A DNA stretch of 64,000 bases from Alkalihalobacillus sp. CinArs1 (lineage in GTDB: Bacteria; Bacillota; Bacilli; Bacillales; Guptibacillaceae), in NCBI RefSeq assembly GCF_947387515.1, contig NZ_CANDOB010000002.1, positions 682,001 through 746,000 of the forward strand, written 5' to 3'. A program made the translations under genes and the position numbers. A model generated the notes under the pieces. That model searched no databases. It was given only the letters and a program-made list of their open reading frames with translations, and was not told the origin of the DNA. Of the stretch, positions 1 through 64,000 are shown in pieces; within the stretch, counting starts at the first letter, position 1; each line of letters starts with the position of its first letter.

Positions 1-733
1 CGATTATGTAAAAGGAGAATCTTACAGCGCGTCTCACCCTAACGTTATTTTTGATGGTCCTGTGTCGATGACGTGGTCTTACGACGGGGTAGCTCTCTCA
101 AGTGATTTTACGAACGAAGAGGCGAATAAACTTGCGAAAGTACTTAGTACGGGTGACTTACCTGCTCCGATCGAAGAGATTTACTCGCGCTCAGTTGGAA
201 GTCAGCTCGGTGAGAAGGCACTGAACAATACGATGTTGTCATGCGGAATCGCGATACTATTGATCTTTTTGTATATGGTTTGGAATTACCGTTATCTGGG
301 GATGATTTCGGTTCTTTGCATGGTAAGCTACCTGTATTTGACGTTCGCCATCTTTTTATTCTTAGAAGGTGTGTTCACGCTAACAGGATTGGCAGCGTTT
401 ATTCTTGGCCTCGGGATGGCGGTCGATGCGTCGATCCTAACGTTTGAGCGTTTGCGGGAAATCAAGAGAAGGGGAGCTTCGTTCGAAACGCTCGTGATGG
501 AAGCCTCGAACCGTTCGTTTACAACGATTGGGGATGCACAAGTAACGACCGCGATTGCTGCTTGTGGACTGTTTATCTTTGGTGTTGGCGCTGTAAAAGG
601 GTTTGCGGTCATGCTATTCATCTCAATTGTTGCTGGGTTCTTAACCTGTTATGCATTGTTAAGACTGCTACTCTACATGATTGGTGAAGCGAGAATCGTA
701 GAGTGGTATGAGAGAAGAAATAGAAAGGGTTGA
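1..733 (+). CDS. SecD-like protein translocase subunit, C-terminal part (5' truncated by window edge)
   Basis: The frame is open from base 2, so the gene begins upstream; 243 residues are visible. It ends with a block of about five membrane segments. The motif GLAAFILGLGMAVDASILTFERLREI, read in pieces, matches the SecD/SecF signature in which GMAVDA lies before a conserved FER. A later TTIGDAQVTTAIAA stretch matches the family pattern of an Asp followed by TT-IAA. SecD works with SecF at the SecYEG channel, using the proton gradient to help release exported proteins. The stop follows the SecD-type membrane block with no SecF half, unlike the fused SecDF of Bacillus subtilis, so this may be a second, divergent SecD or an MMPL-like relative. 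The stop is 4 bases before the next start, so the two genes are probably co-transcribed. Confidence 0.75.
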   Translation, partial: DYVKGESYSASHPNVIFDGPVSMTWSYDGVALSSDFTNEEANKLAKVLSTGDLPAPIEEIYSRSVGSQLGEKALNNTMLSCGIAILLIFLYMVWNYRYLGMISVLCMVSYLYLTFAIFLFLEGVFTLTGLAAFILGLGMAVDASILTFERLREIKRRGASFETLVMEASNRSFTTIGDAQVTTAIAACGLFIFGVGAVKGFAVMLFISIVAGFLTCYALLRLLLYMIGEARIVEWYERRNRKG

Positions 734-737
734 AGGG

Positions 738-1295
738 ATGAAGGCATTATTTTTACTGTATGATGGCTATGTAGAATGGGAAATCAGTACGCTTAGCTAT
801 ATTTTTAGTGAAACGGACGTCGATATCGAGACCACCGCTCTGTACCGTGAAGTGACGAATAGCGGGAAGTTTAATATACGTGTGAGCAAGACCGTGAGCG
901 AGTGTTCACCAGACGACTATGATATTTTAGTTATCCCTGGTGGTGACCCAGAGCCACTATTAGAGGAAGAGAAGTTTTTGAACCTTATCCAGAGTTTTAA
1001 TGAGAAAAAGAAGTGGATCGCGGCGATATGTGGAGCTTCAACATTCCTCGGCGCGAGTTCAGTATTAGGTGAAAGGGAGTATTCGACTTCAATTGAAACA
1101 GAAGAGTTTCCGACGATCTTTGAGGTTGCAAACAAAAGCAAAGCGGACGTAACGGTTTGTGAAAACTTGATTACCGCTGAAGGAAATGCGTACATAGAAT
1201 TTGCGGTAGCAGTCGCAAAACAGCTAGATCTGTTTGAGGACCGTGAAGATGAATTGGAAACGGTCTTGTTCTTTAAGAATCAACTGAGAGGGTAG
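738..1295 (+). CDS. DJ-1/PfpI family protein
   Basis: A 185-residue single-domain protein of the type 1 glutamine amidotransferase-like/DJ-1/PfpI superfamily. The visible nucleophile elbow is AAICGAS with Cys at about residue 98, and an acidic residue near position 13-15 matches the Glu that normally sits beside that Cys. Members act as glyoxalases, deglycases, chaperones or regulators; substrate cannot be told from sequence. The frame is open further upstream, but ATG 738 is preferred because GAAAGG lies about 9 bases before it and it follows the SecD-like stop directly. A second DJ-1 paralogue is at 25522, where the Cys is replaced by Ser. Confidence 0.8.
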   Translation: MKALFLLYDGYVEWEISTLSYIFSETDVDIETTALYREVTNSGKFNIRVSKTVSECSPDDYDILVIPGGDPEPLLEEEKFLNLIQSFNEKKKWIAAICGASTFLGASSVLGEREYSTSIETEEFPTIFEVANKSKADVTVCENLITAEGNAYIEFAVAVAKQLDLFEDREDELETVLFFKNQLRG

Positions 1296-1319
1296 CGCTT
1301 TAGTAGAGGAGGGAACGGA

Positions 1320-1691
1320 GTGGAAACGTTTGAAGACTATCTTAGCAAAATCGAAGAGCCTGAGCACCGCGCTCGAATGGAGGAAGTGTTCGATTGGGTT
1401 GAGGAGAAGTATCCAAACTTAGAGCGAAGGATTGCATGGAACCAACCGATGTATACCGATCATGGCACATTTATTATCGCTTTTAGTAAGGCGAAGAAGC
1501 ACATGTCGGTCGCACCAGAGCGGGTCGTGATGGAGCGTTTCGCTGATGATATCGATGCAGCTGGATATGATGCCACAAAAGAGCTCGTGCGAATTCCGTG
1601 GAACAAACCGGTGAATTATGGGCTGCTTGAGAAGATGATCTCGTTTAATATTCGGGATAAAGCGGAATATACGAGTTTTTGGAGGAAGTGA
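1320..1691 (+). CDS. DUF1801 family protein, YdhG-like (iron chaperone-type fold)
   Basis: A 123-residue protein with the DUF1801/YdhG pattern: an N-terminal EEPEHRARMEEVF helix, then ERRIAWNQPMYTDHGTFIIAFS, and a C-terminal VRIPWNKPVNYGLL segment. Bacillus relatives are annotated as frataxin-like iron chaperones; that role is inferred from the fold. It starts with GTG 1320 behind a clear AGAGGAGGG site at 1304-1313. It lies 24 bases after the DJ-1 gene and is closed by the hairpin at 1701-1733, so it probably ends the operon that includes the SecD-like gene. Confidence 0.75.
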   Translation: METFEDYLSKIEEPEHRARMEEVFDWVEEKYPNLERRIAWNQPMYTDHGTFIIAFSKAKKHMSVAPERVVMERFADDIDAAGYDATKELVRIPWNKPVNYGLLEKMISFNIRDKAEYTSFWRK

Positions 1692-1700
1692 CTGTGTTGC

Positions 1701-1737
1701 AAAAGACGCCTGCTATATGAGCAGACGTCTTTTTGTG
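1701..1737 (+). terminator. Rho-independent terminator after the DUF1801 gene
   Basis: AAAAGACG (1701-1708) pairs with CGTCTTTT (1726-1733), extended by CTGC/GCAG around a TATATGA loop, then a short T run. It lies just 3' of the DUF1801 stop. Confidence 0.8.
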
Positions 1738-1770
1738 TACCTAGTTCTGTTCGACAGCCTTCGAGCTAAT

Positions 1771-1789
1771 CCGGGTGGTACCTGTCACC
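1771..1789 (+). repeat. Dispersed repeat copy A, overlapping the paaK stop codon
   Basis: CCGGGTGGTACCTGTCACC, preceded by TTCGACA at 1750-1756. Its inner 13 bases are the reverse complement of the core of the copy at 8770, so the core is inverted here relative to its CCGGGT flank. The paaK stop codon (TGA on the minus strand, 1785-1787) falls inside the repeat, and the last few residues of PaaK are specified by adjacent repeat-like sequence. Confidence 0.75.
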
Positions 1790-3116
1790 GTAGCACCGTA
1801 GCGGTGCGGTGGTCAAAGACTCGCTTTGCTTTTCCTTCAGAGCGGGGAAGGGCGGACGGTTCTTTTAAGAAGACTTCCATCGAGACGAGTGCTTCGGTTT
1901 TCACCATCAACGCGATTCTTGACGTTAGCTCCTGTGCAGCTGGATGGCTGAAGGTTTGATCATTAAGAGACTTATAGAATTCTTCTGATACCTCCACATG
2001 GAGTTCCACGTGATCCATAGGGCCTTTCTTATGAAGGTGAATTTGATAATGAGGTACCAGTTCATCTAAGTTGCAGATGAATCGTTCGATTTCAGAAGGA
2101 AACACGTTCACCCCACGGATGATCAGCATGTCATCGATCCTGCCTTTTACCCGGCTCATTCTCGTCGTCGTCCTACCACATTCACAAGGTTCGCGGGTTA
2201 TCGAAGCGATATCTCCAGTTCGGTAACGGATAGTTGGTAACGCTTCTTTTGTGAGGCTGGTAAACACAAGCTCACCGTCTTGTCCGTCTTCAACAGGCTC
2301 TAGCGTATTAGGGTCGATCACTTCAACGAGAAAGTGGTCGTCAGCAATGTGAAGACCATCCTGACAATCTACGCATTCTTGTGCAACGCCTGGACCGATC
2401 ACTTCACTAAGACCATAAATGTCGGTCGCTTTAAGGTCGAACATCCGCTCGATCTGACTCCTCATCCCTTCTGACCAGGGTTCGGCCCCTAGTATTGCGA
2501 TTTCTAGCGAAGTTGAAGCAGGGTCGATTCCTTGTTGTATCATCGCTTCTCCGATACTTAATAAATAGGATGGCGTACAACATATGATCCTCGGTTTAAA
2601 GTCCTGTATGAGGGAGATCTGCTTTACGGTGTTTCCACCAGATACGGGAACGGTCGCACAGCCTAGTTTTTCTGATCCTACATGCAATCCGAGGCCTCCC
2701 GTAAAGAGTCCATACCCATAAGCATTATGAAGAATATCGCCTTTTCGACCGCCTGCTAACGCGATTGCTCGAGCGACGATTTCGCCCCAGCTCTCTAGAT
2801 CGTTCTTCGTATAAGCGACAACGGTCGGCTTCCCGCTTGTGCCTGAAGAAGCATGAATTCGGATGATGTCTTCCATCGGACTTGCTAGTAGATTAAAAGG
2901 ATAGTTTTCTCTAAGGTGATGTTTTTGCGTGAATGGGAGTCGGCGGAGATCGTCTAACGTGTTGATCTCTTCTGGGGTGATATGAGCTTCCATGAATGAA
3001 TCGCGGTAAAACGGGACGTTTTGAAATGCGCGCTTTACGGTGTTCTGTAATCCTTTTAGCTGATGTTTTTTCATTTCACTAGGATTCCAACCTTCACACT
3101 CTGAGTAAGTAGCCAT
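1785..3116 (-). CDS. paaK: Phenylacetate-CoA ligase (AMP-forming)
   Basis: A 443-residue member of the ANL adenylating family. It converts phenylacetate, ATP and CoA to phenylacetyl-CoA, the entry step of aerobic phenylacetate breakdown. Visible motifs are the phosphate-binding loop SSGTSGKP (residues 90-97), an IYGLSE segment at mid-protein, YRTGD before the hinge, and a C-terminal GKAKR close to the end. Length fits PaaK. The start ATG is at 3116. No other paa genes are adjacent, so it may act alone or on another aryl acid. Relatives usually end soon after GKAKRV-D-R; here the tail runs a few residues into repeat copy A, which provides the stop. Confidence 0.88.
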   Translation of the reverse strand: MATYSECEGWNPSEMKKHQLKGLQNTVKRAFQNVPFYRDSFMEAHITPEEINTLDDLRRLPFTQKHHLRENYPFNLLASPMEDIIRIHASSGTSGKPTVVAYTKNDLESWGEIVARAIALAGGRKGDILHNAYGYGLFTGGLGLHVGSEKLGCATVPVSGGNTVKQISLIQDFKPRIICCTPSYLLSIGEAMIQQGIDPASTSLEIAILGAEPWSEGMRSQIERMFDLKATDIYGLSEVIGPGVAQECVDCQDGLHIADDHFLVEVIDPNTLEPVEDGQDGELVFTSLTKEALPTIRYRTGDIASITREPCECGRTTTRMSRVKGRIDDMLIIRGVNVFPSEIERFICNLDELVPHYQIHLHKKGPMDHVELHVEVSEEFYKSLNDQTFSHPAAQELTSRIALMVKTEALVSMEVFLKEPSALPRSEGKAKRVFDHRTATVLR

Positions 3117-3276
3117 TTCCCCATCTCCTTATATGAGATTTTTTTCACGGTTTATGTATTACGCGTTATATTTAAAGTAGTCCTTTATGGAAGCGCTGTC
3201 AATTTATTTTGAAAATTCAGACACAAATTAATTGGAAATAGTTCGAAAGTCGTTGTCTTCATGCATTCGACAAATT

Positions 3277-3296
3277 CCGGGCGGTACCAGGAACAG
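3277..3296 (+). repeat. Dispersed repeat copy B (degenerate)
   Basis: CCGGGCGGTACCAGGAACAG, preceded 4 bases earlier by TTCGACA (3266-3272). It is a diverged copy lying in the intergenic stretch before the ECF sigma factor gene. Confidence 0.6.
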
Positions 3297-3360
3297 ATTT
3301 CTGTATAATTTTCGTGTGCTCATACGTTATACATAATGAAAACATTCTAAGGAGGATTCG

Positions 3361-4296
3361 ATGGAGAGGTATCAGAAGGAAAAGGATCTACAGCCCTTTA
3401 CTGAGAAGAACCGTGATTTAAAGTCTGAATTCGATGGATTGATCGAAGAGTACAAACAAGATCTATGGAACTACTGCCGTTATATCACAGGGTCACCGTG
3501 GGATGGAGAAGATTTATTTCAAGAAACCATTCTGAAGGCGTTCGGTGGACTTTATCAAAGATGGCATCCGACAAATCCTAAGTCATACCTTTACCGTGTC
3601 GCAACAACCACCTGGATCGACCACTGTCGGAAGCAAAAGCGGATCGTCGGAACGTTAGAAGAAGGGGACATGCCTACTGAGGAGTTTTCAGATCGATTAG
3701 ATGTAGAAGAAGCGTTGACGCATCTAGCAAATCTATTCACACCAAGAGAGTCTGCTACCTTCTTACTAAAAGAAGTTTTCTCTTTCAGTGCGAAAGAAGT
3801 TGCGGGGATCGTTCGCACAACGCCAGGAGCTGTGTATGCGAGCGTAAGACGGATGAAAGAAAAGCTGCGTGAAACCAGCTTAGAAGAGCGCAGTAAGGAA
3901 AGCGTTGACCATAACAATCCAGTGATTAAGAAATACTTGAAGGCGTTAAGCGATGGAGACGTGGAAGCTGTATTAAGCCTCTTTATTGAAGAGGCGCAAA
4001 ACGATGTAGGTCTAGGGTTTCAAGAATATTCAAAGAACGAGATGCGTTCCGGGTCTATGCAGTTTGGGTTACCTGGCTTCCGAGCGGAGCCGTTGGTGCT
4101 TTGGGAGAAGCCGGTTATCGTGGTCTTTTATGAAGATGAAGAAGGAGCAAAGATTCATGATATCCAGTATCAAGAAGTTGAAAATAATAAGATCGTCTAC
4201 CATCGTAGCTTCTACTTCAGGAAGGAAATGATTTTTGCTGCAGCGAAGGAGCTAGGGTTTCAGCCACAGGTGAATAAGCCCGCTGCCGAATGGTAA
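3361..4296 (+). CDS. ECF-type RNA polymerase sigma factor with C-terminal SnoaL-like domain
   Basis: A 311-residue protein. Residues ~22-90 form sigma region 2, with the core-binding pattern WDGEDLFQETILKAF and an RVATTTWIDHCRKQKR helix. Residues ~110-165 form region 4 with a helix-turn-helix (FSAKEVAGIVRTTPGAVYASVRR, read in pieces). The rest (~185-305) resembles the SnoaL/NTF2-like tail of ECF41/SigJ-type factors, which in that class modulates activity instead of a separate anti-sigma factor. No anti-sigma gene is adjacent. The start ATG has a strong AAGGAGG site (3351-3357). An AT-rich element TATACA is seen near 3330, but I cannot define its promoter. Confidence 0.85.
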   Translation: MERYQKEKDLQPFTEKNRDLKSEFDGLIEEYKQDLWNYCRYITGSPWDGEDLFQETILKAFGGLYQRWHPTNPKSYLYRVATTTWIDHCRKQKRIVGTLEEGDMPTEEFSDRLDVEEALTHLANLFTPRESATFLLKEVFSFSAKEVAGIVRTTPGAVYASVRRMKEKLRETSLEERSKESVDHNNPVIKKYLKALSDGDVEAVLSLFIEEAQNDVGLGFQEYSKNEMRSGSMQFGLPGFRAEPLVLWEKPVIVVFYEDEEGAKIHDIQYQEVENNKIVYHRSFYFRKEMIFAAAKELGFQPQVNKPAAEW

Positions 4297-4302
4297 AGAG
4301 AA

Positions 4303-4320
4303 GGTGCCTGGTACCGCCCG
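4303..4320 (-). repeat. Dispersed repeat copy C
   Basis: On the minus strand the copy reads CGGGCGGTACCAGGCACC, with TTCGACA (TGTCGAA at 4336-4342 on the plus strand) about 15 bases to its 5' side. It begins 6 bases after the sigma factor stop codon, another example of a copy hugging a gene end. Confidence 0.75.
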
Positions 4321-4421
4321 CTTTTGCTCGATGTTTGTCGAACGAGAGCGGGCAGGTTTTTTGGTGATTATGTTGAACGTGATATAGGTGAGGAAATGAG
4401 TAATGAAATAGGAGTTGTGTC

Positions 4422-5231
4422 ATGAGTAGTAGCTGGTATAACTGTTCAAACGAAATAAAAGAGTTTGTACAAAATGCAGTAGACGAGATGAAAGCCATTC
4501 TGAAGGAAGGTTTTGTTGGCTTTTATCTTCATGGGTCTCTTTCGATGGGTGGATTTAATCCTTCGAGAAGTGATATCGACATGATCGTTGTAGCCAAAAG
4601 GGAGTTAACGAGTGAGGAGAACGAGAAGCTGGCAACATACCTCCTTAAGGCTTCAAACAACCCATATCCAATTGAAATTAGTATTCTCACACTAGAGCAT
4701 TTACAAGCATGGAAGCATCCGTGTTTTTATGAGTTTCACTATAGTGAAGACTGGCGTGAGCGATATGAGCTTGCAATACAAAATGAAGATATCCAGTACA
4801 TCGCAGATTTGAAAGGAGAAGACCCTGATCTCGCAGCACACCTCACAATCTTAAACTCTAGAGGGGTCTGCATTGAGGGACCTCCGATCAAAGAGCTTTT
4901 CCCTATGATCCCGTACAAAGACTATGTTGCTTCTATTCTATGTGATTATGATGACTGTCTAGATGATATAGAGGAGAATTCAGTGTACTGTGTGCTAAAC
5001 ATCGTACGCGTTTATTGGTACTTACTCGATGGAGTGATTTCATCAAAACAAGAAGCAGGGGACTGGGGCAGGAAAGAGTTTACTGGAGCAATTGGGAGAA
5101 CGATCGAAAAGGCTTACGAAAATTATGCAGGCATGAAAGATCGTTCGTTTGAGAAAAGCGAACTTTCAGCAGTGAGAGAATATTTTCGACGAAGAGTTAA
5201 GAGTTTGATTAACTATAAGGAGGGCATGTGA
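4422..5231 (+). CDS. Aminoglycoside adenylyltransferase-like nucleotidyltransferase (AadA/ANT(9) type)
   Basis: A 269-residue protein of the nucleotidyltransferase superfamily. The motif GSLSMGGFNPSRSDID gives GS at residues 38-39 and catalytic Asp at 51 and 53. The long helical C-terminal half, with a YWYLLDG segment, resembles the DUF4111 domain of spectinomycin/streptomycin adenylyltransferases. These transfer AMP from ATP to aminocyclitol antibiotics; whether this one gives resistance is not certain. Its last codons ATG TGA overlap the next start (ATGTGATG), implying translational coupling with the VOC gene. Confidence 0.75.
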   Translation: MSSSWYNCSNEIKEFVQNAVDEMKAILKEGFVGFYLHGSLSMGGFNPSRSDIDMIVVAKRELTSEENEKLATYLLKASNNPYPIEISILTLEHLQAWKHPCFYEFHYSEDWRERYELAIQNEDIQYIADLKGEDPDLAAHLTILNSRGVCIEGPPIKELFPMIPYKDYVASILCDYDDCLDDIEENSVYCVLNIVRVYWYLLDGVISSKQEAGDWGRKEFTGAIGRTIEKAYENYAGMKDRSFEKSELSAVREYFRRRVKSLINYKEGM

Positions 5232-5575
5232 TGCTCGAACGAATCGATACGTTTTGTTTAAGAGTGCGTGATGTTGAGCGAGCGAGTGAGTGGTATCAAA
5301 AGAATCTAGGTTTGAAAGAGACCTTTCGTGATGATGGGTATCGCATTTTAAGTGTGGGTAATAGTAGCGTTCCAATCACGATTGAGGAAGGTGAACCGTC
5401 TAAATCTAAGCACCAGAACTATCCGATCTTCTTCACATCAGCGATTGCTGAGACTTATGAGACGTTTAAGAGCCGTGATGTTGAGGTAAGCGAGCTGCAG
5501 CGTGATGAAGTGAATACGTTCTTCGACCTTTATGACATTGATGGAAATCGAATGCAGGTTTGTTTCTGGGAGTAA
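5231..5575 (+). CDS. VOC (glyoxalase/bleomycin-resistance) family protein
   Basis: A 114-residue single VOC module with N-terminal FCLRVRDVERASEWYQKNLG and C-terminal FFDLYDIDGNRMQVCFWE, typical of the family. VOC proteins bind a metal or small molecules (thiol adducts, antibiotics); the ligand is unknown. The chosen start is ATG 5231, which shares bases with the previous stop; GTG 5228 is possible. A decayed second VOC gene follows at once. Confidence 0.8.
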   Translation: MLERIDTFCLRVRDVERASEWYQKNLGLKETFRDDGYRILSVGNSSVPITIEEGEPSKSKHQNYPIFFTSAIAETYETFKSRDVEVSELQRDEVNTFFDLYDIDGNRMQVCFWE

Positions 5576-5591
5576 AAAGGAGTAGGGGGAA

Positions 5592-5935
5592 ATGAAAATT
5601 AAACGGAGATTGTAGCCAACATTGAAGCGGATGATTTGGCGAAAGCAAAGGCGCTTTACAGATATACTTGGCATTGAAGAATTGATGAATCTTAGTTGGA
5701 TCGCGACGTATGGTTCAGCGGACGGCGCAAATCAATGCAGCTATAGATGGAGGTTCCAATATTCCTACTCCTGATCTTTCTATTGAAGTGGATGATCTAG
5801 AGGAAGCGCTTTGGGTGATGAAAGAAGCGAGAGTTTGAGCATGGTCCAATAGATGAGCCATGGGGAGTCAGGCGTTTTTTCGTAAGAGATCCTTTTGGAA
5901 AGATGCTCAATATTCTTTGTCATGCTAATGAATGA
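5592..5935 (+). pseudogene. Decayed VOC family gene
   Basis: No single frame is open, but pieces of a VOC protein can be read by changing frame several times: IVANIEADDLAKAKALY, then DILGIEELMNLSWIATYGSADG, then LSIEVDDLEEALWVMKEA, and finally EHGPIDEPWGVRRFFVRDPFG through LCHANE and a stop at 5933-5935. The last block is a well-known C-terminal VOC pattern. At least three frameshifts separate the pieces. A ribosome binding site (AGTAGGGGGA) and ATG survive at 5581-5594. The decay is a long-standing loss, not one sequencing error. Confidence 0.8.
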
Positions 5936-5955
5936 GATCAACTGGAGGAGAAGAA

Positions 5956-6699
5956 ATGATTTTACATACAAAAACATACGGAGAAGGCGAACCTGTTGTT
6001 TTATTGCACTCAGGATTACAAACTGGAGAAACTGACTTCATCGAACAAAGAAATGCATTACAGCAAAGCAGAAAGGTTATAGTGCCGGATCTAAGAGGTC
6101 ATGGGAAATCAGTGAATGATGATTTTTCCAATTATTTCAAAGACGCTGCAGAGGATTTGAGAGATACGATAGACCATTTGCATCTAAATCAGATTCACTT
6201 AGTCGGTTGTTCGTTAGGTGGACTAGTTGCTTTGCTATTTGCCAAAACGTTTCCGAATCGACTGCTGAGTGTAACGTTATCAGGGATAACAGCTGATCGA
6301 CCGGATCATTGGAACGAATCTCATGCAAAAGAAGTGACGTTTCAAACAGAACTTCTTCAAAAACAGGAAGTTGTTGCTCAACTTGATCAGCTTCATAGTG
6401 GTGATTGGAAGCAGTTTATCTATATGGCTCGCGATGTGAATTGGTATCCGTTTGAACTTACTTCAGATATCGATGGTGTCCATGTACCTGTATTGTTTAT
6501 GGTCGGTGAAGGAAATCATGATGAAGTGAAATCTGCTTCAAAATACCAGCGGATGCATGAAAATGTTCATGTGAGTGTCCTGCCGTTTGCTTCTCACCTT
6601 GTCCATAGTGAGCAACCTTCCTTGTATACAGAGATGTTAACAGCATTTTTGGATGGAGTAGATAAAAAGAATCGCAATCTGTTGGAGTCTACCAGTTGA
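5956..6699 (+). CDS. Alpha/beta hydrolase
   Basis: A 247-residue soluble alpha/beta hydrolase. The oxyanion region is VVLLHSGLQTG, the nucleophile elbow GCSLGG puts Ser at residue ~86, DLRGHGKS follows strand 4, and FASHLVHSEQP near the end provides the catalytic His. Substrate is unknown. The frame is open to 5932, but GGAGGAG at 5944-5950 points to ATG 5956. It follows the VOC pseudogene by 20 bases. Confidence 0.82.
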   Translation: MILHTKTYGEGEPVVLLHSGLQTGETDFIEQRNALQQSRKVIVPDLRGHGKSVNDDFSNYFKDAAEDLRDTIDHLHLNQIHLVGCSLGGLVALLFAKTFPNRLLSVTLSGITADRPDHWNESHAKEVTFQTELLQKQEVVAQLDQLHSGDWKQFIYMARDVNWYPFELTSDIDGVHVPVLFMVGEGNHDEVKSASKYQRMHENVHVSVLPFASHLVHSEQPSLYTEMLTAFLDGVDKKNRNLLESTS

Positions 6700-6743
6700 G
6701 TGGTAAGCTCCTATTGTATTCGTTTGATGAATGGGGATGAAAA

Positions 6744-7328
6744 ATGATGAAAACCGAAAAACAAAAGATGCTAGACGGAGAACTGTATAATCCAGGTGAC
6801 GAAGAACTAATCATCGATCGCCTTCGTGCTCGACGAATGACGAGATTGTATAATCAAACGATCGAAACAGATCACAAAGAGCGCTCACGGTTAATAAAAG
6901 AACTATTTGGTTCTACGAAGGAAAACGTGGGCATCGAACCAACGTTTAAATGTGATTATGGGTACAATATACACGTTGGAGAAAACTTCTTTATGAACTT
7001 TGATTGTGTGATCCTCGATATTTGTGAGGTGCGTTTTGGGGATAATTGTATGTTAGGGCCAGGGGTTCATATTTATGGTGCGACGCACCCTCTAGATCCA
7101 GTCGAACGTAATTCTGGAAAAGAATACGGGAAACCAATCATCTTCGGTGATAACGTGTGGATTGGAGGAGGTGCAATCATTAATCCAGGAGTGACGGTTG
7201 GAGATAATGTTGTCATCGCTTCCGGAGCAGTTGTCACAAAGAGTATACCAGATAACGTAGTCGTTGGAGGCAATCCAGCGAAGAAGATAAGAGAGGTGCC
7301 ACACCGTTCGACAAATAGCGGGCGGTGA
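6744..7328 (+). CDS. maa: Maltose/galactoside O-acetyltransferase-type hexapeptide enzyme
   Basis: A 194-residue left-handed beta-helix acetyltransferase of the Maa/LacA/NodL group, transferring acetyl from acetyl-CoA to sugars. It shows the N-terminal Mac domain ([15 protein letters not shown]), the hexapeptide repeats, the [10 protein letters not shown] loop with catalytic His, and the C-terminal [12 protein letters not shown]. The native protein should end near this point. The extra residues RSTNSGR and the TGA stop (7326-7328) are encoded by dispersed repeat copy D. Start is ATG 6744 or 6747. Confidence 0.85.
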
Positions 7329-7336
7329 CAGGCACC
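7319..7336 (+). repeat. Dispersed repeat copy D, supplies the maa stop codon
   Basis: CGGGCGGTGACAGGCACC, with TTCGACA at 7307-7313. The maa frame runs through the TTCGACA box and stops at the TGA inside GGTGAC. The copy is followed directly by ATG 7337, which opens a 10-codon ORF ([10 protein letters not shown]) running into the next gene's start, and GGCGGTGA sits 8 bases before that ATG like a Shine-Dalgarno site. Confidence 0.85.
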
Positions 7337-7356
7337 ATGAAAGAAAGAGGGGTACT

Positions 7357-8103
7357 ATGCCAGATTTAAAGGACCAAATTATACTTATCACCGGCGCTAA
7401 CAGAGGTCAGGGGCGAGCGATTGCGGAGCACCTCGTCACGCTCGGAGCAACAGTTGTTGTCGCAGCCCGAAACTTTGAAAGTGCAATGGCCGTTTGTGAT
7501 GAGCTAGGTGACGAACGAGCTTATCCTATGCAGCTAGATGTTACGAGTGAACAACAATGGCAGAAGGCTATGGCTGAGTTAGAAGAGAAGTTCGGGAAGT
7601 TAGATGCTCTAGTGAACAATGCTGGCGTCCTAAAACGAAAAGCGTTTCAAGAAATAACCGTTGAAGACTACCAGGAGCTCATCAACGTAAACCAGCTCGG
7701 TGTATTCCTCGGCATGCAGGCAGTTCTACCTTTGATGGAAAAACAGCAGAAAGGATCGATCATCAACAACGTCTCGATCTCTGCATTTGCACCGATCGGT
7801 AAGTCCACTGCCTATGCTGCTACAAAAGCGGCTGTTGTAGCCATGTCAAAAGCAGCAGCCATCGAAGTGGGACCTAAAGGAATTCGCGTGAACATGATCC
7901 ACCCAGGTGGAGTGGAAACCGAAATGGCAACACAGGGGCAAGGTGTACCATCTTTCTATGAATCGATTCCTCTTGGTCGAATCGGCCAGCCGATCGAGAT
8001 CGCAAGAGCTGTTGCCTTCCTTGCTTCAGATGAAAGCTCTTATTGCACAGGAACTGAAATTGTGGTGGATGGGGGCATGACGCTAGGATCTGCTAATGTG
8101 TAG
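7357..8103 (+). CDS. SDR family NAD(P)-dependent oxidoreductase
   Basis: A 248-residue classical short-chain dehydrogenase. The cofactor loop TGANRGQG is at residues 12-19, NNAG near 87-90, catalytic Ser ~140 (NNVSIS), and YAATK with Tyr ~153 and Lys ~157. The C-terminal DGGMT block is typical of 3-oxoacyl-ACP reductase, glucose dehydrogenase and 3-alpha-hydroxysteroid dehydrogenase relatives. An Ala-Arg after strand 2 suggests NADP preference, which is inference. The start ATG 7357 has AAGAGGGG ahead of it. The last 8 bases overlap the DUF4269 gene. Confidence 0.87.
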
Positions 8104-8647
8104 AACAGAATCGATCGGCCGCAGCCTTTTTTCCTCGATGAAATTTGGCAGCGAGAAGCAAAAGAGCGCTTATCGTGCAATCGCTGTATTAGGGATTATG
8201 AAGGATCTACAAGCGTATCATCCAGTACTTTGCGGAACCATTCCAATCGGTATCGATCTCGATAGTTCAGATCTTGATATCGTGATGGAAGTGAACGATG
8301 CTGAAGAGTTCGAGCGGAAGGTTACAGAATTATATGGGACGAAAGATGAGTTCAGATTAAAGAGAACGATGGTCAGAGGGAGAACCATCATTAAAGCTAA
8401 TTTTTGGTTTCAAGGGTTTGAATTTGAACTGTTCGGACAAGCGGAACCAGTTCATAACCAGTATGCGTTTCTTCACATGGTGATCGAGTATGAGCTCATG
8501 AAGAAGCAACCGGGTTTGAAGGAACGTGTGGTCGAACTTAAAGAACAAGGACACAAAACAGAACCAGCTTTTTGTAGATTGCTTGGAATAGCAGGTGATC
8601 CGTACGAAGGGCTGATCCAATATGGTAAAGAGTTTGAATTAATCTAA
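8096..8647 (+). CDS. DUF4269 family nucleotidyltransferase-like protein
   Basis: A 183-residue protein matching DUF4269, whose proteins carry a nucleotidyltransferase-like core. Visible are [19 protein letters not shown], with two Asp in an SDLDI pattern, and [13 protein letters not shown]. Function is unknown. The ATG overlaps the end of the SDR gene by 8 bases, so it is likely coupled. A terminator follows at 8663. Candidate later starts exist (M at residue 15), so the N-terminus is uncertain. Confidence 0.72.
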
Positions 8648-8662
8648 ACGATCGCTTTAAGC

Positions 8663-8693
8663 AAGAAGGAGGGAAGATACCTCCTTCTTTTCT
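8663..8693 (+). terminator. Terminator after the DUF4269 gene
   Basis: AAGAAGGAGG (8663-8672) pairs with CCTCCTTCTT (8680-8689), followed by TTTC. It ends the SDR-DUF4269 unit. Confidence 0.8.
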
Positions 8694-8769
8694 TTGAGAA
8701 TCGAGAGTTGCATTTGGAATTTTATGCTAAACTTATGGTGGAGATTCTTCGACAATATATCGTAAAAAA

Positions 8770-8787
8770 CGGGTGGTGACAGGTACC
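8770..8787 (+). repeat. Dispersed repeat copy E, fused to the start of the serine hydrolase gene
   Basis: CGGGTGGTGACAGGTACC, with TTCGACA upstream at 8748-8754. The copy is followed with no gap by ATG 8788. Bases 8779-8796 (ACAGGTACCATGAACGAG) are repeated as 8797-8814 (ACAGGTACCATGAATGAG), an 18-bp tandem duplication of the repeat end plus start codon. Confidence 0.85.
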
Positions 8788-9801
8788 ATGAACGAGACAG
8801 GTACCATGAATGAGCTTCTTTCATGGGTAGAAGACATTAAGAACAAAAATGCTAGTTCAGCTGCTTCACTTCTTATTATGAAAAACAACGATATTCTATT
8901 CGAACATTATAGTGGCACACACAATAACACGAAGGGTGCTCGTAAGGTCGATCACCATTCACGGTTCAACGTCGCATCTGCAAGGAAAAGCTATCTTGGT
9001 CTTGCTGTTGCGTTTGCTGTCTATGAAGGAAAGATTACGAGTTTAGATGATCTTGCGAGAGACTACTTCTCAGAAATAGATCCTGAGTTGCTCGGGGCGA
9101 CCACCATTCGGCATCTCGTTACACATTCACATGGTCTAGATGAGGACGCCGATGGTACCGTATATAGAGAGTTCGAACCTGGTGAAAACTGGACTTATCG
9201 AAACATCAATGTTGTCATGATGACAAAGCTCATCCACCATCTTTACAGTAAACCCTTCCCTTCGCTATTAAAAGAACGAGTCTTTGAACCGCTGGGTTTT
9301 ACGAAAACGTGGTGGGAGGTTTCGGATGCAGAGGACCTCGTCAGGGTGATCGTAAATCCTAATCAAGAAGGGGAACGTGCATTAGGAACAGTTGAAGATG
9401 GTCTAGATAAAAATCTCTTCGTAAATACAAGAGAGTTTGCAGAGTGGGGTAATCTTTTTCTAAACAGGGGAAAGGCGAATGGAAAACAAATCGTGCCAGA
9501 AAAGGTGATTGATCTGTCAGCGACGATTCAAAATCCACCTTACACTGATAAGGAACTACCCCAGAACGGCTTCTTCTGGTACGTTCAAGACGTTCCGCGT
9601 GAACGGAGTGAGCTTGGCAGCCGCGTTCCTAGCGGATCTTATCAAATTCTTGGTGTAACAGGACCGACGCTTCTTGTTATTCCTGAATATGATGTGGTGG
9701 TCGTGAAGATGTACAACAAGCGGTATAACTATGGTGGTGAAAACTACTTATACTATTTAAAAGAGTTTAGTAATCTTGTAGCAGATGCGTTTAATAGATA
9801 A
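8788..9801 (+). CDS. Serine hydrolase, class C beta-lactamase-related
   Basis: A protein of about 337 residues with the penicillin-binding-protein-like/class C beta-lactamase fold. SARKS in FNVASARKSYLG carries the nucleophile in an S-x-x-K motif, and YRNIN supplies the Y-x-N motif. HLVTHSHGL is the family's usual LLTHTSGL block. The substrate is unknown (esterase or D-amino peptidase is possible). No signal peptide is visible, so it is probably cytoplasmic. Three starts are possible: GTG 8773, ATG 8788 and ATG 8806, all made by repeat copy E and its duplication. GGTGGTGA inside the repeat is the only Shine-Dalgarno-like sequence. A histidine phosphatase gene follows. Confidence 0.78.
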   Translation: MNETGTMNELLSWVEDIKNKNASSAASLLIMKNNDILFEHYSGTHNNTKGARKVDHHSRFNVASARKSYLGLAVAFAVYEGKITSLDDLARDYFSEIDPELLGATTIRHLVTHSHGLDEDADGTVYREFEPGENWTYRNINVVMMTKLIHHLYSKPFPSLLKERVFEPLGFTKTWWEVSDAEDLVRVIVNPNQEGERALGTVEDGLDKNLFVNTREFAEWGNLFLNRGKANGKQIVPEKVIDLSATIQNPPYTDKELPQNGFFWYVQDVPRERSELGSRVPSGSYQILGVTGPTLLVIPEYDVVVVKMYNKRYNYGGENYLYYLKEFSNLVADAFNR

Positions 9802-9835
9802 TGGGGATACATAAATAGAAAGGGTAGGGGAAATT

Positions 9836-10411
9836 ATGCCGACAGTAGGACTAGTAAGACACGGCGTTACAGAATGGAATACGTTAGGGAAAGCACAAGG
9901 CCATGCGAATGTGCCTTTGAACGAGGAAGGAAGAAAGCAGGCATTAGCGCTCGCTGAGAGACTCTCACAGGAAGAACCATGGGATGTTATCATCACGAGT
10001 GACCTTATGAGGGCGAAGGAAACGGCGGAGATAATCGCTTCGAAGCTGAACACGCCTCTGATCGAGCAAGAGTGGATTCGAGAAATAAATTGTGGTGATA
10101 TCGAAGGAACGACAGAGGATGAAAGAGTGGAAAAATGGGGTGAGAATTGGTGTGATCATGACCTCGGAATGGAAGAGCGATCTGATGTAGCGATCAGAGG
10201 TAACGCATTTTTAGAAGAGTTAGCGAAGGATCATCAAGGAAAAAGAGTTCTCGTCGTGAGCCACGGGGCGTGGATCGGAATCACGCTCGAACATTTATTT
10301 CCTGAAGAGTACACTCATGCGTTGATCGACAACACGTCACTTTCAATCATCGAAAGAGCGGGTCAAGGTTGGCACAACCCACTATTCAATTGCATCAAGC
10401 ACTTATCATAG
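9836..10411 (+). CDS. Histidine phosphatase (phosphoglycerate mutase-like) family protein
   Basis: A 191-residue phosphatase. The catalytic VRHGVTEWN (phospho-His near residue 9) is followed by ITSDLMRAKETAEII and VVSHGAWIG with the second His. Such proteins dephosphorylate sugar phosphates, alpha-ribazole phosphate or nucleotides; the exact substrate cannot be told. The start ATG has a GGGGAAATT site. It lies 34 bases after the serine hydrolase. Confidence 0.85.
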   Translation: MPTVGLVRHGVTEWNTLGKAQGHANVPLNEEGRKQALALAERLSQEEPWDVIITSDLMRAKETAEIIASKLNTPLIEQEWIREINCGDIEGTTEDERVEKWGENWCDHDLGMEERSDVAIRGNAFLEELAKDHQGKRVLVVSHGAWIGITLEHLFPEEYTHALIDNTSLSIIERAGQGWHNPLFNCIKHLS

Positions 10412-10434
10412 TGTTCAATTCTGGAGGGGTGTTT

Positions 10435-10635
10435 TTGAGAAAAATTCTTTCTAGTAAGTGGTTCGGCTATCCGTTTATTTTATCTCTACTATTCGGAGAT
10501 TACGGCAGCCGATCTATTCCATCAATTTTCGGCCATGTAGGAAGAGCTCTAGTTATTGGGGTAATTGTATCCCTAATGGCTTATTCCATCCAAAATCGTT
10601 CAATCATTAAAATGTTTGAAAGCAAGCAAGAGTGA
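10435..10635 (+). CDS. Small membrane protein, unknown function
   Basis: A 66-residue protein from TTG 10435, chosen because GGAGGGG lies at 10423-10429. Two hydrophobic stretches (YPFILSLLFG and ALVIGVIVSLMAYSI) predict one or two membrane passes, and the basic N-terminus RKILSSKW suggests an inside start. The frame is open upstream into the phosphatase gene without a better start. No family was recognised. Confidence 0.6.
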   Translation: MRKILSSKWFGYPFILSLLFGDYGSRSIPSIFGHVGRALVIGVIVSLMAYSIQNRSIIKMFESKQE

Positions 10636-10696
10636 CCGTTTAAAATCAGGTGATCTATATGTTCAGCGTCGTTTTTGCATAATGGAGTGAAGATAT

Positions 10697-11401
10697 GTGA
10701 AACGCATTAAGAATAAACATTTGCCTTATCATATAGCAACTATTAAATCGAAAGCTTCCAAAACAATCGTCTTGTATCACGGCTGGGGGAGCAAGGTGGA
10801 AGGCTTGCTGGATGTAGCAGAAACCCTTTTTGAGGAAGGCTTTTCAGTCGTGATTCCGGAGTTGATCTACCACGATTCTCGAGGACCCTTTGCCAATCAT
10901 TTTCAACCGGACATCATGCAGTCGTACTTTTGGAAAACGATCTTCCATAGCATTGACGAATTTCCAAAGCTTCTTCAGTCGATCGATGAAAAAATGGAAG
11001 ACGTCGTTCTCCTTGGAAGTTCGATGGGTGGCTTTATTGCGAATGGGATTGCAAGTAAGCACTCGTTAGGAGGGTTAATAAGTGTGAATGGCTCAGGTTC
11101 ATTCGTACGGTCAGAAACCTTATTCCGAAAGCGTGATGGCCGAGGAGAGATCCCGAATAACCTTTTAAAAGGGTTGAAAAATTATGATCTTGTTGAGCAG
11201 GCGTGCACGTTAACGCCTACGCTATTTCTTCATGGTGAATGCGATGCGATCGTTCCGATATGTGGGCAGGAAGATTACTTTCGCAAAGTGATGGAAGAGA
11301 ATCGAAGTCATGCAGAATTCCGCCGCTACCCTGGTGTTGGTCATGAATTCACGGATGAAATGGTTAACGATGTGTTAGCGTGGTTACATAAGCTTTCTTA
11401 A
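10697..11401 (+). CDS. Alpha/beta hydrolase, YitV-like
   Basis: A 234-residue hydrolase with HGWGSKVEG (oxyanion loop), nucleophile elbow GSSMGG, an Asp in FLHGECDAIVP and catalytic His in PGVGHEF. It resembles the prolyl-oligopeptidase/dienelactone hydrolase-like esterases found in Bacillus (YitV group). It starts with GTG 10697; GGAGTGAAG lies 5' at an acceptable distance. Substrate unknown. Confidence 0.78.
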   Translation: MKRIKNKHLPYHIATIKSKASKTIVLYHGWGSKVEGLLDVAETLFEEGFSVVIPELIYHDSRGPFANHFQPDIMQSYFWKTIFHSIDEFPKLLQSIDEKMEDVVLLGSSMGGFIANGIASKHSLGGLISVNGSGSFVRSETLFRKRDGRGEIPNNLLKGLKNYDLVEQACTLTPTLFLHGECDAIVPICGQEDYFRKVMEENRSHAEFRRYPGVGHEFTDEMVNDVLAWLHKLS

Positions 11402-11447
11402 GAAATTGGTTAACGAAACTTCTTAAAGGGAGTTCCTTTTTTATGCC

Positions 11448-11591
11448 TTGGATATAAAAAAATTCAATGCGATCAATGCCTTTGGACAACCCGTTCTCTA
11501 TCCTTTCATCGCCATTTTGTGGATGTGTGTTCTTGGGCTCGTGTTTGCATTTATGACGATTAACGTCATGCGAAAAAGGCAAATTGCATAG
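11448..11591 (+). CDS. Possible tiny membrane protein
   Basis: A frame of 47 codons from TTG 11448 reads (M)DIKKFNAINAFGQP, then a hydrophobic helix ending at FMTINVMRKRQIA and a stop. One membrane span with a basic C-terminus is predicted. The only upstream purine-rich site (AAAGGGAG, 11426-11433) is about 14 bases away, which is long, so it may be a remnant of a larger gene. A terminator follows at once, which favours real transcription. Confidence 0.4.
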   Translation: MDIKKFNAINAFGQPVLYPFIAILWMCVLGLVFAFMTINVMRKRQIA

Positions 11592-11611
11592 TTAAAAGGT
11601 AGCAATTTAGG

Positions 11612-11648
11612 AAAAGAGCAAATCAAATAAAGGATTCGCTCTTTTTTT
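11612..11648 (+). terminator. Terminator
   Basis: AAAAGAGC near 11613 pairs with GCTCTTTT near 11637-11644, extended by ATC/GAT, followed by a T run. It closes the unit ending with the tiny ORF. Confidence 0.75.
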
Positions 11649-11716
11649 GTCTAATACTTTAAGTGAGCAACGTCCTCGTAGTAAGAAAGTCTTAAATAAA
11701 CTAGAGGGGTGATGTA

Positions 11717-12274
11717 TTGAAAAGTGAAATGAATCGGTTGTTTGAGGACAAACGGTGCGTTCATGTGCTCTATGCCTACCAGGGAAGATCGAATTATGTT
11801 AAACAGGTGCTCGGTTTTATCCAAGATGGTATCAAAGCGGGTGAACATGTAATCCTGATTGAAAACGAACCTGTTTATCGTCTTATCGAGAAAGAACTTT
11901 CCAGACTGTTAACAGAAGAAGATAGATCATACGTCCACCGGATCAACAACTTTGATTTTTACTTTTCAAGCGGCAGCTATCATCCTCCAGCGATTGTAGA
12001 GCATTTTCAAAAATCCGTGGAACCTTTTGTAGAGAATAATGTTTCGTTCAGGTCTTGGGCGCATGTCGAATGGGCCTCGATGGAAGAACCGCTGCATATT
12101 ATAGAAGATTTCGAGAGAATTGTTGATCGCGCCGTTCATGAATATTCGTTTCCGCTCATCTGTGCATATGAAGATGAACGGATGCCAGATTATCTCATCG
12201 ATATTCTCATGGAAACCCACCCGTACGTGCTGATGGAAGAAGAATTTATAACGTCGAAGCAATACCAGGCTTAA
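11717..12274 (+). CDS. MEDS domain protein
   Basis: A 185-residue protein matching the MEDS (methanogen/methylotroph DcmR sensory) domain. It opens with an HVLYAYQGRSNYVKQVLGFI-type segment followed by AGEHVILIENEP, the RecA-like first strands of the domain, and carries a LICAYEDE strand near the end. Stand-alone MEDS proteins occur in bacilli beside sensor kinases and sporulation genes; they are thought to bind small ligands. It starts with TTG 11717 behind GAGGGGTGATG. It is monocistronic, closed by the terminator at 12352. Confidence 0.72.
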   Translation: MKSEMNRLFEDKRCVHVLYAYQGRSNYVKQVLGFIQDGIKAGEHVILIENEPVYRLIEKELSRLLTEEDRSYVHRINNFDFYFSSGSYHPPAIVEHFQKSVEPFVENNVSFRSWAHVEWASMEEPLHIIEDFERIVDRAVHEYSFPLICAYEDERMPDYLIDILMETHPYVLMEEEFITSKQYQA

Positions 12275-12351
12275 CATTTGTCTGCTTAAAGCAACTTCCG
12301 TGTTAATAAAGAAAACGAATGATATAATGATTCACACTGTGAAAGACTATG

Positions 12352-12372
12352 AAGAGCTAAGGCTCTTTTTTT
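12352..12372 (+). terminator. Terminator after the MEDS gene
   Basis: AAGAGC (12352-12357), loop TAAG, GCTCTT (12362-12367), then a T run. A TATAAT-like box at 12331 just upstream could be a promoter of a very short transcript, but no -35 was found. Confidence 0.75.
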
Positions 12373-12412
12373 ATTTGTAACAAGACTACATAACGCGAAA
12401 GGTGAGGAAGAA

Positions 12413-13453
12413 ATGAAAGCTGTTCAAGTAACAGGGTACGGTGATGTTGATAAGCTACAGGTTGCGGAGGTACCGATCCCAGAACCAAAGGATCATGAAG
12501 TGTTAGTAAAAGTAAAAGCTTGCGCGATCAACAATACAGAGATCTGGATGCGAGAAGGTGCATATGGAACGGGATCAAAGTCCGGCTGGCGTCCTGAAGG
12601 GGTACAATTCCCGCGTACGCCAGGGTCGGATATTACGGGTCAGGTTGTAAAAGTTGGAGCGAGTGTCGATGGGGCGATGAAAGGTAGGAACGTCGTTCTC
12701 TTTCCTTTTACCTCGAGTGGGGACGAAGGCGCTGAACATATTTCTGAAGACATGTCCTTTATCGGATCGGAATACGATGGCGGCTATGCGGAATACGTTG
12801 TTTGGCCAGCAGATCTTTGTTTTGATATGCCGCTATCGAACTATATTGAAAGTGCCGTGTTCTCCGTAAGTGGGATGACCGCGTGGCACATGGTTGAACA
12901 AATCCAGCCGAAGCCTGGCGAGACGATCATGGTTACAGGTGCGAACGGTGGAGTAGGATCCTTAAACGTGCAGATTGCAGCGAACGTATTTGGTGCAAAT
13001 GTCGTAGCGATCGTCGGTGATCTTGAACTAGAAGAACGCATGAAGGAGCTTGGAGCGACGCACGTGCTTTCTTATAAGTCTGAAACCCTTGCACAAGACA
13101 TTCTCCATGCGAATGGCGGCCCGATCGACGCTGTTCTAGACGTTGTTGGAGACGCGCTCTTCGCAACCTCTTTACAAGTATTGAAAAAAGGCGGAAAGTT
13201 TTGTACGTCAGGTTCTGCTGGTGGACAGAAGACTGAGCTCGATTTTCGTAAGCTCTATTTAAAACATATTACTCTTTACGGATCTGTACTCGGAACGCGC
13301 GCTGAGTTTGAGAAGATGTTAACTGCCATTTCAGAAGGGAAGATCCAACCAGTCATCGATCGAACGTTTCCACTTGATGCAGCGAGAGAAGCACAGACGT
13401 ACTTTAAGAATGCTGGTAAGTTAGGGAAGATCGTTCTACTGCCAGAGGAATAA
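12413..13453 (+). CDS. Zinc-independent MDR-type alcohol dehydrogenase / quinone oxidoreductase-like protein
   Basis: A 346-residue medium-chain dehydrogenase. The N-terminal GroES-like domain includes AINNTEIWMREG and PRTPGSDITGQVVKVG, and the Rossmann domain carries GANGGVGS at about residues 177-184. The structural zinc Cys cluster is missing, which fits the quinone-oxidoreductase/crotonyl-CoA-reductase-like subgroup. It likely reduces enones or quinones with NADPH. The start ATG has AAGGTGAGGAAG ahead of it. Terminators on both sides show it is a single-gene unit. Confidence 0.85.
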   Translation: MKAVQVTGYGDVDKLQVAEVPIPEPKDHEVLVKVKACAINNTEIWMREGAYGTGSKSGWRPEGVQFPRTPGSDITGQVVKVGASVDGAMKGRNVVLFPFTSSGDEGAEHISEDMSFIGSEYDGGYAEYVVWPADLCFDMPLSNYIESAVFSVSGMTAWHMVEQIQPKPGETIMVTGANGGVGSLNVQIAANVFGANVVAIVGDLELEERMKELGATHVLSYKSETLAQDILHANGGPIDAVLDVVGDALFATSLQVLKKGGKFCTSGSAGGQKTELDFRKLYLKHITLYGSVLGTRAEFEKMLTAISEGKIQPVIDRTFPLDAAREAQTYFKNAGKLGKIVLLPEE

Positions 13454-13458
13454 ACGTT

Positions 13459-13489
13459 AAGACCCGTCCGAACAGGCGGGTCTTTTTTT
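13459..13489 (+). terminator. Terminator
   Basis: AAGACCCG (13459-13466) pairs with CGGGTCTT (13477-13484), followed by TTTTT. Confidence 0.85.
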
Positions 13490-13571
13490 ATCACATTTTT
13501 ATATACAGAAGCTACCCAACGTCCTCCGCCCACATACACTGCTGTATGAATAAGAAAAGGTGGGCGAGAGG

Positions 13572-14906
13572 ATGGCGACTGAATTAACCGGACGGGTCGT
13601 TTTACCTGGTGATCCAGCGTATGACAAAGCAAGGGAAAATCTGAATCTGTATCAATCGAAGTTTCCTGGAGCGATCGTATTTTGTCAGGAGGAGAAGGAT
13701 GTCTTACATGCCTTAACATTTGCTCGTGAAAAAGGTCTTCCTTTTCGAGTGAGGAGCGGAAGACATAGCTATCAAAACTTTTCGAACCTAGATGGAGGAT
13801 TAGTGATCGACATTAGTGAGATGAACGAGATATCGGTATCTGTGCCTACCAAGACAGCGAAGGTATGTGCTGGAGCGGATTTAGGAAAAGTGTACAACAC
13901 GCTATGGAAATATGGCCTCGCACTACCTGGAGGAACAGAGTTCAGTGTAGGTGTCTCGGGTGTAACGCTAGGTGGCGGCATCGGGTATTTGTCGAGAGAA
14001 TTCGGATTAACGTGTGACCATGTAGAGCGCATGAGAATCGTCGTCCCAAAAGGTGAGAAAGGTGCCGAAATCATTGAGGCAACAAAAGATGAAAATAGCG
14101 ATTTGTTCTGGGCTTGCTGCGGTGGAGGCGGCGGGAATTTCGGTATCGTCACATCGTTTACTTTTCGAACACATCCGATCGACAACGTCTCCGTTTTCAA
14201 AATCGATTGGGAGTTCGATCAGCTCGAAGATGTATTCGAAACGTGGCAAAATTGGGCTCCGTTCACTGATCATAAGCTTACCTCGACGCTAGAACTTCAT
14301 GCGAAAAGTAAGAACCTCATCCGCTCTGAAGGTCAGTTCTTGGGGTCGAAGAAACGGTTGATCGAACTGATCAAACCGTTGCTGAAGGACAATAAGCCAA
14401 GAAAAGTCCAGGTTGGATCCCTTCCTTTTAATAAGGCGTTCAATTATTTCAATGAGCCTTCAGGAAATAAGCCGTCATTCTTTAAAAGGTCTGGGTCTTT
14501 CGTGTATAAGCCTATTCCGGAGCGAGGCATTTCGATTATGAAACGATTCCTCGAACACGCGCCGAATGAAGATGCGGTTATTTGGCAGCAGTCACTAGGT
14601 GGCGCTGTTTCTGATGTTCCGCCATCAGACACTGCTTTTTTTCACCGAGATGCGAAAATCGCACAAGAATATAACACAACGTGGACGAATGAAGAAGAAG
14701 CTAGGGATAACGTCCAATGGGTAGTCGCGTTAAGGAAACAAATGAGACGGTATACGGAAGGTGACTATGTGAACTGGCCAGATGAAACGATTAGGGATTG
14801 GCAACAGGCTTACTATGGGGAAAACGTTCACAGGTTACGAAAGATCAAGACAGAAGTCGATCCTTTAAACGTGTTTCGCTTTCAACAAAGCGTTCCACCA
14901 TATTAA
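13572..14906 (+). CDS. Berberine bridge enzyme-like FAD-dependent oxidoreductase
   Basis: A 444-residue flavoprotein of the BBE/6-hydroxynicotine oxidase-like family. The PP-loop RSGRHSYQNFS holds His at ~65, the usual 8-alpha FAD attachment site, and GLTCDHV holds Cys at ~148, the second site, so bicovalent FAD is likely. The C-terminal block DPLNVFRFQQSVPP is diagnostic. These enzymes oxidise sugars, alcohols or secondary metabolites; Bacillus relatives include the spore-coat CotQ/YvdP. GTG 13560 is an alternative start, but AAGGTGG at 13557-13563 is well placed for ATG 13572. Confidence 0.87.
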   Translation: MATELTGRVVLPGDPAYDKARENLNLYQSKFPGAIVFCQEEKDVLHALTFAREKGLPFRVRSGRHSYQNFSNLDGGLVIDISEMNEISVSVPTKTAKVCAGADLGKVYNTLWKYGLALPGGTEFSVGVSGVTLGGGIGYLSREFGLTCDHVERMRIVVPKGEKGAEIIEATKDENSDLFWACCGGGGGNFGIVTSFTFRTHPIDNVSVFKIDWEFDQLEDVFETWQNWAPFTDHKLTSTLELHAKSKNLIRSEGQFLGSKKRLIELIKPLLKDNKPRKVQVGSLPFNKAFNYFNEPSGNKPSFFKRSGSFVYKPIPERGISIMKRFLEHAPNEDAVIWQQSLGGAVSDVPPSDTAFFHRDAKIAQEYNTTWTNEEEARDNVQWVVALRKQMRRYTEGDYVNWPDETIRDWQQAYYGENVHRLRKIKTEVDPLNVFRFQQSVPPY

Positions 14907-14934
14907 AAAGCACTCTCGTTTGAGAGTGCTTTTT
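14905..14934 (+). terminator. Terminator after the BBE gene
   Basis: AAAAAGCACTCTC (14905-14917), loop GTTT, GAGAGTGCTTTTT (14922-14934). The stem overlaps the stop codon. Confidence 0.88.
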
Positions 14935-15018
14935 ATTTTCGATTGTGGTTCCTTCCATGTTTTGAAATAATTGGTTTAGCAAAGAAGACAGGCTGCAATT
15001 AGAGAAAGGGGAATCAAG

Positions 15019-15588
15019 ATGTTACATACTGAAGAAGACTTGCTGACTAGTGTAACAAAAGACTCTAAGATGATGGAAATTTTGAGAGCAGCAAAGTCAC
15101 TAAACCTTCCAGATTGGTGGGTGTGTGCTGGGTTTGTGCGTTCAAAGATCTGGGATGTTCAGCACGGCTATGAAGAACCTACGAAGTTGCCAGATGTGGA
15201 CGTCATTTATTTTGACAAGGATCATATCGATGAAGGTGAAGAAGTAATACTAGAGAAACAGCTTTACAAGGTCTTTAAAGACGTGCCTTGGTCGGTGAAA
15301 AACCAAGCAAGAATGCACGTGTTAAACGACATGGCACCCTACCATTCTTCAGTGGATGCCATCTCGAAATTTCCTGAGACAGCTACTTCGCTTGGGGTAA
15401 AGCTAGACGAACAAGACCGCTTAATCATTGCTGCCCCTCATGGGCTAGATGATGTCCTTCAAATGAAGCTGCGTCCAACTCCAGCTTTTTTAAATAACGA
15501 GCGTAGTTGGCTTTATGAAGAACGACTTCGTAAGAAAAACTGGATTTCTAAATGGCCTCTTCTAGACGTTACTTATGGAAAAATTTAA
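15019..15588 (+). CDS. Nucleotidyltransferase family protein (DUF925/NTP_transf_6)
   Basis: A 189-residue protein of the DUF925-type nucleotidyltransferase family. WWVCAGFVRSKIWD corresponds to the GG/S motif region, followed by LPDVDVIYFD with the catalytic DVDV aspartates, then ARMHVLNDMAPY and a basic C-terminal segment ERLRKKNWISKWPLLD. The substrate is unknown. The start ATG has GAGAAAGGGGAA ahead. It is a single gene between terminators. Confidence 0.78.
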   Translation: MLHTEEDLLTSVTKDSKMMEILRAAKSLNLPDWWVCAGFVRSKIWDVQHGYEEPTKLPDVDVIYFDKDHIDEGEEVILEKQLYKVFKDVPWSVKNQARMHVLNDMAPYHSSVDAISKFPETATSLGVKLDEQDRLIIAAPHGLDDVLQMKLRPTPAFLNNERSWLYEERLRKKNWISKWPLLDVTYGKI

Positions 15589-15655
15589 ATTCCCTGTTAT
15601 GAAGACTCCTTCTTGTGGAATATAGTAAAAGCTATCACTTTTACGTAGAGGAGTT

Positions 15656-16741
15656 ATGACGATGTGGATGAAACACAATTTTTTTAAATATATGACTGGT
15701 GCGATACTCGTACTTATCTTATTCTTTTTTCTTGCTGAATTAGAGTTTGTAAAGCCGGTCATCACAATCATCAGCACGCTTTTTTACCCAGTGCTGATCG
15801 CAGGATTTTTCTATTACATTCTTAAACCGGTCGTTCGACTCGTTCGAAAGATCCCATTCGTTCCAAATCTTGCAGCGATTCTGATCGTCTTTGCATCGAT
15901 TGGTGGACTCGTATATATAGGGTTTAAGCTATTAGCTCAAACGATTGCAGATCAGGCGACTAGTATTATGAAGGATCTTCCGAAGAAGCTTGAGAAATCA
16001 GCTGAAGAGGCACAAAAAGCAATTGAGAAAAACGATATGGGCATGGTTTCAGTTGGAAACCTGAGACATAAAGCAACAAGTTTTCTAGGAGACGTCACAC
16101 AAAATTTCGGAGATAACATCACGCAAATCGTTTCGACTCTTACTAGTGCGACAACAGTACTGATCGTCGTACCTTTCGTTCTCTTTTATTTTCTAAAAGA
16201 TGATCATAAGTTGATTCCATACTTATTGAAGTTTGTTCCTGGCCATCACCAAGAAGAAGGGAAGAAAATTTTACAGAACATCGATGATACGGTGGCAGCT
16301 TACATTACAGGTCAAGTGATCGTGGCAGTTGTCGATGGTGTACTTATGTATATCGCCTATCTCATACTCGGGCTTCCTTATGCGCTTATACTTGGAATGT
16401 TTGTTACGCTTACAGCAGTCGTGCCATTCTTCGGGCCGATCATTGGCGTTATCCCGGCACTTGTTATCGCTCTAACACAAGACCCGATGATGGCTTTTTC
16501 AGTGCTCGTGGCACTCGTTATCGTGCAACAGCTTGAAGGGAACTTAGTCGCACCGCTCGTATTAGGCAGCAGGCTGAACATCCATCCATTAACCATCATT
16601 CTGCTATTGATCGTGGCGGGAGCGCTTTATGGGTTTATCGGAATGCTGATTGCGATTCCGTTTTACTCTGTCTTAAAAGTAATCATCAAAAACATATATG
16701 AGTTGTATCGTCTGAGGCAGATGCGAGAGATTAGTGAGTGA
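15656..16741 (+). CDS. AI-2E family transporter (YueF/YubA-type permease)
   Basis: A 361-residue membrane protein with seven to eight hydrophobic helices: three N-terminal, a long amphipathic soluble domain (~85-160), then the conserved C-terminal group with FGPIIGVIPALVIAL and the LVAPLVLGSRLNIHPLTIILLLIVAG region. The AI-2E superfamily exports small molecules and, in some bacilli, works as a Na+/H+ antiporter; specificity is not clear. ATG 15656 or 15662 both suit GAGGAG at 15646-15651. Confidence 0.85.
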   Translation: MTMWMKHNFFKYMTGAILVLILFFFLAELEFVKPVITIISTLFYPVLIAGFFYYILKPVVRLVRKIPFVPNLAAILIVFASIGGLVYIGFKLLAQTIADQATSIMKDLPKKLEKSAEEAQKAIEKNDMGMVSVGNLRHKATSFLGDVTQNFGDNITQIVSTLTSATTVLIVVPFVLFYFLKDDHKLIPYLLKFVPGHHQEEGKKILQNIDDTVAAYITGQVIVAVVDGVLMYIAYLILGLPYALILGMFVTLTAVVPFFGPIIGVIPALVIALTQDPMMAFSVLVALVIVQQLEGNLVAPLVLGSRLNIHPLTIILLLIVAGALYGFIGMLIAIPFYSVLKVIIKNIYELYRLRQMREISE

Positions 16742-16743
16742 GG

Positions 16744-16781
16744 AAGATCGGTGTAGTGCATAGCGCTATACCGATCTTTTT
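16744..16781 (+). terminator. Terminator between AI-2E and DUF192 genes
   Basis: AAGATCGGT (16744-16752) pairs with ACCGATCTT (16770-16778), with an inner AGCGCT-rich loop and a T-rich tail on the plus strand. Confidence 0.8.
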
Positions 16782-16790
16782 ATCGTTAAA

Positions 16791-17132
16791 CTAGAACTGA
16801 AGATGATCGTTCACCTTGAGTTTATACTCTGATATGGTTCCTGCGGGAAGTTCAAGAACTGAGCGTGCTTCTTTAACCGGCATCGTAAAACGCCACGGAG
16901 TTAAATTAGGTATGAGTTTAATCACTTTATTTTCGCTGTTAAGGAAAACAGCATCGATGGAAAAGGTCATGAAGCACATATGGATGGCGTTACACGGTGT
17001 GATCAGCAGTCCTTCTAAGTTGAGAGGTCGTTTACGAAACATCAATCCTCTAAACCGTGTTGTGAATGAGTCAGCGAACGTAATCGAATGAGGGAGTGTT
17101 CTATATATCATACGTCCAGAGGGTTCTCTCAT
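16791..17132 (-). CDS. DUF192 family protein
   Basis: A 113-residue protein matching DUF192: RFRGLMFRKRP, then EGLLITPCNAIHMCFMTFSIDAVFLN and the C-terminal VLELPAGTI. Function is unknown, but in many bacteria a DUF192 gene lies beside Tad/Flp pilus genes, and here it is divergent from the Tad operon. The frame is open to 17189, but ATG 17132 is best placed after the AGGAGG at about 17146. It has no obvious signal peptide. Confidence 0.78.
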   Translation of the reverse strand: MREPSGRMIYRTLPHSITFADSFTTRFRGLMFRKRPLNLEGLLITPCNAIHMCFMTFSIDAVFLNSENKVIKLIPNLTPWRFTMPVKEARSVLELPAGTISEYKLKVNDHLQF

Positions 17133-17253
17133 GTTCTTCATACCTCCTAGAGATTTCGTTGTATATACTATATAACAAGGGATTAACATTCACAACTGTA
17201 TGTAACGACTTTCTATTATTCTCAAACATTTACAATTAAAATAAAAAAATAGG

Positions 17254-17282
17254 TTTACAAATTCGTTATTGAGAACTACAAT
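17254..17282 (+). promoter_or_regulatory. Sigma-A-type promoter of the Tad operon
   Basis: TTTACA (17254-17259), 17-base spacer, TACAAT (17277-17282). No better promoter lies before the pilin gene, giving a leader of about 235 bases. Confidence 0.7.
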
Positions 17283-17525
17283 AAAAGTACAGATAGTTCT
17301 TTAAAAAGAACGAAAACTCAGAATTGAACACTATAATGAACGGTCGTAAACGTATACTGACGTTCACTAGTAAAAGGGGGTTTGAAATGAGGATAGCGTA
17401 ACTGCTTCGTCTTGCTATGTTATTACTTTCTTTCAAGGTCTCTAAAGCATACTTACTGAAATCCGTTTCATTTGTAGCCATAAGTATCTCACTAAATAAA
17501 AACAACCAAATAGGGAGGAAATGAA
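17283..17525 (+). other. Long 5' leader of the pilin transcript with a mini-ORF
   Basis: About 240 untranslated bases precede the pilin. They hold a hairpin (GAACGGTC 17338-17345 with GACGTTC 17359-17365, one bulged G) and a well-formed mini-ORF: AAAGGGGG, 6-base gap, then ATG AGG ATA GCG TAA (17387-17401). Past that TAA the same frame stays open and hydrophobic to about 17523. I compared the leader with c-di-GMP-I and -II riboswitches and saw neither. It may be an attenuator or simply a stabilising leader. Confidence 0.45.
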
Positions 17526-17690
17526 ATGTTAAAGAAGATGGCAGCGTTCGTTCGAGAAGAAGAAGGTCAAGGGATGGCAGAGTATGGATTAATTCTTGCT
17601 GGGGTAGCAATCGTAGCAGTTGGCGCGTTTAATCTTCTTGGTGGTCAGGTTGATGCATTGATCGATAAAGTAACAGCTAAACTTCAATAG
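17526..17690 (+). CDS. flp: Flp-type major pilin
   Basis: A 54-residue Flp/Fap pilin. It has a short basic leader and then EEEGQGMAEYGLILAGVAIV, the classic type IVb pattern: prepilin peptidase cuts after the Gly of GQG or near it, leaving a Glu-Tyr pair (EY) five residues into the hydrophobic helix. The C-terminal part GGQVDALIDKVTAKLQ is short, as usual. GGGAGG at 17512-17517 is the ribosome site. It is the first gene of the Tad operon and is followed by an intrinsic hairpin that should make the pilin mRNA more abundant than the downstream machinery. Confidence 0.93.
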   Translation: MLKKMAAFVREEEGQGMAEYGLILAGVAIVAVGAFNLLGGQVDALIDKVTAKLQ

Positions 17691-17709
17691 TACGAACACC
17701 TTCTTTCTC

Positions 17710-17740
17710 TAGCCCCACTTTCATAGGTGGGGCTAATTTT
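17710..17740 (+). terminator. Partial terminator/processing hairpin after the pilin
   Basis: TAGCCCCAC (17710-17718), loop TTTCATAG, GTGGGGCTA (17727-17735), then ATTTTAAAA. The weak U tract suits partial read-through into the rest of the operon. Confidence 0.7.
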
Positions 17741-17758
17741 AAAAGGAGATGCATAGGG

Positions 17759-18250
17759 ATGATCTTTAGTATCTTGGTCGTTACGTTACTCTTATCTTTC
17801 TATACGGATATAAGAAGTAGGAAGATCTTGAACATCGTCACGTTCCCAGCCATGCTGATTGGTTTGGTTTACCATACGGTGACACAAGGGTTGGATGGCT
17901 TTTTATTTAGTGGAGCTGGTTTATTAGTAGGGTTGTTGCTGCTTTTCATTCCTTACTTATTAGGAGGAATGGGAGCGGGTGACGTGAAGCTACTTGGAGC
18001 AATAGGAGCCCTTACAGGCGTAACCTTCGTCTTTCAGTCATTTATCTACACGGTACTAATAGGTGGATTGATCGGGTTTATCTTACTTGTCAGAAAAATA
18101 GAACTCAAAAGACTTTCTCCCCTCTATCTATTTTCTTTCTTGTTTTCTTTAAAAAGCTCTCAGAACGACAAACCAAAAATCACCTTTCCATATGGAGTAG
18201 CCATTACAGTTGGGACGTTGTGTGCGTCTTTCTTAGGAGGGATGATGTGA
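17759..18250 (+). CDS. tadV: Prepilin peptidase, A24 family (TadV/CpaA)
   Basis: A 163-residue aspartic membrane protease with about five membrane helices. The two catalytic aspartates are seen in FYTDIRSRKI (residue ~17) and in the GMGAGDVKL motif (GxGD). It lacks the N-terminal methylase domain, as in TadV/CpaA. It cleaves the Flp pilin and the pseudopilins. AAAGGAGATG lies before ATG 17759. Its TGA overlaps the GTG of the next gene. Confidence 0.9.
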   Translation: MIFSILVVTLLLSFYTDIRSRKILNIVTFPAMLIGLVYHTVTQGLDGFLFSGAGLLVGLLLLFIPYLLGGMGAGDVKLLGAIGALTGVTFVFQSFIYTVLIGGLIGFILLVRKIELKRLSPLYLFSFLFSLKSSQNDKPKITFPYGVAITVGTLCASFLGGMM

Positions 18251-18621
18251 AATCTGAAAAAGGTCAATCGATGGTTGAATTTGCATTAGTTCTTCCTGTG
18301 CTCATTGTATTATTGTTCGGCATCGTTGATTTTGGGCGAATCTTCCATGCCTACCTCACCATCGATCATGCAAGTCGAGAAGCTGCTCGTTCAGCAAGCG
18401 TTGGAGAAGACGATGCGACGATTCGGGCAGTAGCAGTTGATAATGCAACGAGTATCAATCTTTCTGGCTCTCAAGTATCGATCTCTCCTGGTGGAAAGAA
18501 AACATCAGGCAGCGAAGTTAGGATCACCATCAGTCACAACATTGATTTCCTCACTCCTGTGATCGCCTCATTAACTGGTCCGATCGATCTGACGAGTACA
18601 ACGGCGATGAGGGTGGAGTGA
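18247..18621 (+). CDS. tadE: TadE-like pseudopilin
   Basis: A 124-residue protein from GTG 18247, which overlaps the previous stop (GTGA). It has a short leader, KGQSMVEFALVLPVLIVLLFGIVDFGRIF, the TadE signature with Glu of the MVEFA motif and one membrane helix, then a periplasm-type/extracytoplasmic domain. TadE is a minor pilin of the Flp pilus processed by TadV. Its last bases overlap the next ATG (ATGA). GGAGGGATGAT provides the ribosome site. Confidence 0.9.
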   Translation: MKSEKGQSMVEFALVLPVLIVLLFGIVDFGRIFHAYLTIDHASREAARSASVGEDDATIRAVAVDNATSINLSGSQVSISPGGKKTSGSEVRITISHNIDFLTPVIASLTGPIDLTSTTAMRVE

Positions 18622-19520
18622 TGAAAAGAATATTTAAGCTACTATTAAATGAAAGCGGCGGAACAATGGCGATGGTTGCGGTCAGTATCACAGTTTTACT
18701 CGGTGCAGCGGCGATGGTAGTCGACGTAGGACGCCTCTATCATGAAAAGAGTACATTGCAGAACGCAGTTGATGCAGCAGCCCTTGCAGGGGCTCAAGAG
18801 CTGCTCACTAGCAGAAGTAAAGCAACGCTGGTTGCTGGAAGCTATGCGAATAAAAATGGTTATCCGGTTTCTTACTGCGATGTACGGACCGGAGCTGACA
18901 CGATTCATGTTTCTCAGGCTACAAATGTGCCGATGACGTTTGCGAAAGTACTCGGCATCAAGGATGCGAAGGTAAGTGCCTCTGCAAAAGCAAAAGTTGG
19001 ACCTGTTTGGCCAACAAAGGGGATCACGCCAATTGCACTAGAGTATACAGCAGTACCACATCAAACGGAATTGAAGTGTAGCAACCCGGGTGAAAAAAAC
19101 GGAAACTGCGGCTATCTTGATATCGGCAGCAATGGAGCACAGGGACTTGCGAACAACATTATAAACGGTGTAGAGATACCAAAAGGTACTAAAACTGTAC
19201 AAACTGAGCCAGGGCAAAAGTGGGGACCGGTTAAGAGTGCATTTCAGACGCTAATCGATAACGACGCAGGAAAAGCTCATTGTCAAAGTGCGACATCAGC
19301 AGATGCATCGTGCGATCGGATGATCATTATCCCGTTAATCAAATCTTGGGACGGCGTGAATGGGAAATCGACGGTTGAAATTGTAGGATTTGCTTCTTAC
19401 TGGGTCGATCGCATCGACGAACCCAAGCGTATTGTTGGAAAGTTCAAGAAGATGATCACATCTGGGGAAATCGATGGGTCACAAACTGGGAACGTTTACG
19501 GAGTGAAACTTATCAAGTAA
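18621..19520 (+). CDS. tadG: TadG-like pilus assembly protein
   Basis: A 299-residue protein with the TadG/Flp-assembly N-terminus: NESGGTMAMVAVSITVLLGAAAMVVDVGRLYHEKSTLQNAVDAAALAGAQ, read in pieces, the pattern seen in proteins with one anchor helix and an exported domain. Four or more Cys lie in the exported domain (KCSNPGEKNGNCGYLD and HCQSATSADASCDR), suggesting disulfides. It is shorter than many TadG proteins that carry a VWA domain; no MIDAS motif is visible. It overlaps tadE by 1-3 bases. Confidence 0.82.
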   Translation: MKRIFKLLLNESGGTMAMVAVSITVLLGAAAMVVDVGRLYHEKSTLQNAVDAAALAGAQELLTSRSKATLVAGSYANKNGYPVSYCDVRTGADTIHVSQATNVPMTFAKVLGIKDAKVSASAKAKVGPVWPTKGITPIALEYTAVPHQTELKCSNPGEKNGNCGYLDIGSNGAQGLANNIINGVEIPKGTKTVQTEPGQKWGPVKSAFQTLIDNDAGKAHCQSATSADASCDRMIIIPLIKSWDGVNGKSTVEIVGFASYWVDRIDEPKRIVGKFKKMITSGEIDGSQTGNVYGVKLIK

Positions 19521-19546
19521 AGACAGGAAAAGGTAAGGAGGAGCAT

Positions 19547-20137
19547 ATGAAAACGAAGCGAATCTGGATGTGGTCTCTCGTCTTCGGAGTGATTGCAACG
19601 TGTATCGTCTACGTAGCACTTTTCTCAAACATAGGGATCGTTGCCTCAACAGGTTCTGACTCAGATGTGGAAGAGATGCCAGAGGTTGTTGAGGTTGCAG
19701 AAGCTGCCCCGACGGTCATCGAAAGGGAAATGAGCAATGAAATGCTCGAGGTCAGTGAAGGAAAGCGGGCCATTTCAATAAAAGTAACGCTTGAACAAGG
19801 GGTATCGGGTTATGTTGTACCAGGATCATTCGTAGATGTTGTGGCGTTTGAGACTTCAGTGAACGAAGAAAAGAAAGAAGAGCTTCGATCAGCGAAGGTT
19901 GTTCTCCAAAATGTTAAAGTCCTAGGCTCCGGAAAAGCTTCGGATGCTGGTGAAGAGTCACTTTTGTATGAAACTGTCACATTAGAAGTAGATGCAAAAC
20001 AAGGAGTTCAAATAAGTCTAGCTTCAACGGATGCGAACGGTTTTTACTTAATGTTACGAAATGAAACCGACAAAGCGATCGAGAAGGCAGAACTGAAAGA
20101 AACAAGACAGGTTGTTGAAGGAGTTGTTGCGAAATGA
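19547..20137 (+). CDS. cpaB: CpaB/RcpC-like Flp pilus assembly protein (SAF domain)
   Basis: A 196-residue protein with an N-terminal membrane anchor (MWSLVFGVIATCIVYVALF) and a SAF-like domain: RAISIKVTLEQGVSGYVVPGSFVDVVAFE matches the CpaB core. In Gram-negatives CpaB supports the secretin; in Gram-positives without an outer membrane its role is less clear, likely at the cell wall. AAGGAGGAG precedes the ATG. It overlaps tadZ by 4 bases. Confidence 0.87.
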   Translation: MKTKRIWMWSLVFGVIATCIVYVALFSNIGIVASTGSDSDVEEMPEVVEVAEAAPTVIEREMSNEMLEVSEGKRAISIKVTLEQGVSGYVVPGSFVDVVAFETSVNEEKKEELRSAKVVLQNVKVLGSGKASDAGEESLLYETVTLEVDAKQGVQISLASTDANGFYLMLRNETDKAIEKAELKETRQVVEGVVAK

Positions 20138-21330
20138 GTGTAGAGTGGTACTTTTATTGCGACTCAAACGGCCGAGCAGAAAAAATTGAGACGTTCCTTT
20201 TGAAGAGAGGACAACATTTAACGTGTTTTCAAACTCTTACAGACCTTCAGTCACGTCTTGAAGATACCTCTAATGCTACTCTCTTTTTACAGCCAAACAA
20301 TGTTTACAATGTCTATGAACTTAGCGAAGAGATTTCGATCAAGCACCCACATATCTACATCATCATCATCTCTGAAGAAACGAGTGAAAATACGAAGAAA
20401 GCGATGCATTCTGGTGCCTCGAACGTATTGACACTCCCGATCAAAACAGAAGAGCTCGTCGATGTGGTGACACAGGCTCACCGATACATGAACTATCGTG
20501 CTGAACAGCAAGGTGTAAAAGAGAATCATGAACCTAAGAACGAAAGTCGTGTGATTTCCGTTTGTAGTCCACGTGGTGGAATCGGGCGAACGGTAACTAC
20601 CGTGAATTTAGCGGCGAGTTTCGCACGTGAAGGGAAGTTGGTCGCTGTGCTCGACACGAACATTCAATTCGGAGACGTCACAATGTACTTTGACGTGAAA
20701 CCGAAAAATACGATTTATGAATGGGTGAAGGAAGGGTACGACAAAGGGAGATTTTCAGTCACGCATTATTTAACAAAACACGATTCTGGTGTTGCGATTC
20801 TAGCTCCACCACCTCGACCAGAGTTTTTTGAGATCATTACCGAGCATCACATCGAGATGGCGATCACCGAACTTAGGAAAGATTACGATGTGATTTTAGT
20901 TGATACAACTTCTACGATTTCAGAAATCCATCTGAAGAGCCTCGTTCTTTCTGATGATATCTTATTGCTGATGACGAGCGACATACCTGCTGTTCGTAAT
21001 ACGAAGCTCTACATGGAAACGCTTGAACCACTGAAGTTAATCGAGAAGGTAAGCGTTATTTTGAACAGAGATTCTAGAAAAACGACGATCGATCAGAAGC
21101 GTTTAGAAGAGATTCTTCAGAAATCGATCCTCTCTATGCTTCCAGACCAACCAGGACCTGTTGCAACTTCAATAAACGAAGGGTATCCGCTCGTATTAAA
21201 AGATGCGAAAAACGCTCTATCAAAAGCGATCTTTTCGCTTTCAAAGCAACTGTTGCCGGAAGAAGAGGAGTCCGTTCAATCTGGATTAAAATCGATCAAG
21301 TCTATGCGCTGGCCTTTATTGAGTAGGTAA
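20134..21330 (+). CDS. tadZ: TadZ/CpaE-like MinD-family ATPase
   Basis: A 398-residue protein. Residues ~1-125 look like a degenerate receiver domain, and from ~135 a ParA/MinD ATPase begins with the deviant Walker motif VCSPRGGIGRTVTTVNLA, where GR-T replaces the usual GKT/S, a known TadZ/CpaE feature. It is thought to localise pilus assembly at the membrane. Its ATG overlaps the cpaB stop. Confidence 0.88.
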   Translation: MSVEWYFYCDSNGRAEKIETFLLKRGQHLTCFQTLTDLQSRLEDTSNATLFLQPNNVYNVYELSEEISIKHPHIYIIIISEETSENTKKAMHSGASNVLTLPIKTEELVDVVTQAHRYMNYRAEQQGVKENHEPKNESRVISVCSPRGGIGRTVTTVNLAASFAREGKLVAVLDTNIQFGDVTMYFDVKPKNTIYEWVKEGYDKGRFSVTHYLTKHDSGVAILAPPPRPEFFEIITEHHIEMAITELRKDYDVILVDTTSTISEIHLKSLVLSDDILLLMTSDIPAVRNTKLYMETLEPLKLIEKVSVILNRDSRKTTIDQKRLEEILQKSILSMLPDQPGPVATSINEGYPLVLKDAKNALSKAIFSLSKQLLPEEEESVQSGLKSIKSMRWPLLSR

Positions 21331-21343
21331 GGGAGGGAATCGA

Positions 21344-22675
21344 GTGTCTCTTTTCAAACGTTATGTAGATGTTCAACCTGTAGATGCTGGCGAAGGCAAG
21401 GTTAAAGTTCCTGTTAAGACGAATGAATACATTGTGATGGAAACAAAACTCCAAAACTATTTATTAGAAGAATTAAAGAAAAAGCAGTTTGATCGTGATG
21501 AAGAAACGAGAAAGATTCGTGAACTTGGTAAGGCGTTCATCGACAAAGAAGGTGAGCGGTTAACGTTCGAAGAGAAGAAGAGTCTCCTTGGAACGGTCGA
21601 GCATGAGCTTTTAGGGTATGGACCCATCACGCCTCTACTAGAAGACTCTACGGTTTCTGAGATCATGGTGAATGGCCCATTCGATATTTATTACGAGCAT
21701 CAAGGGAAAATCTTAAAAAGTGAATCATCGTTTCGTGATGATGCACATGTTGAGCGTGTAATCGAGCGGATCGTATCACCCCTTGGGCGTCGAATCGATG
21801 AGAGTTCGCCGATGGTAGATGCGAGATTACCAGATGGCTCTCGTGTCAACGCGGTTATTCCTCCTCTAGCACTTCGGGGTCCGTCTTTAACGATTCGAAA
21901 ATTCTCAGCGACTCCTTTCCAAATCTATGATTTGATCGATTACAATACGCTCAGTACCGAAATGGCAGATTTCCTAAGTATGTGTGTTAAATCACGGTTA
22001 AACATCTTCATTAGTGGCGGAACAGGTTCAGGGAAGACGTCCTCGTTGAACGTATTATCATCGTTCATTCCAAACGATGAGCGAATCGTAACGATCGAAG
22101 ATGCTGCCGAACTTCAGCTTTCACAGGACCACATCGTTGCACTCGAATCGCGTCCCTCCAATATAGAAGGAACAGGAGCGATCACCATTCGTGACCTCGT
22201 TAGAAATGCCCTTCGTATGCGTCCAGATCGTATCGTCGTAGGGGAGGTTCGTGGTGCAGAAGCGCTCGACATGCTGCAGGCGATGAATACGGGTCACGAT
22301 GGAAGCTTAAGTTCAGGACACGCCAATTCTCCTCGTGATATGCTGTCTCGTTTGGAAACGATGGTCTTGATGGCAGGGTTCGATCTGCCGCTTCGTGCGA
22401 TTCGTGAGCAGATTGCAAATGCTCTCGATCTTATCGTTCATCAAGTTCGCTTGAAGGATGGTTCAAGAAAGATGGTAAAGATCACTGAAGTTCTTGGTAT
22501 GGAAGGAGAAACGATCGTACTTCAAGATCTATTCGTTTTTAAAGAAGAGGGGCGTAATAGCAAAGGGAAAATCGAGGGTCGCTTCGTATCGACTGGGGTA
22601 AGACCAGGGTTTGCCGAAGTGCTCGAACAAAATGAATTTACGATTCCAGCTTCATGGTTCAAAGAGGAGTGGTGA
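21344..22675 (+). CDS. cpaF: CpaF/TadA secretion ATPase
   Basis: A 443-residue hexameric motor of the VirB11/TadA class. Walker A is [12 protein letters not shown] (about residue 223), followed by an Asp box in [10 protein letters not shown], a His box near SSGHANSP, and the [12 protein letters not shown] arginine-rich block. It drives Flp pilus extension (and perhaps retraction). It starts with GTG 21344 after GGGAGGGA. The N-terminal residues ~30-100 give the usual coiled helix and N-domain. Confidence 0.92.
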
Positions 22676-22676
22676 G

Positions 22677-23636
22677 ATGAATGAGATCGTTCTATTGATA
22701 CTGATATTTTTGGCTTTCTCTTTGACATTTTACTTCATTACGATGAGTTGGAAGAAAAGGAAGAAGGCCAATACGAGAATCAAAGAGTTCGTACCAGCTG
22801 GTCCGTCGGTCGTTGAAAAGAAGAGCGAGGATAAGAAGGAACTACTGAGGCCACTGATCATTAAACTTTCCAACCTTTTTAATGGAGTGAAGTTTAGCAA
22901 GGATACGGAAATAAAGCTTCAGCAGGCAGGAAGTACATTAAAGGTCGAGGAGTTTTTTGTCGTACGACTTCTTGTCGCTGCTGCAACTCCTATCGCACTT
23001 TTTCTTCTCACGGTTCCATGGTACTTCTGTCTTTTAGCGATTGGAATCGGGTATATTCTGCCTGAACGATATATGGTCAATAAAGCAAGAAAACGAAACA
23101 AACAGCTGTCTTACCAGCTAGTAGAAGCCTTAGCAACAATGTCGAACTCTCTTAGAGCAGGGTTTAGCTTTGTTCAAACGATGAAATTGATCGGAAAAGA
23201 AATGCCAGATCCAATCGGTCCTGAGTTCGAGCGTGCGGTTAGGGAAATTGGGATGGGGATTCCGATGGAAGAAGTGTTTGAAAGCCTGATCGCTCGTGTT
23301 CCAAATAAAGAGCTTGAAGTTGTCATCCAAGCGATTTTAGCACAGCGTAAGAGCGGAGGAAATCTAGCAAAGCTCATGGATAATATGGAGGAGACCGTTC
23401 GGGGAAGAATCCGGATACTAGAAGAGCTCAATACATTAACTGCACAAGGGAAGCTCTCATCGTGGGTCATTACAGCACTACCAATCGTTTTAACGTTGTA
23501 TCTTTATTTTGTAAGCCCTGACTACTTTCAACCGATGATCGATTATCCAATAGGGTGGGTATTGCTTGGCATAGGTTTAATTTCCCTTATGCTTGGGTGG
23601 TTCATCATTCAAAAGATCGTACGAATCGAGGTGTAG
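22677..23636 (+). CDS. tadB: TadB-like inner membrane platform protein
   Basis: A 319-residue type II secretion F-domain protein. It has an N-terminal membrane helix, a pair of helices at ~95-130, the T2SSF domain (ALATMSNSLRAGFSFVQTM) and two C-terminal helices. It forms the membrane platform with TadC. ATG 22677 lies one base after the cpaF stop; AGAGGAG is the ribosome site. The frame is open upstream inside cpaF, but that is overlap only. Confidence 0.9.
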   Translation: MNEIVLLILIFLAFSLTFYFITMSWKKRKKANTRIKEFVPAGPSVVEKKSEDKKELLRPLIIKLSNLFNGVKFSKDTEIKLQQAGSTLKVEEFFVVRLLVAAATPIALFLLTVPWYFCLLAIGIGYILPERYMVNKARKRNKQLSYQLVEALATMSNSLRAGFSFVQTMKLIGKEMPDPIGPEFERAVREIGMGIPMEEVFESLIARVPNKELEVVIQAILAQRKSGGNLAKLMDNMEETVRGRIRILEELNTLTAQGKLSSWVITALPIVLTLYLYFVSPDYFQPMIDYPIGWVLLGIGLISLMLGWFIIQKIVRIEV

Positions 23637-23639
23637 CAT

Positions 23640-24560
23640 ATGATCAGCATGTTGTTTGTGATCTCTTCCGTCGTTTTCTTCATGCTCTTATTTACTGCAG
23701 TGTTTTCTACAATTTATCAAAGGGACATTGCGATTGAATCTCGTGCAGATGTCTATTTCGGTAAATCTGAAGGTGTCGAGAAACGTACCAAAAAGACATC
23801 GAATGGAATTACTCAAACGCTATTTCGTAAATTGTGGAATATAAGTGTTGCGCGTCTAGGAAGGTTGCTTGAGCGAAAGGATCATCGAAAGCTAGAGCTG
23901 ATGATTCGGGAAAGTGGCTATGAAAAACTATCACCTATAGAATTTCGTCTGATCCAAATTCTTGCGTGTGTTACCGGTGGTTTTCTTACGCTATTGCTGA
24001 TTGGACCGACCTCTGATGGCCTATCTACTTTATTTTTTGCGATCGCAGTATCTTTCTTGTTTTATCGCTATCCCATCTTTTATATAGCTAAGAAAAGAAC
24101 GCAACGGATAAAGCTTATTAACAGAGAACTTTCTGACTTTTTCGATATGGTGAGCTTACTACTAGAAGCTGGTGTTGGTCTAGAAGGAGCGATCACGGAT
24201 GTATGTGACCGTATGAAAGGACCGTTATCTTCTGAATTTAAGAAAACGTTAGATGAGATGAAACGAGGGAAATCGAGGCGTGAAGCTTTCTACGATATGA
24301 AAAGAAGGGTGCCTTCTGATAGTTTTAGAAGCGTGATGACATCGATTATTCAAGCTGATCACTTAGGCGTGGGAATGACTAGAGTTATCGTGAGTTTAAC
24401 GACGAGATTAAGAGAGCAGAGACGTGAGATCGCAAGGGAACAAGCGATGAAAGCACCTGTGAAGATGCTTATACCGATGATTTTATTTATCTTCCCTCCG
24501 ATTTTTATCGTCATCTTAGGTCCTTTAGTCGTTAAGGTATTCATGGAAGGATTGGGGTAA
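23640..24560 (+). CDS. tadC: TadC-like inner membrane platform protein
   Basis: A 306-residue T2SSF-domain protein, paralogue of TadB: two N-terminal helices, the ELSDFFDMVSLLLEAGVGLEGAI F-domain core, and a C-terminal pair ending LGPLVVKVFMEG. It is the last gene of the Tad operon; a strong two-way terminator follows 26 bases later. No TadD/RcpA secretin genes are present, as expected for a Gram-positive. Confidence 0.9.
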   Translation: MISMLFVISSVVFFMLLFTAVFSTIYQRDIAIESRADVYFGKSEGVEKRTKKTSNGITQTLFRKLWNISVARLGRLLERKDHRKLELMIRESGYEKLSPIEFRLIQILACVTGGFLTLLLIGPTSDGLSTLFFAIAVSFLFYRYPIFYIAKKRTQRIKLINRELSDFFDMVSLLLEAGVGLEGAITDVCDRMKGPLSSEFKKTLDEMKRGKSRREAFYDMKRRVPSDSFRSVMTSIIQADHLGVGMTRVIVSLTTRLREQRREIAREQAMKAPVKMLIPMILFIFPPIFIVILGPLVVKVFMEGLG

Positions 24561-24586
24561 GAATCGTGGAGAGAGAACATACATAG

Positions 24587-24623
24587 AAAAAACCAGTATC
24601 GTCTGCATAGATACTGGTTTTTT
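24587..24623. terminator. Bidirectional terminator between tadC and the rhodopsin gene
   Basis: AAAAAACCAGTATC (24587-24600), loop GTCTGCATA, GATACTGGTTTTTT (24610-24623). T and A runs on both sides let it serve both converging genes; its end abuts the rhodopsin stop codon. Confidence 0.92.
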
Positions 24624-25307
24624 CTATTGATGAAGTCTTCTCAGTCCGTGCAAGTCGATCATTCCAAATCCTATTTTTGAGAACAGGGGCAGGATGATAA
24701 AGGAAAGAGCACTGACCAATTCCTGGGTTATATTTAAGCCTGTGGAACCAAGCAGCCATGCTGTTGGATAGAGCACCCAAAAAGATGTTAAGTAAAGAGC
24801 GGTAATGTTGTAATGGCGGTACAGTCGCTTACCACCAGCTCGCGCTAGTTTTCGTAAAGGCATCCATAGAATGAATAAGACGATGACGAGTGCAATTATA
24901 CCGAACGTATACCAGATGTATTTCGTTCTTTCTGGAGAGAAGTCAGCGATCAGCCCGGTTAAAATCATAAATACGTCGGCAGAAACTAAGCCGATGAGAA
25001 GTCCTTTGTTTTTCTTTTTCTCATAAAACATAGCGGTTAAGGCTAGTGATAACAGCAGTAGCGGGGTCGTGACAACCCAGTCAAGGTACCGTGCGAAATA
25101 AATCGTTCGATCCGCACGTTCAACAACGCCTTGTCCTAAAGCGATGGAAAGGTAAGCTGTACCAGACCAGGCGGTGATGATGATTGGGATGACGTATTCA
25201 TAAAGTGGCACGTTCTTTGGCTTCCGACTTAGGATGAAGAAGTAGATAGCGGCAGCAATCATTAAAATAAAATAAATGATGTGTAATGTAATATCCAAAT
25301 TAGACAT
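24624..25307 (-). CDS. Microbial rhodopsin, xenorhodopsin type (probable inward proton pump)
   Basis: A 227-residue seven-helix retinal protein. Helix C reads ARYLDWVVTTPLLLLSLALTA, giving Arg73, Asp76, Thr80 and Ser87: a DTS motif at the bacteriorhodopsin 85/89/96 positions. Helix F has W177, Y180, P181, W184 of the retinal pocket. Helix G reads ILPLFSKIGFGMIDL: Lys211 is the Schiff-base lysine, the bacteriorhodopsin Asp212 position is Pro207, and Asp218 lies at Lys+7. Pro in helix G together with Asp at Lys+7 is the pattern of Anabaena sensory rhodopsin and the xenorhodopsins, which pump protons inward when lit. The start ATG follows AGGGGAG. No carotenoid or blh gene is nearby, so retinal must come from elsewhere. 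Confidence 0.9.
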   Translation of the reverse strand: MSNLDITLHIIYFILMIAAAIYFFILSRKPKNVPLYEYVIPIIITAWSGTAYLSIALGQGVVERADRTIYFARYLDWVVTTPLLLLSLALTAMFYEKKKNKGLLIGLVSADVFMILTGLIADFSPERTKYIWYTFGIIALVIVLFILWMPLRKLARAGGKRLYRHYNITALYLTSFWVLYPTAWLLGSTGLNITQELVSALSFIILPLFSKIGFGMIDLHGLRRLHQ

Positions 25308-25521
25308 ATCGTTCTCCCCTATACGAATTCTTAGTGGTATCCAGTATAGACAAAACTCAGTTCTATTAATCCTATTCTAGTAAAAGGTGCTCCATTTGAA
25401 GGTTAGAAGAAAGGAAAACGTGATGACGTTGCAGAAAAGGTACTAGTGTTTGGGAAAGTTGAACCAAAAATAGTTTCGTGTCTCTTTTCTACATTGTCAT
25501 TAAAATGAAGGAGCGTGAGTC

Positions 25522-26058
25522 ATGTATACGGGTATTCTCTTATACCATGGATTCAGTGAGTATGAATTATCGGTACTTGTTTCTGTGCTTAAGCAAGGAA
25601 AGAAGCCGGTCGTTTTTATAGGACTCGATCACGGACTTGTCTCAGGAGAAGCTGGGATGCCTTGTTATCCACAGTTTAGTATCAATCAGGTCGACCGATC
25701 AAAGTTAGATAGTCTCGTTCTTCCTGGGGTTGATGATTTCGAACATCTTGTTGAGCACGATGAGTTAAAAGCATTCTTAAAGAGCTTGAAGGAAGAAGAT
25801 TTGTTGATCGGGGCGATTTCGAGTGCTCCATATTTCTTAGCGATGAGTGGATTGTTAGAGAACAAACGATACACGACGGGCCTGACGCGCGAGCAGCGAA
25901 CGTTTCTAGCAACCTTCGATGAAGACTATTACAGTGATAAGCCAATACTTGTAGATGGACAGATTATTACAGCAAGGGGTTCATCTTATGTTGACTTTGC
26001 TTTTCAGTACGGTGAATCGTTAGGGCTTTCATTCGATCGAAGCTGGTATGGAAGATAG
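25522..26058 (+). CDS. DJ-1/PfpI family protein lacking the nucleophilic Cys
   Basis: A 178-residue DJ-1/PfpI-type protein. YHGFSEYELSVL carries the family's acidic residue, and the elbow GAISSAPYFLAMSG aligns with AICGAS of the paralogue at 738, placing Ser100 where the catalytic Cys should be. Loss of Cys suggests a regulatory or altered role. Cys48 is the only Cys noted near the N-terminal half. AAGGAGCGTG is the ribosome site. It is divergent from the rhodopsin gene across a 214-base gap. Confidence 0.75.
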   Translation: MYTGILLYHGFSEYELSVLVSVLKQGKKPVVFIGLDHGLVSGEAGMPCYPQFSINQVDRSKLDSLVLPGVDDFEHLVEHDELKAFLKSLKEEDLLIGAISSAPYFLAMSGLLENKRYTTGLTREQRTFLATFDEDYYSDKPILVDGQIITARGSSYVDFAFQYGESLGLSFDRSWYGR

Positions 26059-26123
26059 AGGCGTCGAGCGAATGTGTGGTAGGATAGTAGTTGGGTAAAA
26101 ATGACAGATGAGCGTGGTGAAGT

Positions 26124-26810
26124 ATGGTGTTTAAGGTTTTTCTGATCGAAGATGATCAGTCACTGTTTAGTGAGATGAAAAAACGCTTAACCCAGTGGTC
26201 GTATGATGTACATGGGGTGAGTGATTTTAATCATGTTTTTAAGGAATTTTTGGAGCTGAAGCCGGAGTTAGTGATCATCGATATCCAGCTTCCTAAGTTT
26301 GATGGCTTTCACTGGTGCCGGATGATTCGAGAACATTCAAACGTTCCGATCGTCTTCTTATCGTCTCGAGACCATCCGACAGATATGGTGATGTCCATGA
26401 ATCTTGGGGCAGATGATTTCATTCAAAAGCCGTTTCATTTTGATGTTCTCGTTGCTAAGATTCAAGCGATCTTAAGACGTGTATACAATTACAACACCGA
26501 AGAGACTGGCGTGAAGACGTGGCTTGGAGCGACGGTAGATTATGAGCGGAATCGCTTATCGAATGAACAGGGCACGATCGATTTAACAAAAAACGAAATC
26601 TATATTCTAAAAATCTTGATCGAGCAGAAGAATAAGATCATTAGTCGGGATGAAATCATCACGGTGCTATGGGAAGATGAACGATTTGTGAGCGACAATA
26701 CGCTAACAGTCAATGTGAACCGATTACGAAAGAAACTAACAGAGCTTGGACTTGGAGATTCGATCGTAACGAAGGTTGGTCAGGGATACATGGCTGTGGA
26801 GCGTGTGTAA
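26124..26810 (+). CDS. bceR: BceR-like response regulator (OmpR family)
   Basis: A 228-residue receiver plus winged-helix protein. Acidic pocket ~Asp10-11, phospho-acceptor Asp53 in IIDIQLP, Lys in IQKPFHF, and a C-terminal DNA-binding wing with LTVNVNRLRKKL. It sits at the head of a BceRSAB-like module for antimicrobial peptide sensing. Its stop overlaps the kinase start (TAATG). Confidence 0.88.
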   Translation: MVFKVFLIEDDQSLFSEMKKRLTQWSYDVHGVSDFNHVFKEFLELKPELVIIDIQLPKFDGFHWCRMIREHSNVPIVFLSSRDHPTDMVMSMNLGADDFIQKPFHFDVLVAKIQAILRRVYNYNTEETGVKTWLGATVDYERNRLSNEQGTIDLTKNEIYILKILIEQKNKIISRDEIITVLWEDERFVSDNTLTVNVNRLRKKLTELGLGDSIVTKVGQGYMAVERV

Positions 26811-27814
26811 TGATTAAAACCTTTCTTATCGAACGTAGAAGTTGGATCGGTCTATTTCTTTTTCTGCAGCTTTTGCTGCTCCTAACCTCGTACGTTGATC
26901 AGTCGATTTCGTTCTCGTCGATTCTGTACGTTGTCTTTCTTTCTACGCTCATCATGACGATTTTTCTTGTCATGAGATATCGAAACGAAACAACATTTTA
27001 CGGAGAATTAGAACAGAGGGAAAACAACCTTGAAAGATGGAGTGTTCCTGAGGCAAACAGTCCCTTTGAGCAAATCGTTGAACGTAATTTAGTTTCAGAA
27101 ATCGAAAAGCTTCAAGAAGAAGTATCAAGAAAACAGGTGGCGATCGAACAAGAAAAGGATGATATGCTTTCGTGGATTCATGAAGTGAAAACACCTCTTA
27201 CCGTCATGTCGTTAATGATTGAGCGCCTTGAGGATAAAGAGGCAAAAGCTCAGTTAACGTACGAGTGGCTTCGGATTCACCTTTTGTTAGATCAACAGCT
27301 TCATCAAAAGCGCATTTCATTTATTGAAACCGACGTGTACATCGAGCGGGTAAATCTTGAGTCAATTCTTTTCGGTGAAATTAAGACACTGCGATCGTGG
27401 TGTATCCGAAAAGGAATCGGATTTGAAATCGATCTTGATGTAGAGGAAGTGTTGAGTGATGCGAAGTGGCTTGCGTTTATCATAAGACAGCTATTATCGA
27501 ATGCTGTGAAATATAGTGATTCATCCGATTTGAATATTACGAGTACGATGATTCAGGATCAAGCTGTTCTTATTATTACTGACTATGGACGAGGAATTGA
27601 CTCGCAAGACTTGCCTCGTATTTTCGATAAAGGATTCACCTCGACAACGAGGCATTCCGATCATGCTGCGACTGGAATGGGTCTTTACCTTGCGAGGAAA
27701 GTTGCAGATGCGCTACATAGTAAACTAGAAGTGGAGTCAGAGGCTGGTGTTGGGACGACTGTTAAGGTGATCTTCCCTAACGCAAATAAAGTTGAATCGA
27801 TACGAGGCGTGTGA
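26810..27814 (+). CDS. bceS: BceS-like intramembrane-sensing histidine kinase
   Basis: A 334-residue kinase with only two N-terminal helices (~12-27 and ~37-55) and almost no extracytoplasmic loop, the hallmark of BceS kinases that read the activity of the partner ABC permease, not the drug itself. The phospho-acceptor is His124 in SWIHEVKTPL. An N box (LLSNAVKYS) and G box (GMGLYLARKVAD) follow. Its TGA lies inside the putative BceR operator. Confidence 0.88.
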   Translation: MIKTFLIERRSWIGLFLFLQLLLLLTSYVDQSISFSSILYVVFLSTLIMTIFLVMRYRNETTFYGELEQRENNLERWSVPEANSPFEQIVERNLVSEIEKLQEEVSRKQVAIEQEKDDMLSWIHEVKTPLTVMSLMIERLEDKEAKAQLTYEWLRIHLLLDQQLHQKRISFIETDVYIERVNLESILFGEIKTLRSWCIRKGIGFEIDLDVEEVLSDAKWLAFIIRQLLSNAVKYSDSSDLNITSTMIQDQAVLIITDYGRGIDSQDLPRIFDKGFTSTTRHSDHAATGMGLYLARKVADALHSKLEVESEAGVGTTVKVIFPNANKVESIRGV

Positions 27815-27825
27815 CAAAAGTGTCA
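27812..27825 (+). promoter_or_regulatory. BceR-type operator before the ABC transporter genes
   Basis: TGACA-AAAG-TGTCA matches the known BceR-binding pattern TNACA-N4-TGTAA closely. It lies 89 bases before bceA and overlaps the bceS stop, so bceAB can be induced separately from bceRS. The same dyad plus T-rich tail could also form a weak terminator. Confidence 0.6.
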
Positions 27826-27913
27826 CATGCTTTTGTGTTTTGTTAGGTGATTGAAAGGAAACCCGTTCTCGCCTCATTTACACTTAAGACATCAAGTAAG
27901 GGGAGGTCTTCAC

Positions 27914-28675
27914 ATGATCGTATTAGAAGCAGCAAAATTACATAAAAGCTATGGAAATAAGTTCACGAAACATGAAGTGTTAAAAGGGATCGATTTACAG
28001 ATCGAGCAAGGGGAGTTCGTCAGTATCATGGGGGCATCTGGGTCTGGTAAAACAACGTTGTTAAACGTTCTCTCATCAATCGATCGAATCAGTCATGGAT
28101 CGATTAAGGTACAAGGAAAAGAAATATCAAAATTAAAAGAAAAGGAGCTAGCAAACTATCGAAAGCATGAGCTGGGCTTTATCTTTCAGGAGTATAACCT
28201 GCTCGATACGCTTACAGTGAAAGAGAACATTCTTCTGCCGCTCTCAATCAAGAAGGTATCGAAAAAAGAAGCGAATGAAAAGTTTAAAGAAGTGGCGGGA
28301 GAGTTGGACATCGAGCGTATAAGTGACAGCTACCCAAATGAAATTTCAGGTGGGCAAAAGCAACGGACGTCAGCAGCACGTGCGTTCATTCATGAACCAA
28401 GCATCATATTTGCTGATGAACCAACAGGTGCCCTCGATTCGAAATCTGCTTCAGACCTGTTAACCAAATTGAGTGAGATGAATGAGAAACGAAAAGCAAC
28501 GATCATGATGGTCACGCATGATCCTGTGACGGCAAGTTTCAGCTCACGGGTAATCTTTATTAAAGACGGAAGCATCTACACCCAGTTGAATAAAGGAGAG
28601 CAGTCGAGACAGGCATTTCTTAAGGACATCATGAAAACGCAAGGTGTGCTTGGCGGTGTGACGTATGAGTACTAA
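27914..28675 (+). CDS. bceA: BceA-like ABC transporter ATP-binding protein
   Basis: A 253-residue ATPase of the MacB/LolD-like class. Walker A GASGSGKT (residues 40-47), signature ISGGQKQR, Walker [13 protein letters not shown] and a His switch in MMVTHDP. Partner of the BceB permease. The frame is open to 27851, but AGGGGAGG at 27899-27906 selects ATG 27914. It overlaps bceB by 11 bases. Confidence 0.9.
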
Positions 28676-30578
28676 ACAGCTCATATTCCGTAACCTTCAG
28701 AAGAACGTAAAAAACTATTATCTTTACATTTTTGCACTCGTCTTCACTGTTGCGCTTTACTTTACGTTTGTTACTTTGCAATTTGCCCCGGCCCTTAGCA
28801 ATGACAGTTCGATCAATGCTACAGCAGCTATCCGAACAACATCGATCTTTTTGATCGTCATTATAGGAGTCTTTCTTCTATATGCGAATAACATCTTCAT
28901 CAAACGGAGAAGCAAGGAAATCGGGCTATTTCAGCTGATTGGGATGACGAAGAATCGCATTTTTTTCATCGTTAGCATTGAAAATGCCATCGTGTTCGTA
29001 TTGTCGATCTTGATAGGAACTTTCGTTGGTTTTGCTTTATCAAAGCTCATCCTAATGATCTTTTTCAAGGTAGTAGGCATAGAAGAAACAGCAAGTCTCT
29101 ACTTTTCTTTGGATGCGTTCTGGTTAACTCTTGCAGTGTTTGGGTTCATCTTTCTTCTCCTGATAATAAGAAACTATTTCTTTATAAAGAGGAGAACAAT
29201 ACTATCACTGTTTAGTGTTTCAACGACTGCTGAAGAACGAGTGAAACGAATGTCAGTTTGGGAAATCGTCATGGGCGTTTTAGGAATCGCGTTTATTCTC
29301 CTCGGCTACTATATATCATCACGGCTATTCGAAGGAGATATCACCTCTCTCGTTCAGATGATGATCGCCATGGTGTCGATTCTTACGGCAGTCATCGTTG
29401 GAACCTATCTTTTCTATAAAGGATCTGTTCGCTTCATTACGAATATCATAAGAAGACAAAAGCGTGGTTACCTCGATATCAATGCAGTGCTGTCTCTTTC
29501 ATCGATCATGTTTCGGATGAAATCGAATGCTTTCATGTTAACGGTCATTACCACGGTTTCAGCAGTTGCAATCGGTTTATTATCTTTGAGCTACATTTCG
29601 TTCTATTCAGCAGAGAAAAATGCTGAGATCAGCATACCCGATCATTTTGCGTTTACAGATGTTGATGATGCCGAACGATTCCAGAAATCACTTCAGAAAA
29701 ACGCCATCCCATTTGAAGAAAAAAGGGTGGAGTATGTTCAGAAGGAAGTAGACATCTCATCGCTAATCGATACTGATTTGGAATTAGCCATGGATCCTTC
29801 AAAAACATTCATGACCTTAGTAAGTGAAAATGCTGTATCGAATAGTCTAGAGGAAAACGAAGTGATGTTTACGGGATACAATCATGTGGTCGAGGCGATC
29901 ATGCCTCTTAAAGAGAAAGGAACAATCAGTGTAAGCAGTGAAGGTTCTTCATTACCACTGACCTATATCGGTTTAGAAGAAGAATACATCGTAAATAATC
30001 GTGTGTCTCTTGGAGGGTTACCGACCGCTGTTGTAGATGAGAAGCTTTTCTCAACGTTACGAGAGGAAGAATCAAACAATGTTTATGTGGGGATCAATGT
30101 GACCAAAAGCAGTACGCATGACGAAGCCAATACATTGTTTCATGATCTCGGTTTCGGTAACATCTATCAGTCTCAGTCAGATCTTGCAACAGATCAAAAG
30201 CAAAACATGGGCTTGGTGATGTTTATCGTAGCGTACCTTGGCCTTACGTTCCTCATCACGTCAGGCTGCATCCTTTATTTTAAACAAATGGATGAAAGTG
30301 AGGAAGAGAAGCCAAGCTATCGTATTCTTCGAAAGCTAGGGTACTCAAAACGTGATTTGCTCCGTGGAATCGCTGGTAAGCAGGTGTTCAACTTTGGAAT
30401 TCCGCTCATCGTTGGGTTGCTTCATAGCTACTTCGCTGTTCGGTCAGGCTGGTTCTTCTTTGGTACAGAACTATGGACACCGATGATCATCGTGATGGTA
30501 TTGTATACAGTTCTCTATTCGGTCTTTGGGCTGCTTTCGATTAAGTACTATAAACAGGTTATTAAAGAAGCGCTGTAA
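28665..30578 (+). CDS. bceB: BceB-like ABC transporter permease
   Basis: A 637-residue FtsX-type permease with about ten membrane helices and a large extracellular domain after helix 8 (about residues 315-510), as in BceB, where this domain gives drug specificity. Such pumps free lipid II-cycle intermediates from bacitracin-like or lantibiotic peptides and signal to the BceS kinase. No drug can be predicted from sequence alone. A two-way terminator follows. Confidence 0.9.
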
Positions 30579-30582
30579 TCAA

Positions 30583-30612
30583 AAACAGACCAGGAGCGTC
30601 CCTGGTCTGTTT
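30583..30612. terminator. Bidirectional terminator between bceB and the GAF-STAS gene
   Basis: AAACAGACCAGG (30583-30594), loop AGCGTC, CCTGGTCTGTTT (30601-30612), serving both converging genes and overlapping the GAF-STAS stop. Confidence 0.85.
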
Positions 30613-31456
30613 AAGTTTCTTTTACGAGTTTGTATCCGATATAATCTAAGGCTTGCTCTAAGTTAGATCGTACAGTAATGTCTTCAAGATCACTATCCGA
30701 TTGAATGGCTCTCAAGGCAAGCTGAGGCCGAATGCCGGTTATGATCATATGAACACCCACAAGGTCGAGGGACTTGCTGATTTTCAGTAAGTTGCTCATA
30801 TTGCTCTCATCAATATCAATAAGACCCGAGAGGTCGAGTAATATATATTCGAGATTTTTCTTCACACTGTGTGCTAAGGTAGTTTCGATAATTCGCTCTG
30901 TGCGTTCGTTATCAACGTCTCCGATTATCGGTAGAATTGCTACTTCACTCGAGATGGGAACGAGCGGTACAGATAGCGTTTCGATGCTCGTCTGTGCGCG
31001 ATCTAGTTCTAATACGTTTCCTAATAAATTTGCCATCGATTTCATGAGCGCAACATGGTCTTCACTAAAATGATGAGGACGACTGTCCATCCCGCAAAGT
31101 GTTCCGAAGTTTTCGCCGCTTCTAAAATTGATCGGTACTCCGATCAATGAGCCTCCACCAAGGCTTTTTGTAACATCCATTTCTTTTGTAAAATCATTTG
31201 TCGTTAGATCTTCAATGATGAGCGGTTCACGACCAGCTCGTACGATGAATTGTCAGTAAGAATCACGATATAACGTTTCGAAACCTGATTCGAGTAGAAT
31301 TTCATTTCGATTAAACGCTTCGAGGATATCAACGTCTTGTTTATCGTTTCTAGCGACGAAAAACGTATTCACGTCGATAAACTTGCTGATTAGTTCTAGT
31401 ACATCCTTTGCTGCGTCATGAATGCTATTGTATGCAGGGGATTGCGTCATCTTCAT
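30611..31456 (-). CDS. GAF-STAS regulator with an in-frame TGA at codon 68
   Basis: One open frame of 281 residues is broken only by TGA at 31253-31255. Residues 1-165 form a GAF domain; SGFETLYRDSY-(TGA)-QFIVRAGREPLIIEDL is continuous across the stop, and FGTLCGMDSRPHHFSE follows. Residues ~175-281 form an RsbR-type STAS domain (ILLDLSGLIDIDESNMSNLLKI). In my recollection of related GAF domains the interrupted position is usually Cys (SYCQ). The protein resembles RsbR-like stressosome or sensory STAS proteins. Possible readings: selenocysteine, read-through, or a recent nonsense mutation. If the stop is real, the C-terminal part could still start at M 31180. Confidence 0.75.
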
Positions 31457-31569
31457 CCTTCACTCCCTTCTTCACATTACTGTATAATTTCATCGTAACA
31501 TAGTTTGGAGAAAAGCGTATCACTAACGCTGACACGGATTTATTTACAATAGAGAAGAGGGGGAACGTT

Positions 31570-32349
31570 TTGGCATACAAAACCCGGTTAGTAGATAATT
31601 TTGTTAATAAAGTTTCTTACTTTGCGAAACGCCTAAAAACGATGGAAGTGATCGAAACCAGGCACGCGACAATTGTTGACTCTGGTTACCCTTCAGATAC
31701 ATTTAATGTTATTGCGATTCGACAAACGCTCTCAGAAGAAGTCTTCTTAGGAGCAATATCTAGGTTCAAAAAGAAAGAGTATCCTTTAAGCGTATGGTGT
31801 TGGAATGAGGAAAGTACACGCGGAAACGATTTGATAAACCTCGGATTGGTTCAGGTAGAGACAAATGTTGCGATGGTTATGGAAATGAATGATGTGGTAA
31901 AAAAACCGGTACTTCCAAAAGGTTTTGAGATTAAAAAAATCGAATCACCTGAAGACATCGTCTTGTTCGGAGCGTTGATTTCTTCATTTTTCGGAGATTC
32001 ATTAGAAGGAAAAGCGGTCAAGTCATATTACGATGACGTCGCTTCTCTCAGCATGAAGTCTTCGGATTTGACGTTATACATTGGGATTGCTGGAGGAAAA
32101 CCCGTCACGACCGGTTCAATGATCGTTAGCTCAGATAGTGTTGGCATTTATGATATGGGAACATCGGATGAAGAACGTGGAAAAGGGTACGGTACTGCCA
32201 TGTTTCGTTATCTTCTTTCTGAAGCAAGTAAGTACGAGAAGGACGCCTGTTTCTTGCAAGCATCTCCGGACGGATATGCTATTTACAAAAGTGCTGGCTT
32301 CAAAGCGATTGGAGAAATGAAAGTATATGGATGGGGATGTGACAGTTAG
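31570..32349 (+). CDS. GNAT family N-acetyltransferase
   Basis: A 259-residue protein. The C-terminal half holds the GNAT fold: GIYDMGTSDEERGKGYGTAMFRYL provides the acetyl-CoA pyrophosphate loop (RGKGYGT), then ACFLQASPDGYAIYKSAGFKAIGE. The N-terminal half is a degenerate GNAT-like domain, as in two-domain members. The acceptor is unknown. It starts with TTG 31570 after GAAGAGGGGGAA. Confidence 0.8.
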   Translation: MAYKTRLVDNFVNKVSYFAKRLKTMEVIETRHATIVDSGYPSDTFNVIAIRQTLSEEVFLGAISRFKKKEYPLSVWCWNEESTRGNDLINLGLVQVETNVAMVMEMNDVVKKPVLPKGFEIKKIESPEDIVLFGALISSFFGDSLEGKAVKSYYDDVASLSMKSSDLTLYIGIAGGKPVTTGSMIVSSDSVGIYDMGTSDEERGKGYGTAMFRYLLSEASKYEKDACFLQASPDGYAIYKSAGFKAIGEMKVYGWGCDS

Positions 32350-32361
32350 TTCGAAATCAAG

Positions 32362-32379
32362 TATATTTAATTCGAGATA
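32362..32379 (+). promoter_or_regulatory. MhqR-type operator before the dioxygenase gene
   Basis: TATATTTAATTCGAGATA agrees at 15 of 18 positions with the B. subtilis MhqR box as I recall it (TATCTCGAATTCGAGATA). TATACT at 32389-32394 could be the -10, placing the operator over the -35 region. Confidence 0.55.
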
Positions 32380-32421
32380 ATTTTGGTTTATACTAGTGGT
32401 GAACACAAAGGAGGGATCACG

Positions 32422-33384
32422 ATGCACTTATTAGGACTACATCACGTGTCCATTTTGACTGGAAAAGCAGAACGAAATTATGAGTTTTTCACAAAGATCC
32501 TTGGTATGAGATTAGTTAAAAAAACAGTGAATCAAGACAATACAGAATCTTACCATCTATTTTATGCGGATGGGAAAGGTACACCGGGTACAGACATTAC
32601 ATTTTTCGATATTCCAGGGTTAGGGAAATCATATAGAGGAACATCAGATATTTCGTATGTTTCATTGCGAGTAAAAACTACGGAAGCACTTCACTTCTGG
32701 AAAGAACGTTTTGAAGCTTACAATGTGAAGCATGAAGACATACAGAAGCGAGCAGGTCGTCAATCGCTCGGTTTTGAAGACTTTGATGGCACGAGACTGA
32801 TTCTTGTTGCTGACGATGGTGAAGAAGGTGTAAGAGCCGGAACGCCTTGGGAGCGGGAGGATATTCCAACAGAACACAGCATTGTAGGACTCGGACCTGT
32901 GACATTAACAGTTGACGATCCTAAACCTACAGTACAAGTGTTAACAGAAGTGATGGGTTTTAGAGAAGATGGAACGTATCCCGCACCAGAAAATAAGAAA
33001 GATATTCTCGTTTATTCAACGGGGGAAGGTGGAAGTGGAGCTGAAGTCCATATCGAAGTTCGCCCTGATCTTCCTAAAGCTCGACTTGGAAGAGGTGGCG
33101 TCCACCACGTAGCATTTCGTGTTCCAAATGAAGAAGAGTACGATAAATGGGCAGAGCGCTTGAATCAATTTAGATTACCCAACTCTGGAAAGGTTGAGCG
33201 ATATTATTTCAAAGCGCTTTACTTTAGGGAGCCGAATGGCATTTTATTTGAGTTATCCACTGATGGACCTGGATTTGCGACGGATGAACCGTTAGAGTCG
33301 ATGGGTGAAGCGTTAGCCCTTCCGCCATTTCTTGAGCCAAAGCGTGCTGAAATCGAAGAGAAGTTAAGACCACTTGAGTTTTAA
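32422..33384 (+). CDS. mhqO: Ring-cleaving dioxygenase, MhqO/MhqA-like (VOC superfamily)
   Basis: A 320-residue two-module VOC extradiol dioxygenase. LLGLHHVSILTG at the N-terminus holds the first metal His, GRGGVHHVAFRV in the second half holds another, and GILFELSTDGPGF gives the Glu ligand. Bacillus relatives open hydroquinone rings and protect against quinones under MhqR control; a matching operator lies upstream. AAAGGAGGG at 32408-32416 selects ATG 32422. Closed by a strong terminator. Confidence 0.87.
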   Translation: MHLLGLHHVSILTGKAERNYEFFTKILGMRLVKKTVNQDNTESYHLFYADGKGTPGTDITFFDIPGLGKSYRGTSDISYVSLRVKTTEALHFWKERFEAYNVKHEDIQKRAGRQSLGFEDFDGTRLILVADDGEEGVRAGTPWEREDIPTEHSIVGLGPVTLTVDDPKPTVQVLTEVMGFREDGTYPAPENKKDILVYSTGEGGSGAEVHIEVRPDLPKARLGRGGVHHVAFRVPNEEEYDKWAERLNQFRLPNSGKVERYYFKALYFREPNGILFELSTDGPGFATDEPLESMGEALALPPFLEPKRAEIEEKLRPLEF

Positions 33385-33387
33385 TAC

Positions 33388-33420
33388 AAAGAAGGACCTC
33401 TCTAGAGGTCCTTCTTTTTT
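33388..33420 (+). terminator. Terminator after the dioxygenase gene
   Basis: AAAGAAGGACCTC (33388-33400), loop TCTA, GAGGTCCTTCTTTTTT (33405-33420). Confidence 0.92.
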
Positions 33421-33430
33421 GTGTGGCTTT

Positions 33431-33460
33431 GCGAAAAAAAGAGACCTAAAAGGTCCCTCT
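33431..33460 (-). terminator. Terminator of the acetate-uptake gene
   Basis: On the minus strand AGAGGGACCT pairs with AGGTCTCT around TTT, followed by a run of seven T (plus-strand A run 33434-33440). Confidence 0.78.
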
Positions 33461-33466
33461 GTCATG

Positions 33467-34075
33467 CTATTTAAATACCCCAAATGGCTTTCCTACTGGT
33501 ATCGTTACTTTTCCGAAATGCGTGTTGAGCACACTTGCAGCAGATCCATAGAAACTGAAGATCGCGATGAGGAACTCAGCAATCGCTGCGACTAAGTGCA
33601 TCGCTTCAGGAGCGATTCCTAGCGTTGATAGAGATAGTCCGATGAAAAGAAAATCGATGAGAACGAAAATGATGAATAGCACTTTATGTGTTTCCATGGC
33701 ACCGATCGTCATGAATAAGCTGAAGATCAAGTACCCGATGTAGGCGATTCCTAGCTGGTTCGGATCAACTGCGCTTGCAGCCGCATCTCCAAAGACTCCA
33801 AATTGGATCAACCACGAAGTGCCGACACCCATCCAAAATAGTCCGAATGCGCCAAAAGCAGTTGTGCCAAACGTATTGTTGTGCTTTGCGTCTAACACGC
33901 TAGCGAAAAGTTGTGCGATTCCTCCAAGAAAGATTGCCCATGGTAATATGAACGAAACGCCGTCTGTCAATCCGAGTTTTGCAGATGAAGCGACGAGTGT
34001 CACCATCGCTAATCCAAATAACCCGATTGCGGAAGGGTCAGCTACTTTAATTTGAACTTGCTGTGTTTGATTCAT
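33467..34075 (-). CDS. Acetate uptake transporter, GPR1/FUN34/YaaH (SatP) family
   Basis: A 202-residue protein with six membrane helices. The family signature appears near the N-terminus as ADPSAIGLFGLAMVTLVAS (NPAPLGL-like), followed by FGTTAFGAFGLFWMGVG. Relatives take up acetate or succinate with protons. The start ATG follows AGGAGG (revcomp of 34081-34086). The gene is monocistronic. Confidence 0.88.
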   Translation of the reverse strand: MNQTQQVQIKVADPSAIGLFGLAMVTLVASSAKLGLTDGVSFILPWAIFLGGIAQLFASVLDAKHNNTFGTTAFGAFGLFWMGVGTSWLIQFGVFGDAAASAVDPNQLGIAYIGYLIFSLFMTIGAMETHKVLFIIFVLIDFLFIGLSLSTLGIAPEAMHLVAAIAEFLIAIFSFYGSAASVLNTHFGKVTIPVGKPFGVFK

Positions 34076-34203
34076 GATGTAACCTCCTATAAAACATACT
34101 TGACCACTTTACACAATAAAAGCTTTGTATGCAATAGGAAATTATATGGAAGCGCATTCTTTTTTTAGCACCGAATGAAGGGGTCAGTAGCTATTATCCG
34201 TCA

Positions 34204-34234
34204 AGAACCCCCGTGCACAATGTGCGCCGGGGGT
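34204..34234 (-). terminator. Terminator of the duplicated-domain lipoprotein gene
   Basis: GACCCCCGGCGCACA and TGTGCACGGGGGTTC pair with small mismatches around the centre (plus strand 34206-34234). GC-rich with only a short T tail, so efficiency is uncertain. Confidence 0.65.
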
Positions 34235-34239
34235 CACTG

Positions 34240-35568
34240 TTAATGGGAATCTTTATGCTCTTGCAGCTTATCATCTTGAGACTCTAGTTCGACAGCGCTG
34301 ATCGAGCCATTCTCTTCTGTTGAAATGAAAGAAATCATATTATCGCCTGCATGATACACATGGTAATATTCTCCTCTCAGCTCGTTTAAGAAAACTTCAT
34401 CTGGCTCACCGAACTGACAGGTCAACAGTTCATAAGGAATCGCAGGACCTTCAGATAATGCGTTGTAGCGCATATTGAAGACTTTATCGTCTACCGTCAT
34501 GTAGGCATACGTATTATCAAAGAAAGCAGGGATTCCTTCAAAATACCAATCATCATATTGAAGGGTAGGGTTTGAAGCTTTTAATTCGTCTTCTGTCATT
34601 CCGAGAAAAATCGTAGCGTTCTTTAAGTGTCCTTTCTCTGCAAAGGATAAGAGTCCAGAATGAAATGGTTCAGATGAACAGCTCTTATCTGCTTTTGCTG
34701 TTGGAAGTTTTGGAGGATCATCAGTCATAGTGAAGTCACCAGAGAATTCAACGGCAGCACCGTGGTAATAAAGGCATGACTCTTCTTTAAAGGTGATGAC
34801 GTTGTCATTTATTTCGAACGTTCCTTTGCATTCTTGTTGATCATTATCCTGGAAGATCGCTTTGTTTCCGTTTGCTTTCGCCTTTCCAGTAAGCTGTCCA
34901 ACATGTGCTCCGTTGCTTACGTCAAATGAGAACATAAATGAATCAGGTGTTACGTTATACACGCTTAAGTTACCGGTATCGAAGCTCCCATCGATGTAAA
35001 GGGCTTCTTTCCAGTGTGAGATGTCATCTTGTTCGTCAGCTTCTTCGGTCGTGGCTTCTGCATTATCTGAAGGTTCTTCTTCAGATGATGCTTCTTCTTC
35101 AGATGAAGACTCTTCTGTTGTTTCTGTACCAATAGGAATAAACGTATAAATACCGTTAAACGATACATCAGCGACGTTTTGACATCCCTCCGTTGCTGCT
35201 ACTGCGACCGCTTCTTTTTCCTTCGTGAACGTGACCGTACATTCTCCATTATCAGGGTGTGTATAGACTGCTTGATCATTTCCGCTCGAATTCCCAGCTA
35301 ATTCACCGACATCTTGTCCATCGTATGCAAATAACGAAAAGGCAAACGAATCTCCGCTTGGATCGGTAATATCAAGAGTTCCCATGATATTTCCGTTTTC
35401 TTCCCATTTGTACGTTCCCTCTGTCCATGATGGTGTTGTGCCGACTTCTACTGCTTCAGTTGGCTTTTCAGCTTCACTTTCCTTCGAGGCATCCTTTCCA
35501 GGAAGAAGGTTACAAGAAGCGGTTAGCATGAGAGAAAGGAATAAGAACATGAGGCGCAAAGGTCGCAT
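34240..35568 (-). CDS. Lipoprotein with two copies of an unknown domain
   Basis: A 442-residue exported lipoprotein: signal peptide with lipobox LTASC (Cys ~19), an acidic linker, domain 1 (~50-150), a low-complexity E/S/T-rich linker, domain 2 (~185-285) and a C-terminal region (~300-442). Domains 1 and 2 are clearly related: GTLDITDPSGDSFAFSLFA-GQDVGEL and GNLSVYNVTPDSFMFSFDV-GAHVGQL, each followed by a C-containing ECTVTF/ECKGTF strand and a late Cys. Disulfides within each copy are likely. The C-terminal region has its own pattern (SFAEKGHLKNATIFLGMTEDEL). No function was recognised. The start ATG follows GGGAGGAA. Confidence 0.8.
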   Translation of the reverse strand: MRPLRLMFLFLSLMLTASCNLLPGKDASKESEAEKPTEAVEVGTTPSWTEGTYKWEENGNIMGTLDITDPSGDSFAFSLFAYDGQDVGELAGNSSGNDQAVYTHPDNGECTVTFTKEKEAVAVAATEGCQNVADVSFNGIYTFIPIGTETTEESSSEEEASSEEEPSDNAEATTEEADEQDDISHWKEALYIDGSFDTGNLSVYNVTPDSFMFSFDVSNGAHVGQLTGKAKANGNKAIFQDNDQQECKGTFEINDNVITFKEESCLYYHGAAVEFSGDFTMTDDPPKLPTAKADKSCSSEPFHSGLLSFAEKGHLKNATIFLGMTEDELKASNPTLQYDDWYFEGIPAFFDNTYAYMTVDDKVFNMRYNALSEGPAIPYELLTCQFGEPDEVFLNELRGEYYHVYHAGDNMISFISTEENGSISAVELESQDDKLQEHKDSH

Positions 35569-35919
35569 AAGATTCCTCCCGAACGATAGATTTGGACTTA
35601 TTATACATAAACCCTAGTAAAAGAAAGGGCTATCGGTGTCGAGTCGGAAAAATTTTTACTGTCTAATCTAGCAGAATTCCAATGTCTGCTTATAGGAGAT
35701 TTCCAGGGAAATGATTGCAGGAAGTCGAATGATTTTGGTGGGAAGTCTTGAACGGTAAGCGTACATTGAAGCCGACAAAAACCTCCATGTCTTTTTAAAG
35801 TATTTTTGGAAAGGGTTTCTCCCACTTTGAATGGAAGATAGTAGGACGAATGTAAATGCTAGATTAAGGATGGTACCGATGAAGGGTACAAGTGAGAAAA
35901 ACAGATGAGGAGTATCGGT

Positions 35920-37140
35920 ATGATAGAAATCGTTGAATTTGTATATGAGGAAACTTTAAGGGAGAGCGCAGAGAACGTCTATCGCAAACATAAAGAGATC
36001 ATCACACGAGCGATTCCGGGTGCTGAAGTTTATCATGTTGGCAGTACAGCCGTAAAAGGATCTTTAACGAAAGGTGATGTGGATCTCCAGGTTCGTGTAG
36101 ATGAAACTGGATTTGAACATGCGAGGACGTTCTTAGACAAAGCGTACGCTCTGAATGAAGGAAGTAGTCAAACATCATTCTTTGGAGCTTATGAAAAGAA
36201 TGATGAAGTGTTACCGCTCGGGCTACAATTGACGCTGAAGCATTCTGAGGTCGATCACTTTTTGAAAGTCACTGGTTATTTCAAGGAAAACCCGAGTCTA
36301 ACGACGAAATATAATTCATTAAAATCTACTTTTCATGGGAAAGAGATGGAAGCATATCGTAATGAAAAAGCATTGTTTATGGAGGAGGTACTCCGGTCAC
36401 CTGGCTATCTGGCTCTTTCACGAAGGTATGATCTTTATGAGAAGGTGAAAATTGTAACAGGTGAGAAGTTTGTAACGATCGAGGAGCTTGATCACGCATC
36501 CGAAAATGAGGTGGAAGAGCTTGTTGCAAATGTACTGAGCGATCCTGCTTTTAAAGAAAAAGAAACGCTGAACATTGTATGCAGCGGAGAAGAGATATGC
36601 AGTTTCCTCGTGGAGGAGGGATTTGTTCTACATGATGAGACGGTCCAGGTGACACATGATCTTCAGATGGAAATTACAGAATCATCCCCTTTTACGTTCG
36701 TCTCGCTAAACGATGGAGAAGAAGAAGTATTCAAAGATGTATGGGCTGATGCGATGTCTGGTTCATTCAATTCCAAGTCTTCTCTTACGATCGAGGATCA
36801 TCTGAAAAGCGTTGAATGTGAACTTGGAGAGGGATGGAGAAAGAGCTGCCTGACCGTTTACGAAGGTGAAAAAGCAATCGGCGTCATGATGCCTCATATC
36901 GAACCCGGAACAGAAACAGAAGGACGGCTGTTTTATTTTGGATTAGTACCTTCTGAGAGAGGCAAAGGAAAAAGTAAAGAGATTCATAGACAGGGCTTGC
37001 GCTTTCTTCGAGACGATTTTGGTGCCAAATCTTATGTAGGAAATACGAGTCTTCGAAACATTCCCATGATACAAACGTTTAAAGCGAACGGCTGTCGTGA
37101 AATATCGAGAAATAAGGTCTATACGTTACGAAGAAAATGA
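35920..37140 (+). CDS. GrpB (UPF0157) nucleotidyltransferase-GNAT acetyltransferase fusion
   Basis: A 406-residue two-part protein. Residues ~1-165 match GrpB/UPF0157: GAEVYHVGSTAVKGSLTKGDVDLQV, the nucleotidyltransferase GS and DVD, and later ENPSLTTKYNSLK-type sequence. Residues ~185-406 form a GNAT unit: LFYFGLVPSERGKGKSKEIHRQGL holds the acetyl-CoA loop, with a preceding degenerate N-terminal GNAT-like stretch. GrpB genes are usually separate. Start ATG 35920 is favoured by GAGGAG at 35907-35912. Confidence 0.82.
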   Translation: MIEIVEFVYEETLRESAENVYRKHKEIITRAIPGAEVYHVGSTAVKGSLTKGDVDLQVRVDETGFEHARTFLDKAYALNEGSSQTSFFGAYEKNDEVLPLGLQLTLKHSEVDHFLKVTGYFKENPSLTTKYNSLKSTFHGKEMEAYRNEKALFMEEVLRSPGYLALSRRYDLYEKVKIVTGEKFVTIEELDHASENEVEELVANVLSDPAFKEKETLNIVCSGEEICSFLVEEGFVLHDETVQVTHDLQMEITESSPFTFVSLNDGEEEVFKDVWADAMSGSFNSKSSLTIEDHLKSVECELGEGWRKSCLTVYEGEKAIGVMMPHIEPGTETEGRLFYFGLVPSERGKGKSKEIHRQGLRFLRDDFGAKSYVGNTSLRNIPMIQTFKANGCREISRNKVYTLRRK

Positions 37141-37159
37141 GGCGGGTAGGTGATGAAAG

Positions 37160-37354
37160 GTGATCGCATATTTATTGAGGCATTGGGTTCCGTTTGCGAT
37201 CGGATGTATCGTAGCGATCTCTTTAGTGGATCTACTGAAAGGTGAGCGAATAAGCTGGCCTTTCATCACGTTATTTTGTATCGGTAGTTTGATCATGTAT
37301 ATCATCCTCTGGCAATTTAAGAAAGGCGAAAAGGACAGCCATTATTCCGGTTGA
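37160..37354 (+). CDS. Small two-helix membrane protein
   Basis: A 64-residue protein from GTG 37160 (AGGTGA at 37148-37153): helix 1 WVPFAIGCIVAISLVDLL, loop KGERISWP, helix 2 FITLFCIGSLIMYIILWQF and a charged tail. No family was recognised. It follows the GrpB-GNAT gene by 19 bases and may share its transcript. Confidence 0.65.
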   Translation: MIAYLLRHWVPFAIGCIVAISLVDLLKGERISWPFITLFCIGSLIMYIILWQFKKGEKDSHYSG

Positions 37355-37439
37355 AGATTGAGTGAGGATTATCGGTACCTTTCTTTGATGTGGTATCCTT
37401 TTACTATCGGTAACAAATTGTGAAAGGTAGTTGTACACT

Positions 37440-37529
37440 ATGGATATTATTTCAGATAACATCATGGCGTTTGGAATTTTGTTTTTGATAATTGCCATTT
37501 TGCTTTCAAAGTTTACAAAGAAGAAGTGA
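37440..37529 (+). CDS. Tiny single-span membrane protein (29 residues)
   Basis: ATG 37440 opens MDIISDNIMAFGILFLIIAILLSKFTKKK, 29 residues. One strong hydrophobic helix with a lysine-rich end predicts N-out, C-in insertion. GAAAGG lies about 12 bases before. A perfect terminator follows 8 bases after the stop, which supports a real short mRNA. No relative was recognised. Confidence 0.6.
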   Translation: MDIISDNIMAFGILFLIIAILLSKFTKKK

Positions 37530-37536
37530 GGGAAAG

Positions 37537-37566
37537 GCTTGAGGATTCGTTGCCTCAAGCTTTTTG
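37537..37566 (+). terminator. Terminator after the tiny membrane protein
   Basis: GCTTGAGG (37537-37544), loop ATTCGTTG, CCTCAAGC (37553-37560), TTTTTG. Confidence 0.9.
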
Positions 37567-37640
37567 TTTGGAGAGAAAAGGTGCAGGGCGTGCACTGGAC
37601 GTGATACGATAAAACTATTATGTAGAAAGAAGGGTATCGA

Positions 37641-38843
37641 TTGACGGAAAAATATTATTATGAAGATCCATACATACGCACGTTTGAATCAACGGTAGAA
37701 AAAGAACAAACGGACGAGAACGGTCACTATGTTGTTCTGACATCAACAGCCTTTTATCCGACAGGAGGCGGACAGCCTCATGATATGGGAACGATCGATG
37801 GTGTTGTTGTAAAAAATGTTGAAGAAGTCGATGGAGAAGTTCGTCACTATCTTGAATCACCTCTCAGTGGCCAAGAGAAAGTGAGAGGTGAAGTTGATTG
37901 GAACCGTCGCTTCGATCACATGCAGCAGCACGCTGGCCAGCATATCTTGTCTGCTGCGTTTGAAGATCTGTTCGGGTATAAAACGATCAGCTTTCACCTT
38001 GGAAAGGATACATGTACGATCGATCTCGACATTTCAAACCTCGTTGAAGAGGAAGCGAAGCGTGCTGAGGATTATGCGAACAATGTGATCCTAACAAACA
38101 AAAAGATCGTTGCAAAATGGGTAGCTCCAGATGAAGCTAAACAGTTTCCACTCAGAAAGCAGCTTTCTGTTACGGAGAACATTCGTCTCGTCATGATTCC
38201 AGATGTTGATTACAGTGGATGTGGTGGAACGCACCCCGCTTCTACTGGGGAAGTAGGCGGCATCAGCATCTTAAAATGGGAAAAACAGAAGAAGCTTGTT
38301 AGAGTAACGTTCGTATGTGGGAAGAGAATCATCGATGAGCTTTATCAAAAGCAAAAAGTGATGGAGAAGTTGACGAAAACGCTTAGCGTTCCTCAAGAAA
38401 ACGTAGCGGAAGCGGCACAGCGTTTGGTTCAGCAAACGAAAGAGCAGGAGAAAGCGATGGACGATTTACGTGAAAAGCTCTTAGCTTTTGAAGCTGAAGC
38501 GCTCGTGAATTCGCCACTTCCTGTTGGAGACTATAACGTAGTTCAGCTCATCACAAATGAATATGGAATGAAGGAGCTTCAGAAGCTCGCGAAGATGATG
38601 CTGAATGAAAACTCTTCCGTTATCGTACTCCTTGTTAGCGAGGTAGGAGAGAAAATACAAATCGTCTGTGGTAGAGGGGCAGATGTTAACTTGGATATGA
38701 ACCTTGTCCTAAAGGAAGTCTTACCTGTGATCAATGGGAAAGGCGGCGGAAAGAAAGATTTTGCGCAAGGTGGAGGAGAAGCGATACGATCTGCAGAGGA
38801 TGTTTTAAAAGAGTTGATCTCGCAATGTACTGTCGATGTTTAG
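37641..38843 (+). CDS. Alanyl-tRNA editing protein, AlaX-L type with DHHA1 domain
   Basis: A 400-residue trans-editing protein that hydrolyses mis-charged Ser/Gly-tRNA(Ala). The N-terminal beta-barrel has STAFYPTGGGQPHD. The editing site shows HAGQH (His97, His101) and CGGTHPASTGEVG, giving four metal ligands. A coiled coil at ~240-290 leads to a DHHA1 domain with IVCGRGADVNLD and GKGGGKKDFAQGGG. It starts with TTG 37641 behind AAAGAAGGG. Terminator follows. Confidence 0.9.
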   Translation: MTEKYYYEDPYIRTFESTVEKEQTDENGHYVVLTSTAFYPTGGGQPHDMGTIDGVVVKNVEEVDGEVRHYLESPLSGQEKVRGEVDWNRRFDHMQQHAGQHILSAAFEDLFGYKTISFHLGKDTCTIDLDISNLVEEEAKRAEDYANNVILTNKKIVAKWVAPDEAKQFPLRKQLSVTENIRLVMIPDVDYSGCGGTHPASTGEVGGISILKWEKQKKLVRVTFVCGKRIIDELYQKQKVMEKLTKTLSVPQENVAEAAQRLVQQTKEQEKAMDDLREKLLAFEAEALVNSPLPVGDYNVVQLITNEYGMKELQKLAKMMLNENSSVIVLLVSEVGEKIQIVCGRGADVNLDMNLVLKEVLPVINGKGGGKKDFAQGGGEAIRSAEDVLKELISQCTVDV

Positions 38844-38851
38844 TTAAGAGG

Positions 38852-38879
38852 GGAAGCACGTAACGTGCTTCCTTTTTTT
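38852..38879. terminator. Terminator between the AlaX-type gene and DUF2642 gene
   Basis: GGAAGCACG (38852-38860), loop TAA, CGTGCTTCC (38864-38872), T run. Confidence 0.9.
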
Positions 38880-39087
38880 ATTCTGGCATAATCAAAACGA
38901 TTTGTTCAGTGTGTACGATCCATTCACACCCAGAGTCATAGAGCACGATGTGATCAGGCTGAACGTGAATAAGACTTCCTCGAAGCGTGTCTTTCCTCGT
39001 TTGGATGAGTAACGCTTTTCCTAGGGTAGCGTATAAGCGGTTTAGCATATATGGGTCAACACAAGCAAATCGGTTTTTACAGTTCAT
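38878..39087 (-). CDS. DUF2642 family small protein
   Basis: A 69-residue protein with an Sm-like-looking pattern as in DUF2642/YuzF-type proteins: GKALLIQTRKDTLRGSLIHVQPDHIVLYDSG then EWIVHTEQIVLIMP. Spore-forming bacilli carry several such small proteins and some are linked to the spore coat; a role here is not shown. The start ATG at 39087 is preceded by AGGGGATG on the minus strand. Confidence 0.65.
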   Translation of the reverse strand: MNCKNRFACVDPYMLNRLYATLGKALLIQTRKDTLRGSLIHVQPDHIVLYDSGCEWIVHTEQIVLIMPE

Positions 39088-39250
39088 ACTTTCATCCCCT
39101 TACACGGAAGCATTCGAACTCATCGTATGCACTAATGGATTATTTTGATCTGAAGTAAACTGAATAATTAAAAAATAACTAGCGAAGGAACAAATGTTCT
39201 GGTAAGATGAAAGAGAGTTTTGTATACATAATTTAGGAGGCGATCGAGCA

Positions 39251-39634
39251 ATGTTTGAAATGACGATTCAATTACGTGTATCCGATATGGAAGAAGGTTT
39301 GGCTTGGTACAAAGAACTTTTTCAGCGTGATCCTGATTTTGTTCCTCACGAAGGTTTCGTTGAATGGGAGATGCTGCCCGGAAGTTGGCTGCAGCTTGCT
39401 GAAGGAACACCGACGGAAGGAAGCGGTCCGCTAAGATTAGGGGTAGAAGACATTTCAGCAGAGCGAGAAAGAGTTATGAAGAAACTAAACGTTGCTCATT
39501 TCGAAATACATTCGAGAGAAGAAGTTCCAGTAAAATGGGGAACGTTCACGGATCCATGGGGAAATCGCCTAGGGTTTTATGAATACCTTAACAAAGAGAT
39601 GGAAGCGGAACGAATGCAAACGATTTTGGGATAA
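39251..39634 (+). CDS. VOC family protein
   Basis: A 127-residue VOC module: FEMTIQLRVSDMEEGLAWYKELF at the start and GTFTDPWGNRLGFYEYLN near the end. AGGAGGCGATCG lies before the ATG. Its stop is 14 bases before a second VOC gene, so the two form a pair, perhaps a heterodimer or a duplicated detoxification unit. Ligand unknown. Confidence 0.8.
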   Translation: MFEMTIQLRVSDMEEGLAWYKELFQRDPDFVPHEGFVEWEMLPGSWLQLAEGTPTEGSGPLRLGVEDISAERERVMKKLNVAHFEIHSREEVPVKWGTFTDPWGNRLGFYEYLNKEMEAERMQTILG

Positions 39635-39648
39635 CAGGAGGGAGCAGG

Positions 39649-40041
39649 TTGAGTTCTTTATTAAAGCGAGTCGGCACGACCTATATTCCAGTTGCAAATC
39701 CTAAGGATTCTTCAAAATGGTACCAAAATGTTCTTGGTGCTTTTGAAAACTATGTCGATCATGACAAAGCGATTCTAGATTTCGCTGATCAAAGCTTTTT
39801 TCTAGTAAGAGCGAAAGAAGGGGAACGATTAGGGTTTACCGATTATAAAGGTAATCAGCATTTTGGTGTAACGTTTGAAGTGGATGGTTTGAATGCACTT
39901 CGAGATCTGCAAGCTGAATTACATGAAAACGGTGTGAGTGTAGGGGAAGTAGAAGATCGCGGGCATGCAGGTAATAATTTTGTGTTCAAAGATCCTGATG
40001 GCAACGTGTTCGATGTGTGGAGCGAATTACGCAAATCATAA
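39649..40041 (+). CDS. VOC family protein
   Basis: A 130-residue VOC module from TTG 39649 (AGGAGGG before it): TTYIPVANPKDSSKWYQNVLGA and FVFKDPDGNVFDVWSEL are family blocks. It follows the VOC gene at 39251 and shares a terminator with the converging MFS gene. Confidence 0.8.
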   Translation: MSSLLKRVGTTYIPVANPKDSSKWYQNVLGAFENYVDHDKAILDFADQSFFLVRAKEGERLGFTDYKGNQHFGVTFEVDGLNALRDLQAELHENGVSVGEVEDRGHAGNNFVFKDPDGNVFDVWSELRKS

Positions 40042-40043
40042 AG

Positions 40044-40072
40044 AAAACTCGTCCGATGTGGACGAGTTTTTA
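40044..40072. terminator. Bidirectional terminator
   Basis: AAAACTCGTCC (40044-40054), loop GATGT, GGACGAGTTTT (40060-40070); it overlaps the MFS gene stop. Confidence 0.88.
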
Positions 40073-41506
40073 CATATTCACTGATTTTGGTTCCGCTGCT
40101 TCTTGCTCTTTGGCCATTTCTTCAGGGCTTTTCTTGTTGATAAAGAAAGAGAGCAAGAGCCCAATAAAGGTGAGTGCGACAATGACGATGAACGCGACCT
40201 TTACACCATAAATATCTGGGTTAGCAGTAGATCCTTGCTGTGCGGTTTGTGCTGTTGTCGTCATGACCGTTACGAGGATGGCTGTACCAACAGACGCTGC
40301 GATCTGCCGCATCGTGTTATTCATCGCTGCACCATGTGGGATGAGTCGTTTTGGCATCTGATTGAGTCCTGCTGTCGTAACAGGCATCATCACCATGGAA
40401 AGTCCGAACATGCGGATCGCATACATCACGGTAAGGTAGGTGATGGTAGTCGTTGGATCGATGAATACAAAACCGACTGTTGATGCGGTAACGATCGTTA
40501 GCCCCGTAATAGCAAGTAATCTCGCACCGAATTTATCAAAGATTCGACCTGTGATCGGAGACATGAACGCGACGATGACCGCTCCAGGTAAAAGGACTAA
40601 TCCTGATTCAAAAGCTGTAAAGTCTCTCATGTTCTGCATGTAGAGTGGAATCAGTGTTTCTGCACCGATTAAGCCAAGGAACATGATCATTCCGATTATC
40701 GTTGTAATGGTGAAAATCTTATCTTTAAACACTCTGAATTCTAGCATAGGATGAGACATGCGTAACTGTCTGGTGATGAAGATCGCGAGCGTAACGACAC
40801 CGATCGCTAGGACGATAAGCGTAATTGGGCTATCCCATCCATTGTTTCCTGCGCTTGTGAATGCATAAAGTAAACCACCGAAACCGATGGAAGATAAGAT
40901 GATTGAAACTGGATCCACCTTAGGACGTGAAAGCTCTGTCACATTCTTCATGATGAAGTATGCGATGATGATGATCATGATTGAAAGCGGTAAGATCGAC
41001 CAGAATAATAAGCGCCACGAATAGTTAGCCGTCAACCATCCGGAAAGTGCTGGCCCGATCGCCGGAGCGAACGAAATGACGAGCCCGATATATCCCATTG
41101 CGGTCCCTCGTTTATTAACTGGAAAAATCATTAAGAAGACAGTTTGCATCAATGGGAGCATCACACCCGCACCAGCGGATTGAATCACCCTGCCCATCAG
41201 CAACATGCCAAAGTTAGGGGCTAATCCACCGACAACGGTTCCGACTGAGAAGATCCCCATCGCGGTAATAAATAGCTGTCTTGTCGTAAATCGTTCGAGT
41301 AAAAAAGCACTCACTGGAATCATGATTCCATTCACTAGCATAAAAACGGTCGTCAGCCATTGACCGGTATTTGCTGTGATACTCATTTCTTCCATAATAG
41401 GCGGAATGGCAGTGATCATAAGGGTTTGGTTCAATATCGTAATAAACGATCCTGCGAGTAATAAGGCAGCGATCAGTAATTTATTATAAGGTTGAGTGGT
41501 CGTCAT
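40070..41506 (-). CDS. MFS drug efflux transporter, DHA2 (EmrB/QacA) family
   Basis: A 478-residue major facilitator with 14 predicted helices. It opens with LLAGSFITILNQTLMITAIPPIMEEM, the DHA2 motif D1 region, and contains RVIQSAGAGVMLPLMQTVF (motif C-like) and GRIFDKFGARLL (motif A-like). It probably exports toxic compounds with proton exchange. GGAGGCG lies ahead of the ATG. No linked regulator is immediately adjacent; the neighbouring OhrR serves ohr. Confidence 0.88.
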   Translation of the reverse strand: MTTTQPYNKLLIAALLLAGSFITILNQTLMITAIPPIMEEMSITANTGQWLTTVFMLVNGIMIPVSAFLLERFTTRQLFITAMGIFSVGTVVGGLAPNFGMLLMGRVIQSAGAGVMLPLMQTVFLMIFPVNKRGTAMGYIGLVISFAPAIGPALSGWLTANYSWRLLFWSILPLSIMIIIIAYFIMKNVTELSRPKVDPVSIILSSIGFGGLLYAFTSAGNNGWDSPITLIVLAIGVVTLAIFITRQLRMSHPMLEFRVFKDKIFTITTIIGMIMFLGLIGAETLIPLYMQNMRDFTAFESGLVLLPGAVIVAFMSPITGRIFDKFGARLLAITGLTIVTASTVGFVFIDPTTTITYLTVMYAIRMFGLSMVMMPVTTAGLNQMPKRLIPHGAAMNNTMRQIAASVGTAILVTVMTTTAQTAQQGSTANPDIYGVKVAFIVIVALTFIGLLLSFFINKKSPEEMAKEQEAAEPKSVNM

Positions 41507-41646
41507 TTAAACGCCTCCTTTCTAGTTGACCGTTGTTAATTTAAGAGTTTCGTTTACTAGTTTAACTGCAATCAATTATCAAATTATACTCCTTATTCAA
41601 CCTCGTGACAAACACTCTGATCGATAGAATAGTAGAATTTTTCACC

Positions 41647-41676
41647 CAAAAAAAGAGCCGCCGAATCGGCAGCTCT
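41647..41676 (-). terminator. Terminator of ohr
   Basis: AGAGC-C-GCCG/CGGC-A-GCTCT (41654-41676) with one mismatch; on the minus strand it runs into a T-rich tail of seven T. Confidence 0.82.
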
Positions 41677-41685
41677 ATCGTCCAT

Positions 41686-42108
41686 CTATTTCGTAATCGT
41701 ATTTAGTTCAACTTCCATATTGCCGCGAGTTGCTCTTGAATAAGGGCATGTTTCGTGAGCGGCTTTTACTAATTCTTCTGCAGTTTGTTGGTCGATGTCT
41801 GGAATCGTAACCGTTAATTTCGCACTGAGTCCAAATGCACCATCTTCTTCTTTTCCGATGGAGACATGGGCTTCAACAGAGGTATCGTTTAGTTTAACTC
41901 GCTTCATTCTTGCCACCATATTGAGTGCGCTATCGAAACATGCTGCATAGCCAGCTGCAAAAAGCTGCTCTGGGTTCGTAGCTTCTCCACCTTGTCCACC
42001 AAGCTCCTTAGGCATACGAAGATCCATATTGATCACACCGTCTGAGGACTCAACCTTCCCTTGACGACCACCGTGAGCGAATGCTTTTGCTGTGTATAAT
42101 GGTTTCAT
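41686..42108 (-). CDS. ohr: Organic hydroperoxide resistance protein, Ohr/OsmC family
   Basis: A 140-residue thiol peroxidase. The two redox Cys are Cys57 (AAGYAACFDSAL) and Cys121 (HETCPYSRATRGN), matching Ohr rather than OsmC. It reduces organic hydroperoxides using lipoyl proteins. It is divergent from ohrR with TTGTGCACAA boxes between them. The AGGAGG site sits just before the ATG. Confidence 0.92.
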   Translation of the reverse strand: MKPLYTAKAFAHGGRQGKVESSDGVINMDLRMPKELGGQGGEATNPEQLFAAGYAACFDSALNMVARMKRVKLNDTSVEAHVSIGKEEDGAFGLSAKLTVTIPDIDQQTAEELVKAAHETCPYSRATRGNMEVELNTITK

Positions 42109-42132
42109 TCTAATCTCCTCCTGTTATTTAAG

Positions 42133-42142
42133 TTGTGCACAA
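42133..42142. promoter_or_regulatory. OhrR-type operator copy 1 (ohr side)
   Basis: TTGTGCACAA, a perfect 10-bp palindrome flanked by AT-rich AAG and TTT, lies 25 bases before ohr. The same box recurs at 42231-42240. Confidence 0.6.
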
Positions 42143-42230
42143 TTTAATTTTACAAAATATAATATACGGCACATCTTTCACTTTGTCAACGATTTAAAGT
42201 TGACTTCCTTGGCTCTTCAAGATAAATTGA

Positions 42231-42240
42231 TTGTGCACAA
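42231..42240. promoter_or_regulatory. OhrR-type operator copy 2 (ohrR side)
   Basis: A second TTGTGCACAA, 16 bases before the ohrR start, allows autoregulation. The two copies are 98 bases apart. Confidence 0.6.
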
Positions 42241-42255
42241 CTTTTGTAAAAGAAG

Positions 42256-42714
42256 GTGTTAAAGATCGAACAAAATGATCAATTAAAATTAGAAAATCAG
42301 CTTTGTTTTTCTGTTTATGCCTGTTCAAGAGAAATTACGAAGATGTATCGTCCATACTTAGATAAGCTCGGAATTACGTATCCTCAATACCTTGTGTTAC
42401 TCGTTCTATGGGAACATCACGAAACAACCGTCACAGCTTTAGGTGCAGAACTTTATTTGGATTCTGGAACGTTGACGCCACTGCTTAAAAGGATGGAAGA
42501 GTCAGAACTTGTAAAGCGCGAACGCTCTAAAGAGGATGAACGAAGAGTGATGGTACGGTTAACGACCAAAGGAGAAGAACTAAGGGAAGAAGCTTCGATT
42601 ATTCCGGATGCGATGGCAGCGAACAGCGGTTTGTCAAAAGAAGAGTTTAAAAATGCGTTGACTGGTTTTCAACAGCTACTCGATCACATACATTCTATTA
42701 ATGATAAGAAATAA
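42256..42714 (+). CDS. ohrR: OhrR-like MarR family repressor
   Basis: A 152-residue winged-helix regulator. LCFSVYACSREITKMY holds Cys17 and Cys23; the first corresponds to the peroxide-sensing Cys of OhrR, and the Tyr pair in LGITYPQYL forms its pocket. The DNA wing is SKEDERRVMVRLT. GTG 42256 is very near AAGAAGG, so the precise start is uncertain. Partner of the divergent ohr gene. Confidence 0.88.
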   Translation: MLKIEQNDQLKLENQLCFSVYACSREITKMYRPYLDKLGITYPQYLVLLVLWEHHETTVTALGAELYLDSGTLTPLLKRMEESELVKRERSKEDERRVMVRLTTKGEELREEASIIPDAMAANSGLSKEEFKNALTGFQQLLDHIHSINDKK

Positions 42715-42715
42715 G

Positions 42716-42748
42716 AAAAGACCCGAAGCACATCGCTTCGGGTCTTTT
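42716..42748. terminator. Bidirectional terminator between ohrR and the lipase gene
   Basis: AAAAGACCCGAAGC (42716-42729), loop ACATC, GCTTCGGGTCTTTT (42735-42748). Confidence 0.9.
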
Positions 42749-42750
42749 CG

Positions 42751-44265
42751 CTATGGCCTATAAACCTTCCCGTGTTTATCAACATAGATCGTATAAAGAA
42801 TGGTTCGCTCGAATTGTTTTCCTTTCTTTGTATCACCCTCAACGTCGATCATGATGTGATAGATTCCTTCACCCGCCTTTTTAATAGGGAAAGATTCTAA
42901 TGCATGAAATTTCTTTGAGCTGATCTTCTTTTGTTTTACTTTGCCATTTTTACTATATTGAATCACGATGTCTCCTTTTAGAGATTCTGTCTCGATTGCA
43001 GAAGAATCAACTACTAATTTTACTTCGCTAGATTTCTGTTCATCGACTGTAATCCCATCATTAAGCTCACTATCGTAGGATACTTGCATCAAATAGCTTT
43101 CCTTCTTCCGCTGTTTAACGATTGCCTTCCATTTACCTGAACGTGGTGAATCTACTTTTACCTGATGGTGATAGGCACCTTGAAAGATTCCGCTGTCTTT
43201 CGTTGCTTTCAAGGTTGTAAATCTTTTGCCTTCAGGACTTTCAATAATGACGTCAGAGTCTTTGTTTTGACTCATCCAATCGAACGCAATGCTCTTAGCA
43301 CCTTCTTCAACTTCGAAGGTTTCAACCTTTGTTCCTGTAAATTCGCCGCCCCTAACTAGTACATTCCCCGTTTCAGTTTCTTCATTAGTACCATTGAACG
43401 ATCGGTGTGATGTAAAGGCAGGAACAGACTGAGTGAGGTAAGGCTCGAACAAGTTGAATGTAGCGTTTCCGTTCTTTATTGTTCCGTGATCCCACTCCCC
43501 AACTCGAATTTCATTCCCATATGGCAGTCTAGAACTTTTGACCGTAACTGCTCCATCATTTGCTCCGTATTGTCTTAAGTAAAGACCACCCCAGTAAAGC
43601 GAGCCACCGAAGCTACCCCAATCTGTACCACCGAATGTGTAGTAGGGCGTTAGCATTGTTTTTGAATTTGAATCTGTGATCGAACGAAAGTAGCTCATAT
43701 ATCCGGTTTGAAGAGAATAGGTTGCATCGTTTTTGGTACCGATGATTGCAGATAGCCATCCGGCCCAGCTGCTGTAGGCAAGGTCTGCGAGTTGTGAGCC
43801 ATGGTGAGGGGTTGAAAGCGTGAAGATCTTATCAACATACTGATGTGCATTAGAATGAACGAGCGCGGACTGTGCATCGATGCCGCCTTTACTATGAGTG
43901 ACGAGAATCATTTTTTTACCAAAATAGGTGTACATCTCTGATAGTTTAGTGGAAAGGAGCTGACCGTTGTCCCACATGTTTTTCGTCGGGTAAAGGTCGA
44001 TGAAAGCGGTTTGATAGTTCTTGTTGTATGTTATTTCATCCATATCGTTCTCGTCGATCCATGTGTTAGAAGAGCTGTTCAACCCATGTACGAACACGAT
44101 TGGAAGCGACCCTGACCGCGTTGAAAGTGGCTCATCTCCTATGTACCATTCACCAGGTGTCCCAGTTGCATCACCTTTTCCAAGAATTCCTGCATATGCA
44201 TCGTTAGCGAGGGGCGGTGCAAAAAAGAGAAGGAAAACAAGTAACGGAATCAGTCTTTTTTTCAT
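42751..44265 (-). CDS. Secreted lipase/esterase with alpha/beta-hydrolase domain
   Basis: A 504-residue exported enzyme. The signal peptide ends near NDAYAG (~26). The hydrolase domain has PIVFVHGLNSSSNTW (oxyanion loop) and THSKGGID with nucleophile Ser in H-S-K-G-G, followed by FTLSTPHHGSQLADLAY. A C-terminal part (~300-500) consists of two beta-rich modules like Big/PKD or pre-peptidase domains. Likely a triacylglycerol lipase- or cutinase-type exoenzyme. The start ATG follows AGGAGGG. Confidence 0.83.
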   Translation of the reverse strand: MKKRLIPLLVFLLFFAPPLANDAYAGILGKGDATGTPGEWYIGDEPLSTRSGSLPIVFVHGLNSSSNTWIDENDMDEITYNKNYQTAFIDLYPTKNMWDNGQLLSTKLSEMYTYFGKKMILVTHSKGGIDAQSALVHSNAHQYVDKIFTLSTPHHGSQLADLAYSSWAGWLSAIIGTKNDATYSLQTGYMSYFRSITDSNSKTMLTPYYTFGGTDWGSFGGSLYWGGLYLRQYGANDGAVTVKSSRLPYGNEIRVGEWDHGTIKNGNATFNLFEPYLTQSVPAFTSHRSFNGTNEETETGNVLVRGGEFTGTKVETFEVEEGAKSIAFDWMSQNKDSDVIIESPEGKRFTTLKATKDSGIFQGAYHHQVKVDSPRSGKWKAIVKQRKKESYLMQVSYDSELNDGITVDEQKSSEVKLVVDSSAIETESLKGDIVIQYSKNGKVKQKKISSKKFHALESFPIKKAGEGIYHIMIDVEGDTKKGKQFERTILYTIYVDKHGKVYRP

Positions 44266-44545
44266 AAAACCCTCCTAATTACTTTATTTCATATTCTAAC
44301 TGTATGAATATTCCATCAATACAACAAGAAACGATATCACTAGTTTAAAAAAGTTTTTGATAGGTCTATTGGATTGAAATGACCGGTATATCGACATATA
44401 TCTAGAAGATGTGAGAATGAATGAAAATGGTATTGAGAAAGGTGGGTATATTGCACTAACTAAAGAGCTCCTTTTAGAATAAATGGAACTTTATGGGAGG
44501 TGAAATCGTATACCTTAGTAAATGCTACAAGGGGAGGGCACAACC

Positions 44546-45010
44546 ATGCATATTCGGATGATCCTTATTGCGGTTGTACTTTTCACGCTACCTGCTTGCA
44601 TTCAGTGGGAAGAAGGAGGCCAGAATACGCCTGAAGAAGCTGTGAAAACATACGACCGAATAGAAGATGAACGTTTTTATGAAACCTATAAAGTGAATGA
44701 CGAGCTAGCGTTAGTTCTTCTGAAAGGAACGTATACAGAAGAAGCAATATGGCTTGCAGAAGTTCACTTTGTTCATGACAAAAATTTGTGGAGCGTACGG
44801 TCGATCACGAATATGAAAGAACCATCTGATGACATAGGAACGTTTAAAAGAATGTTTCTTAGCAAAGACGATGGATATAGCGTTGGTTATGTAAAAGGTG
44901 ACATTGACGAGAGTAGCGTCGAAGACTCTAGCAACTATCAAATTGTCACTGAACTAGAAGAGTATGAAGAATGGAAGATTTGGGTGAACGAAACGCCTTT
45001 ATTGTTTTAG
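44546..45010 (+). CDS. Small lipoprotein, unknown function
   Basis: A 154-residue protein from ATG 44546, with GGGGAGGG ahead. The signal peptide MHIRMILIAVVLFTLPAC ends in a lipobox LPAC (Cys 18). The mature part is acidic, with a KVNDELALVLLKGTYTEEAIWLAEV stretch resembling beta-sheet proteins of Bacillus that follow an ETYKV pattern. No family was recognised. The 280 bases before it hold only a 21-codon ORF (44417-44482) without a ribosome site. Confidence 0.65.
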   Translation: MHIRMILIAVVLFTLPACIQWEEGGQNTPEEAVKTYDRIEDERFYETYKVNDELALVLLKGTYTEEAIWLAEVHFVHDKNLWSVRSITNMKEPSDDIGTFKRMFLSKDDGYSVGYVKGDIDESSVEDSSNYQIVTELEEYEEWKIWVNETPLLF

Positions 45011-45064
45011 GGAAGTTAGGATGAAGCCAGCGGCACAAAGATACCATTCATCTGAAACATGAAA

Positions 45065-45090
45065 AAAGCCACACCTTATGGTGTGGCTTT
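45065..45090. terminator. Terminator before guaC 3' end
   Basis: AAAGCCACACC (45065-45075), loop TTAT, GGTGTGGCTTT (45080-45090). With A and T runs it can end both the lipoprotein and guaC mRNAs. Confidence 0.88.
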
Positions 45091-45096
45091 CACTGT

Positions 45097-46080
45097 TTAG
45101 TATACTTTGTCACCATTAAAAATGGAGTTCTTCACAACCACATAATCAACGTGGCGGAGAGCATCAAGGTTCTTACCACCTGCATAAGAGATCGCAGACT
45201 GCAGATCTTGTTCCATTTCAATGAGGGTGTCCTGAAGGGAACCTTTATGTTCTACGAACATTTTCTTGCCTTCAACGTTTTTCTTCTCACCTTTTTGAAA
45301 TTCAGATGCTGATCCAAAGTACTCTTTCACGAGCTTTCCATCACGTTCTGTCGTTTCACCAGGGGATTCTTCGTGTCCAGCGAAAAGTGAGCCGATCATG
45401 ACCATCGATGCTCCAAAGCGAATGGATTTTGCAATATCACCATGAGTGCGGATTCCACCGTCAGCGATGACCGGTTTGCTTGCAGCTTTCGCACACCAGC
45501 GAAGAGCGGCTAGTTGCCATCCGCCTGTACCAAATCCAGTTTTGATTTTCGTAATACATACTTTACCTGGTCCAATTCCTACCTTCGTTGCATCAGCACC
45601 AGCATGCTCGAGCTCTCTGACTGCTTCTGGTGTACCAACGTTTCCAGCGATGAGGAAACTGTGTGGCAAGTTCTTTTTGATGTGTTTAATCATTTCGATC
45701 ACGGCTTCAGAATGTCCGTGTGCAATATCGATTGTGATATAGTCAGGGGTCAGGTTTTCTTCTGCAAGCTGCTCGACAAAACGGTATTCTTCTTCTTTCA
45801 CTCCGATACTGATCGAAGAGATAAGACCTTGCTTCTTCATATCACTCACGAAGGAAAGGCGTCGCTCCGGTTGAAAGCGATGCATGATATAAAAATAGCC
45901 ATTTGTGGCTAAATAAGTAGCGATTTTTTCATCTATGATCGTCTGCATGTTGGCAGGAACAACTGGAAGCTTAAACGAATGCTCACCTAGTGTGATCGTT
46001 GTATCACATTCAGAGCGACTGTTAACCACACATTTAGCAGGAATTAATTGAATATCTTCATAATCAAACACGTTTTCCAT
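45097..46080 (-). CDS. guaC: GMP reductase
   Basis: A 327-residue enzyme of the IMPDH/GMPR family that converts GMP to IMP with NADPH. Catalytic Cys175 is in [37 protein letters not shown] starts the protein and [26 protein letters not shown] binds phosphate. No CBS domains are present, as expected for GMPR. ATG 46080 is preferred over 46089 because AGGGGTG lies 8 bases ahead. A pair of PurBox-like sites upstream suggests PurR control. Confidence 0.9.
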
Positions 46081-46093
46081 AATACACACCCCT

Positions 46094-46137
46094 AAATACG
46101 AATAATCATTGATAGTGTTAAAAAATTGTTCGTCTAT
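46094..46137 (-). promoter_or_regulatory. PurBox-like pair upstream of guaC
   Basis: AAATACGAATAAT (46094-46106) and inverted ATTGTTCGTCTAT (46125-46137) each resemble PurR boxes (AWWWCCGAACWWT) with two mismatches, facing each other across 18 bases, close to the 16-17 usual spacing. GuaC is a PurR target in B. subtilis, as I recall. Confidence 0.5.
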
Positions 46138-46200
46138 TACTTAATGTACATGACAAAGGTTTCCATGTCAAAACTTATTTCAGCGATTGGAGGAATCATT

Positions 46201-46626
46201 GTGATTAGAGAAGCAATCAGTCGTGATGTGAAAGGACTCGCACATTTGATGGGAGAACTCGGGTATCCGACGAGTGTTGAGGAAATGGAAAAAAGAATGT
46301 GCATTATCTTTGAGAACCAGTACTACCAGACTTATGTTTATGTTGATGGTGATGTGGTAGTAGGGATGATCGGTTTTATGCATTGCTATCGGTATGAAAG
46401 TAGCGACTCGTATATTAGGATAAACGGTTTTGTCGTGGACTCACATGCTAGAGGAAAAGGTATCGGAAAATCCCTTCTTCACTTTGCAGAATCTTGGGCG
46501 GAAGAGAACGGAGCATCGTTGGTTACGTTGAATAGCGGTAACCGTCCTGAACGAATCGATGCTCATGCGTTTTATGAGCGGTGTGGGTTTGTAGGAAGTG
46601 CAACGGGTTTTTATAAAAAGCTCTAG
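46201..46626 (+). CDS. GNAT family N-acetyltransferase
   Basis: A 141-residue single GNAT domain. RINGFVVDSHARGKGIGKSLLHFAE holds the acetyl-CoA loop ARGKGIG, and AHAFYERCGFVGSATGFYKKL is the C-terminal signature. The frame is open to 46126, but GGAGG at 46189-46193 selects GTG 46201. Its acceptor is unknown (amine or aminoglycoside is possible). Confidence 0.82.
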   Translation: MIREAISRDVKGLAHLMGELGYPTSVEEMEKRMCIIFENQYYQTYVYVDGDVVVGMIGFMHCYRYESSDSYIRINGFVVDSHARGKGIGKSLLHFAESWAEENGASLVTLNSGNRPERIDAHAFYERCGFVGSATGFYKKL

Positions 46627-46740
46627 AGGCAAGTTATTATTCTCGTCCAAACCGAATATAGTTTACTAGTATTCGCTACGATTCCTGCTTGAAGGGAGAG
46701 GACGGCTATTCAACAGCAGTCGATAGGTGATTTTCCGGTA

Positions 46741-48009
46741 GTGTTTGTACCTGGGTTATTTGGTTCGATGGGTGACGAGATCATTCCAGGCACAGGAGAC
46801 TGGCACTTTGGCCTCGCAGGAATTGTGTACAAACCTTTCGTAAAGTTACTTGAAAGAGAACTCGGTCTAAAAGAAGGAGAAAATTTCTTCGTCTCCTATT
46901 ACGATTGGCGGAAACCGATCGAGCATTCAGCGAGGCGGTATTTATACGATACGATCGAGCATGCGAAGAAAATAACGGGCAAGAAAAAGGTTGTCATCAT
47001 AAGTCATAGTATGGGCGGATTAGTGAGTCGCTCCTATGTCGAAAGCAACTACTACAAATTCGATGTAAGTCAGCTTATCATGATGTGTACACCGAATGCT
47101 GGCTCACCTCCTAATTTTAGTTATTGGACCGGTGGGTCATTACCTGGCGAATCAGGGGATAAATTTAACCTTGTCCGCCTTTATATGGATGCTTACCTCT
47201 GGCTTTTACCGAGGGTGACCAACATGAGTAGAGTTGATGCGATTCATGAATTTTTTAAAGGATTGAAAGATATTACGCCAGGGGCTGCTTACGGGAATTA
47301 CCTTTTTATGAAAAATAACGATGGAGAATTTGGTGTCGTCCCATATCAAACGATGAATACGAAGAACAACTTCCTTGATGGCTTAAACAATAAGAGAGAA
47401 GTGATGAAGAAAAGACATATTCCAATCACACTGATCGGAGGCATCGGTGAAGAAACCATACGGTATTTGGAAGTTGAACCGTCTGATTCACCTGATATCT
47501 GGATAGATGGAGAAGTGACGAATTCGTTGAAAACAGAGCTTGGAGATGGAAATGCGACGCTGAGTAGCGTGTTTTCGCTCGAAGGTGATAAACACATCTT
47601 TCAAGGTAGTCATAACGAAGTGCTGTATAAGAGCTTGCCGCTTCTTGCAAAAAAACTTGGACGATCATGTGGGGAAGAGAAGCCATATCCATCTTTCAAT
47701 GATTATTCACTGATCATCTTGAAAGGGAAAGGGCACATTAAGCTGAAAGAGAAGACTGAACACATTAGTCATTTGTTGAGGCCAGACACATCGACGTCGA
47801 TCGAACACCATATGTCCGTCGTTCGGATTAAACAAATGTCTTGCCTAGTCGTTTCTCAAGAGTTTCTACGTACGTACACGGTTAACTTTGTGCCTCACGA
47901 GCTACGAGATGTGGAATATCTCCTCATTAAGAAAGGGAAGAGAACGGAGAGTCGTATACACGTCAGTTCGAAAGATCCTATTCCTGTGAATGCATTGCTC
48001 ACACTTTAA
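46741..48009 (+). CDS. Lipase/LCAT-like alpha/beta hydrolase
   Basis: A 422-residue hydrolase from GTG 46741. FVPGLFGSMGDEIIPG gives the oxyanion loop, and IISHSMGGLVSR the nucleophile Ser in H-S-M-G-G, then MCTPNAGSPPNFSYW, as in lecithin:cholesterol acyltransferase-like and PGAP1-like enzymes. No signal peptide is seen. A better ribosome site (GAAGGGAGAGG, 46691-46701) points instead to in-frame ATT 46708, which would add IQQQSIGDFPV at the N-terminus; family alignment would settle it. Ca-dependence and substrate are unknown. Confidence 0.78.
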   Translation: MFVPGLFGSMGDEIIPGTGDWHFGLAGIVYKPFVKLLERELGLKEGENFFVSYYDWRKPIEHSARRYLYDTIEHAKKITGKKKVVIISHSMGGLVSRSYVESNYYKFDVSQLIMMCTPNAGSPPNFSYWTGGSLPGESGDKFNLVRLYMDAYLWLLPRVTNMSRVDAIHEFFKGLKDITPGAAYGNYLFMKNNDGEFGVVPYQTMNTKNNFLDGLNNKREVMKKRHIPITLIGGIGEETIRYLEVEPSDSPDIWIDGEVTNSLKTELGDGNATLSSVFSLEGDKHIFQGSHNEVLYKSLPLLAKKLGRSCGEEKPYPSFNDYSLIILKGKGHIKLKEKTEHISHLLRPDTSTSIEHHMSVVRIKQMSCLVVSQEFLRTYTVNFVPHELRDVEYLLIKKGKRTESRIHVSSKDPIPVNALLTL

Positions 48010-48022
48010 ATTCCATAACGCA

Positions 48023-48056
48023 AAATGAAACAACGGATTATCCCGTTGTTTCATTT
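48023..48056. terminator. Long perfect hairpin between the lipase and TipAS genes
   Basis: AAATGAAACAACGG (48023-48036) pairs perfectly over 14 bp with CCGTTGTTTCATTT (48043-48056) around ATTATC, and covers the last codons and stop of the TipAS gene. No clear T run on either side, though ends are AT-rich. Confidence 0.65.
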
Positions 48057-48442
48057 GGTTCAACGCCGATATAACATGCGATCCCTTTACGCATATACTC
48101 AGCGAGGCCTGCTCCATATTTGTCGATGTTACGTTTGAATCGAGCGTCCTTCACATAAAGATCTCCAAGTCGATAGAATTCCTCAAGAGTATACGAACCG
48201 TTAAAATAATCGCATAAGAAATGATACCATTCATCGATGATGCTCTGTGTTTCAATCGAATGTGGGGGAATCGACGTTAGACTAGCGATCTTTCTGTAAA
48301 TGGTTTCGAGTGAAGTTTGCAATTCTTTCTTTTCTTCATTTGATAAATGGTTCAACTGACTCGTGCGAGCTTTCCTCATCTTCTGGCTTGCATACTGGCT
48401 GCGGAAGAACGCAATCGCTTCAAACCTTCCCTTTTTATCCAT
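48038..48442 (-). CDS. TipAS domain protein (no DNA-binding domain)
   Basis: A 134-residue helical protein matching the TipAS antibiotic-recognition domain of the MerR-type regulator TipAL: KIASLTSIPPHSIETQSIIDEWYHFLCDYFNGSYTLEEFYRLGDLYVKDARFKRNIDKYGAGLAEYMRKGIACY, read in pieces. The usual N-terminal MerR helix-turn-helix is absent, so it may act as a stand-alone drug-binding protein. AAGGAGG precedes ATG 48442. Confidence 0.75.
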   Translation of the reverse strand: MDKKGRFEAIAFFRSQYASQKMRKARTSQLNHLSNEEKKELQTSLETIYRKIASLTSIPPHSIETQSIIDEWYHFLCDYFNGSYTLEEFYRLGDLYVKDARFKRNIDKYGAGLAEYMRKGIACYIGVEPNETTG

Positions 48443-48893
48443 AATACGACCTCCTTCCATCCTTAAGGAGAAGGGGAATGTTATTTTAAAATATATTCTA
48501 GGGAATCAGGGAGTATGACTTTCTGAATCACGGCTGGTACGTTCGTGAATAAAATTTTCGGAAATGCACAGATTTCTTTTCAGAATTAATGTAAACTTAT
48601 TATGATAGCTTGTCGATTGTAATAACTTCAGTAATGACATCGTTTTTTATTCCAGACGATTGTTATGGTATACAGAAGTGTTAGGCTAAACATGGTCTGG
48701 GGTTGAATGAGCTTTTACGAACAGTAGGAGTATCTTGTGAGCTTTGCTGAAAATGCTTTTATGTACAAAGTGATTGTTCGTGATCGGAGCCTAACTTGAG
48801 TTGATCATTTCAACATTTCGGTATCATTGTTATACTAGTAAGAAAGTTCTGTATATTTTCGTCTTTTACTATAAATAAATGAGGGATGAGGTT
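48443..48893. other. Intergenic region before the histidine kinase
   Basis: About 450 bases. A TATACT box at 48829-48834 is a plausible -10 for the kinase gene, with a poor -35 (TTCAAC). A 20-codon ORF (GTG 48737, with AGGAG before it) reads MSFAENAFMYKVIVRDRSLT. I see no further structure. Confidence 0.35.
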
Positions 48894-49997
48894 ATGATTG
48901 CACAAAATCAATTAGTAGACTACCTCGACCAAAACCTAGACGAATATCTTAATAGCTGGAAACGTCGAGTTAGAATCTCTGACGATGATATTTATAAGGA
49001 TAAGGTAGTCGCGAATGGAAAATTAATGTATCAACTTGTTAGAACCAATATCGTTGATCCGATCGATGAAAATAAAATCGCTGAACTTGCGAAGCAAATA
49101 GCGAGGGAACGAGTTGAAGCGAATATCAACATCGGGGATTTTATTTATAATGTAAACTTAGGGAGAAGTGTGTTATTTGACCATATGACGCGATCGGATG
49201 TTTCTTCTGATGATCTTCTTCCGATCCTTCAGTCGTTTAATGACTTGTTCGACACGTTTGCCTATCATGCGGTAACGGAATATACGAAGATCAAAAGTGA
49301 TGAGTTACAGGAGAAGATTTCATACATAGATGAAACTCATCAAGAAAAGCTATCGATTTTGGGGCAGATGTCTTCAAGTTTTGTTCATGAATTTAGAAAT
49401 CCCTTAACAGCCATCATGGGTTTCGTGGCAATCCTTAGGAAAGAAAATCCTGAAATGAAGTATCTTGATGTGATTGAGCATGAATTGAAACAGCTGAACT
49501 TTCGCATTTCTCAGTTCCTCCACGTATCGAAGAAGGAAATCGATGGGGTGGAAGAGGAAGAATTTGAAGTGGGGGAAGTCTTCAATGATATGATCGACTT
49601 CATTTACCCAAGCGTAGTGGACGTGGATGTTCACATTTCGAATAACATACCTAAAGGGTTACGGATTTTCGGGCAAAAAGATAAGATCCGTCAAGTTCTT
49701 TTAAATATCGTAATGAACTCGATCGATGCGCTTAAGGAAATCCAAAGAAACCGGAAGATCAATCTTTTCGGTGAGAAGCTAAAGGGTGAGATGAAGCTTC
49801 ATATTTCCAACAACGGACCAGCGATTCCTGAGAAAAAACTCGATACGATCTTTGAGCCGTTTTATACGACGAAGGAGCTTGGCACAGGAATCGGTCTCTA
49901 TGTTTGTCAAAAGATCATTCAGAACCATAACGGTCAGATCTCATGTAAATCAGATCAAGATGAAACAACGTTTACCATTACGTTACCTCTTTGTTAA
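48894..49997 (+). CDS. Soluble sensor histidine kinase with RsbRD-N-like input domain
   Basis: A 367-residue kinase with no membrane helices. Residues ~1-135 are helical (LVDYLDQNLDEYLNSWKRRV) and resemble the RsbRD N-terminal/globin-like sensor. The dimerisation helix has His165 in SSSFVHEFRNPLTAIMGF, as in sporulation Kin-type kinases; the ATPase part has NIVMNSIDAL (N box) and GTGIGLYVCQ (G box). No response regulator is adjacent. Start ATG 48894 is selected by GAGGGATGAGG; ATG 48879 is an alternative. Confidence 0.85.
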   Translation: MIAQNQLVDYLDQNLDEYLNSWKRRVRISDDDIYKDKVVANGKLMYQLVRTNIVDPIDENKIAELAKQIARERVEANINIGDFIYNVNLGRSVLFDHMTRSDVSSDDLLPILQSFNDLFDTFAYHAVTEYTKIKSDELQEKISYIDETHQEKLSILGQMSSSFVHEFRNPLTAIMGFVAILRKENPEMKYLDVIEHELKQLNFRISQFLHVSKKEIDGVEEEEFEVGEVFNDMIDFIYPSVVDVDVHISNNIPKGLRIFGQKDKIRQVLLNIVMNSIDALKEIQRNRKINLFGEKLKGEMKLHISNNGPAIPEKKLDTIFEPFYTTKELGTGIGLYVCQKIIQNHNGQISCKSDQDETTFTITLPLC

Positions 49998-50097
49998 GCT
50001 AACGTGAAAAAGATGTCATTTACTGGTAATAAGTAAATGGCTTTTCTTCGTGTGGAGATAAGGATGACCGGGTATTTTATTTATAGAAGAGGGGGTT

Positions 50098-50116
50098 AAT
50101 TCGAACCCTTCGAATT
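50098..50116. repeat. Perfect inverted repeat before a broken small gene
   Basis: AATTCGAA-CCC-TTCGAATT: 8-bp arms, 3-base loop, located 27 bases upstream of the broken ORF at 50143. It may be an operator or RNA hairpin. Confidence 0.6.
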
Positions 50117-50142
50117 TAATCGTAAAGGTACCGGAGGAAACG

Positions 50143-50358
50143 ATGATCACTAAAAATGCAGGAAAGATGAGTAAGCATTATTTCGTATCTTAATTCAACC
50201 TAGTGATGAATGCCAAGGGGTTCACGATAGACGAAGCAAAAGCATTCACATTTAAGGAACTGTTCGATAACGACCAGAATGCCTATGGGAAGAGTACGTA
50301 TCTAGAATTTGAAAAAGCGTATGAAGAGCTGAAAGAGGACGCTGACAGGACAAACTGA
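50143..50358 (+). pseudogene. Small gene broken by a TAA codon
   Basis: ATG 50143 with GGAGGAAA (50132-50139) opens a 71-codon frame reading MITKNAGKMSKHYFVS, then TAA (50191-50193), then FNLVMNAKGFTIDEAKAFTF and on to a TGA at 50356-50358. A terminator follows. After the stop no ribosome site exists for a restart (GTG/ATG at 50207-50211). A nonsense mutation is the simplest reading. No family was recognised. Confidence 0.55.
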
Positions 50359-50383
50359 AAGGACAGGCAGAGCCTGTCCTTTT
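50357..50383 (+). terminator. Terminator
   Basis: AAAGGACAGGC pairs with GCCTGTCCTTTT around AGA; it overlaps the stop of the broken small gene. Confidence 0.85.
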
Positions 50384-50388
50384 AGAAT

Positions 50389-50565
50389 TTAGAGAATCGT
50401 ATATTCGTCGTGCTTCGCAACAACACGTTTTTCTTCGTCTTCAGATACTTCATGCCATTCGGCTACGATCGTGTTGTTTAAAATGCTGATAACCTTAGCT
50501 TTACGGCTACCTATTTGTACGTCACTACCGATTTCTGGGAGTATAATATCGTTCTCTACCTCCAC
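50389..50565 (-). CDS. Small DUF2187-like protein
   Basis: A 58-residue protein from GTG 50565 (AGAGGGG upstream): MEVENDIILPEIGSDVQIGS, then RKAKVISILNNTIVAEW and KRVVAKHDEYTIL. The layout and the closing V-x-H-x-x-Y-x-I pattern match DUF2187/YkvS-type KOW-like proteins of bacilli. Function is unknown. It converges on the broken small gene and shares its terminator region. Confidence 0.65.
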   Translation of the reverse strand: MEVENDIILPEIGSDVQIGSRKAKVISILNNTIVAEWHEVSEDEEKRVVAKHDEYTIL

Positions 50566-50784
50566 GTAAAACCCCTCTTTTCCATTTAGAGTAGATACTA
50601 TGATAACATAAATTATTTCGCATTCCTAATAATCAGGGAAAATTACCCTTTATTGATAATGACAGGTTAGATAGCGCTTGCATCTTTTAGAGGAATACAT
50701 AGATCACACCGATCATATAATGAACAATAGCCTATTCTCTCCCCCCTCGTTTAGAGGGGCTTTTTATGTAGAAAAATAACATGC
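50566..50784. other. Intergenic stretch with a terminator but no gene
   Basis: CCCCTC (50743-50748), loop GTTTA, GAGGGG (50754-50759) and TTTTT (50761-50765) form a good plus-strand terminator, yet no plus-strand gene ends here. A TATAAT box (50717-50722) lies just before it but without a -35. A small RNA from about 50620-50765 is possible. Confidence 0.4.
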
Positions 50785-50813
50785 AAAAGCTTCTGCACTC
50801 ATGTACAGAAGCT
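50785..50813 (-). terminator. Terminator of the acidic lipoprotein gene
   Basis: AGCTTCTG (50788-50795) and CAGAAGCT (50806-50813); the minus-strand side is followed by TTTTGC. Confidence 0.75.
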
Positions 50814-50823
50814 GATGTGAGTT

Positions 50824-51102
50824 CTAGTAGTTACGGTCACGTCTGTCCTGGCGTCTTTGCTCGGACGGTTCTTCATCCAAATCTGGCTCTTCTTCATCCA
50901 TATTGTTTGGAGTATCACGTTCGCCCGGCTGACGAATGTGACGTCTGTCCATGTCGTCATCTCTGTTGTTGTCGTAACGAACTGGATCGTAATTCACATC
51001 TTCAGGCTGTTGATTCATATCGTCTTGCTCTGGCGTACAAGCTGCTAATGAGCCTGTAGAAAGAGCAGCTACCATCGTTAATACTAATGCTTTCTTCTTC
51101 AT
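50824..51102 (-). CDS. Small, highly charged lipoprotein
   Basis: A 92-residue lipoprotein: signal peptide MKKKALVLTMVAALSTGSLAAC with the lipobox LAAC (Cys 22), then a disordered mature part rich in Asp, Arg and Asn (RYDNNRDDDMDRRHIRQPGERD). Such short charged lipoproteins are seen in spore-forming bacilli (some attached to spores), but no family was assigned. GGAGGAAAAG lies before the ATG. Confidence 0.7.
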   Translation of the reverse strand: MKKKALVLTMVAALSTGSLAACTPEQDDMNQQPEDVNYDPVRYDNNRDDDMDRRHIRQPGERDTPNNMDEEEPDLDEEPSEQRRQDRRDRNY

Positions 51103-51283
51103 ATCTTTTCCTCCTTAAATTTGATGGAATCGATTCTTAATATCACCAGAGAAAAAGTTTTTACTCTTAAAAAAAGCAGGATATTATTGTCAATCACAAT
51201 CTCTTTGATCATACAAAGAAACGAATGATTTAAGTGGGGTTCTCATATGATATAGGGCATGTGAAAAGAGGTGGAGAGTGGAT

Positions 51284-51874
51284 ATGTCAGAGGAGAGCCT
51301 GCCGTTTTGCGCACAAACGAACGATGTTGCGCCATTATTTCGAGCAACTGCTTACGATCCCATCAAAAAAGAAATCGTACAGGTTAGTCTAGAAGATTAT
51401 CGCGGTAGCTGGGTCATCCTATTTTTCTATCCCAGTGACTTCACATTTGTTTGACCAACAGAGTTAGCAGCGGTCGCTGCTAGTTATCCTGAATTAAAAG
51501 CGATCAACACGAATGTATTAGGAATTAGTACCGATAGTGTTTATTCTCACAAAGTTTTTACAGAAGTTTCTCCTTTAGCGGCAAAAGTCCGATATCCCCT
51601 TGTCAGTGACCGAAATCATCAAATAAGCAAATCATATCGCGTTTTAGAAGAACAGACAGGGACAGCTTTACGTGGAACAGTGATCATCGATTCTGTTGGT
51701 ATGATTCGTTCGAAAATGGTCTATCCTCCAGAGGTAGGCCGGAATTCATTCGAGTTAGTAAGACTTATTCATGCTCTTCAGTACCATAAAAAAACGGGAA
51801 AAGGTGTCCCGGCAAATTGGACGCCTGGTCAAGAGGGAATAACGATCACAACACAAAATATTGGTCAACAATAA
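51284..51874 (+). CDS. Peroxiredoxin-like gene with TGA at the peroxidatic Cys codon (candidate selenoprotein)
   Basis: A continuous 196-residue frame, broken only by TGA at 51452-51454 (residue 57). The sequence is that of an AhpC/TSA-type peroxiredoxin: VILFFYPSDFTFV-(TGA)-PTELAAVAASYPEL, where other members have FTFVCPTE, then LGISTDS, FHN-like and ALRGTVIID blocks, with ANWTPGQ near the end. The resolving Cys that should precede PANW is Val (GKGVPANW), so Cys9 is the only Cys. In known selenocysteine peroxiredoxins Sec replaces exactly the peroxidatic Cys. AGAGGTGGAG precedes ATG 51284, and a hairpin with a GGUC loop follows the UGA. The gene keeps its ribosome site, open frame and terminator. 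Alternative: a recent nonsense mutation. Confidence 0.8.
51462..51485 (+). other. SECIS-like hairpin just after the peroxiredoxin TGA
   Basis: Bases 51462-51471 pair with 51476-51485 (10 bp: A-U, G-U, U-G, U-A, then AGCAGC with GCUGCU), loop GGUC. The loop starts 18 bases after the UGA, inside the 16-37 base range of bacterial SECIS elements, and GGUC resembles the apical loop of E. coli fdhF as I remember it. Coding constraint in this stretch could also create it by chance. Confidence 0.5.
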
Positions 51875-51903
51875 AAGTAGCGAACTATTTTGCTGCTTTT
51901 TTC
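51873..51903 (+). terminator. Terminator after the peroxiredoxin-like gene
   Basis: AAAAGTAGC (51873-51881) pairs with GCTGCTTTT (51892-51900), one G-U pair, then more T. It starts at the stop codon and supports a living single-gene mRNA. Confidence 0.75.
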
Positions 51904-52258
51904 GTTTTATTATGTGAAGAGAGTGTGAAAAGATCGAACGGATTAGATAAGACTATCTTCCTAATACTGTGGTTTGGGTCAAAAGTAGGGACAATTTACG
52001 TCTGGAATGTGCTTTAATAGAAGTAATAGTTGGAATATCAATGGATAATCATTACTGAAATTGGAATTGAAAGATGCAGCAATCTTCAAACAACGATTAT
52101 TCTATTACATACACCTCTTTGATTATGTGCTGTTATGACGCAATCGATTCTACAGTATAAATAGAACTGCTTTACCAAAATATTCACTCAACTGTTACGT
52201 AACTATTACTTAAATGTTACAATTGTATTACTATCCCAAAGAAAGTGTGGCTATAGTT
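51904..52258 (+). other. Leader region of asnB
   Basis: About 355 bases with no gene. Direct repeats GTTAC(GTAAC) and AATGTTACAATTG lie at about 52190-52225, just before asnB. I looked for T-box features (a conserved UGGN-type antiterminator) and a TnrA box (TGTNANATTTTNTNACA) and saw neither. Confidence 0.35.
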
Positions 52259-54172
52259 ATGTGTGGTTTTATAGGTGTTCTACGTACGGAACCAGAAAAA
52301 TCAAAATATCAATCACAATCTGATCTAGTTAAAATGAACCAGGTCATTACTCATAGAGGCCCTGATGATGAAGGCTATTATACCGATGACCATGTTTCGT
52401 TAGGGTTCAGGAGACTAAGCATCATCGATATTGAATCTGGACATCAGCCTTATCACTACGAAAACGAACGGTATTGGATGGTTTTTAACGGGGAGATCTA
52501 CAACTATGTAGAGCTTCGTGAGCAGTTAAAAAAGCAAGGCAAAACGTTTCAAACGGAATCTGATACAGAAGTAATCATCGCGTTATTCTCAGAAAAAGGT
52601 GTAGATTCGTTCGCTGATTTGCGCGGAATGTTCTCTATATTGATATGGGACAAACATGAAGATACCCTTTTTGGTGCCAGAGATCCGTTTGGAATAAAAC
52701 CTCTTTACTATAAAGAAAAGGATCATGATGTAATCTTTGCTTCTGAAAAGAAAAGCATAACGCTTCTTCAAGAATTTGAAGAAGTGGATCCAATAGCACT
52801 TCAACACTATTTAAGTTTTCAGTACTCTCCGGAGCCAATGACACTCACCGACGGAATAAAGAAGGTCGAGCCAGGTCATTATTTCGTAAAAGAATTGAAT
52901 AGACCTCTTCAGTTTCATCGCTATTTTCATGCGACATTCAACCCAATTCTCAACACGGATGAGAAAGAGTGGACGAAACGTATTCAAGATGTCCTCATCG
53001 ATTCGGTGAATGTACATATGAGAAGTGATGTGCCAGTCGGTTCGTTCCTTTCTGGTGGTATCGACTCTTCCATTATTGTGTCACTGGCGAAACGAGTTAA
53101 TCCGAACATCAAGACGTTTTCTGTTGGGTTTGAAAGAGATGGGTATTCAGAAGTAGATGTTGCGAAGGAAACGGCAAACAAGTTGAATGTAGACAATTAT
53201 TCCTACATGATATCTGCCAAAGAATACATTCAAAAGCTCCCGAAAATCATGTTTCACATGGATGATCCTCTCGCTGATCCGGCGTGCGTTCCATTATATT
53301 TCGTCGCGAGAGAAGCTCGTAAGCATGTAACCGTCGTCCTTTCAGGAGAAGGAGCTGATGAGTTATTCGGTGGGTATAACATCTACCGTGAACCGGAAGC
53401 GCTTCGCATGTTCCAACCGGTTCCAACTAGTTTGAAAAAGATGATCAACAAAGTCGCGACCGTGTTACCAGAAGGAATGAAAGGCAAGAGCTTCTTAGAA
53501 CGAGGTTCAACGGCACTTTCCGAGCGCTATATCGGAAACGCGAAGATGTTCGAGGAAAAAGAGAAAGAGAATCTGCTTCAAACCTATGATCCGAAAGAAA
53601 CGTATCAGCAAATCACTAAACCGTTTTATCAAAACGTGCGATCCGATCATCCGGTAAATCAGATGCAATATATCGATATTCAAACATGGCTGCGTGGGGA
53701 TATTCTTCTTAAAGCAGACAAGATGACGATGGCAAATGCGCTTGAGCTGCGCGTGCCCTTCTTAGATAAAGAAGTCTTTAAAGTAGCGAGTGAAATTCCC
53801 GTGCATGAAAAAATCGCTAACGGAACGACAAAATCAATTCTTAGAAAAGCAGCTCGTGGCATCGTTCCTGACCATGTACTCGACCGTAAAAAGCTTGGTT
53901 TTCCAGTTCCGATTCGACACTGGCTTCGGAACGAACTCTATGATTGGGCAAAGCAGCTGATCCACGTCAGTGAGACGGATTATCTCATCGATAAGAAAAT
54001 CGTGGCGGACTTATTGGAAGCTCATGTTCAGAAGAAGGGTGACTATTCTCGAAAGATTTGGACCGTCCTAGTCTTCATGCTTTGGCATCAAATTTTTGTA
54101 GAACGGATTTATTCGTTCGAAGAATTGCAGATGGAAGATGAGATCGAAAGCAAAATAGCGGCTTTTCGTTAA
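52259..54172 (+). CDS. asnB: Glutamine-hydrolysing asparagine synthase
   Basis: A 637-residue enzyme from ATG 52259, chosen so that Cys2 (MCGFIG) becomes the N-terminal nucleophile of the glutaminase domain. That domain shows THRGPDDEGYY, SLGFRRLSIID, GEIYNYVELRE and TESDTEVI. The synthetase domain has the PP-loop SFLSGGIDSS (~255-264) and GEGADELFGGY. It makes asparagine from aspartate with ATP. The frame is open to 52214, but an extra N-terminal tail would block the Cys. A terminator follows. Confidence 0.93.
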   Translation: MCGFIGVLRTEPEKSKYQSQSDLVKMNQVITHRGPDDEGYYTDDHVSLGFRRLSIIDIESGHQPYHYENERYWMVFNGEIYNYVELREQLKKQGKTFQTESDTEVIIALFSEKGVDSFADLRGMFSILIWDKHEDTLFGARDPFGIKPLYYKEKDHDVIFASEKKSITLLQEFEEVDPIALQHYLSFQYSPEPMTLTDGIKKVEPGHYFVKELNRPLQFHRYFHATFNPILNTDEKEWTKRIQDVLIDSVNVHMRSDVPVGSFLSGGIDSSIIVSLAKRVNPNIKTFSVGFERDGYSEVDVAKETANKLNVDNYSYMISAKEYIQKLPKIMFHMDDPLADPACVPLYFVAREARKHVTVVLSGEGADELFGGYNIYREPEALRMFQPVPTSLKKMINKVATVLPEGMKGKSFLERGSTALSERYIGNAKMFEEKEKENLLQTYDPKETYQQITKPFYQNVRSDHPVNQMQYIDIQTWLRGDILLKADKMTMANALELRVPFLDKEVFKVASEIPVHEKIANGTTKSILRKAARGIVPDHVLDRKKLGFPVPIRHWLRNELYDWAKQLIHVSETDYLIDKKIVADLLEAHVQKKGDYSRKIWTVLVFMLWHQIFVERIYSFEELQMEDEIESKIAAFR

Positions 54173-54184
54173 ATGAGAAGCAGA

Positions 54185-54213
54185 GCCTGCCATCATGTTG
54201 GCAGGCTTATTTT
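54185..54213 (+). terminator. asnB terminator (hairpin 1 of a near-identical pair)
   Basis: GCCTGCCA (54185-54192), loop TCATGT, TGGCAGGC (54199-54206), then TTATTTTTG. The same hairpin returns at 54457-54484. Confidence 0.9.
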
Positions 54214-54251
54214 TGTTTTGTAGCCGCTGGCGGCACGTGGAATAAAGCTTA

Positions 54252-54362
54252 TATCAGCGAAAATCTGAATTTATCGGCGAAATCCGTCTATTTATCAGCG
54301 ATTTTTTAATTATATCAGCGAATGGGCGACATATATCAGCGAACTTTCAATTTTATCAGCGA
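54252..54362 (+). repeat. Six direct repeats of TATCAGCGA at 20-21 bp spacing
   Basis: Copies start at 54252, 54272 (TATCGGCGA, one change), 54293, 54313, 54334 and 54354, all in the same orientation; spacing 20, 21, 20, 21, 20 bases. The spacers are AT-rich and differ from one another. The array lies between the asnB terminator and the DUF2254 terminator. The periodicity of about two helical turns suits proteins bound along one DNA face. Confidence 0.85.
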
Positions 54363-54456
54363 AACCGTTGTGGTCTTCCCTGGTCAGACTGGCGTTCGAG
54401 GACCGGAAAGCAAAAGGGTTACATACGTGTTATGGATCACATGCTTCTCAATAAGT

Positions 54457-54484
54457 AAAGCCTGCCACAATGTTGGCAGGCTTT
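54457..54484 (-). terminator. DUF2254 gene terminator (hairpin 2 of the pair)
   Basis: AAAGCCTGCCA (54457-54467), loop CAATGT, TGGCAGGCTTT (54474-54484). It matches hairpin 1 in 23 of 25 bases across the stem and loop and ends just before the DUF2254 stop, serving that gene on the minus strand. Confidence 0.82.
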
Positions 54485-54493
54485 TTCATATTC

Positions 54494-55891
54494 TTAATTT
54501 TCCATTTTATGGCCCTCTGAACCGCTCTCACCAAATCGTTCTTCAATTTGGTGGAAATCATCTTCGTGACCCGTGTAATATGCAAGGCTATACAGTTTTT
54601 CAAGTAAATAATCTCGATCCAGATCATAGATAAGTTTTTCATCGATGTGATCCATGGTATTCTTACCAAATTCCCAAACTTCCTTCAACTTGTCCTTAGA
54701 AATCGATTGTGCAACAAGACTGAGTGCAAGGATAATTTCTGAGATGATAAGATAATTTTCACCAGCGTAGTGACGAATGTAACCGTAGCCGCGGTATAAG
54801 TAATAGCTAAAGCTTTCAGACTCCATGATAACACGTACACATCCATCAGAATCAGCGAGGTATGGAGTGAACGTGATATCATTTTCGACTTCAAGCAACA
54901 AATCAGCCATCTGGTGAATGATGGTGATTGCCGTCTTAGGGTCATCGTTACCAAGTGACTTTACTCCGATCTCAGAGAGCTTCGTCATACCCATCTTAAT
55001 ATCTTGGATCTCAGTTTCTTTATAACCGATTTCAAGAAATTTATGATACTTTTTCACGTTGATGTCTTTTGCACCTTCGCCCCAAAATGTAAAAAGGGAA
55101 GTGCCTCTTAAAACATAATCTCCAACTTTTTTCTGCAACTGTATTACAATGCGGTCTTTTCTTGCTTCTTCAATCATACTTCGAAAGTCAATCAATTGAA
55201 TGTAGCCTGATTCAAGGGAACACGCTTCTTTTTCATTGATTCTCTCTTCTTTATCAAAATGAACGGGTGTTCCACTTCTGAATTCTTCGAGCTCATCTGA
55301 TAATGACGTTCTCACGATCGAGATGGATTCTTTCTTCATGTTGGTCGCGATGTTATGTACCTGCATCCAGCTCGTCGCATGGTTGATGAACAAGATAAAC
55401 GTCATCACGGTAATGAATGCCAGCATAAATGTAACTGCAGGTATGACAACAAAATTTTCTTCAGACTGGCTAGTGAGGAATAGGAACGTAATAAGTACGT
55501 ACACAAAGCTTCCGTGGAAAATCCCGACAAAGTGTTGTGTGGTTCGATCTGCAACGAAATTAAGAAGCATCCGCGGTGAAAACTGTCCACTAAATGTTGT
55601 CAACACAACGAGAACGGAGTTTAAGGTGAAAGCACTTAGTGTTAAGATTCCACCGATCAGCGAGCTTACGAGTAATCTCGTCGGTTGTGTGCTTGCATGC
55701 ATGAGCTCAGGAGTGAATTGCGAAAGATTAACTTTTAAATCGAGATATAGAGTGAGTCCTGAGAATAAGATTGCACAGATAATATAGATAGCTGGCATAT
55801 ACCAAAGGGTGGATTGAAGCTCATGCTTTCGCACACTCCTCGGCATATCAAAATATTTGCGCAGCTGCCAGGGTAAGAATTTTTTGAACAT
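54494..55891 (-). CDS. DUF2254 family membrane protein
   Basis: A 465-residue protein with four to five helices in the first 180 residues (WYMPAIYIICAILFSGLTLYLDL; SLIGGILTLSAFTLNSVLVVLTTFSGQFSPRML, the DUF2254 signature; VIPAVTFMLAFITVMTFILF), then a long cytoplasmic domain with no recognised fold. Function is unknown; relatives are predicted membrane proteins across bacteria. The start ATG is at 55891. Confidence 0.82.
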   Translation of the reverse strand: MFKKFLPWQLRKYFDMPRSVRKHELQSTLWYMPAIYIICAILFSGLTLYLDLKVNLSQFTPELMHASTQPTRLLVSSLIGGILTLSAFTLNSVLVVLTTFSGQFSPRMLLNFVADRTTQHFVGIFHGSFVYVLITFLFLTSQSEENFVVIPAVTFMLAFITVMTFILFINHATSWMQVHNIATNMKKESISIVRTSLSDELEEFRSGTPVHFDKEERINEKEACSLESGYIQLIDFRSMIEEARKDRIVIQLQKKVGDYVLRGTSLFTFWGEGAKDINVKKYHKFLEIGYKETEIQDIKMGMTKLSEIGVKSLGNDDPKTAITIIHQMADLLLEVENDITFTPYLADSDGCVRVIMESESFSYYLYRGYGYIRHYAGENYLIISEIILALSLVAQSISKDKLKEVWEFGKNTMDHIDEKLIYDLDRDYLLEKLYSLAYYTGHEDDFHQIEERFGESGSEGHKMEN

Positions 55892-56114
55892 GACTGCGAC
55901 TCCCTTCTACCGATGTCTATAGCGTTTTTCCCTTGGTACACAATGGTAAAACTTGAATTCTTTTTTTATTTTATTTTACATAAACGTGCAAAAGTGATAC
56001 TCACTTCGCCCACGTTTAACGACAAGTGTTAAGAATGGATAAAAGGAGCGCATTCTGGAAAAAGTAAGACGTGAATCATCAATCTTAATCTTAGCTGGTA
56101 AAGTAGGTGAAAAA

Positions 56115-56597
56115 ATGGGAGCCGAAAAAGTCATCCTTTATGTCATGTTTGTAGGTGGACTCTTGTTCTTTTTCTATAGTTTGCGCAAGCCCCCGATAAA
56201 GGATTGGCTACTCGCCTTCTTTATTACAGGATATTTTGCACTGATTCTCGGAGTCATGGTCGTGGAAAGCGGCATGCTGTCCTATCCCGTAACGATCTTT
56301 CCCTATTTTGATAGCAGCCCTCTGTTTGAACTCGTACTGTTTCCTGTATTAAGTCTTCATTATTATCAAACAACGTATCATTATTCGTTTAAAGGTTACC
56401 TTCTAAAAGGGTTTATGTATACGTCGATCCTAACCATTACTGAAGTTTTACTTGAGAAATTTACAGATTTAGTTCAGTACAATACGTGGAAATGGTACTA
56501 CACCTTTATAAGTGTTTATGTATTTTTTGTCATTATCCGATGTCTTTTACAATTCATTAGTAATTTGCCTGATCAAGAACAAAAAGGAACACACTAG
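56115..56597 (+). CDS. Membrane protein, CBO0543-like family
   Basis: A 160-residue protein with four to five membrane helices (VILYVMFVGGLLFFFYSL; WLLAFFITGYFALILGVMVVES; ending FISVYVFFVIIRCLLQFI). It resembles the CBO0543 family of spore-formers (EVLLEKFTDLVQYNTWKWYYTF). ATG 56115 has AGGTGA before it. An in-frame CTG 56055, preceded by AAAAGGAG at the ideal distance, would add a 20-residue basic leader; this alternative cannot be excluded. Confidence 0.68.
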   Translation: MGAEKVILYVMFVGGLLFFFYSLRKPPIKDWLLAFFITGYFALILGVMVVESGMLSYPVTIFPYFDSSPLFELVLFPVLSLHYYQTTYHYSFKGYLLKGFMYTSILTITEVLLEKFTDLVQYNTWKWYYTFISVYVFFVIIRCLLQFISNLPDQEQKGTH

Positions 56598-56614
56598 AAC
56601 GCTCTAGCGTGTTT
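56587..56614 (+). terminator. Terminator after the CBO0543-like gene
   Basis: Imperfect stem: AACACACTAGA with TCTAGCGTGTT around ACGC (one mismatch), followed by TT. Confidence 0.6.
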
Positions 56615-56793
56615 TATAAATTCGTTCCACCAGATTATTGAAAGAAAGGGGAACCATCTACCTTACTTATAGAGTATGTCCAGGGAGTGAAACTTGCTTG
56701 GACGAGCAACCTGATGCATGTGTCACGAATGTATGAATGACGCCAAAGTATTAAATACTATCTCCATACCAATAAAGAGTGGGGGTACACCTT

Positions 56794-57120
56794 ATGTTCA
56801 AGAAAGTTACCTGGTGCCTGAGCCTCATGTTAGGTCTCGCACTATTGATTCAAGGACCTTTTGCAAGTGCACAGCAACCTTCTTATGCGGAATGGGGAAA
56901 GATTGCCATTCAAGAAACGAAGAAGCAGTATCCTGAGGAAAGTGTTACGGAATATACGTATGATGGCAAGGTGTTTATTTCTGATGAAAGGCATCAATAT
57001 AATTTCGACTTTACCTTAAAATCGAATGGGATGAAGAAAAATGTTCGTGTATACGTACTCGTAAACGATAAAAAGAAAGAACTGATCGACGTTTATTTCG
57101 ATGATGTAGAAGAGTTTTAA
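56794..57120 (+). CDS. DUF3889 family exported protein
   Basis: A 108-residue secreted protein from ATG 56794 (GTGGGGGTA before it). Signal peptide with a c-region at FASAQQ (~residue 29). The mature part YAEWGKIAIQETKKQYPEESVTEYTYDGKVFISDERHQYNFDFTLKSNG matches DUF3889, small beta-rich proteins of bacilli with no known role. Terminator follows. Confidence 0.78.
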   Translation: MFKKVTWCLSLMLGLALLIQGPFASAQQPSYAEWGKIAIQETKKQYPEESVTEYTYDGKVFISDERHQYNFDFTLKSNGMKKNVRVYVLVNDKKKELIDVYFDDVEEF

Positions 57121-57125
57121 CGAGA

Positions 57126-57150
57126 AGCAGCTGGAGACAGCTGCTTTTTC
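57126..57150 (+). terminator. Terminator after the DUF3889 gene
   Basis: AGCAGCTG (57126-57133), loop GAGA, CAGCTGCT (57138-57145), TTTT. Confidence 0.9.
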
Positions 57151-57224
57151 TGTGGTAAAGAAGGGATTTTTGCCTTTAAAGGGAATTATTATCTAAACCT
57201 ACTGGGAACAAAGGAGAGAGAGGA

Positions 57225-57521
57225 ATGAATGTAATCAGAAGTAAGAAAGATATCGAAGAGCTGCTCATGAACTTTAAAAAAGTGGCAAACTATGATCCAA
57301 CCGGGGAGAAGCATTATATTGTTTTTGATGACAACGATCGGAATGGCCAATGGACGGTGATGAAATATGATGAAGCGACCTATTCCGTACATGGAAAGGG
57401 AGAGTCCTATTGTGATAAGGAGGAAACGTTCGTATCGATAGAGGAACTTCAAAAGATGCTTTGGGAAAACCGAAAAGCTGTGAATAAGCTGGTAAGAGAG
57501 GCAAAGGCTTTGATGGCGTGA
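57225..57521 (+). CDS. Hypothetical protein of 98 residues
   Basis: A soluble, mixed helix/sheet protein: IRSKKDIEELLMNFKKVANY, HYIVFDDNDRNGQWTVMKYDEATYSVHGKGES, then a charged helix to the end. No signal peptide or membrane helix and no recognised family. AGGAGAGAGAGGA before the ATG gives a strong ribosome site, so it is likely real. Confidence 0.7.
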   Translation: MNVIRSKKDIEELLMNFKKVANYDPTGEKHYIVFDDNDRNGQWTVMKYDEATYSVHGKGESYCDKEETFVSIEELQKMLWENRKAVNKLVREAKALMA

Positions 57522-57644
57522 GTCAACGCTAAGCTTACACGTTTTTGTTCAAGTGTGAACAAGCATGTGCGAAGAATTCTATACGTGATTCTGTTATTAT
57601 TAACCTTTACAGAAATTCACATCGTATAGATTTGAGGATTTAGC

Positions 57645-58559
57645 ATGATTGGTGTTTTTATCGATATTATTGTACCAGTATTTATTTTGATCGGAATCGG
57701 TGTACTGCTTCACCGGATCTTTCGGTTAGATCTCTACACGTTAGCGAAAGTGAACATTTATTTCATCGTTCCTGGCTTTATCTTCTTAAAGCTCTACGAA
57801 ACAACGTTTTCTCTTTCGCTGTTCATCTCTGTTCTATCGTTCTTTTCATTTTTCGTTGTGCTCCTCTATGTGATCTCTTTGATCGTTAGTAAAGTGTTTC
57901 GGTACAGTAAGAGTGTACGGGCATCCTTCACGAACAGCATTTTGTTTTATAACTCTGGAAACTACGGCGTACCAGTAAACGACCTTGTCTTTAAACATGA
58001 CCCGTTCGCAATGTCGATTCAGGTCATCATCCTTACTTGTCAAAACATCTTAACGTTTTCATGGGGAATCTTCACGTTAAAAGCCGTCGATGGCAACAAG
58101 CTGAGTGCGGTTATCGGATATTTCAAAATGCCTGTTCTTTATGCGATGGTTTTTGGAATAAGCCTTAATGTAACGAACGTAGATGTGCCGGAATTCATCT
58201 TGATTCCAGCTGATTACATTGCAGATTCCATGGTTGCGATCGCGCTAGTAACACTTGGTGCTCAGGTCGCACAGCTTAAATTTTCAAAAAACCTTTCTGT
58301 TGTGTATGTGAGTTTGTTTATTCGTTTGATCCTCGGTCCGGCTATCGCGATCGGGCTGATCTACGCTCTTGCTATGGGAGGGGTGACCGCACAAGCGCTC
58401 TTAATATCATCCGCGATGCCAACAGCGGTTAACAGCGCCATCATCGCTCAGGAATATCGAAACGAACCAGAGCTGTCTGCTCAAATCGTACTCGCGTCTA
58501 CCGTTTTCAGTATGGTGACCGTAACCGGGGTTATTTCTGTCAGCAGACTGCTGTTTTAA
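57645..58559 (+). CDS. AEC family transporter (auxin efflux carrier type)
   Basis: A 304-residue membrane protein with ten hydrophobic helices in two halves, as in AEC/YfdV/MleP-type carriers. Characteristic are FYNSGNYGVPVNDL and SSAMPTAVNSAIIAQEY in the two half-motifs. Bacterial relatives carry malate or malonate; the substrate is not clear. It starts with ATG 57645 behind TTGAGGATTT. Confidence 0.87.
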   Translation: MIGVFIDIIVPVFILIGIGVLLHRIFRLDLYTLAKVNIYFIVPGFIFLKLYETTFSLSLFISVLSFFSFFVVLLYVISLIVSKVFRYSKSVRASFTNSILFYNSGNYGVPVNDLVFKHDPFAMSIQVIILTCQNILTFSWGIFTLKAVDGNKLSAVIGYFKMPVLYAMVFGISLNVTNVDVPEFILIPADYIADSMVAIALVTLGAQVAQLKFSKNLSVVYVSLFIRLILGPAIAIGLIYALAMGGVTAQALLISSAMPTAVNSAIIAQEYRNEPELSAQIVLASTVFSMVTVTGVISVSRLLF

Positions 58560-58576
58560 CGCTCAATACTTTTTAC

Positions 58577-58605
58577 TTGACGAATCGATCATGCTGATCT
58601 AAAGT
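58577..58605 (+). promoter_or_regulatory. Promoter of riboswitch 1
   Basis: TTGACG (58577-58582), 17-base spacer, TAAAGT (58600-58605), leading straight into the aptamer. Confidence 0.6.
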
Positions 58606-58623
58606 TAGAATTACAAACGAACG

Positions 58624-58719
58624 TTCGAAGGGGAGTAGCTTTTACAGTAAAGTCGTCATTTCAGAGCAAGGTGCTCTCGGCTTTATTGGCAGCGAATAGC
58701 TGTTAGCAAGACCTTTACC
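58624..58719 (+). ncRNA. yybP-ykoY manganese riboswitch, copy 1
   Basis: The aptamer shows the conserved landmarks: GGGGAGTAGC (58630-58639), AAAGTCGTCA, a GAGC/GCTC arm, GGCTTTATTGGCAGC and TGTTAGCAAGACCTTT at the 3' side. These match the Mn2+-sensing yybP-ykoY class almost base for base. After the aptamer come a hairpin CCTTTACC...GGTAAAGG (58712-58735) and an intrinsic terminator (58749-58780), so control is probably by transcription termination, with manganese favouring read-through. The next gene is DUF1232. Confidence 0.93.
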
Positions 58720-58748
58720 GTCTATGTGGTAAAGGACTCCTCATGAAT

Positions 58749-58780
58749 AACCTTTGCCAGATGTGGCAGAGGTTATTTTT
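58749..58780 (+). terminator. Expression-platform terminator of riboswitch 1
   Basis: AACCTTTGCC (58749-58758), loop AGATGT, GGCAGAGGTT (58765-58774), then ATTTTT. Confidence 0.85.
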
Positions 58781-58812
58781 GATTTGGAAGTAGAATTGAA
58801 AGGGGTGAAAAT

Positions 58813-59085
58813 ATGACTGCAATTGTAAAACGAGCAAGATTGTTCTTCAAAGTGAAGAAGTTTATCCCGTTTTTGTATGAGTACTTTACGCGCCATGGTG
58901 GTAGGAGGAAATGGCTCTCGCTACTCGCAATCCTTGGTTACGTTATTCTTCCGTTCGATTTGATACCAGATTTTCTCAGTATCTTTGGAATGGTGGATGA
59001 TGTTATGATTCTGACATTCATTCTTCACCAAATCGTGAAACATGCACCAGCAGAATTAAAAGAGAAATATGATTTTGACTATTGA
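58813..59085 (+). CDS. DUF1232 (YkvA-like) membrane protein under manganese riboswitch
   Basis: A 90-residue protein with the DUF1232 core: WLSLLAILGYVILPFDLIPDFLSIFGMVDDVMIL, a helical hairpin with LPFDLIPDF conserved. YkvA-type proteins have no settled function. Control by a manganese riboswitch suggests a role in metal balance, alongside the well-known targets of this RNA class (MntP, TerC, P-type ATPases). GAAAGGGG precedes ATG 58813. Confidence 0.85.
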   Translation: MTAIVKRARLFFKVKKFIPFLYEYFTRHGGRRKWLSLLAILGYVILPFDLIPDFLSIFGMVDDVMILTFILHQIVKHAPAELKEKYDFDY

Positions 59086-59110
59086 CACTATTTAATGAAT
59101 TCTATAATAT
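59082..59110 (+). promoter_or_regulatory. Promoter of riboswitch 2
   Basis: TTGACA (59082-59087), 17-base spacer, TAATAT (59105-59110); TATAAT at 59103-59108 with a 15-base spacer is an alternative. It overlaps the DUF1232 stop codon. Confidence 0.65.
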
Positions 59111-59134
59111 TAAGATAACAATTTATCGTTTCTC

Positions 59135-59229
59135 CTAAAGGGGAGTAGCTTTTACAATAAAGTCGTCAAGACAGAGCGCGATGCTCTCGGCTTTATTGGC
59201 AGCGAATAGCTGTTAGCCAGACCTTTACC
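59135..59229 (+). ncRNA. yybP-ykoY manganese riboswitch, copy 2
   Basis: GGGGAGTAGC (59140-59149), AAAGTCGTCA, GAGCGCGATGCTC arm, GGCTTTATTGGCAGC, then TGTTAGCCAGACCTTT. It differs from copy 1 at only a few positions outside the peripheral arm, so one arose by recent duplication. Its platform has a perfect AGACCTTTACC-AGAC-GGTAAAGGTCT hairpin (59219-59244) and a second terminator hairpin (59254-59284). The genes behind it are FbpB-like and Spo0M-like. Confidence 0.93.
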
Positions 59230-59253
59230 AGACGGTAAAGGTCTATTGTTTGG

Positions 59254-59286
59254 CCTTTACCACAGTGGTAAAGGTCATTTTTTATT
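59254..59286 (+). terminator. Expression-platform terminator of riboswitch 2
   Basis: CCTTTACCA (59254-59262), loop CAG, TGGTAAAGG (59266-59274), TCATTTTTT. It repeats the arm of the preceding hairpin, giving several exclusive folds. Confidence 0.82.
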
Positions 59287-59345
59287 GGATGATAAGTTGT
59301 TGCTTGAGCCCAATCAAAATAAAAAATGAAGCAAGGGAGATCATT

Positions 59346-59516
59346 ATGAGGAAAAACTTATACTCACAAAATAAATCACTTTCATTTAAAGAACTTGTTA
59401 AACAAAATAAAGAAGATTTGATGCATGACAAGAAAGAAATGGACCGTATCGATCGTCAGCTTGATGAAAAGTATGATCGTTTTCACCGAAAATCGGTTGT
59501 TAAAGGAGGGAAGTAG
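59346..59516 (+). CDS. FbpB-like small basic protein
   Basis: A 56-residue, lysine-rich protein from ATG 59346 (AAGGGAG before it): SFKELVKQNKEDLMHDKKEMDRIDRQLDEKYDRFHRK, close to the FbpB family (Fur-regulated basic protein B), an RNA-chaperone-like partner of the iron-sparing small RNA FsrA in B. subtilis. Here it follows a manganese riboswitch rather than an obvious Fur box. The upstream part of the frame, back to 59250, lies within the terminator region and is not coding. Confidence 0.75.
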   Translation: MRKNLYSQNKSLSFKELVKQNKEDLMHDKKEMDRIDRQLDEKYDRFHRKSVVKGGK

Positions 59517-59519
59517 CAC

Positions 59520-59909
59520 GTGCTCCTAAGAAAATCGATGTGTTTATTAGGAATTGGAGCAGCTAAAATCGATCTTGTCCTTGAGAAGCTAAGCTTCAAG
59601 CGAGGTGAACTCGTGACGGGTATTTTTGAAATCACCGGTGGGACGATCGAGCAACGAGTCAAACGTGTAGAATGTGATCTCGTTTACATTAATCATGCTG
59701 AAAAAACGTCTCGGATCGTTGATTCTGTCACAATTTTAACGGTAAAAGATGTACGGAAAGAGCAACGCGTTACGATCCCATTTTCTTTCCGAATTCCTGA
59801 AAATATACCTGAAACTGAAAAGCGTACATCTTACAAGTTTTCAACACGTCTTGTGTTCAATGAAGGTGTAAAAAGCGTGGATCAAGATCAAATAGCGATA
59901 CAAGTTTAG
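59520..59909 (+). CDS. Short Spo0M-like (arrestin-fold) protein
   Basis: A 129-residue protein: MLLRKSMCLLGIGAAKIDLVLEKLSFKRGELVTGIFEITGGTIEQRVKRVECDLV, read in pieces, matches the N-terminal half of Spo0M (SpoOM family), a sporulation-control protein of about 258 residues. Only one arrestin-like domain is present, so it is a short paralogue or a truncation. AAAGGAGGG lies 8 bases before GTG 59520, which is 3 bases after the FbpB-like stop. Both genes thus sit under riboswitch 2. Confidence 0.78.
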   Translation: MLLRKSMCLLGIGAAKIDLVLEKLSFKRGELVTGIFEITGGTIEQRVKRVECDLVYINHAEKTSRIVDSVTILTVKDVRKEQRVTIPFSFRIPENIPETEKRTSYKFSTRLVFNEGVKSVDQDQIAIQV

Positions 59910-59913
59910 TAGA

Positions 59914-59938
59914 AAAAGGGGGCGAGATGCCCCCTTTT
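59914..59938. terminator. Bidirectional terminator
   Basis: AAAAGGGGGC (59914-59923), loop GAGAT, GCCCCCTTTT (59929-59938), serving both converging units. Confidence 0.92.
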
Positions 59939-59941
59939 GAA

Positions 59942-61105
59942 CTATTGCGGCAGCCGTACTGTTTTAAAGTTTACAAACTTCCTGATTCCAGGCAAAACTG
60001 AAGCTCGAGTAAGCACATCTCTTACATAAATGCGCCACCATGAGTCAGGAAGGAAATAGTTTGCGAACTTTCTGGCGGAGCGCTGTAAAGCTTCGATATC
60101 ACTGTGTAAGGACTGTTCATAGTGGGCAAGGGCTGTTGACAAGTCAGTTTGGTTTTCTAAAGATTTTGCAAGAGTGTAAGCACCCGCCATCGCCATGGAA
60201 GCCCCTTGTCCGGCAAGTAATGAAACGCATTGGCACGAATCCCCGACAAACGTAATTCTCCCGTTTCTCCATTCTGGCAGTTCTACCTGTGACACTTCAT
60301 CAAAATAGAAATCATCCGCATCTACACTTGCTTTTAGTAAATCCGGAACGATCCAATTCATATGACCGAATTGCTCATGCAGTTGATGAAAGGCTCTTTC
60401 CTGGGTTACATGCCCTTGTTGTTCAGGGTAGGTATATAAAAAGAATGTCGCTACTTTGTTACCTCGAATCGGGTAAACAGATACTTGAGCGCCTGGCTCA
60501 GAATACGTATAAAAGCTTCGTCCAGTTTTTGATAGAACGGCGGGATCATCGATGATATACGCTGCAGTGTAATAGCCGATGTAACGAATCGAATTGTTGA
60601 AAGTTTCATTGAATGCTAGGGAGCGAACGGAAGAACGCATTCCATCTGCGCCGACTAGAAGATCAGATGTTAATGTGGACTCGTCAGTCAAGGTGACGTA
60701 TACATGATCGTCATCTTGGTCGATTGAAACTGGCGAGGAATCGAACTTCACGTTTACTCGGTTTTTAACCTGCTTATATAAAACACTTTCGAGGTCACCT
60801 CTCATGAAATTAAAGTGTTTATCGTCCATCAGTTTTCGTAGTTTTGGATAAGGGATGTCATATTTTTTCTCTCCGTCGTTCTTCATGAATACAAGCGAGT
60901 CGATCGGATAGTGGATGTTACGAAGTTCATTCATCAAGCCCATTTTTTCAGCTACTTCATAACCTGGGCCAAAGAAATCGATCATATAGCCTTCTGTTCT
61001 TAAGGATGATGATTTCTCGAGGACCGTTACGTTGTCTCCTTTTTCACTTAGCCAATAAGCTAACGTCAAACCTGCAATTCCTCCCCCAACAATGCAAACG
61101 TCCAT
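59942..61105 (-). CDS. FAD-dependent monooxygenase (PHBH/TetX-like)
   Basis: A 387-residue flavoprotein from ATG 61105. The Rossmann motif VCIVGGGIAGLTLAYWL (GxGxxG) opens it, LLVGADGMRSSVR is the DG motif, and GRITFVGDSCQCVSLLAGQGASMAMAGAYTLA is the GD motif with ribityl contact. It resembles TetX/PhzS-type hydroxylases. The ORF extends upstream to 61207, but that overlaps tetR; the GTGAGGCG site supports ATG 61105. It is 10 bases after tetR and likely TetR-controlled. Confidence 0.86.
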   Translation of the reverse strand: MDVCIVGGGIAGLTLAYWLSEKGDNVTVLEKSSSLRTEGYMIDFFGPGYEVAEKMGLMNELRNIHYPIDSLVFMKNDGEKKYDIPYPKLRKLMDDKHFNFMRGDLESVLYKQVKNRVNVKFDSSPVSIDQDDDHVYVTLTDESTLTSDLLVGADGMRSSVRSLAFNETFNNSIRYIGYYTAAYIIDDPAVLSKTGRSFYTYSEPGAQVSVYPIRGNKVATFFLYTYPEQQGHVTQERAFHQLHEQFGHMNWIVPDLLKASVDADDFYFDEVSQVELPEWRNGRITFVGDSCQCVSLLAGQGASMAMAGAYTLAKSLENQTDLSTALAHYEQSLHSDIEALQRSARKFANYFLPDSWWRIYVRDVLTRASVLPGIRKFVNFKTVRLPQ

Positions 61106-61115
61106 TTTATTCGCC

Positions 61116-61718
61116 TCACTTAAAAATAAATTTAATCTTTTTCCGAATTCGTTCTGTCGTTTCTGAAATCTTTTTTTCCTCGATATAAAGAAAGAGGAGG
61201 GCTTCATACATCACTGAGCTATAGATCACTTCAGCTGCTGTTGAAGAGTCAAACTGGTTCTCTAGTTTGTTTGTGTTTTTTAACTCCTCAAGTAGTTCGA
61301 CCAATTCATCGATGAACATGAAATCTAATTCCATCAGGCTCGATAAGAACTCTGGTCTCTTTTGATAGGCATTCATTGAGGCTGTGAGCACTTCACGAAA
61401 CAGCCGTTTATCGAGTAAGCTGATGGTTTCAAGACGGTTGAATAGATAGGATTGAACCGTTTCTTCAGCTGTTTCCTTCATATGATAAGGAGGTGTAGAG
61501 TGGTCACCACTACGGATAAAATCATCTTTCATCACTTCGATCAGGATATCCGACTTCGTTGGAAAATAATTAAATACTGTCCCAGAGCCTATTTCAGCAT
61601 GCTTTGCGATTTGCTCTGTCGACGTATGATCAAACCCATGCTGTAGGAAGAGCTTTTTCGCAGATTCAATAATTCTCCTTCTTGTCTCCTGCTTCTTCTG
61701 TTCACGTAATCCACTCAT
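61116..61718 (-). CDS. TetR/AcrR family repressor
   Basis: A 200-residue regulator: N-terminal helix-turn-helix KKLFLQHGFDHTSTEQIAKHAEIGSGTVFNYFPTKSDILIEV, then a helical ligand domain. It precedes the monooxygenase on the same strand, so it likely represses its own operon through the paired palindromes at 61743-61772. Ligand unknown, probably a substrate of the monooxygenase. AGGAGG precedes the ATG. Confidence 0.88.
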   Translation of the reverse strand: MSGLREQKKQETRRRIIESAKKLFLQHGFDHTSTEQIAKHAEIGSGTVFNYFPTKSDILIEVMKDDFIRSGDHSTPPYHMKETAEETVQSYLFNRLETISLLDKRLFREVLTASMNAYQKRPEFLSSLMELDFMFIDELVELLEELKNTNKLENQFDSSTAAEVIYSSVMYEALLFLYIEEKKISETTERIRKKIKFIFK

Positions 61719-61742
61719 GTAAGATTCCTCCTAAATAAAAAT

Positions 61743-61772
61743 ATGAGTGCGCTCATAAATGAGTACACTCAT
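61743..61772. promoter_or_regulatory. Paired palindromes, likely TetR operator
   Basis: ATGAGTGCGCTCAT (61743-61756) and ATGAGTACACTCAT (61759-61772): two copies of an ATGAGT-NN-ACTCAT dyad, 2 bases apart, directly upstream of tetR. The second is perfect; the first has one mismatch. Confidence 0.72.
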
Positions 61773-61835
61773 ATTTTAAGGTGTTACGGAATGAAATGCA
61801 AATGGCACGTTGCTCTCGACGCCATTCGACCTAAA

Positions 61836-61854
61836 CCGGGTGGTGACAGGCACC
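61836..61854 (+). repeat. Dispersed repeat copy F, at the splB end
   Basis: CCGGGTGGTGACAGGCACC, with TTCGACC at 61825-61831 (one change in the TTCGACA box). It ends 4 bases before the splB stop codon on the opposite strand. Confidence 0.85.
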
Positions 61855-61858
61855 GTCT

Positions 61859-62887
61859 TTACGTAAAGTATTCGAGTTTTGCATCGGGGAAGAACTTATC
61901 GATATAGCCTCCAAGTGTTTCTTTCATGTCTTCTTGCTGCTCTTTTTGGTAGACATACTTACCGATTCCGTATTTACCCCATTTCCATTGGCGTTTTTCT
62001 TCTTCCATCTCAAGCTTTGACATCGGATAGTTCTTTTGAATAACGCGCTTGGCTGGTTTTGTAAAGCGATGTTGGATAAGTTCGAACGTTAAGTCCTTTG
62101 TAGCCTTCTTCGGTAGTTTTGCTTCGAGTTGTTCAAACAACTCGAGGTAGCCTTGTTTCCAATCATCATAAAGGTAGATCGGTGCAACGATGAAACCGAG
62201 CGGGTATCCTGCTTCAGCGACTTTTGCTGCAGCTTCAATCCTCTCATCGAGCCTTGAAGTACCAGGCTCAAGAAACTTAATCACGTAGTCTGCGTTCATG
62301 CTGAAACGAAACCTTGTTTTCTTGTTATGTTCCGCGTCAAGAAGGTGATCAACATGCGCGAATTTCGTTACAAAACGAAGTTTTCCGTATTCTGATTTCC
62401 CAAAGTACTCGATCGCGCTCTTTAAAGTGTGCGTAAGATGATCGATCCCTACGATGTCAGATGTACAAGATGCCTCAAATCTCGTTTGCTCTGGAGCACG
62501 TTCCTGCATATACTTCTCAGCCGCATCGAAGATTTCATCCGTATTCACATACGTTCGTATGTAAGGTTTGCTTCCCATCGTCGTTTGTAAATAGCAATAG
62601 TGACAATGACCCATACAGCCTGTAGCAAAGGGAATCGCGTATTCTGCAGAAGGCTTCGATGTATCGAACTTCAGCGTTTTCCTAACTCCAACGACAAGCG
62701 TTGACTTTGCCACTCGATACTGCTGGAAATGGTTATCACCCGGTAGATTTCTTACTTGGTTATGAGAGGTTGTTTCACGTATTTCGATGCCCATCTTCGT
62801 AAACTTTTCTTTTAACTGGCGACCGAGGGGATATTCGGTAGCGCGGGGTTCTATATATACGAGCTGTGGAACAAACGGTTTAACCAA
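61859..62887 (-). CDS. splB: Spore photoproduct lyase (radical SAM)
   Basis: A 342-residue radical SAM enzyme that reverses the thymine dimer spore photoproduct during germination. The cluster motif TGCMGHCHYCYL places Cys91, Cys95 and Cys98 (CX3CX2C), and EASCTSDIVGIDHL gives Cys141, the hydrogen-donor position; both match the B. subtilis numbering as I recall. Length fits. It follows splA with 29 bases between them. Strong evidence that the organism makes endospores. Confidence 0.95.
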   Translation of the reverse strand: MVKPFVPQLVYIEPRATEYPLGRQLKEKFTKMGIEIRETTSHNQVRNLPGDNHFQQYRVAKSTLVVGVRKTLKFDTSKPSAEYAIPFATGCMGHCHYCYLQTTMGSKPYIRTYVNTDEIFDAAEKYMQERAPEQTRFEASCTSDIVGIDHLTHTLKSAIEYFGKSEYGKLRFVTKFAHVDHLLDAEHNKKTRFRFSMNADYVIKFLEPGTSRLDERIEAAAKVAEAGYPLGFIVAPIYLYDDWKQGYLELFEQLEAKLPKKATKDLTFELIQHRFTKPAKRVIQKNYPMSKLEMEEEKRQWKWGKYGIGKYVYQKEQQEDMKETLGGYIDKFFPDAKLEYFT

Positions 62888-62916
62888 TACAGTTCCTCCT
62901 TCCTTAAATGGTTTTA

Positions 62917-63153
62917 TTATCCGAAGTACATATCGAAAGCTTGCTGTGCCTCTGTTTCTGATTGGTAAATCGCAATATCTGAATTCAATGGATAATAGGT
63001 TTCATACAGAAAGAGTGCAAGTTCACCAGGGTGGTCGGGATCATTCACGACTGCTGCTTGTTGGATGTTAGCGACGTCGTATGTATGTGGATTTCGATAC
63101 ATCACATAAACGATATCTCCCGCTTGGTATTGTGTTGGATCGTTGAGATTCAT
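62917..63153 (-). CDS. splA: SplA, regulator of the spl operon
   Basis: A 78-residue protein: GDIVYVMYRNPHTYDVANIQQAAVVNDPDHPGELALFLYETYYPL and the acidic end match SplA (79 residues in B. subtilis), a small negative regulator of splAB related to TRAP/anti-TRAP-type binding proteins. It is the first gene of the operon. I searched 63154-63330 for a sigma-G promoter on the minus strand and saw no clear one. AAAGGAG lies before the ATG. Confidence 0.88.
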   Translation of the reverse strand: MNLNDPTQYQAGDIVYVMYRNPHTYDVANIQQAAVVNDPDHPGELALFLYETYYPLNSDIAIYQSETEAQQAFDMYFG

Positions 63154-63354
63154 TTTTCATTCACTCCTTTTTCCTACCTTCATTGTTCCTAAAATGAGGA
63201 AATTGTTGCAAAAAAACGGTTGGTAATTCTTGTTATCTAGATGTGAGGCGCAATGTGAAATTGTAATGTAGTCGAAGGCCTTTTTTTAACATCTTTTCAC
63301 TCCTTCTTACATATTGTGTTCTGTTGACCTATTATGAAGGAGGTGCGTGGAGGT

Positions 63355-63558
63355 ATGCTGAAGTTTCTTAAGAAATTACTGCCTTCACTTAATGAAAAGT
63401 TCTTGTCACGATTTAAGCTCTACAGGAGGCTAAGAGGGGGCGTATGGTACAAAGTGTCTGATCGCGTTGTGCCAAAACACAGCCTTTGGGTAAGGGAAGT
63501 CGACCACGAAGCGTATTATGTATGGAAAAAAGAAAACTACAACAAAACGGGCAATTGA
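63355..63558 (+). CDS. Small hypothetical basic protein
   Basis: A 67-residue protein from ATG 63355; ATG 63334 would add seven residues. KKLLPSLNEKFLSRFKLYRRLRGGVWYKVSDRVVPKHSLWVREVDHEAYYVWKKENY is rich in Lys, Arg and Trp/Tyr; no family was recognised. AAGGAGG lies 12 bases ahead and GGAGG 2 bases ahead of 63355, so the start is ambiguous. A terminator follows immediately. Confidence 0.6.
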   Translation: MLKFLKKLLPSLNEKFLSRFKLYRRLRGGVWYKVSDRVVPKHSLWVREVDHEAYYVWKKENYNKTGN

Positions 63559-63583
63559 GCGAACAGCTCAATGCCCGTTTTTA
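63545..63583 (+). terminator. Terminator after the basic protein
   Basis: AAACGGGCA(A)TTGAGC pairs with GCTCAATGCCCGTTT (63566-63580), one bulged base, loop GAACA, then T run. Confidence 0.88.
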
Positions 63584-63609
63584 TTCTTTCGACATATGAT
63601 GAGTAAAAA

Positions 63610-63627
63610 CGGGTGGTGACAGGCACC
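63610..63627 (+). repeat. Dispersed repeat copy G, before the argininosuccinate lyase-like gene
   Basis: CGGGTGGTGACAGGCACC, with TTCGACA at 63588-63594. The ATG of the next gene starts 3 bases after the repeat (63630), and GGTGGTGA within it is the only Shine-Dalgarno-like sequence. Confidence 0.85.
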
Positions 63628-63629
63628 AA

Positions 63630-64000
63630 ATGAACAAAGAAGAATTCACTAAAAAAGAAGGTAGCGTCTTTCCTGGTAAGACGTATGTTGAGGCGCTATT
63701 GACATATGTGTTCGAAGATCAGCGTGATTATTTATTTCATGCGATGTTTCAAATCCATAGGGCGCATGTTGTGATGCTCTCTGAACAGGGAATCATCAAG
63801 AAGAAAAGTGCCAAGGTGATCCTTGACTGCGTGAATCGTCTTGAAGAGATGGATGTACGTTCACTATCCTATTCACCAGAGTTTGAGGATCTGTTCTTCA
63901 TGATGGAATCGACGATAAGTAAGGAAGTTGGTCCGGATTTAGCTAGCGCGATGCATATTGCGAGGAGTCGAAACGATATGGGTGAAGCGATGTACCGTAT
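63630..64000 (+). CDS. Argininosuccinate lyase-like protein, 5' part (truncated by window edge)
   Basis: The first 123 residues are visible: FPGKTYVEALLTYVFEDQRDYLFHAMFQIHRAHVVMLSEQGIIKK, then SAMHIARSRNDMGEAMYR. The HIARSRNDM block corresponds to the HxxRSRND motif of argininosuccinate lyase, where fumarate is released from argininosuccinate. The sequence differs from ArgH enough to be a paralogue of the argininosuccinase/fumarase superfamily. No argG is next to it. Translation appears to depend on repeat copy G. Confidence 0.78.
   Translation, partial: MNKEEFTKKEGSVFPGKTYVEALLTYVFEDQRDYLFHAMFQIHRAHVVMLSEQGIIKKKSAKVILDCVNRLEEMDVRSLSYSPEFEDLFFMMESTISKEVGPDLASAMHIARSRNDMGEAMYR

Follow-up and report, generated by a model that had tools for sequence, protein, structure and literature searches.

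The peroxiredoxin gene at positions 51284-51874 of the window, a 64,000-nucleotide stretch of the Alkalihalobacillus sp. CinArs1 genome (4.03 Mb, 99.76% complete), carries an in-gene UGA that is very probably read as selenocysteine (Sec). By computation, the TGA is conserved among homologous genes, a hairpin follows it, the genome holds the selenium machinery, the frame is under purifying selection and the resolving Cys of typical 2-Cys peroxiredoxins is absent. From these observations we infer Sec insertion, peroxidase activity and the involvement of a reductant. Our preferred reading, to which we give a probability of roughly 0.92, is a Prx1/AhpC-type peroxiredoxin whose UGA57 is decoded as Sec via the hairpin and which runs a 1-Sec cycle with an outside reductant. 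SelB and tRNA-Sec would decode UGA57, guided by the short hairpin just 3' of the codon; Sec57 would then attack the peroxide and become a selenenic acid, and an external thiol or redoxin would reduce the oxidised Sec in a '1-Sec' cycle, not through a 2-Cys inter-subunit disulfide. A sequence-only reading of the window had suggested that this could be a Sec-peroxiredoxin in a Bacillaceae genome, a suggestion supported by the machinery, the conserved TGA and the intact downstream frame.

Reading frame and peroxiredoxin family

The frame comprises 197 codons including the stop, with a single in-frame TGA as codon 57 (51452-51454), at the Cys of FTFVxPTE. These points, together with the ribosome binding site, the terminator and the Val before PANW (codon 175), had been described in the sequence-only reading and were all recovered here. 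The features, in the numbering of the window, are as follows.

51284..51874, + strand: probable Sec-peroxiredoxin gene of the Prx1/AhpC type; 196 residues, Sec at position 57; ATG at 51284, TAA at 51874
51452..51454, + strand: UGA at the peroxidatic position, very probably read as Sec; TGA in 83/96 homologous genes, Sec machinery in the same genome
51465..51482, + strand: conserved core of the probable SECIS hairpin, in frame; GGUC loop at 51472-51475, pairs 14-31 to 20-25 (numbering starts at the T of TGA)
51806..51808, + strand: Val175 codon, the place of the 2-Cys peroxiredoxin resolving Cys (from sequence and alignment)
51267..51274, + strand: ribosome-binding-site-like AGAGGTGG, 9 bases 5' of the ATG; AAAAGAGGTG stands ahead of the gene in all nine genus members compared
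51244..51252, + strand: CATATGATA, possible -10 element fitting CATAnnnTA (mother-cell sigma E/K-like)
51873..51900, + strand: intrinsic-terminator-like hairpin of 12 pairs with a T-rich tail (terminator scan)

The terminator scan gave two such sites in 901 bases, against a shuffle mean of 0.6. The predicted protein matched the Pfam AhpC-TSA family with 119 bits (cut-off, 26), followed downstream by 1-cysPrx_C (PF10417). Its AlphaFold2 model (pLDDT, 90.3; pTM, 0.88; residues 1-7 below pLDDT 50) matched Prx2 and AhpC structures with TM-scores of 0.88-0.89, and the three best PDB matches include human Prx2 C172S and a resolving-Cys-to-Ala Salmonella AhpC in the substrate-ready form.

The protein shares its fold and active-site motif with AhpC and the typical 2-Cys peroxiredoxins, and the genome also encodes a paralogue of that type (L018) with FTFVCPTE. 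Unlike this paralogue, which keeps LCPANW, the window protein has Sec instead of the peroxidatic Cys, and Val175 where the C-terminal CPANW motif would supply a resolving Cys. Prx6-type 1-Cys peroxiredoxins resemble it in the absence of a resolving Cys and in the PF10417 match, but the active-site His that precedes their catalytic motif is missing: position 49, which we take to be the site of this His, is Tyr in the window family (82/82), ahead of FTFVUPTE. The closest NCBIfam model was PrxU (NF040737), presumably named for the Eubacterium acidaminophilum protein, with 163.8 bits against a cut-off of 270; the AhpC model TIGR03137 gave 156.9 bits (cut-off, 272). PrxU likewise has a Prx1-type sequence, and an internal TGA was found in 48/48 matches above its cut-off among 398 phylum genomes. 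The Bacillales proteins differ from it in scoring below that cut-off, the window protein barely above its own AhpC score, and in the motif SDFTFVUPTELAAVAA with mostly PANW, where all but one of the PrxU members read have PSGW or PAGW. All nine Sec proteins scored against PrxU (six from Bacillales, three from elsewhere) fell below the cut-off, with 145-193 bits. By sequence, the window gene is best placed as a member of a Bacillales subfamily of the known Sec-peroxiredoxins that lies below the NCBI PrxU cut-off. A standard reading ends at codon 57, and the NCBI Sec-peroxiredoxin model stays below its cut-off, so the genes of this subfamily are prone to annotation as broken.

Sec-peroxiredoxins are a known family (PMC1794560, PMC5029168, PMC9312934 and PMC13188914). 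The Sec-peroxiredoxin motif PxxxTxxU, as given in PMC13188914, fits P50SDFT54FVU57 of the window protein; among 82 relatives, T54 occurs in 81 and P50 in only 25. A table in PMC1794560 lists three selenoproteins from three families for Bacillales, and according to PMC7409299 a Sec-containing PrxU is raised in Sulfobacillus thermotolerans. The Sec-containing MsrA of Clostridium oremlandii, also a Sec enzyme of the 1-Cys type according to PMC4479559, belongs to another enzyme family with another substrate. A literature search, mostly of openly available journals, found no paper describing the Bacillales subfamily or its missing resolving Cys.

Selenium machinery and conservation of the TGA

A single locus of the same genome (L035) holds tRNA-Sec (anticodon TCA), SelB (639 aa), SelD and SelA together. 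The genome search for selA, selB, selD and selC that had been proposed from the sequence was therefore positive throughout, and the genome contains the complete gene set that goes with a bacterial Sec-peroxiredoxin. SelD starts upstream of the listed open reading frame and has an in-frame TGA of its own at the active site (KGGUGCK; L035:8313 to about 9362, - strand); Sec-SelD with GGUGCK was found in five genus genomes with the selD start in the sequence examined (G000, G001, G004, G005 and G006). selA exceeded the curated cut-off in 14/14 genus genomes versus 1/14 control genomes. tRNA-Sec exceeded the gathering score in 14/14 genus genomes and also in 5/14 controls, so this model alone is weak evidence; the call in G000 rests on the TCA anticodon and the place beside selB.

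Formate dehydrogenase was considered as a selenium client and rejected: no match listed for the 14 genus genomes has an internal stop, and the enzyme therefore does not explain the keeping of the Sec machinery in the genus. Among the families looked at (peroxiredoxin, SelD and formate dehydrogenase), Sec-peroxiredoxin is the only client found besides SelD.

As a separate observation, an ABC transporter that by eye resembles PhnD/PhnE/PhnC in sequence lies between selB and selD outside the window (L035:5820-8279). The order selB-phnDEC-selD-selA recurs in 3/3 genus loci and in 2/12 selB loci of other genera (L195 and L200), selA also lying within 7 of those 12 stretches. The transporter could serve selenium uptake; a literature search returned nothing on a phnDEC-like transporter amid sel genes.

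Codon 57 is TGA in 83/96 distinct homologous genes and TGC or TGT in the other 13, a placement at the peroxidatic codon that, judged from the alignment, is beyond chance. The set derives from 114 scanned loci. One of these, L151, had no match to the motif and was left out, its genome (G331) being counted with one TGA; a broken copy from the genus (L016) is within the 83 TGA forms and outside the 82 intact ones; and the Cys set is small (13), two short peptide patterns having served to select the named loci behind it. Among named organisms, the closest relative of the gene is in 'Alkalihalobacillus algicola' AmN0-13, now Guptibacillus algicola (82% identity). Within the genus, 14/14 genomes gave a match, and 13 of them have exactly one TGA and an intact frame past it. 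The sequence-only reading had named relatives with TGC or TGT at this codon, or with decay downstream of it, as the comparison to make; the genus relatives carry TGA, and intact copies prevail. Across the order, 54/397 genomes matched (E ≤ 1e-45), of which 52 have one TGA, one (G006) is broken and one (G190) has no stop; in the phylum sample all 27 matching genomes of 398 (E ≤ 1e-42) have the TGA, one of them two; for these order and phylum counts, the TGA position was checked on the loci read (the 96-gene set and 25 further). The TGA form is present in 53 of the 54 matching order genomes, or 53/397 overall, which makes the earlier description of such proteins as rare in Bacillaceae too strong.

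A selB match of 3.7e-99 or better was found in 52/53 order genomes with the TGA gene (Fisher's test, p = 3e-19, kinship ignored), the exception being G211, an assembly of 480 contigs in which selA is present. selB exceeded the cut-off in 179/397 order genomes; at E ≤ 1e-30 its profile matches 397/397, since other elongation factors match too.

These data bear on the possibility that the gene is a decaying pseudogene, in which mutation of a Cys codon gave the TGA and loss of the resolving Cys followed. Decay does occur in the genus: the G006 copy (L016, C1:942934-943507) contains two TGA codons and a TAA and changes frame at about residue 110, and the absence of the resolving Cys would also fit. 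Set against this are the same TGA kept over 82 distinct intact genes, the strong selB match in nearly every TGA genome of the order, the purifying selection past the TGA and the silent sites that are quiet exactly at the hairpin (both below). We rejected the pseudogene reading on conservation, dN/dS and silent sites, and consider it highly improbable. G006 itself has kept selA, selB, tRNA-Sec and Sec-SelD despite its broken Sec-peroxiredoxin, so another selenium client may exist there. The Sec-peroxiredoxin of Melghirimyces profundicolus (L127) is out of frame past about residue 133, through a frameshift or a sequencing error.

Selection past the UGA and the hairpin

Between the window gene and its nearest relative (L004), dN was 0.112 and dS 1.32 downstream of the TGA, and dN was 0.147 and dS 0.85 upstream of it. 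For five pairs of closer relatives, the share of changed sites downstream was 0.016-0.025 at non-silent and 0.16-0.34 at silent positions; against more distant relatives, dS is near or past saturation. The dN/dS comparison proposed from the sequence thus gave purifying selection downstream of the TGA. It also weighs on the alternative that the UGA terminates and a short N-terminal product or a downstream restart is the functional protein. Table 11 treats UGA as a normal stop, and past it the frame is open by itself. Yet purifying selection acts on either side of the codon, a protein ending there would be missing most of the fold, and termination would leave without explanation both the covarying hairpin and the Cys codon found at this site in a relative without selA. 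We regard termination as having very little chance of being right.

Decoding of UGA57 as Sec would draw on the hairpin, a 10-bp helix that begins 8 bases past the UGA with a GGUC loop, as the sequence-only reading had described, the loop starting 18 nt past the UGA. Its folding energy in the window (-11.8 kcal/mol; z, -1.95) is modest as single-sequence evidence, and the 82 distinct intact Sec genes keep only about seven inner pairs of the helix. In these genes, four-fold silent sites at codons 62-66 had entropies of 0.70-0.86 bits, while the other 26 conserved four-fold columns were all at or above 1.49 bits (two columns at codons 58-59, 1.52-1.53; 24 outside codons 58-68, 1.49-1.98). Two pairs covary at silent positions: pair 18-27 (A-T in 59, G-C in 16, G-T in 7) and pair 21-24 (G-C in 69, A-T in 11, C-G in 2), each paired in 82/82 against shuffle maxima of 77 and 75, respectively. 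Pair 21-24 would close a two-base loop and may therefore reflect contact within the loop rather than pairing in the helix. Pair 15-30 was formed in 74/82 (shuffle mean, 67.9); pair 14-31 (72/82) was no better than shuffles, and pair 13-32 was formed in just 3/82. Four inner pairs are so constrained by the protein sequence that they show little variation, and they say nothing on RNA selection. Cys forms retain one to five of the seven pairs. Collectively, the pattern across relatives argues that a SECIS-type hairpin shortly past the UGA, as in bacterial Sec-peroxiredoxins, is kept by selection.

The one Cys-coding Bacillales relative found, G190 (L156), has TGT at the codon. Its genome gave no selA match and, for selB, nothing better than 5.0e-55, and its hairpin is degraded, with Met for Val64 in the loop and 4/7 pairs. 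In a quick tree, its long branch lies within the Sec clade and leaves a fork without resolution near the base of the Bacillales group.

Resolving cysteine and upstream element

The resolving column is Cys in 0/82 intact Sec forms (81 informative rows, as the M. profundicolus sequence is out of frame there and its residue says nothing) versus 12/13 Cys forms; the lone Cys form without it is G190. The resolving Cys was also absent in 25/25 further Bacillota Sec forms and, in a likeness to PrxU, in 30/30 PrxU members read, the best 30 of 48 above the cut-off. For 16 of the 25 further genes, a PrxU match above the cut-off coincides with the gene's position in its genome, and two of the 25 are also among the 30. 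The absent resolving Cys is therefore a clade feature, shared with Sec relatives. The sequence-only reading had held that its loss fits decay; since none of the Sec forms readable at the site has it, the loss is no sign of decay.

A joint tree of 108 rows required two Sec/Cys changes for the Sec forms, PrxU included, and two changes of the resolving Cys. A single event could account for both the gain of Sec and the loss of the resolving Cys; G190 makes up the other Sec/Cys change, and a Prx6-type paralogue the other change of the resolving Cys. The association is striking, but both traits divide along the same region of a single tree, so the link between them does not come from many independent events. 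The subfamily can serve as a natural experiment on the reasons for using selenocysteine: Sec goes with a lost resolving Cys throughout the clade, and one lineage, where no selA and no strong selB match was found, has returned to Cys.

Because the subfamily has no resolving Cys, oxidised Sec would have to be reduced from outside, and a 1-Sec cycle is the likeliest mechanism. A two-residue chemistry, in which Cys9, from the same subunit or its neighbour, resolves the selenenic acid by forming a selenylsulfide, is an unlikely variant of the Sec-peroxiredoxin. The column holds Cys in 69/83 Sec forms, where another resolver is possible, and also in the Cys-coding G190, but Cys9 is absent in 14/83 Sec forms, and 8/83 have no other cysteine at all within the aligned part.

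A conserved operon partner was sought and none seen: besides Sec-peroxiredoxin, no family of open reading frames occurs in more than 16/71 loci, most being in 9 to 12. Sigma A-like and sigma G/F-like boxes had no enrichment upstream of the Sec genes, and a sigma-70 scan gave one site against a shuffle average of 2.1. CATA is present upstream of 70/82 Sec genes (shuffle mean, 42; maximum, 54; reverse strand, 48/82). The longer CATAnnnT occurs in 27/43 representatives (<80% identity) versus 69/286 upstream regions of other genes at the same loci (p = 8.5e-7, post hoc); the motif was chosen after viewing the upstream sequences, which makes all upstream-motif p-values post hoc, most of all the one with an A at -19. 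CATAnnnT(A) resembles what we take to be the -10 consensus of the mother-cell sporulation sigma factors E and K, and the motif counts are suggestive of a sporulation-like upstream element of Sec-peroxiredoxin genes, which we treat as a lead. A fuller scenario is tentative and, on present weight, somewhat improbable: in spore formers, sigma E/K would drive a selenium-dependent peroxidase in the sporulating mother cell, and the enzyme would work by a pure 1-Sec cycle. The gain of Sec in one ancestral peroxiredoxin would have made the resolving Cys dispensable, and the reversion in G190, which also lacks that Cys, would not have restored it.
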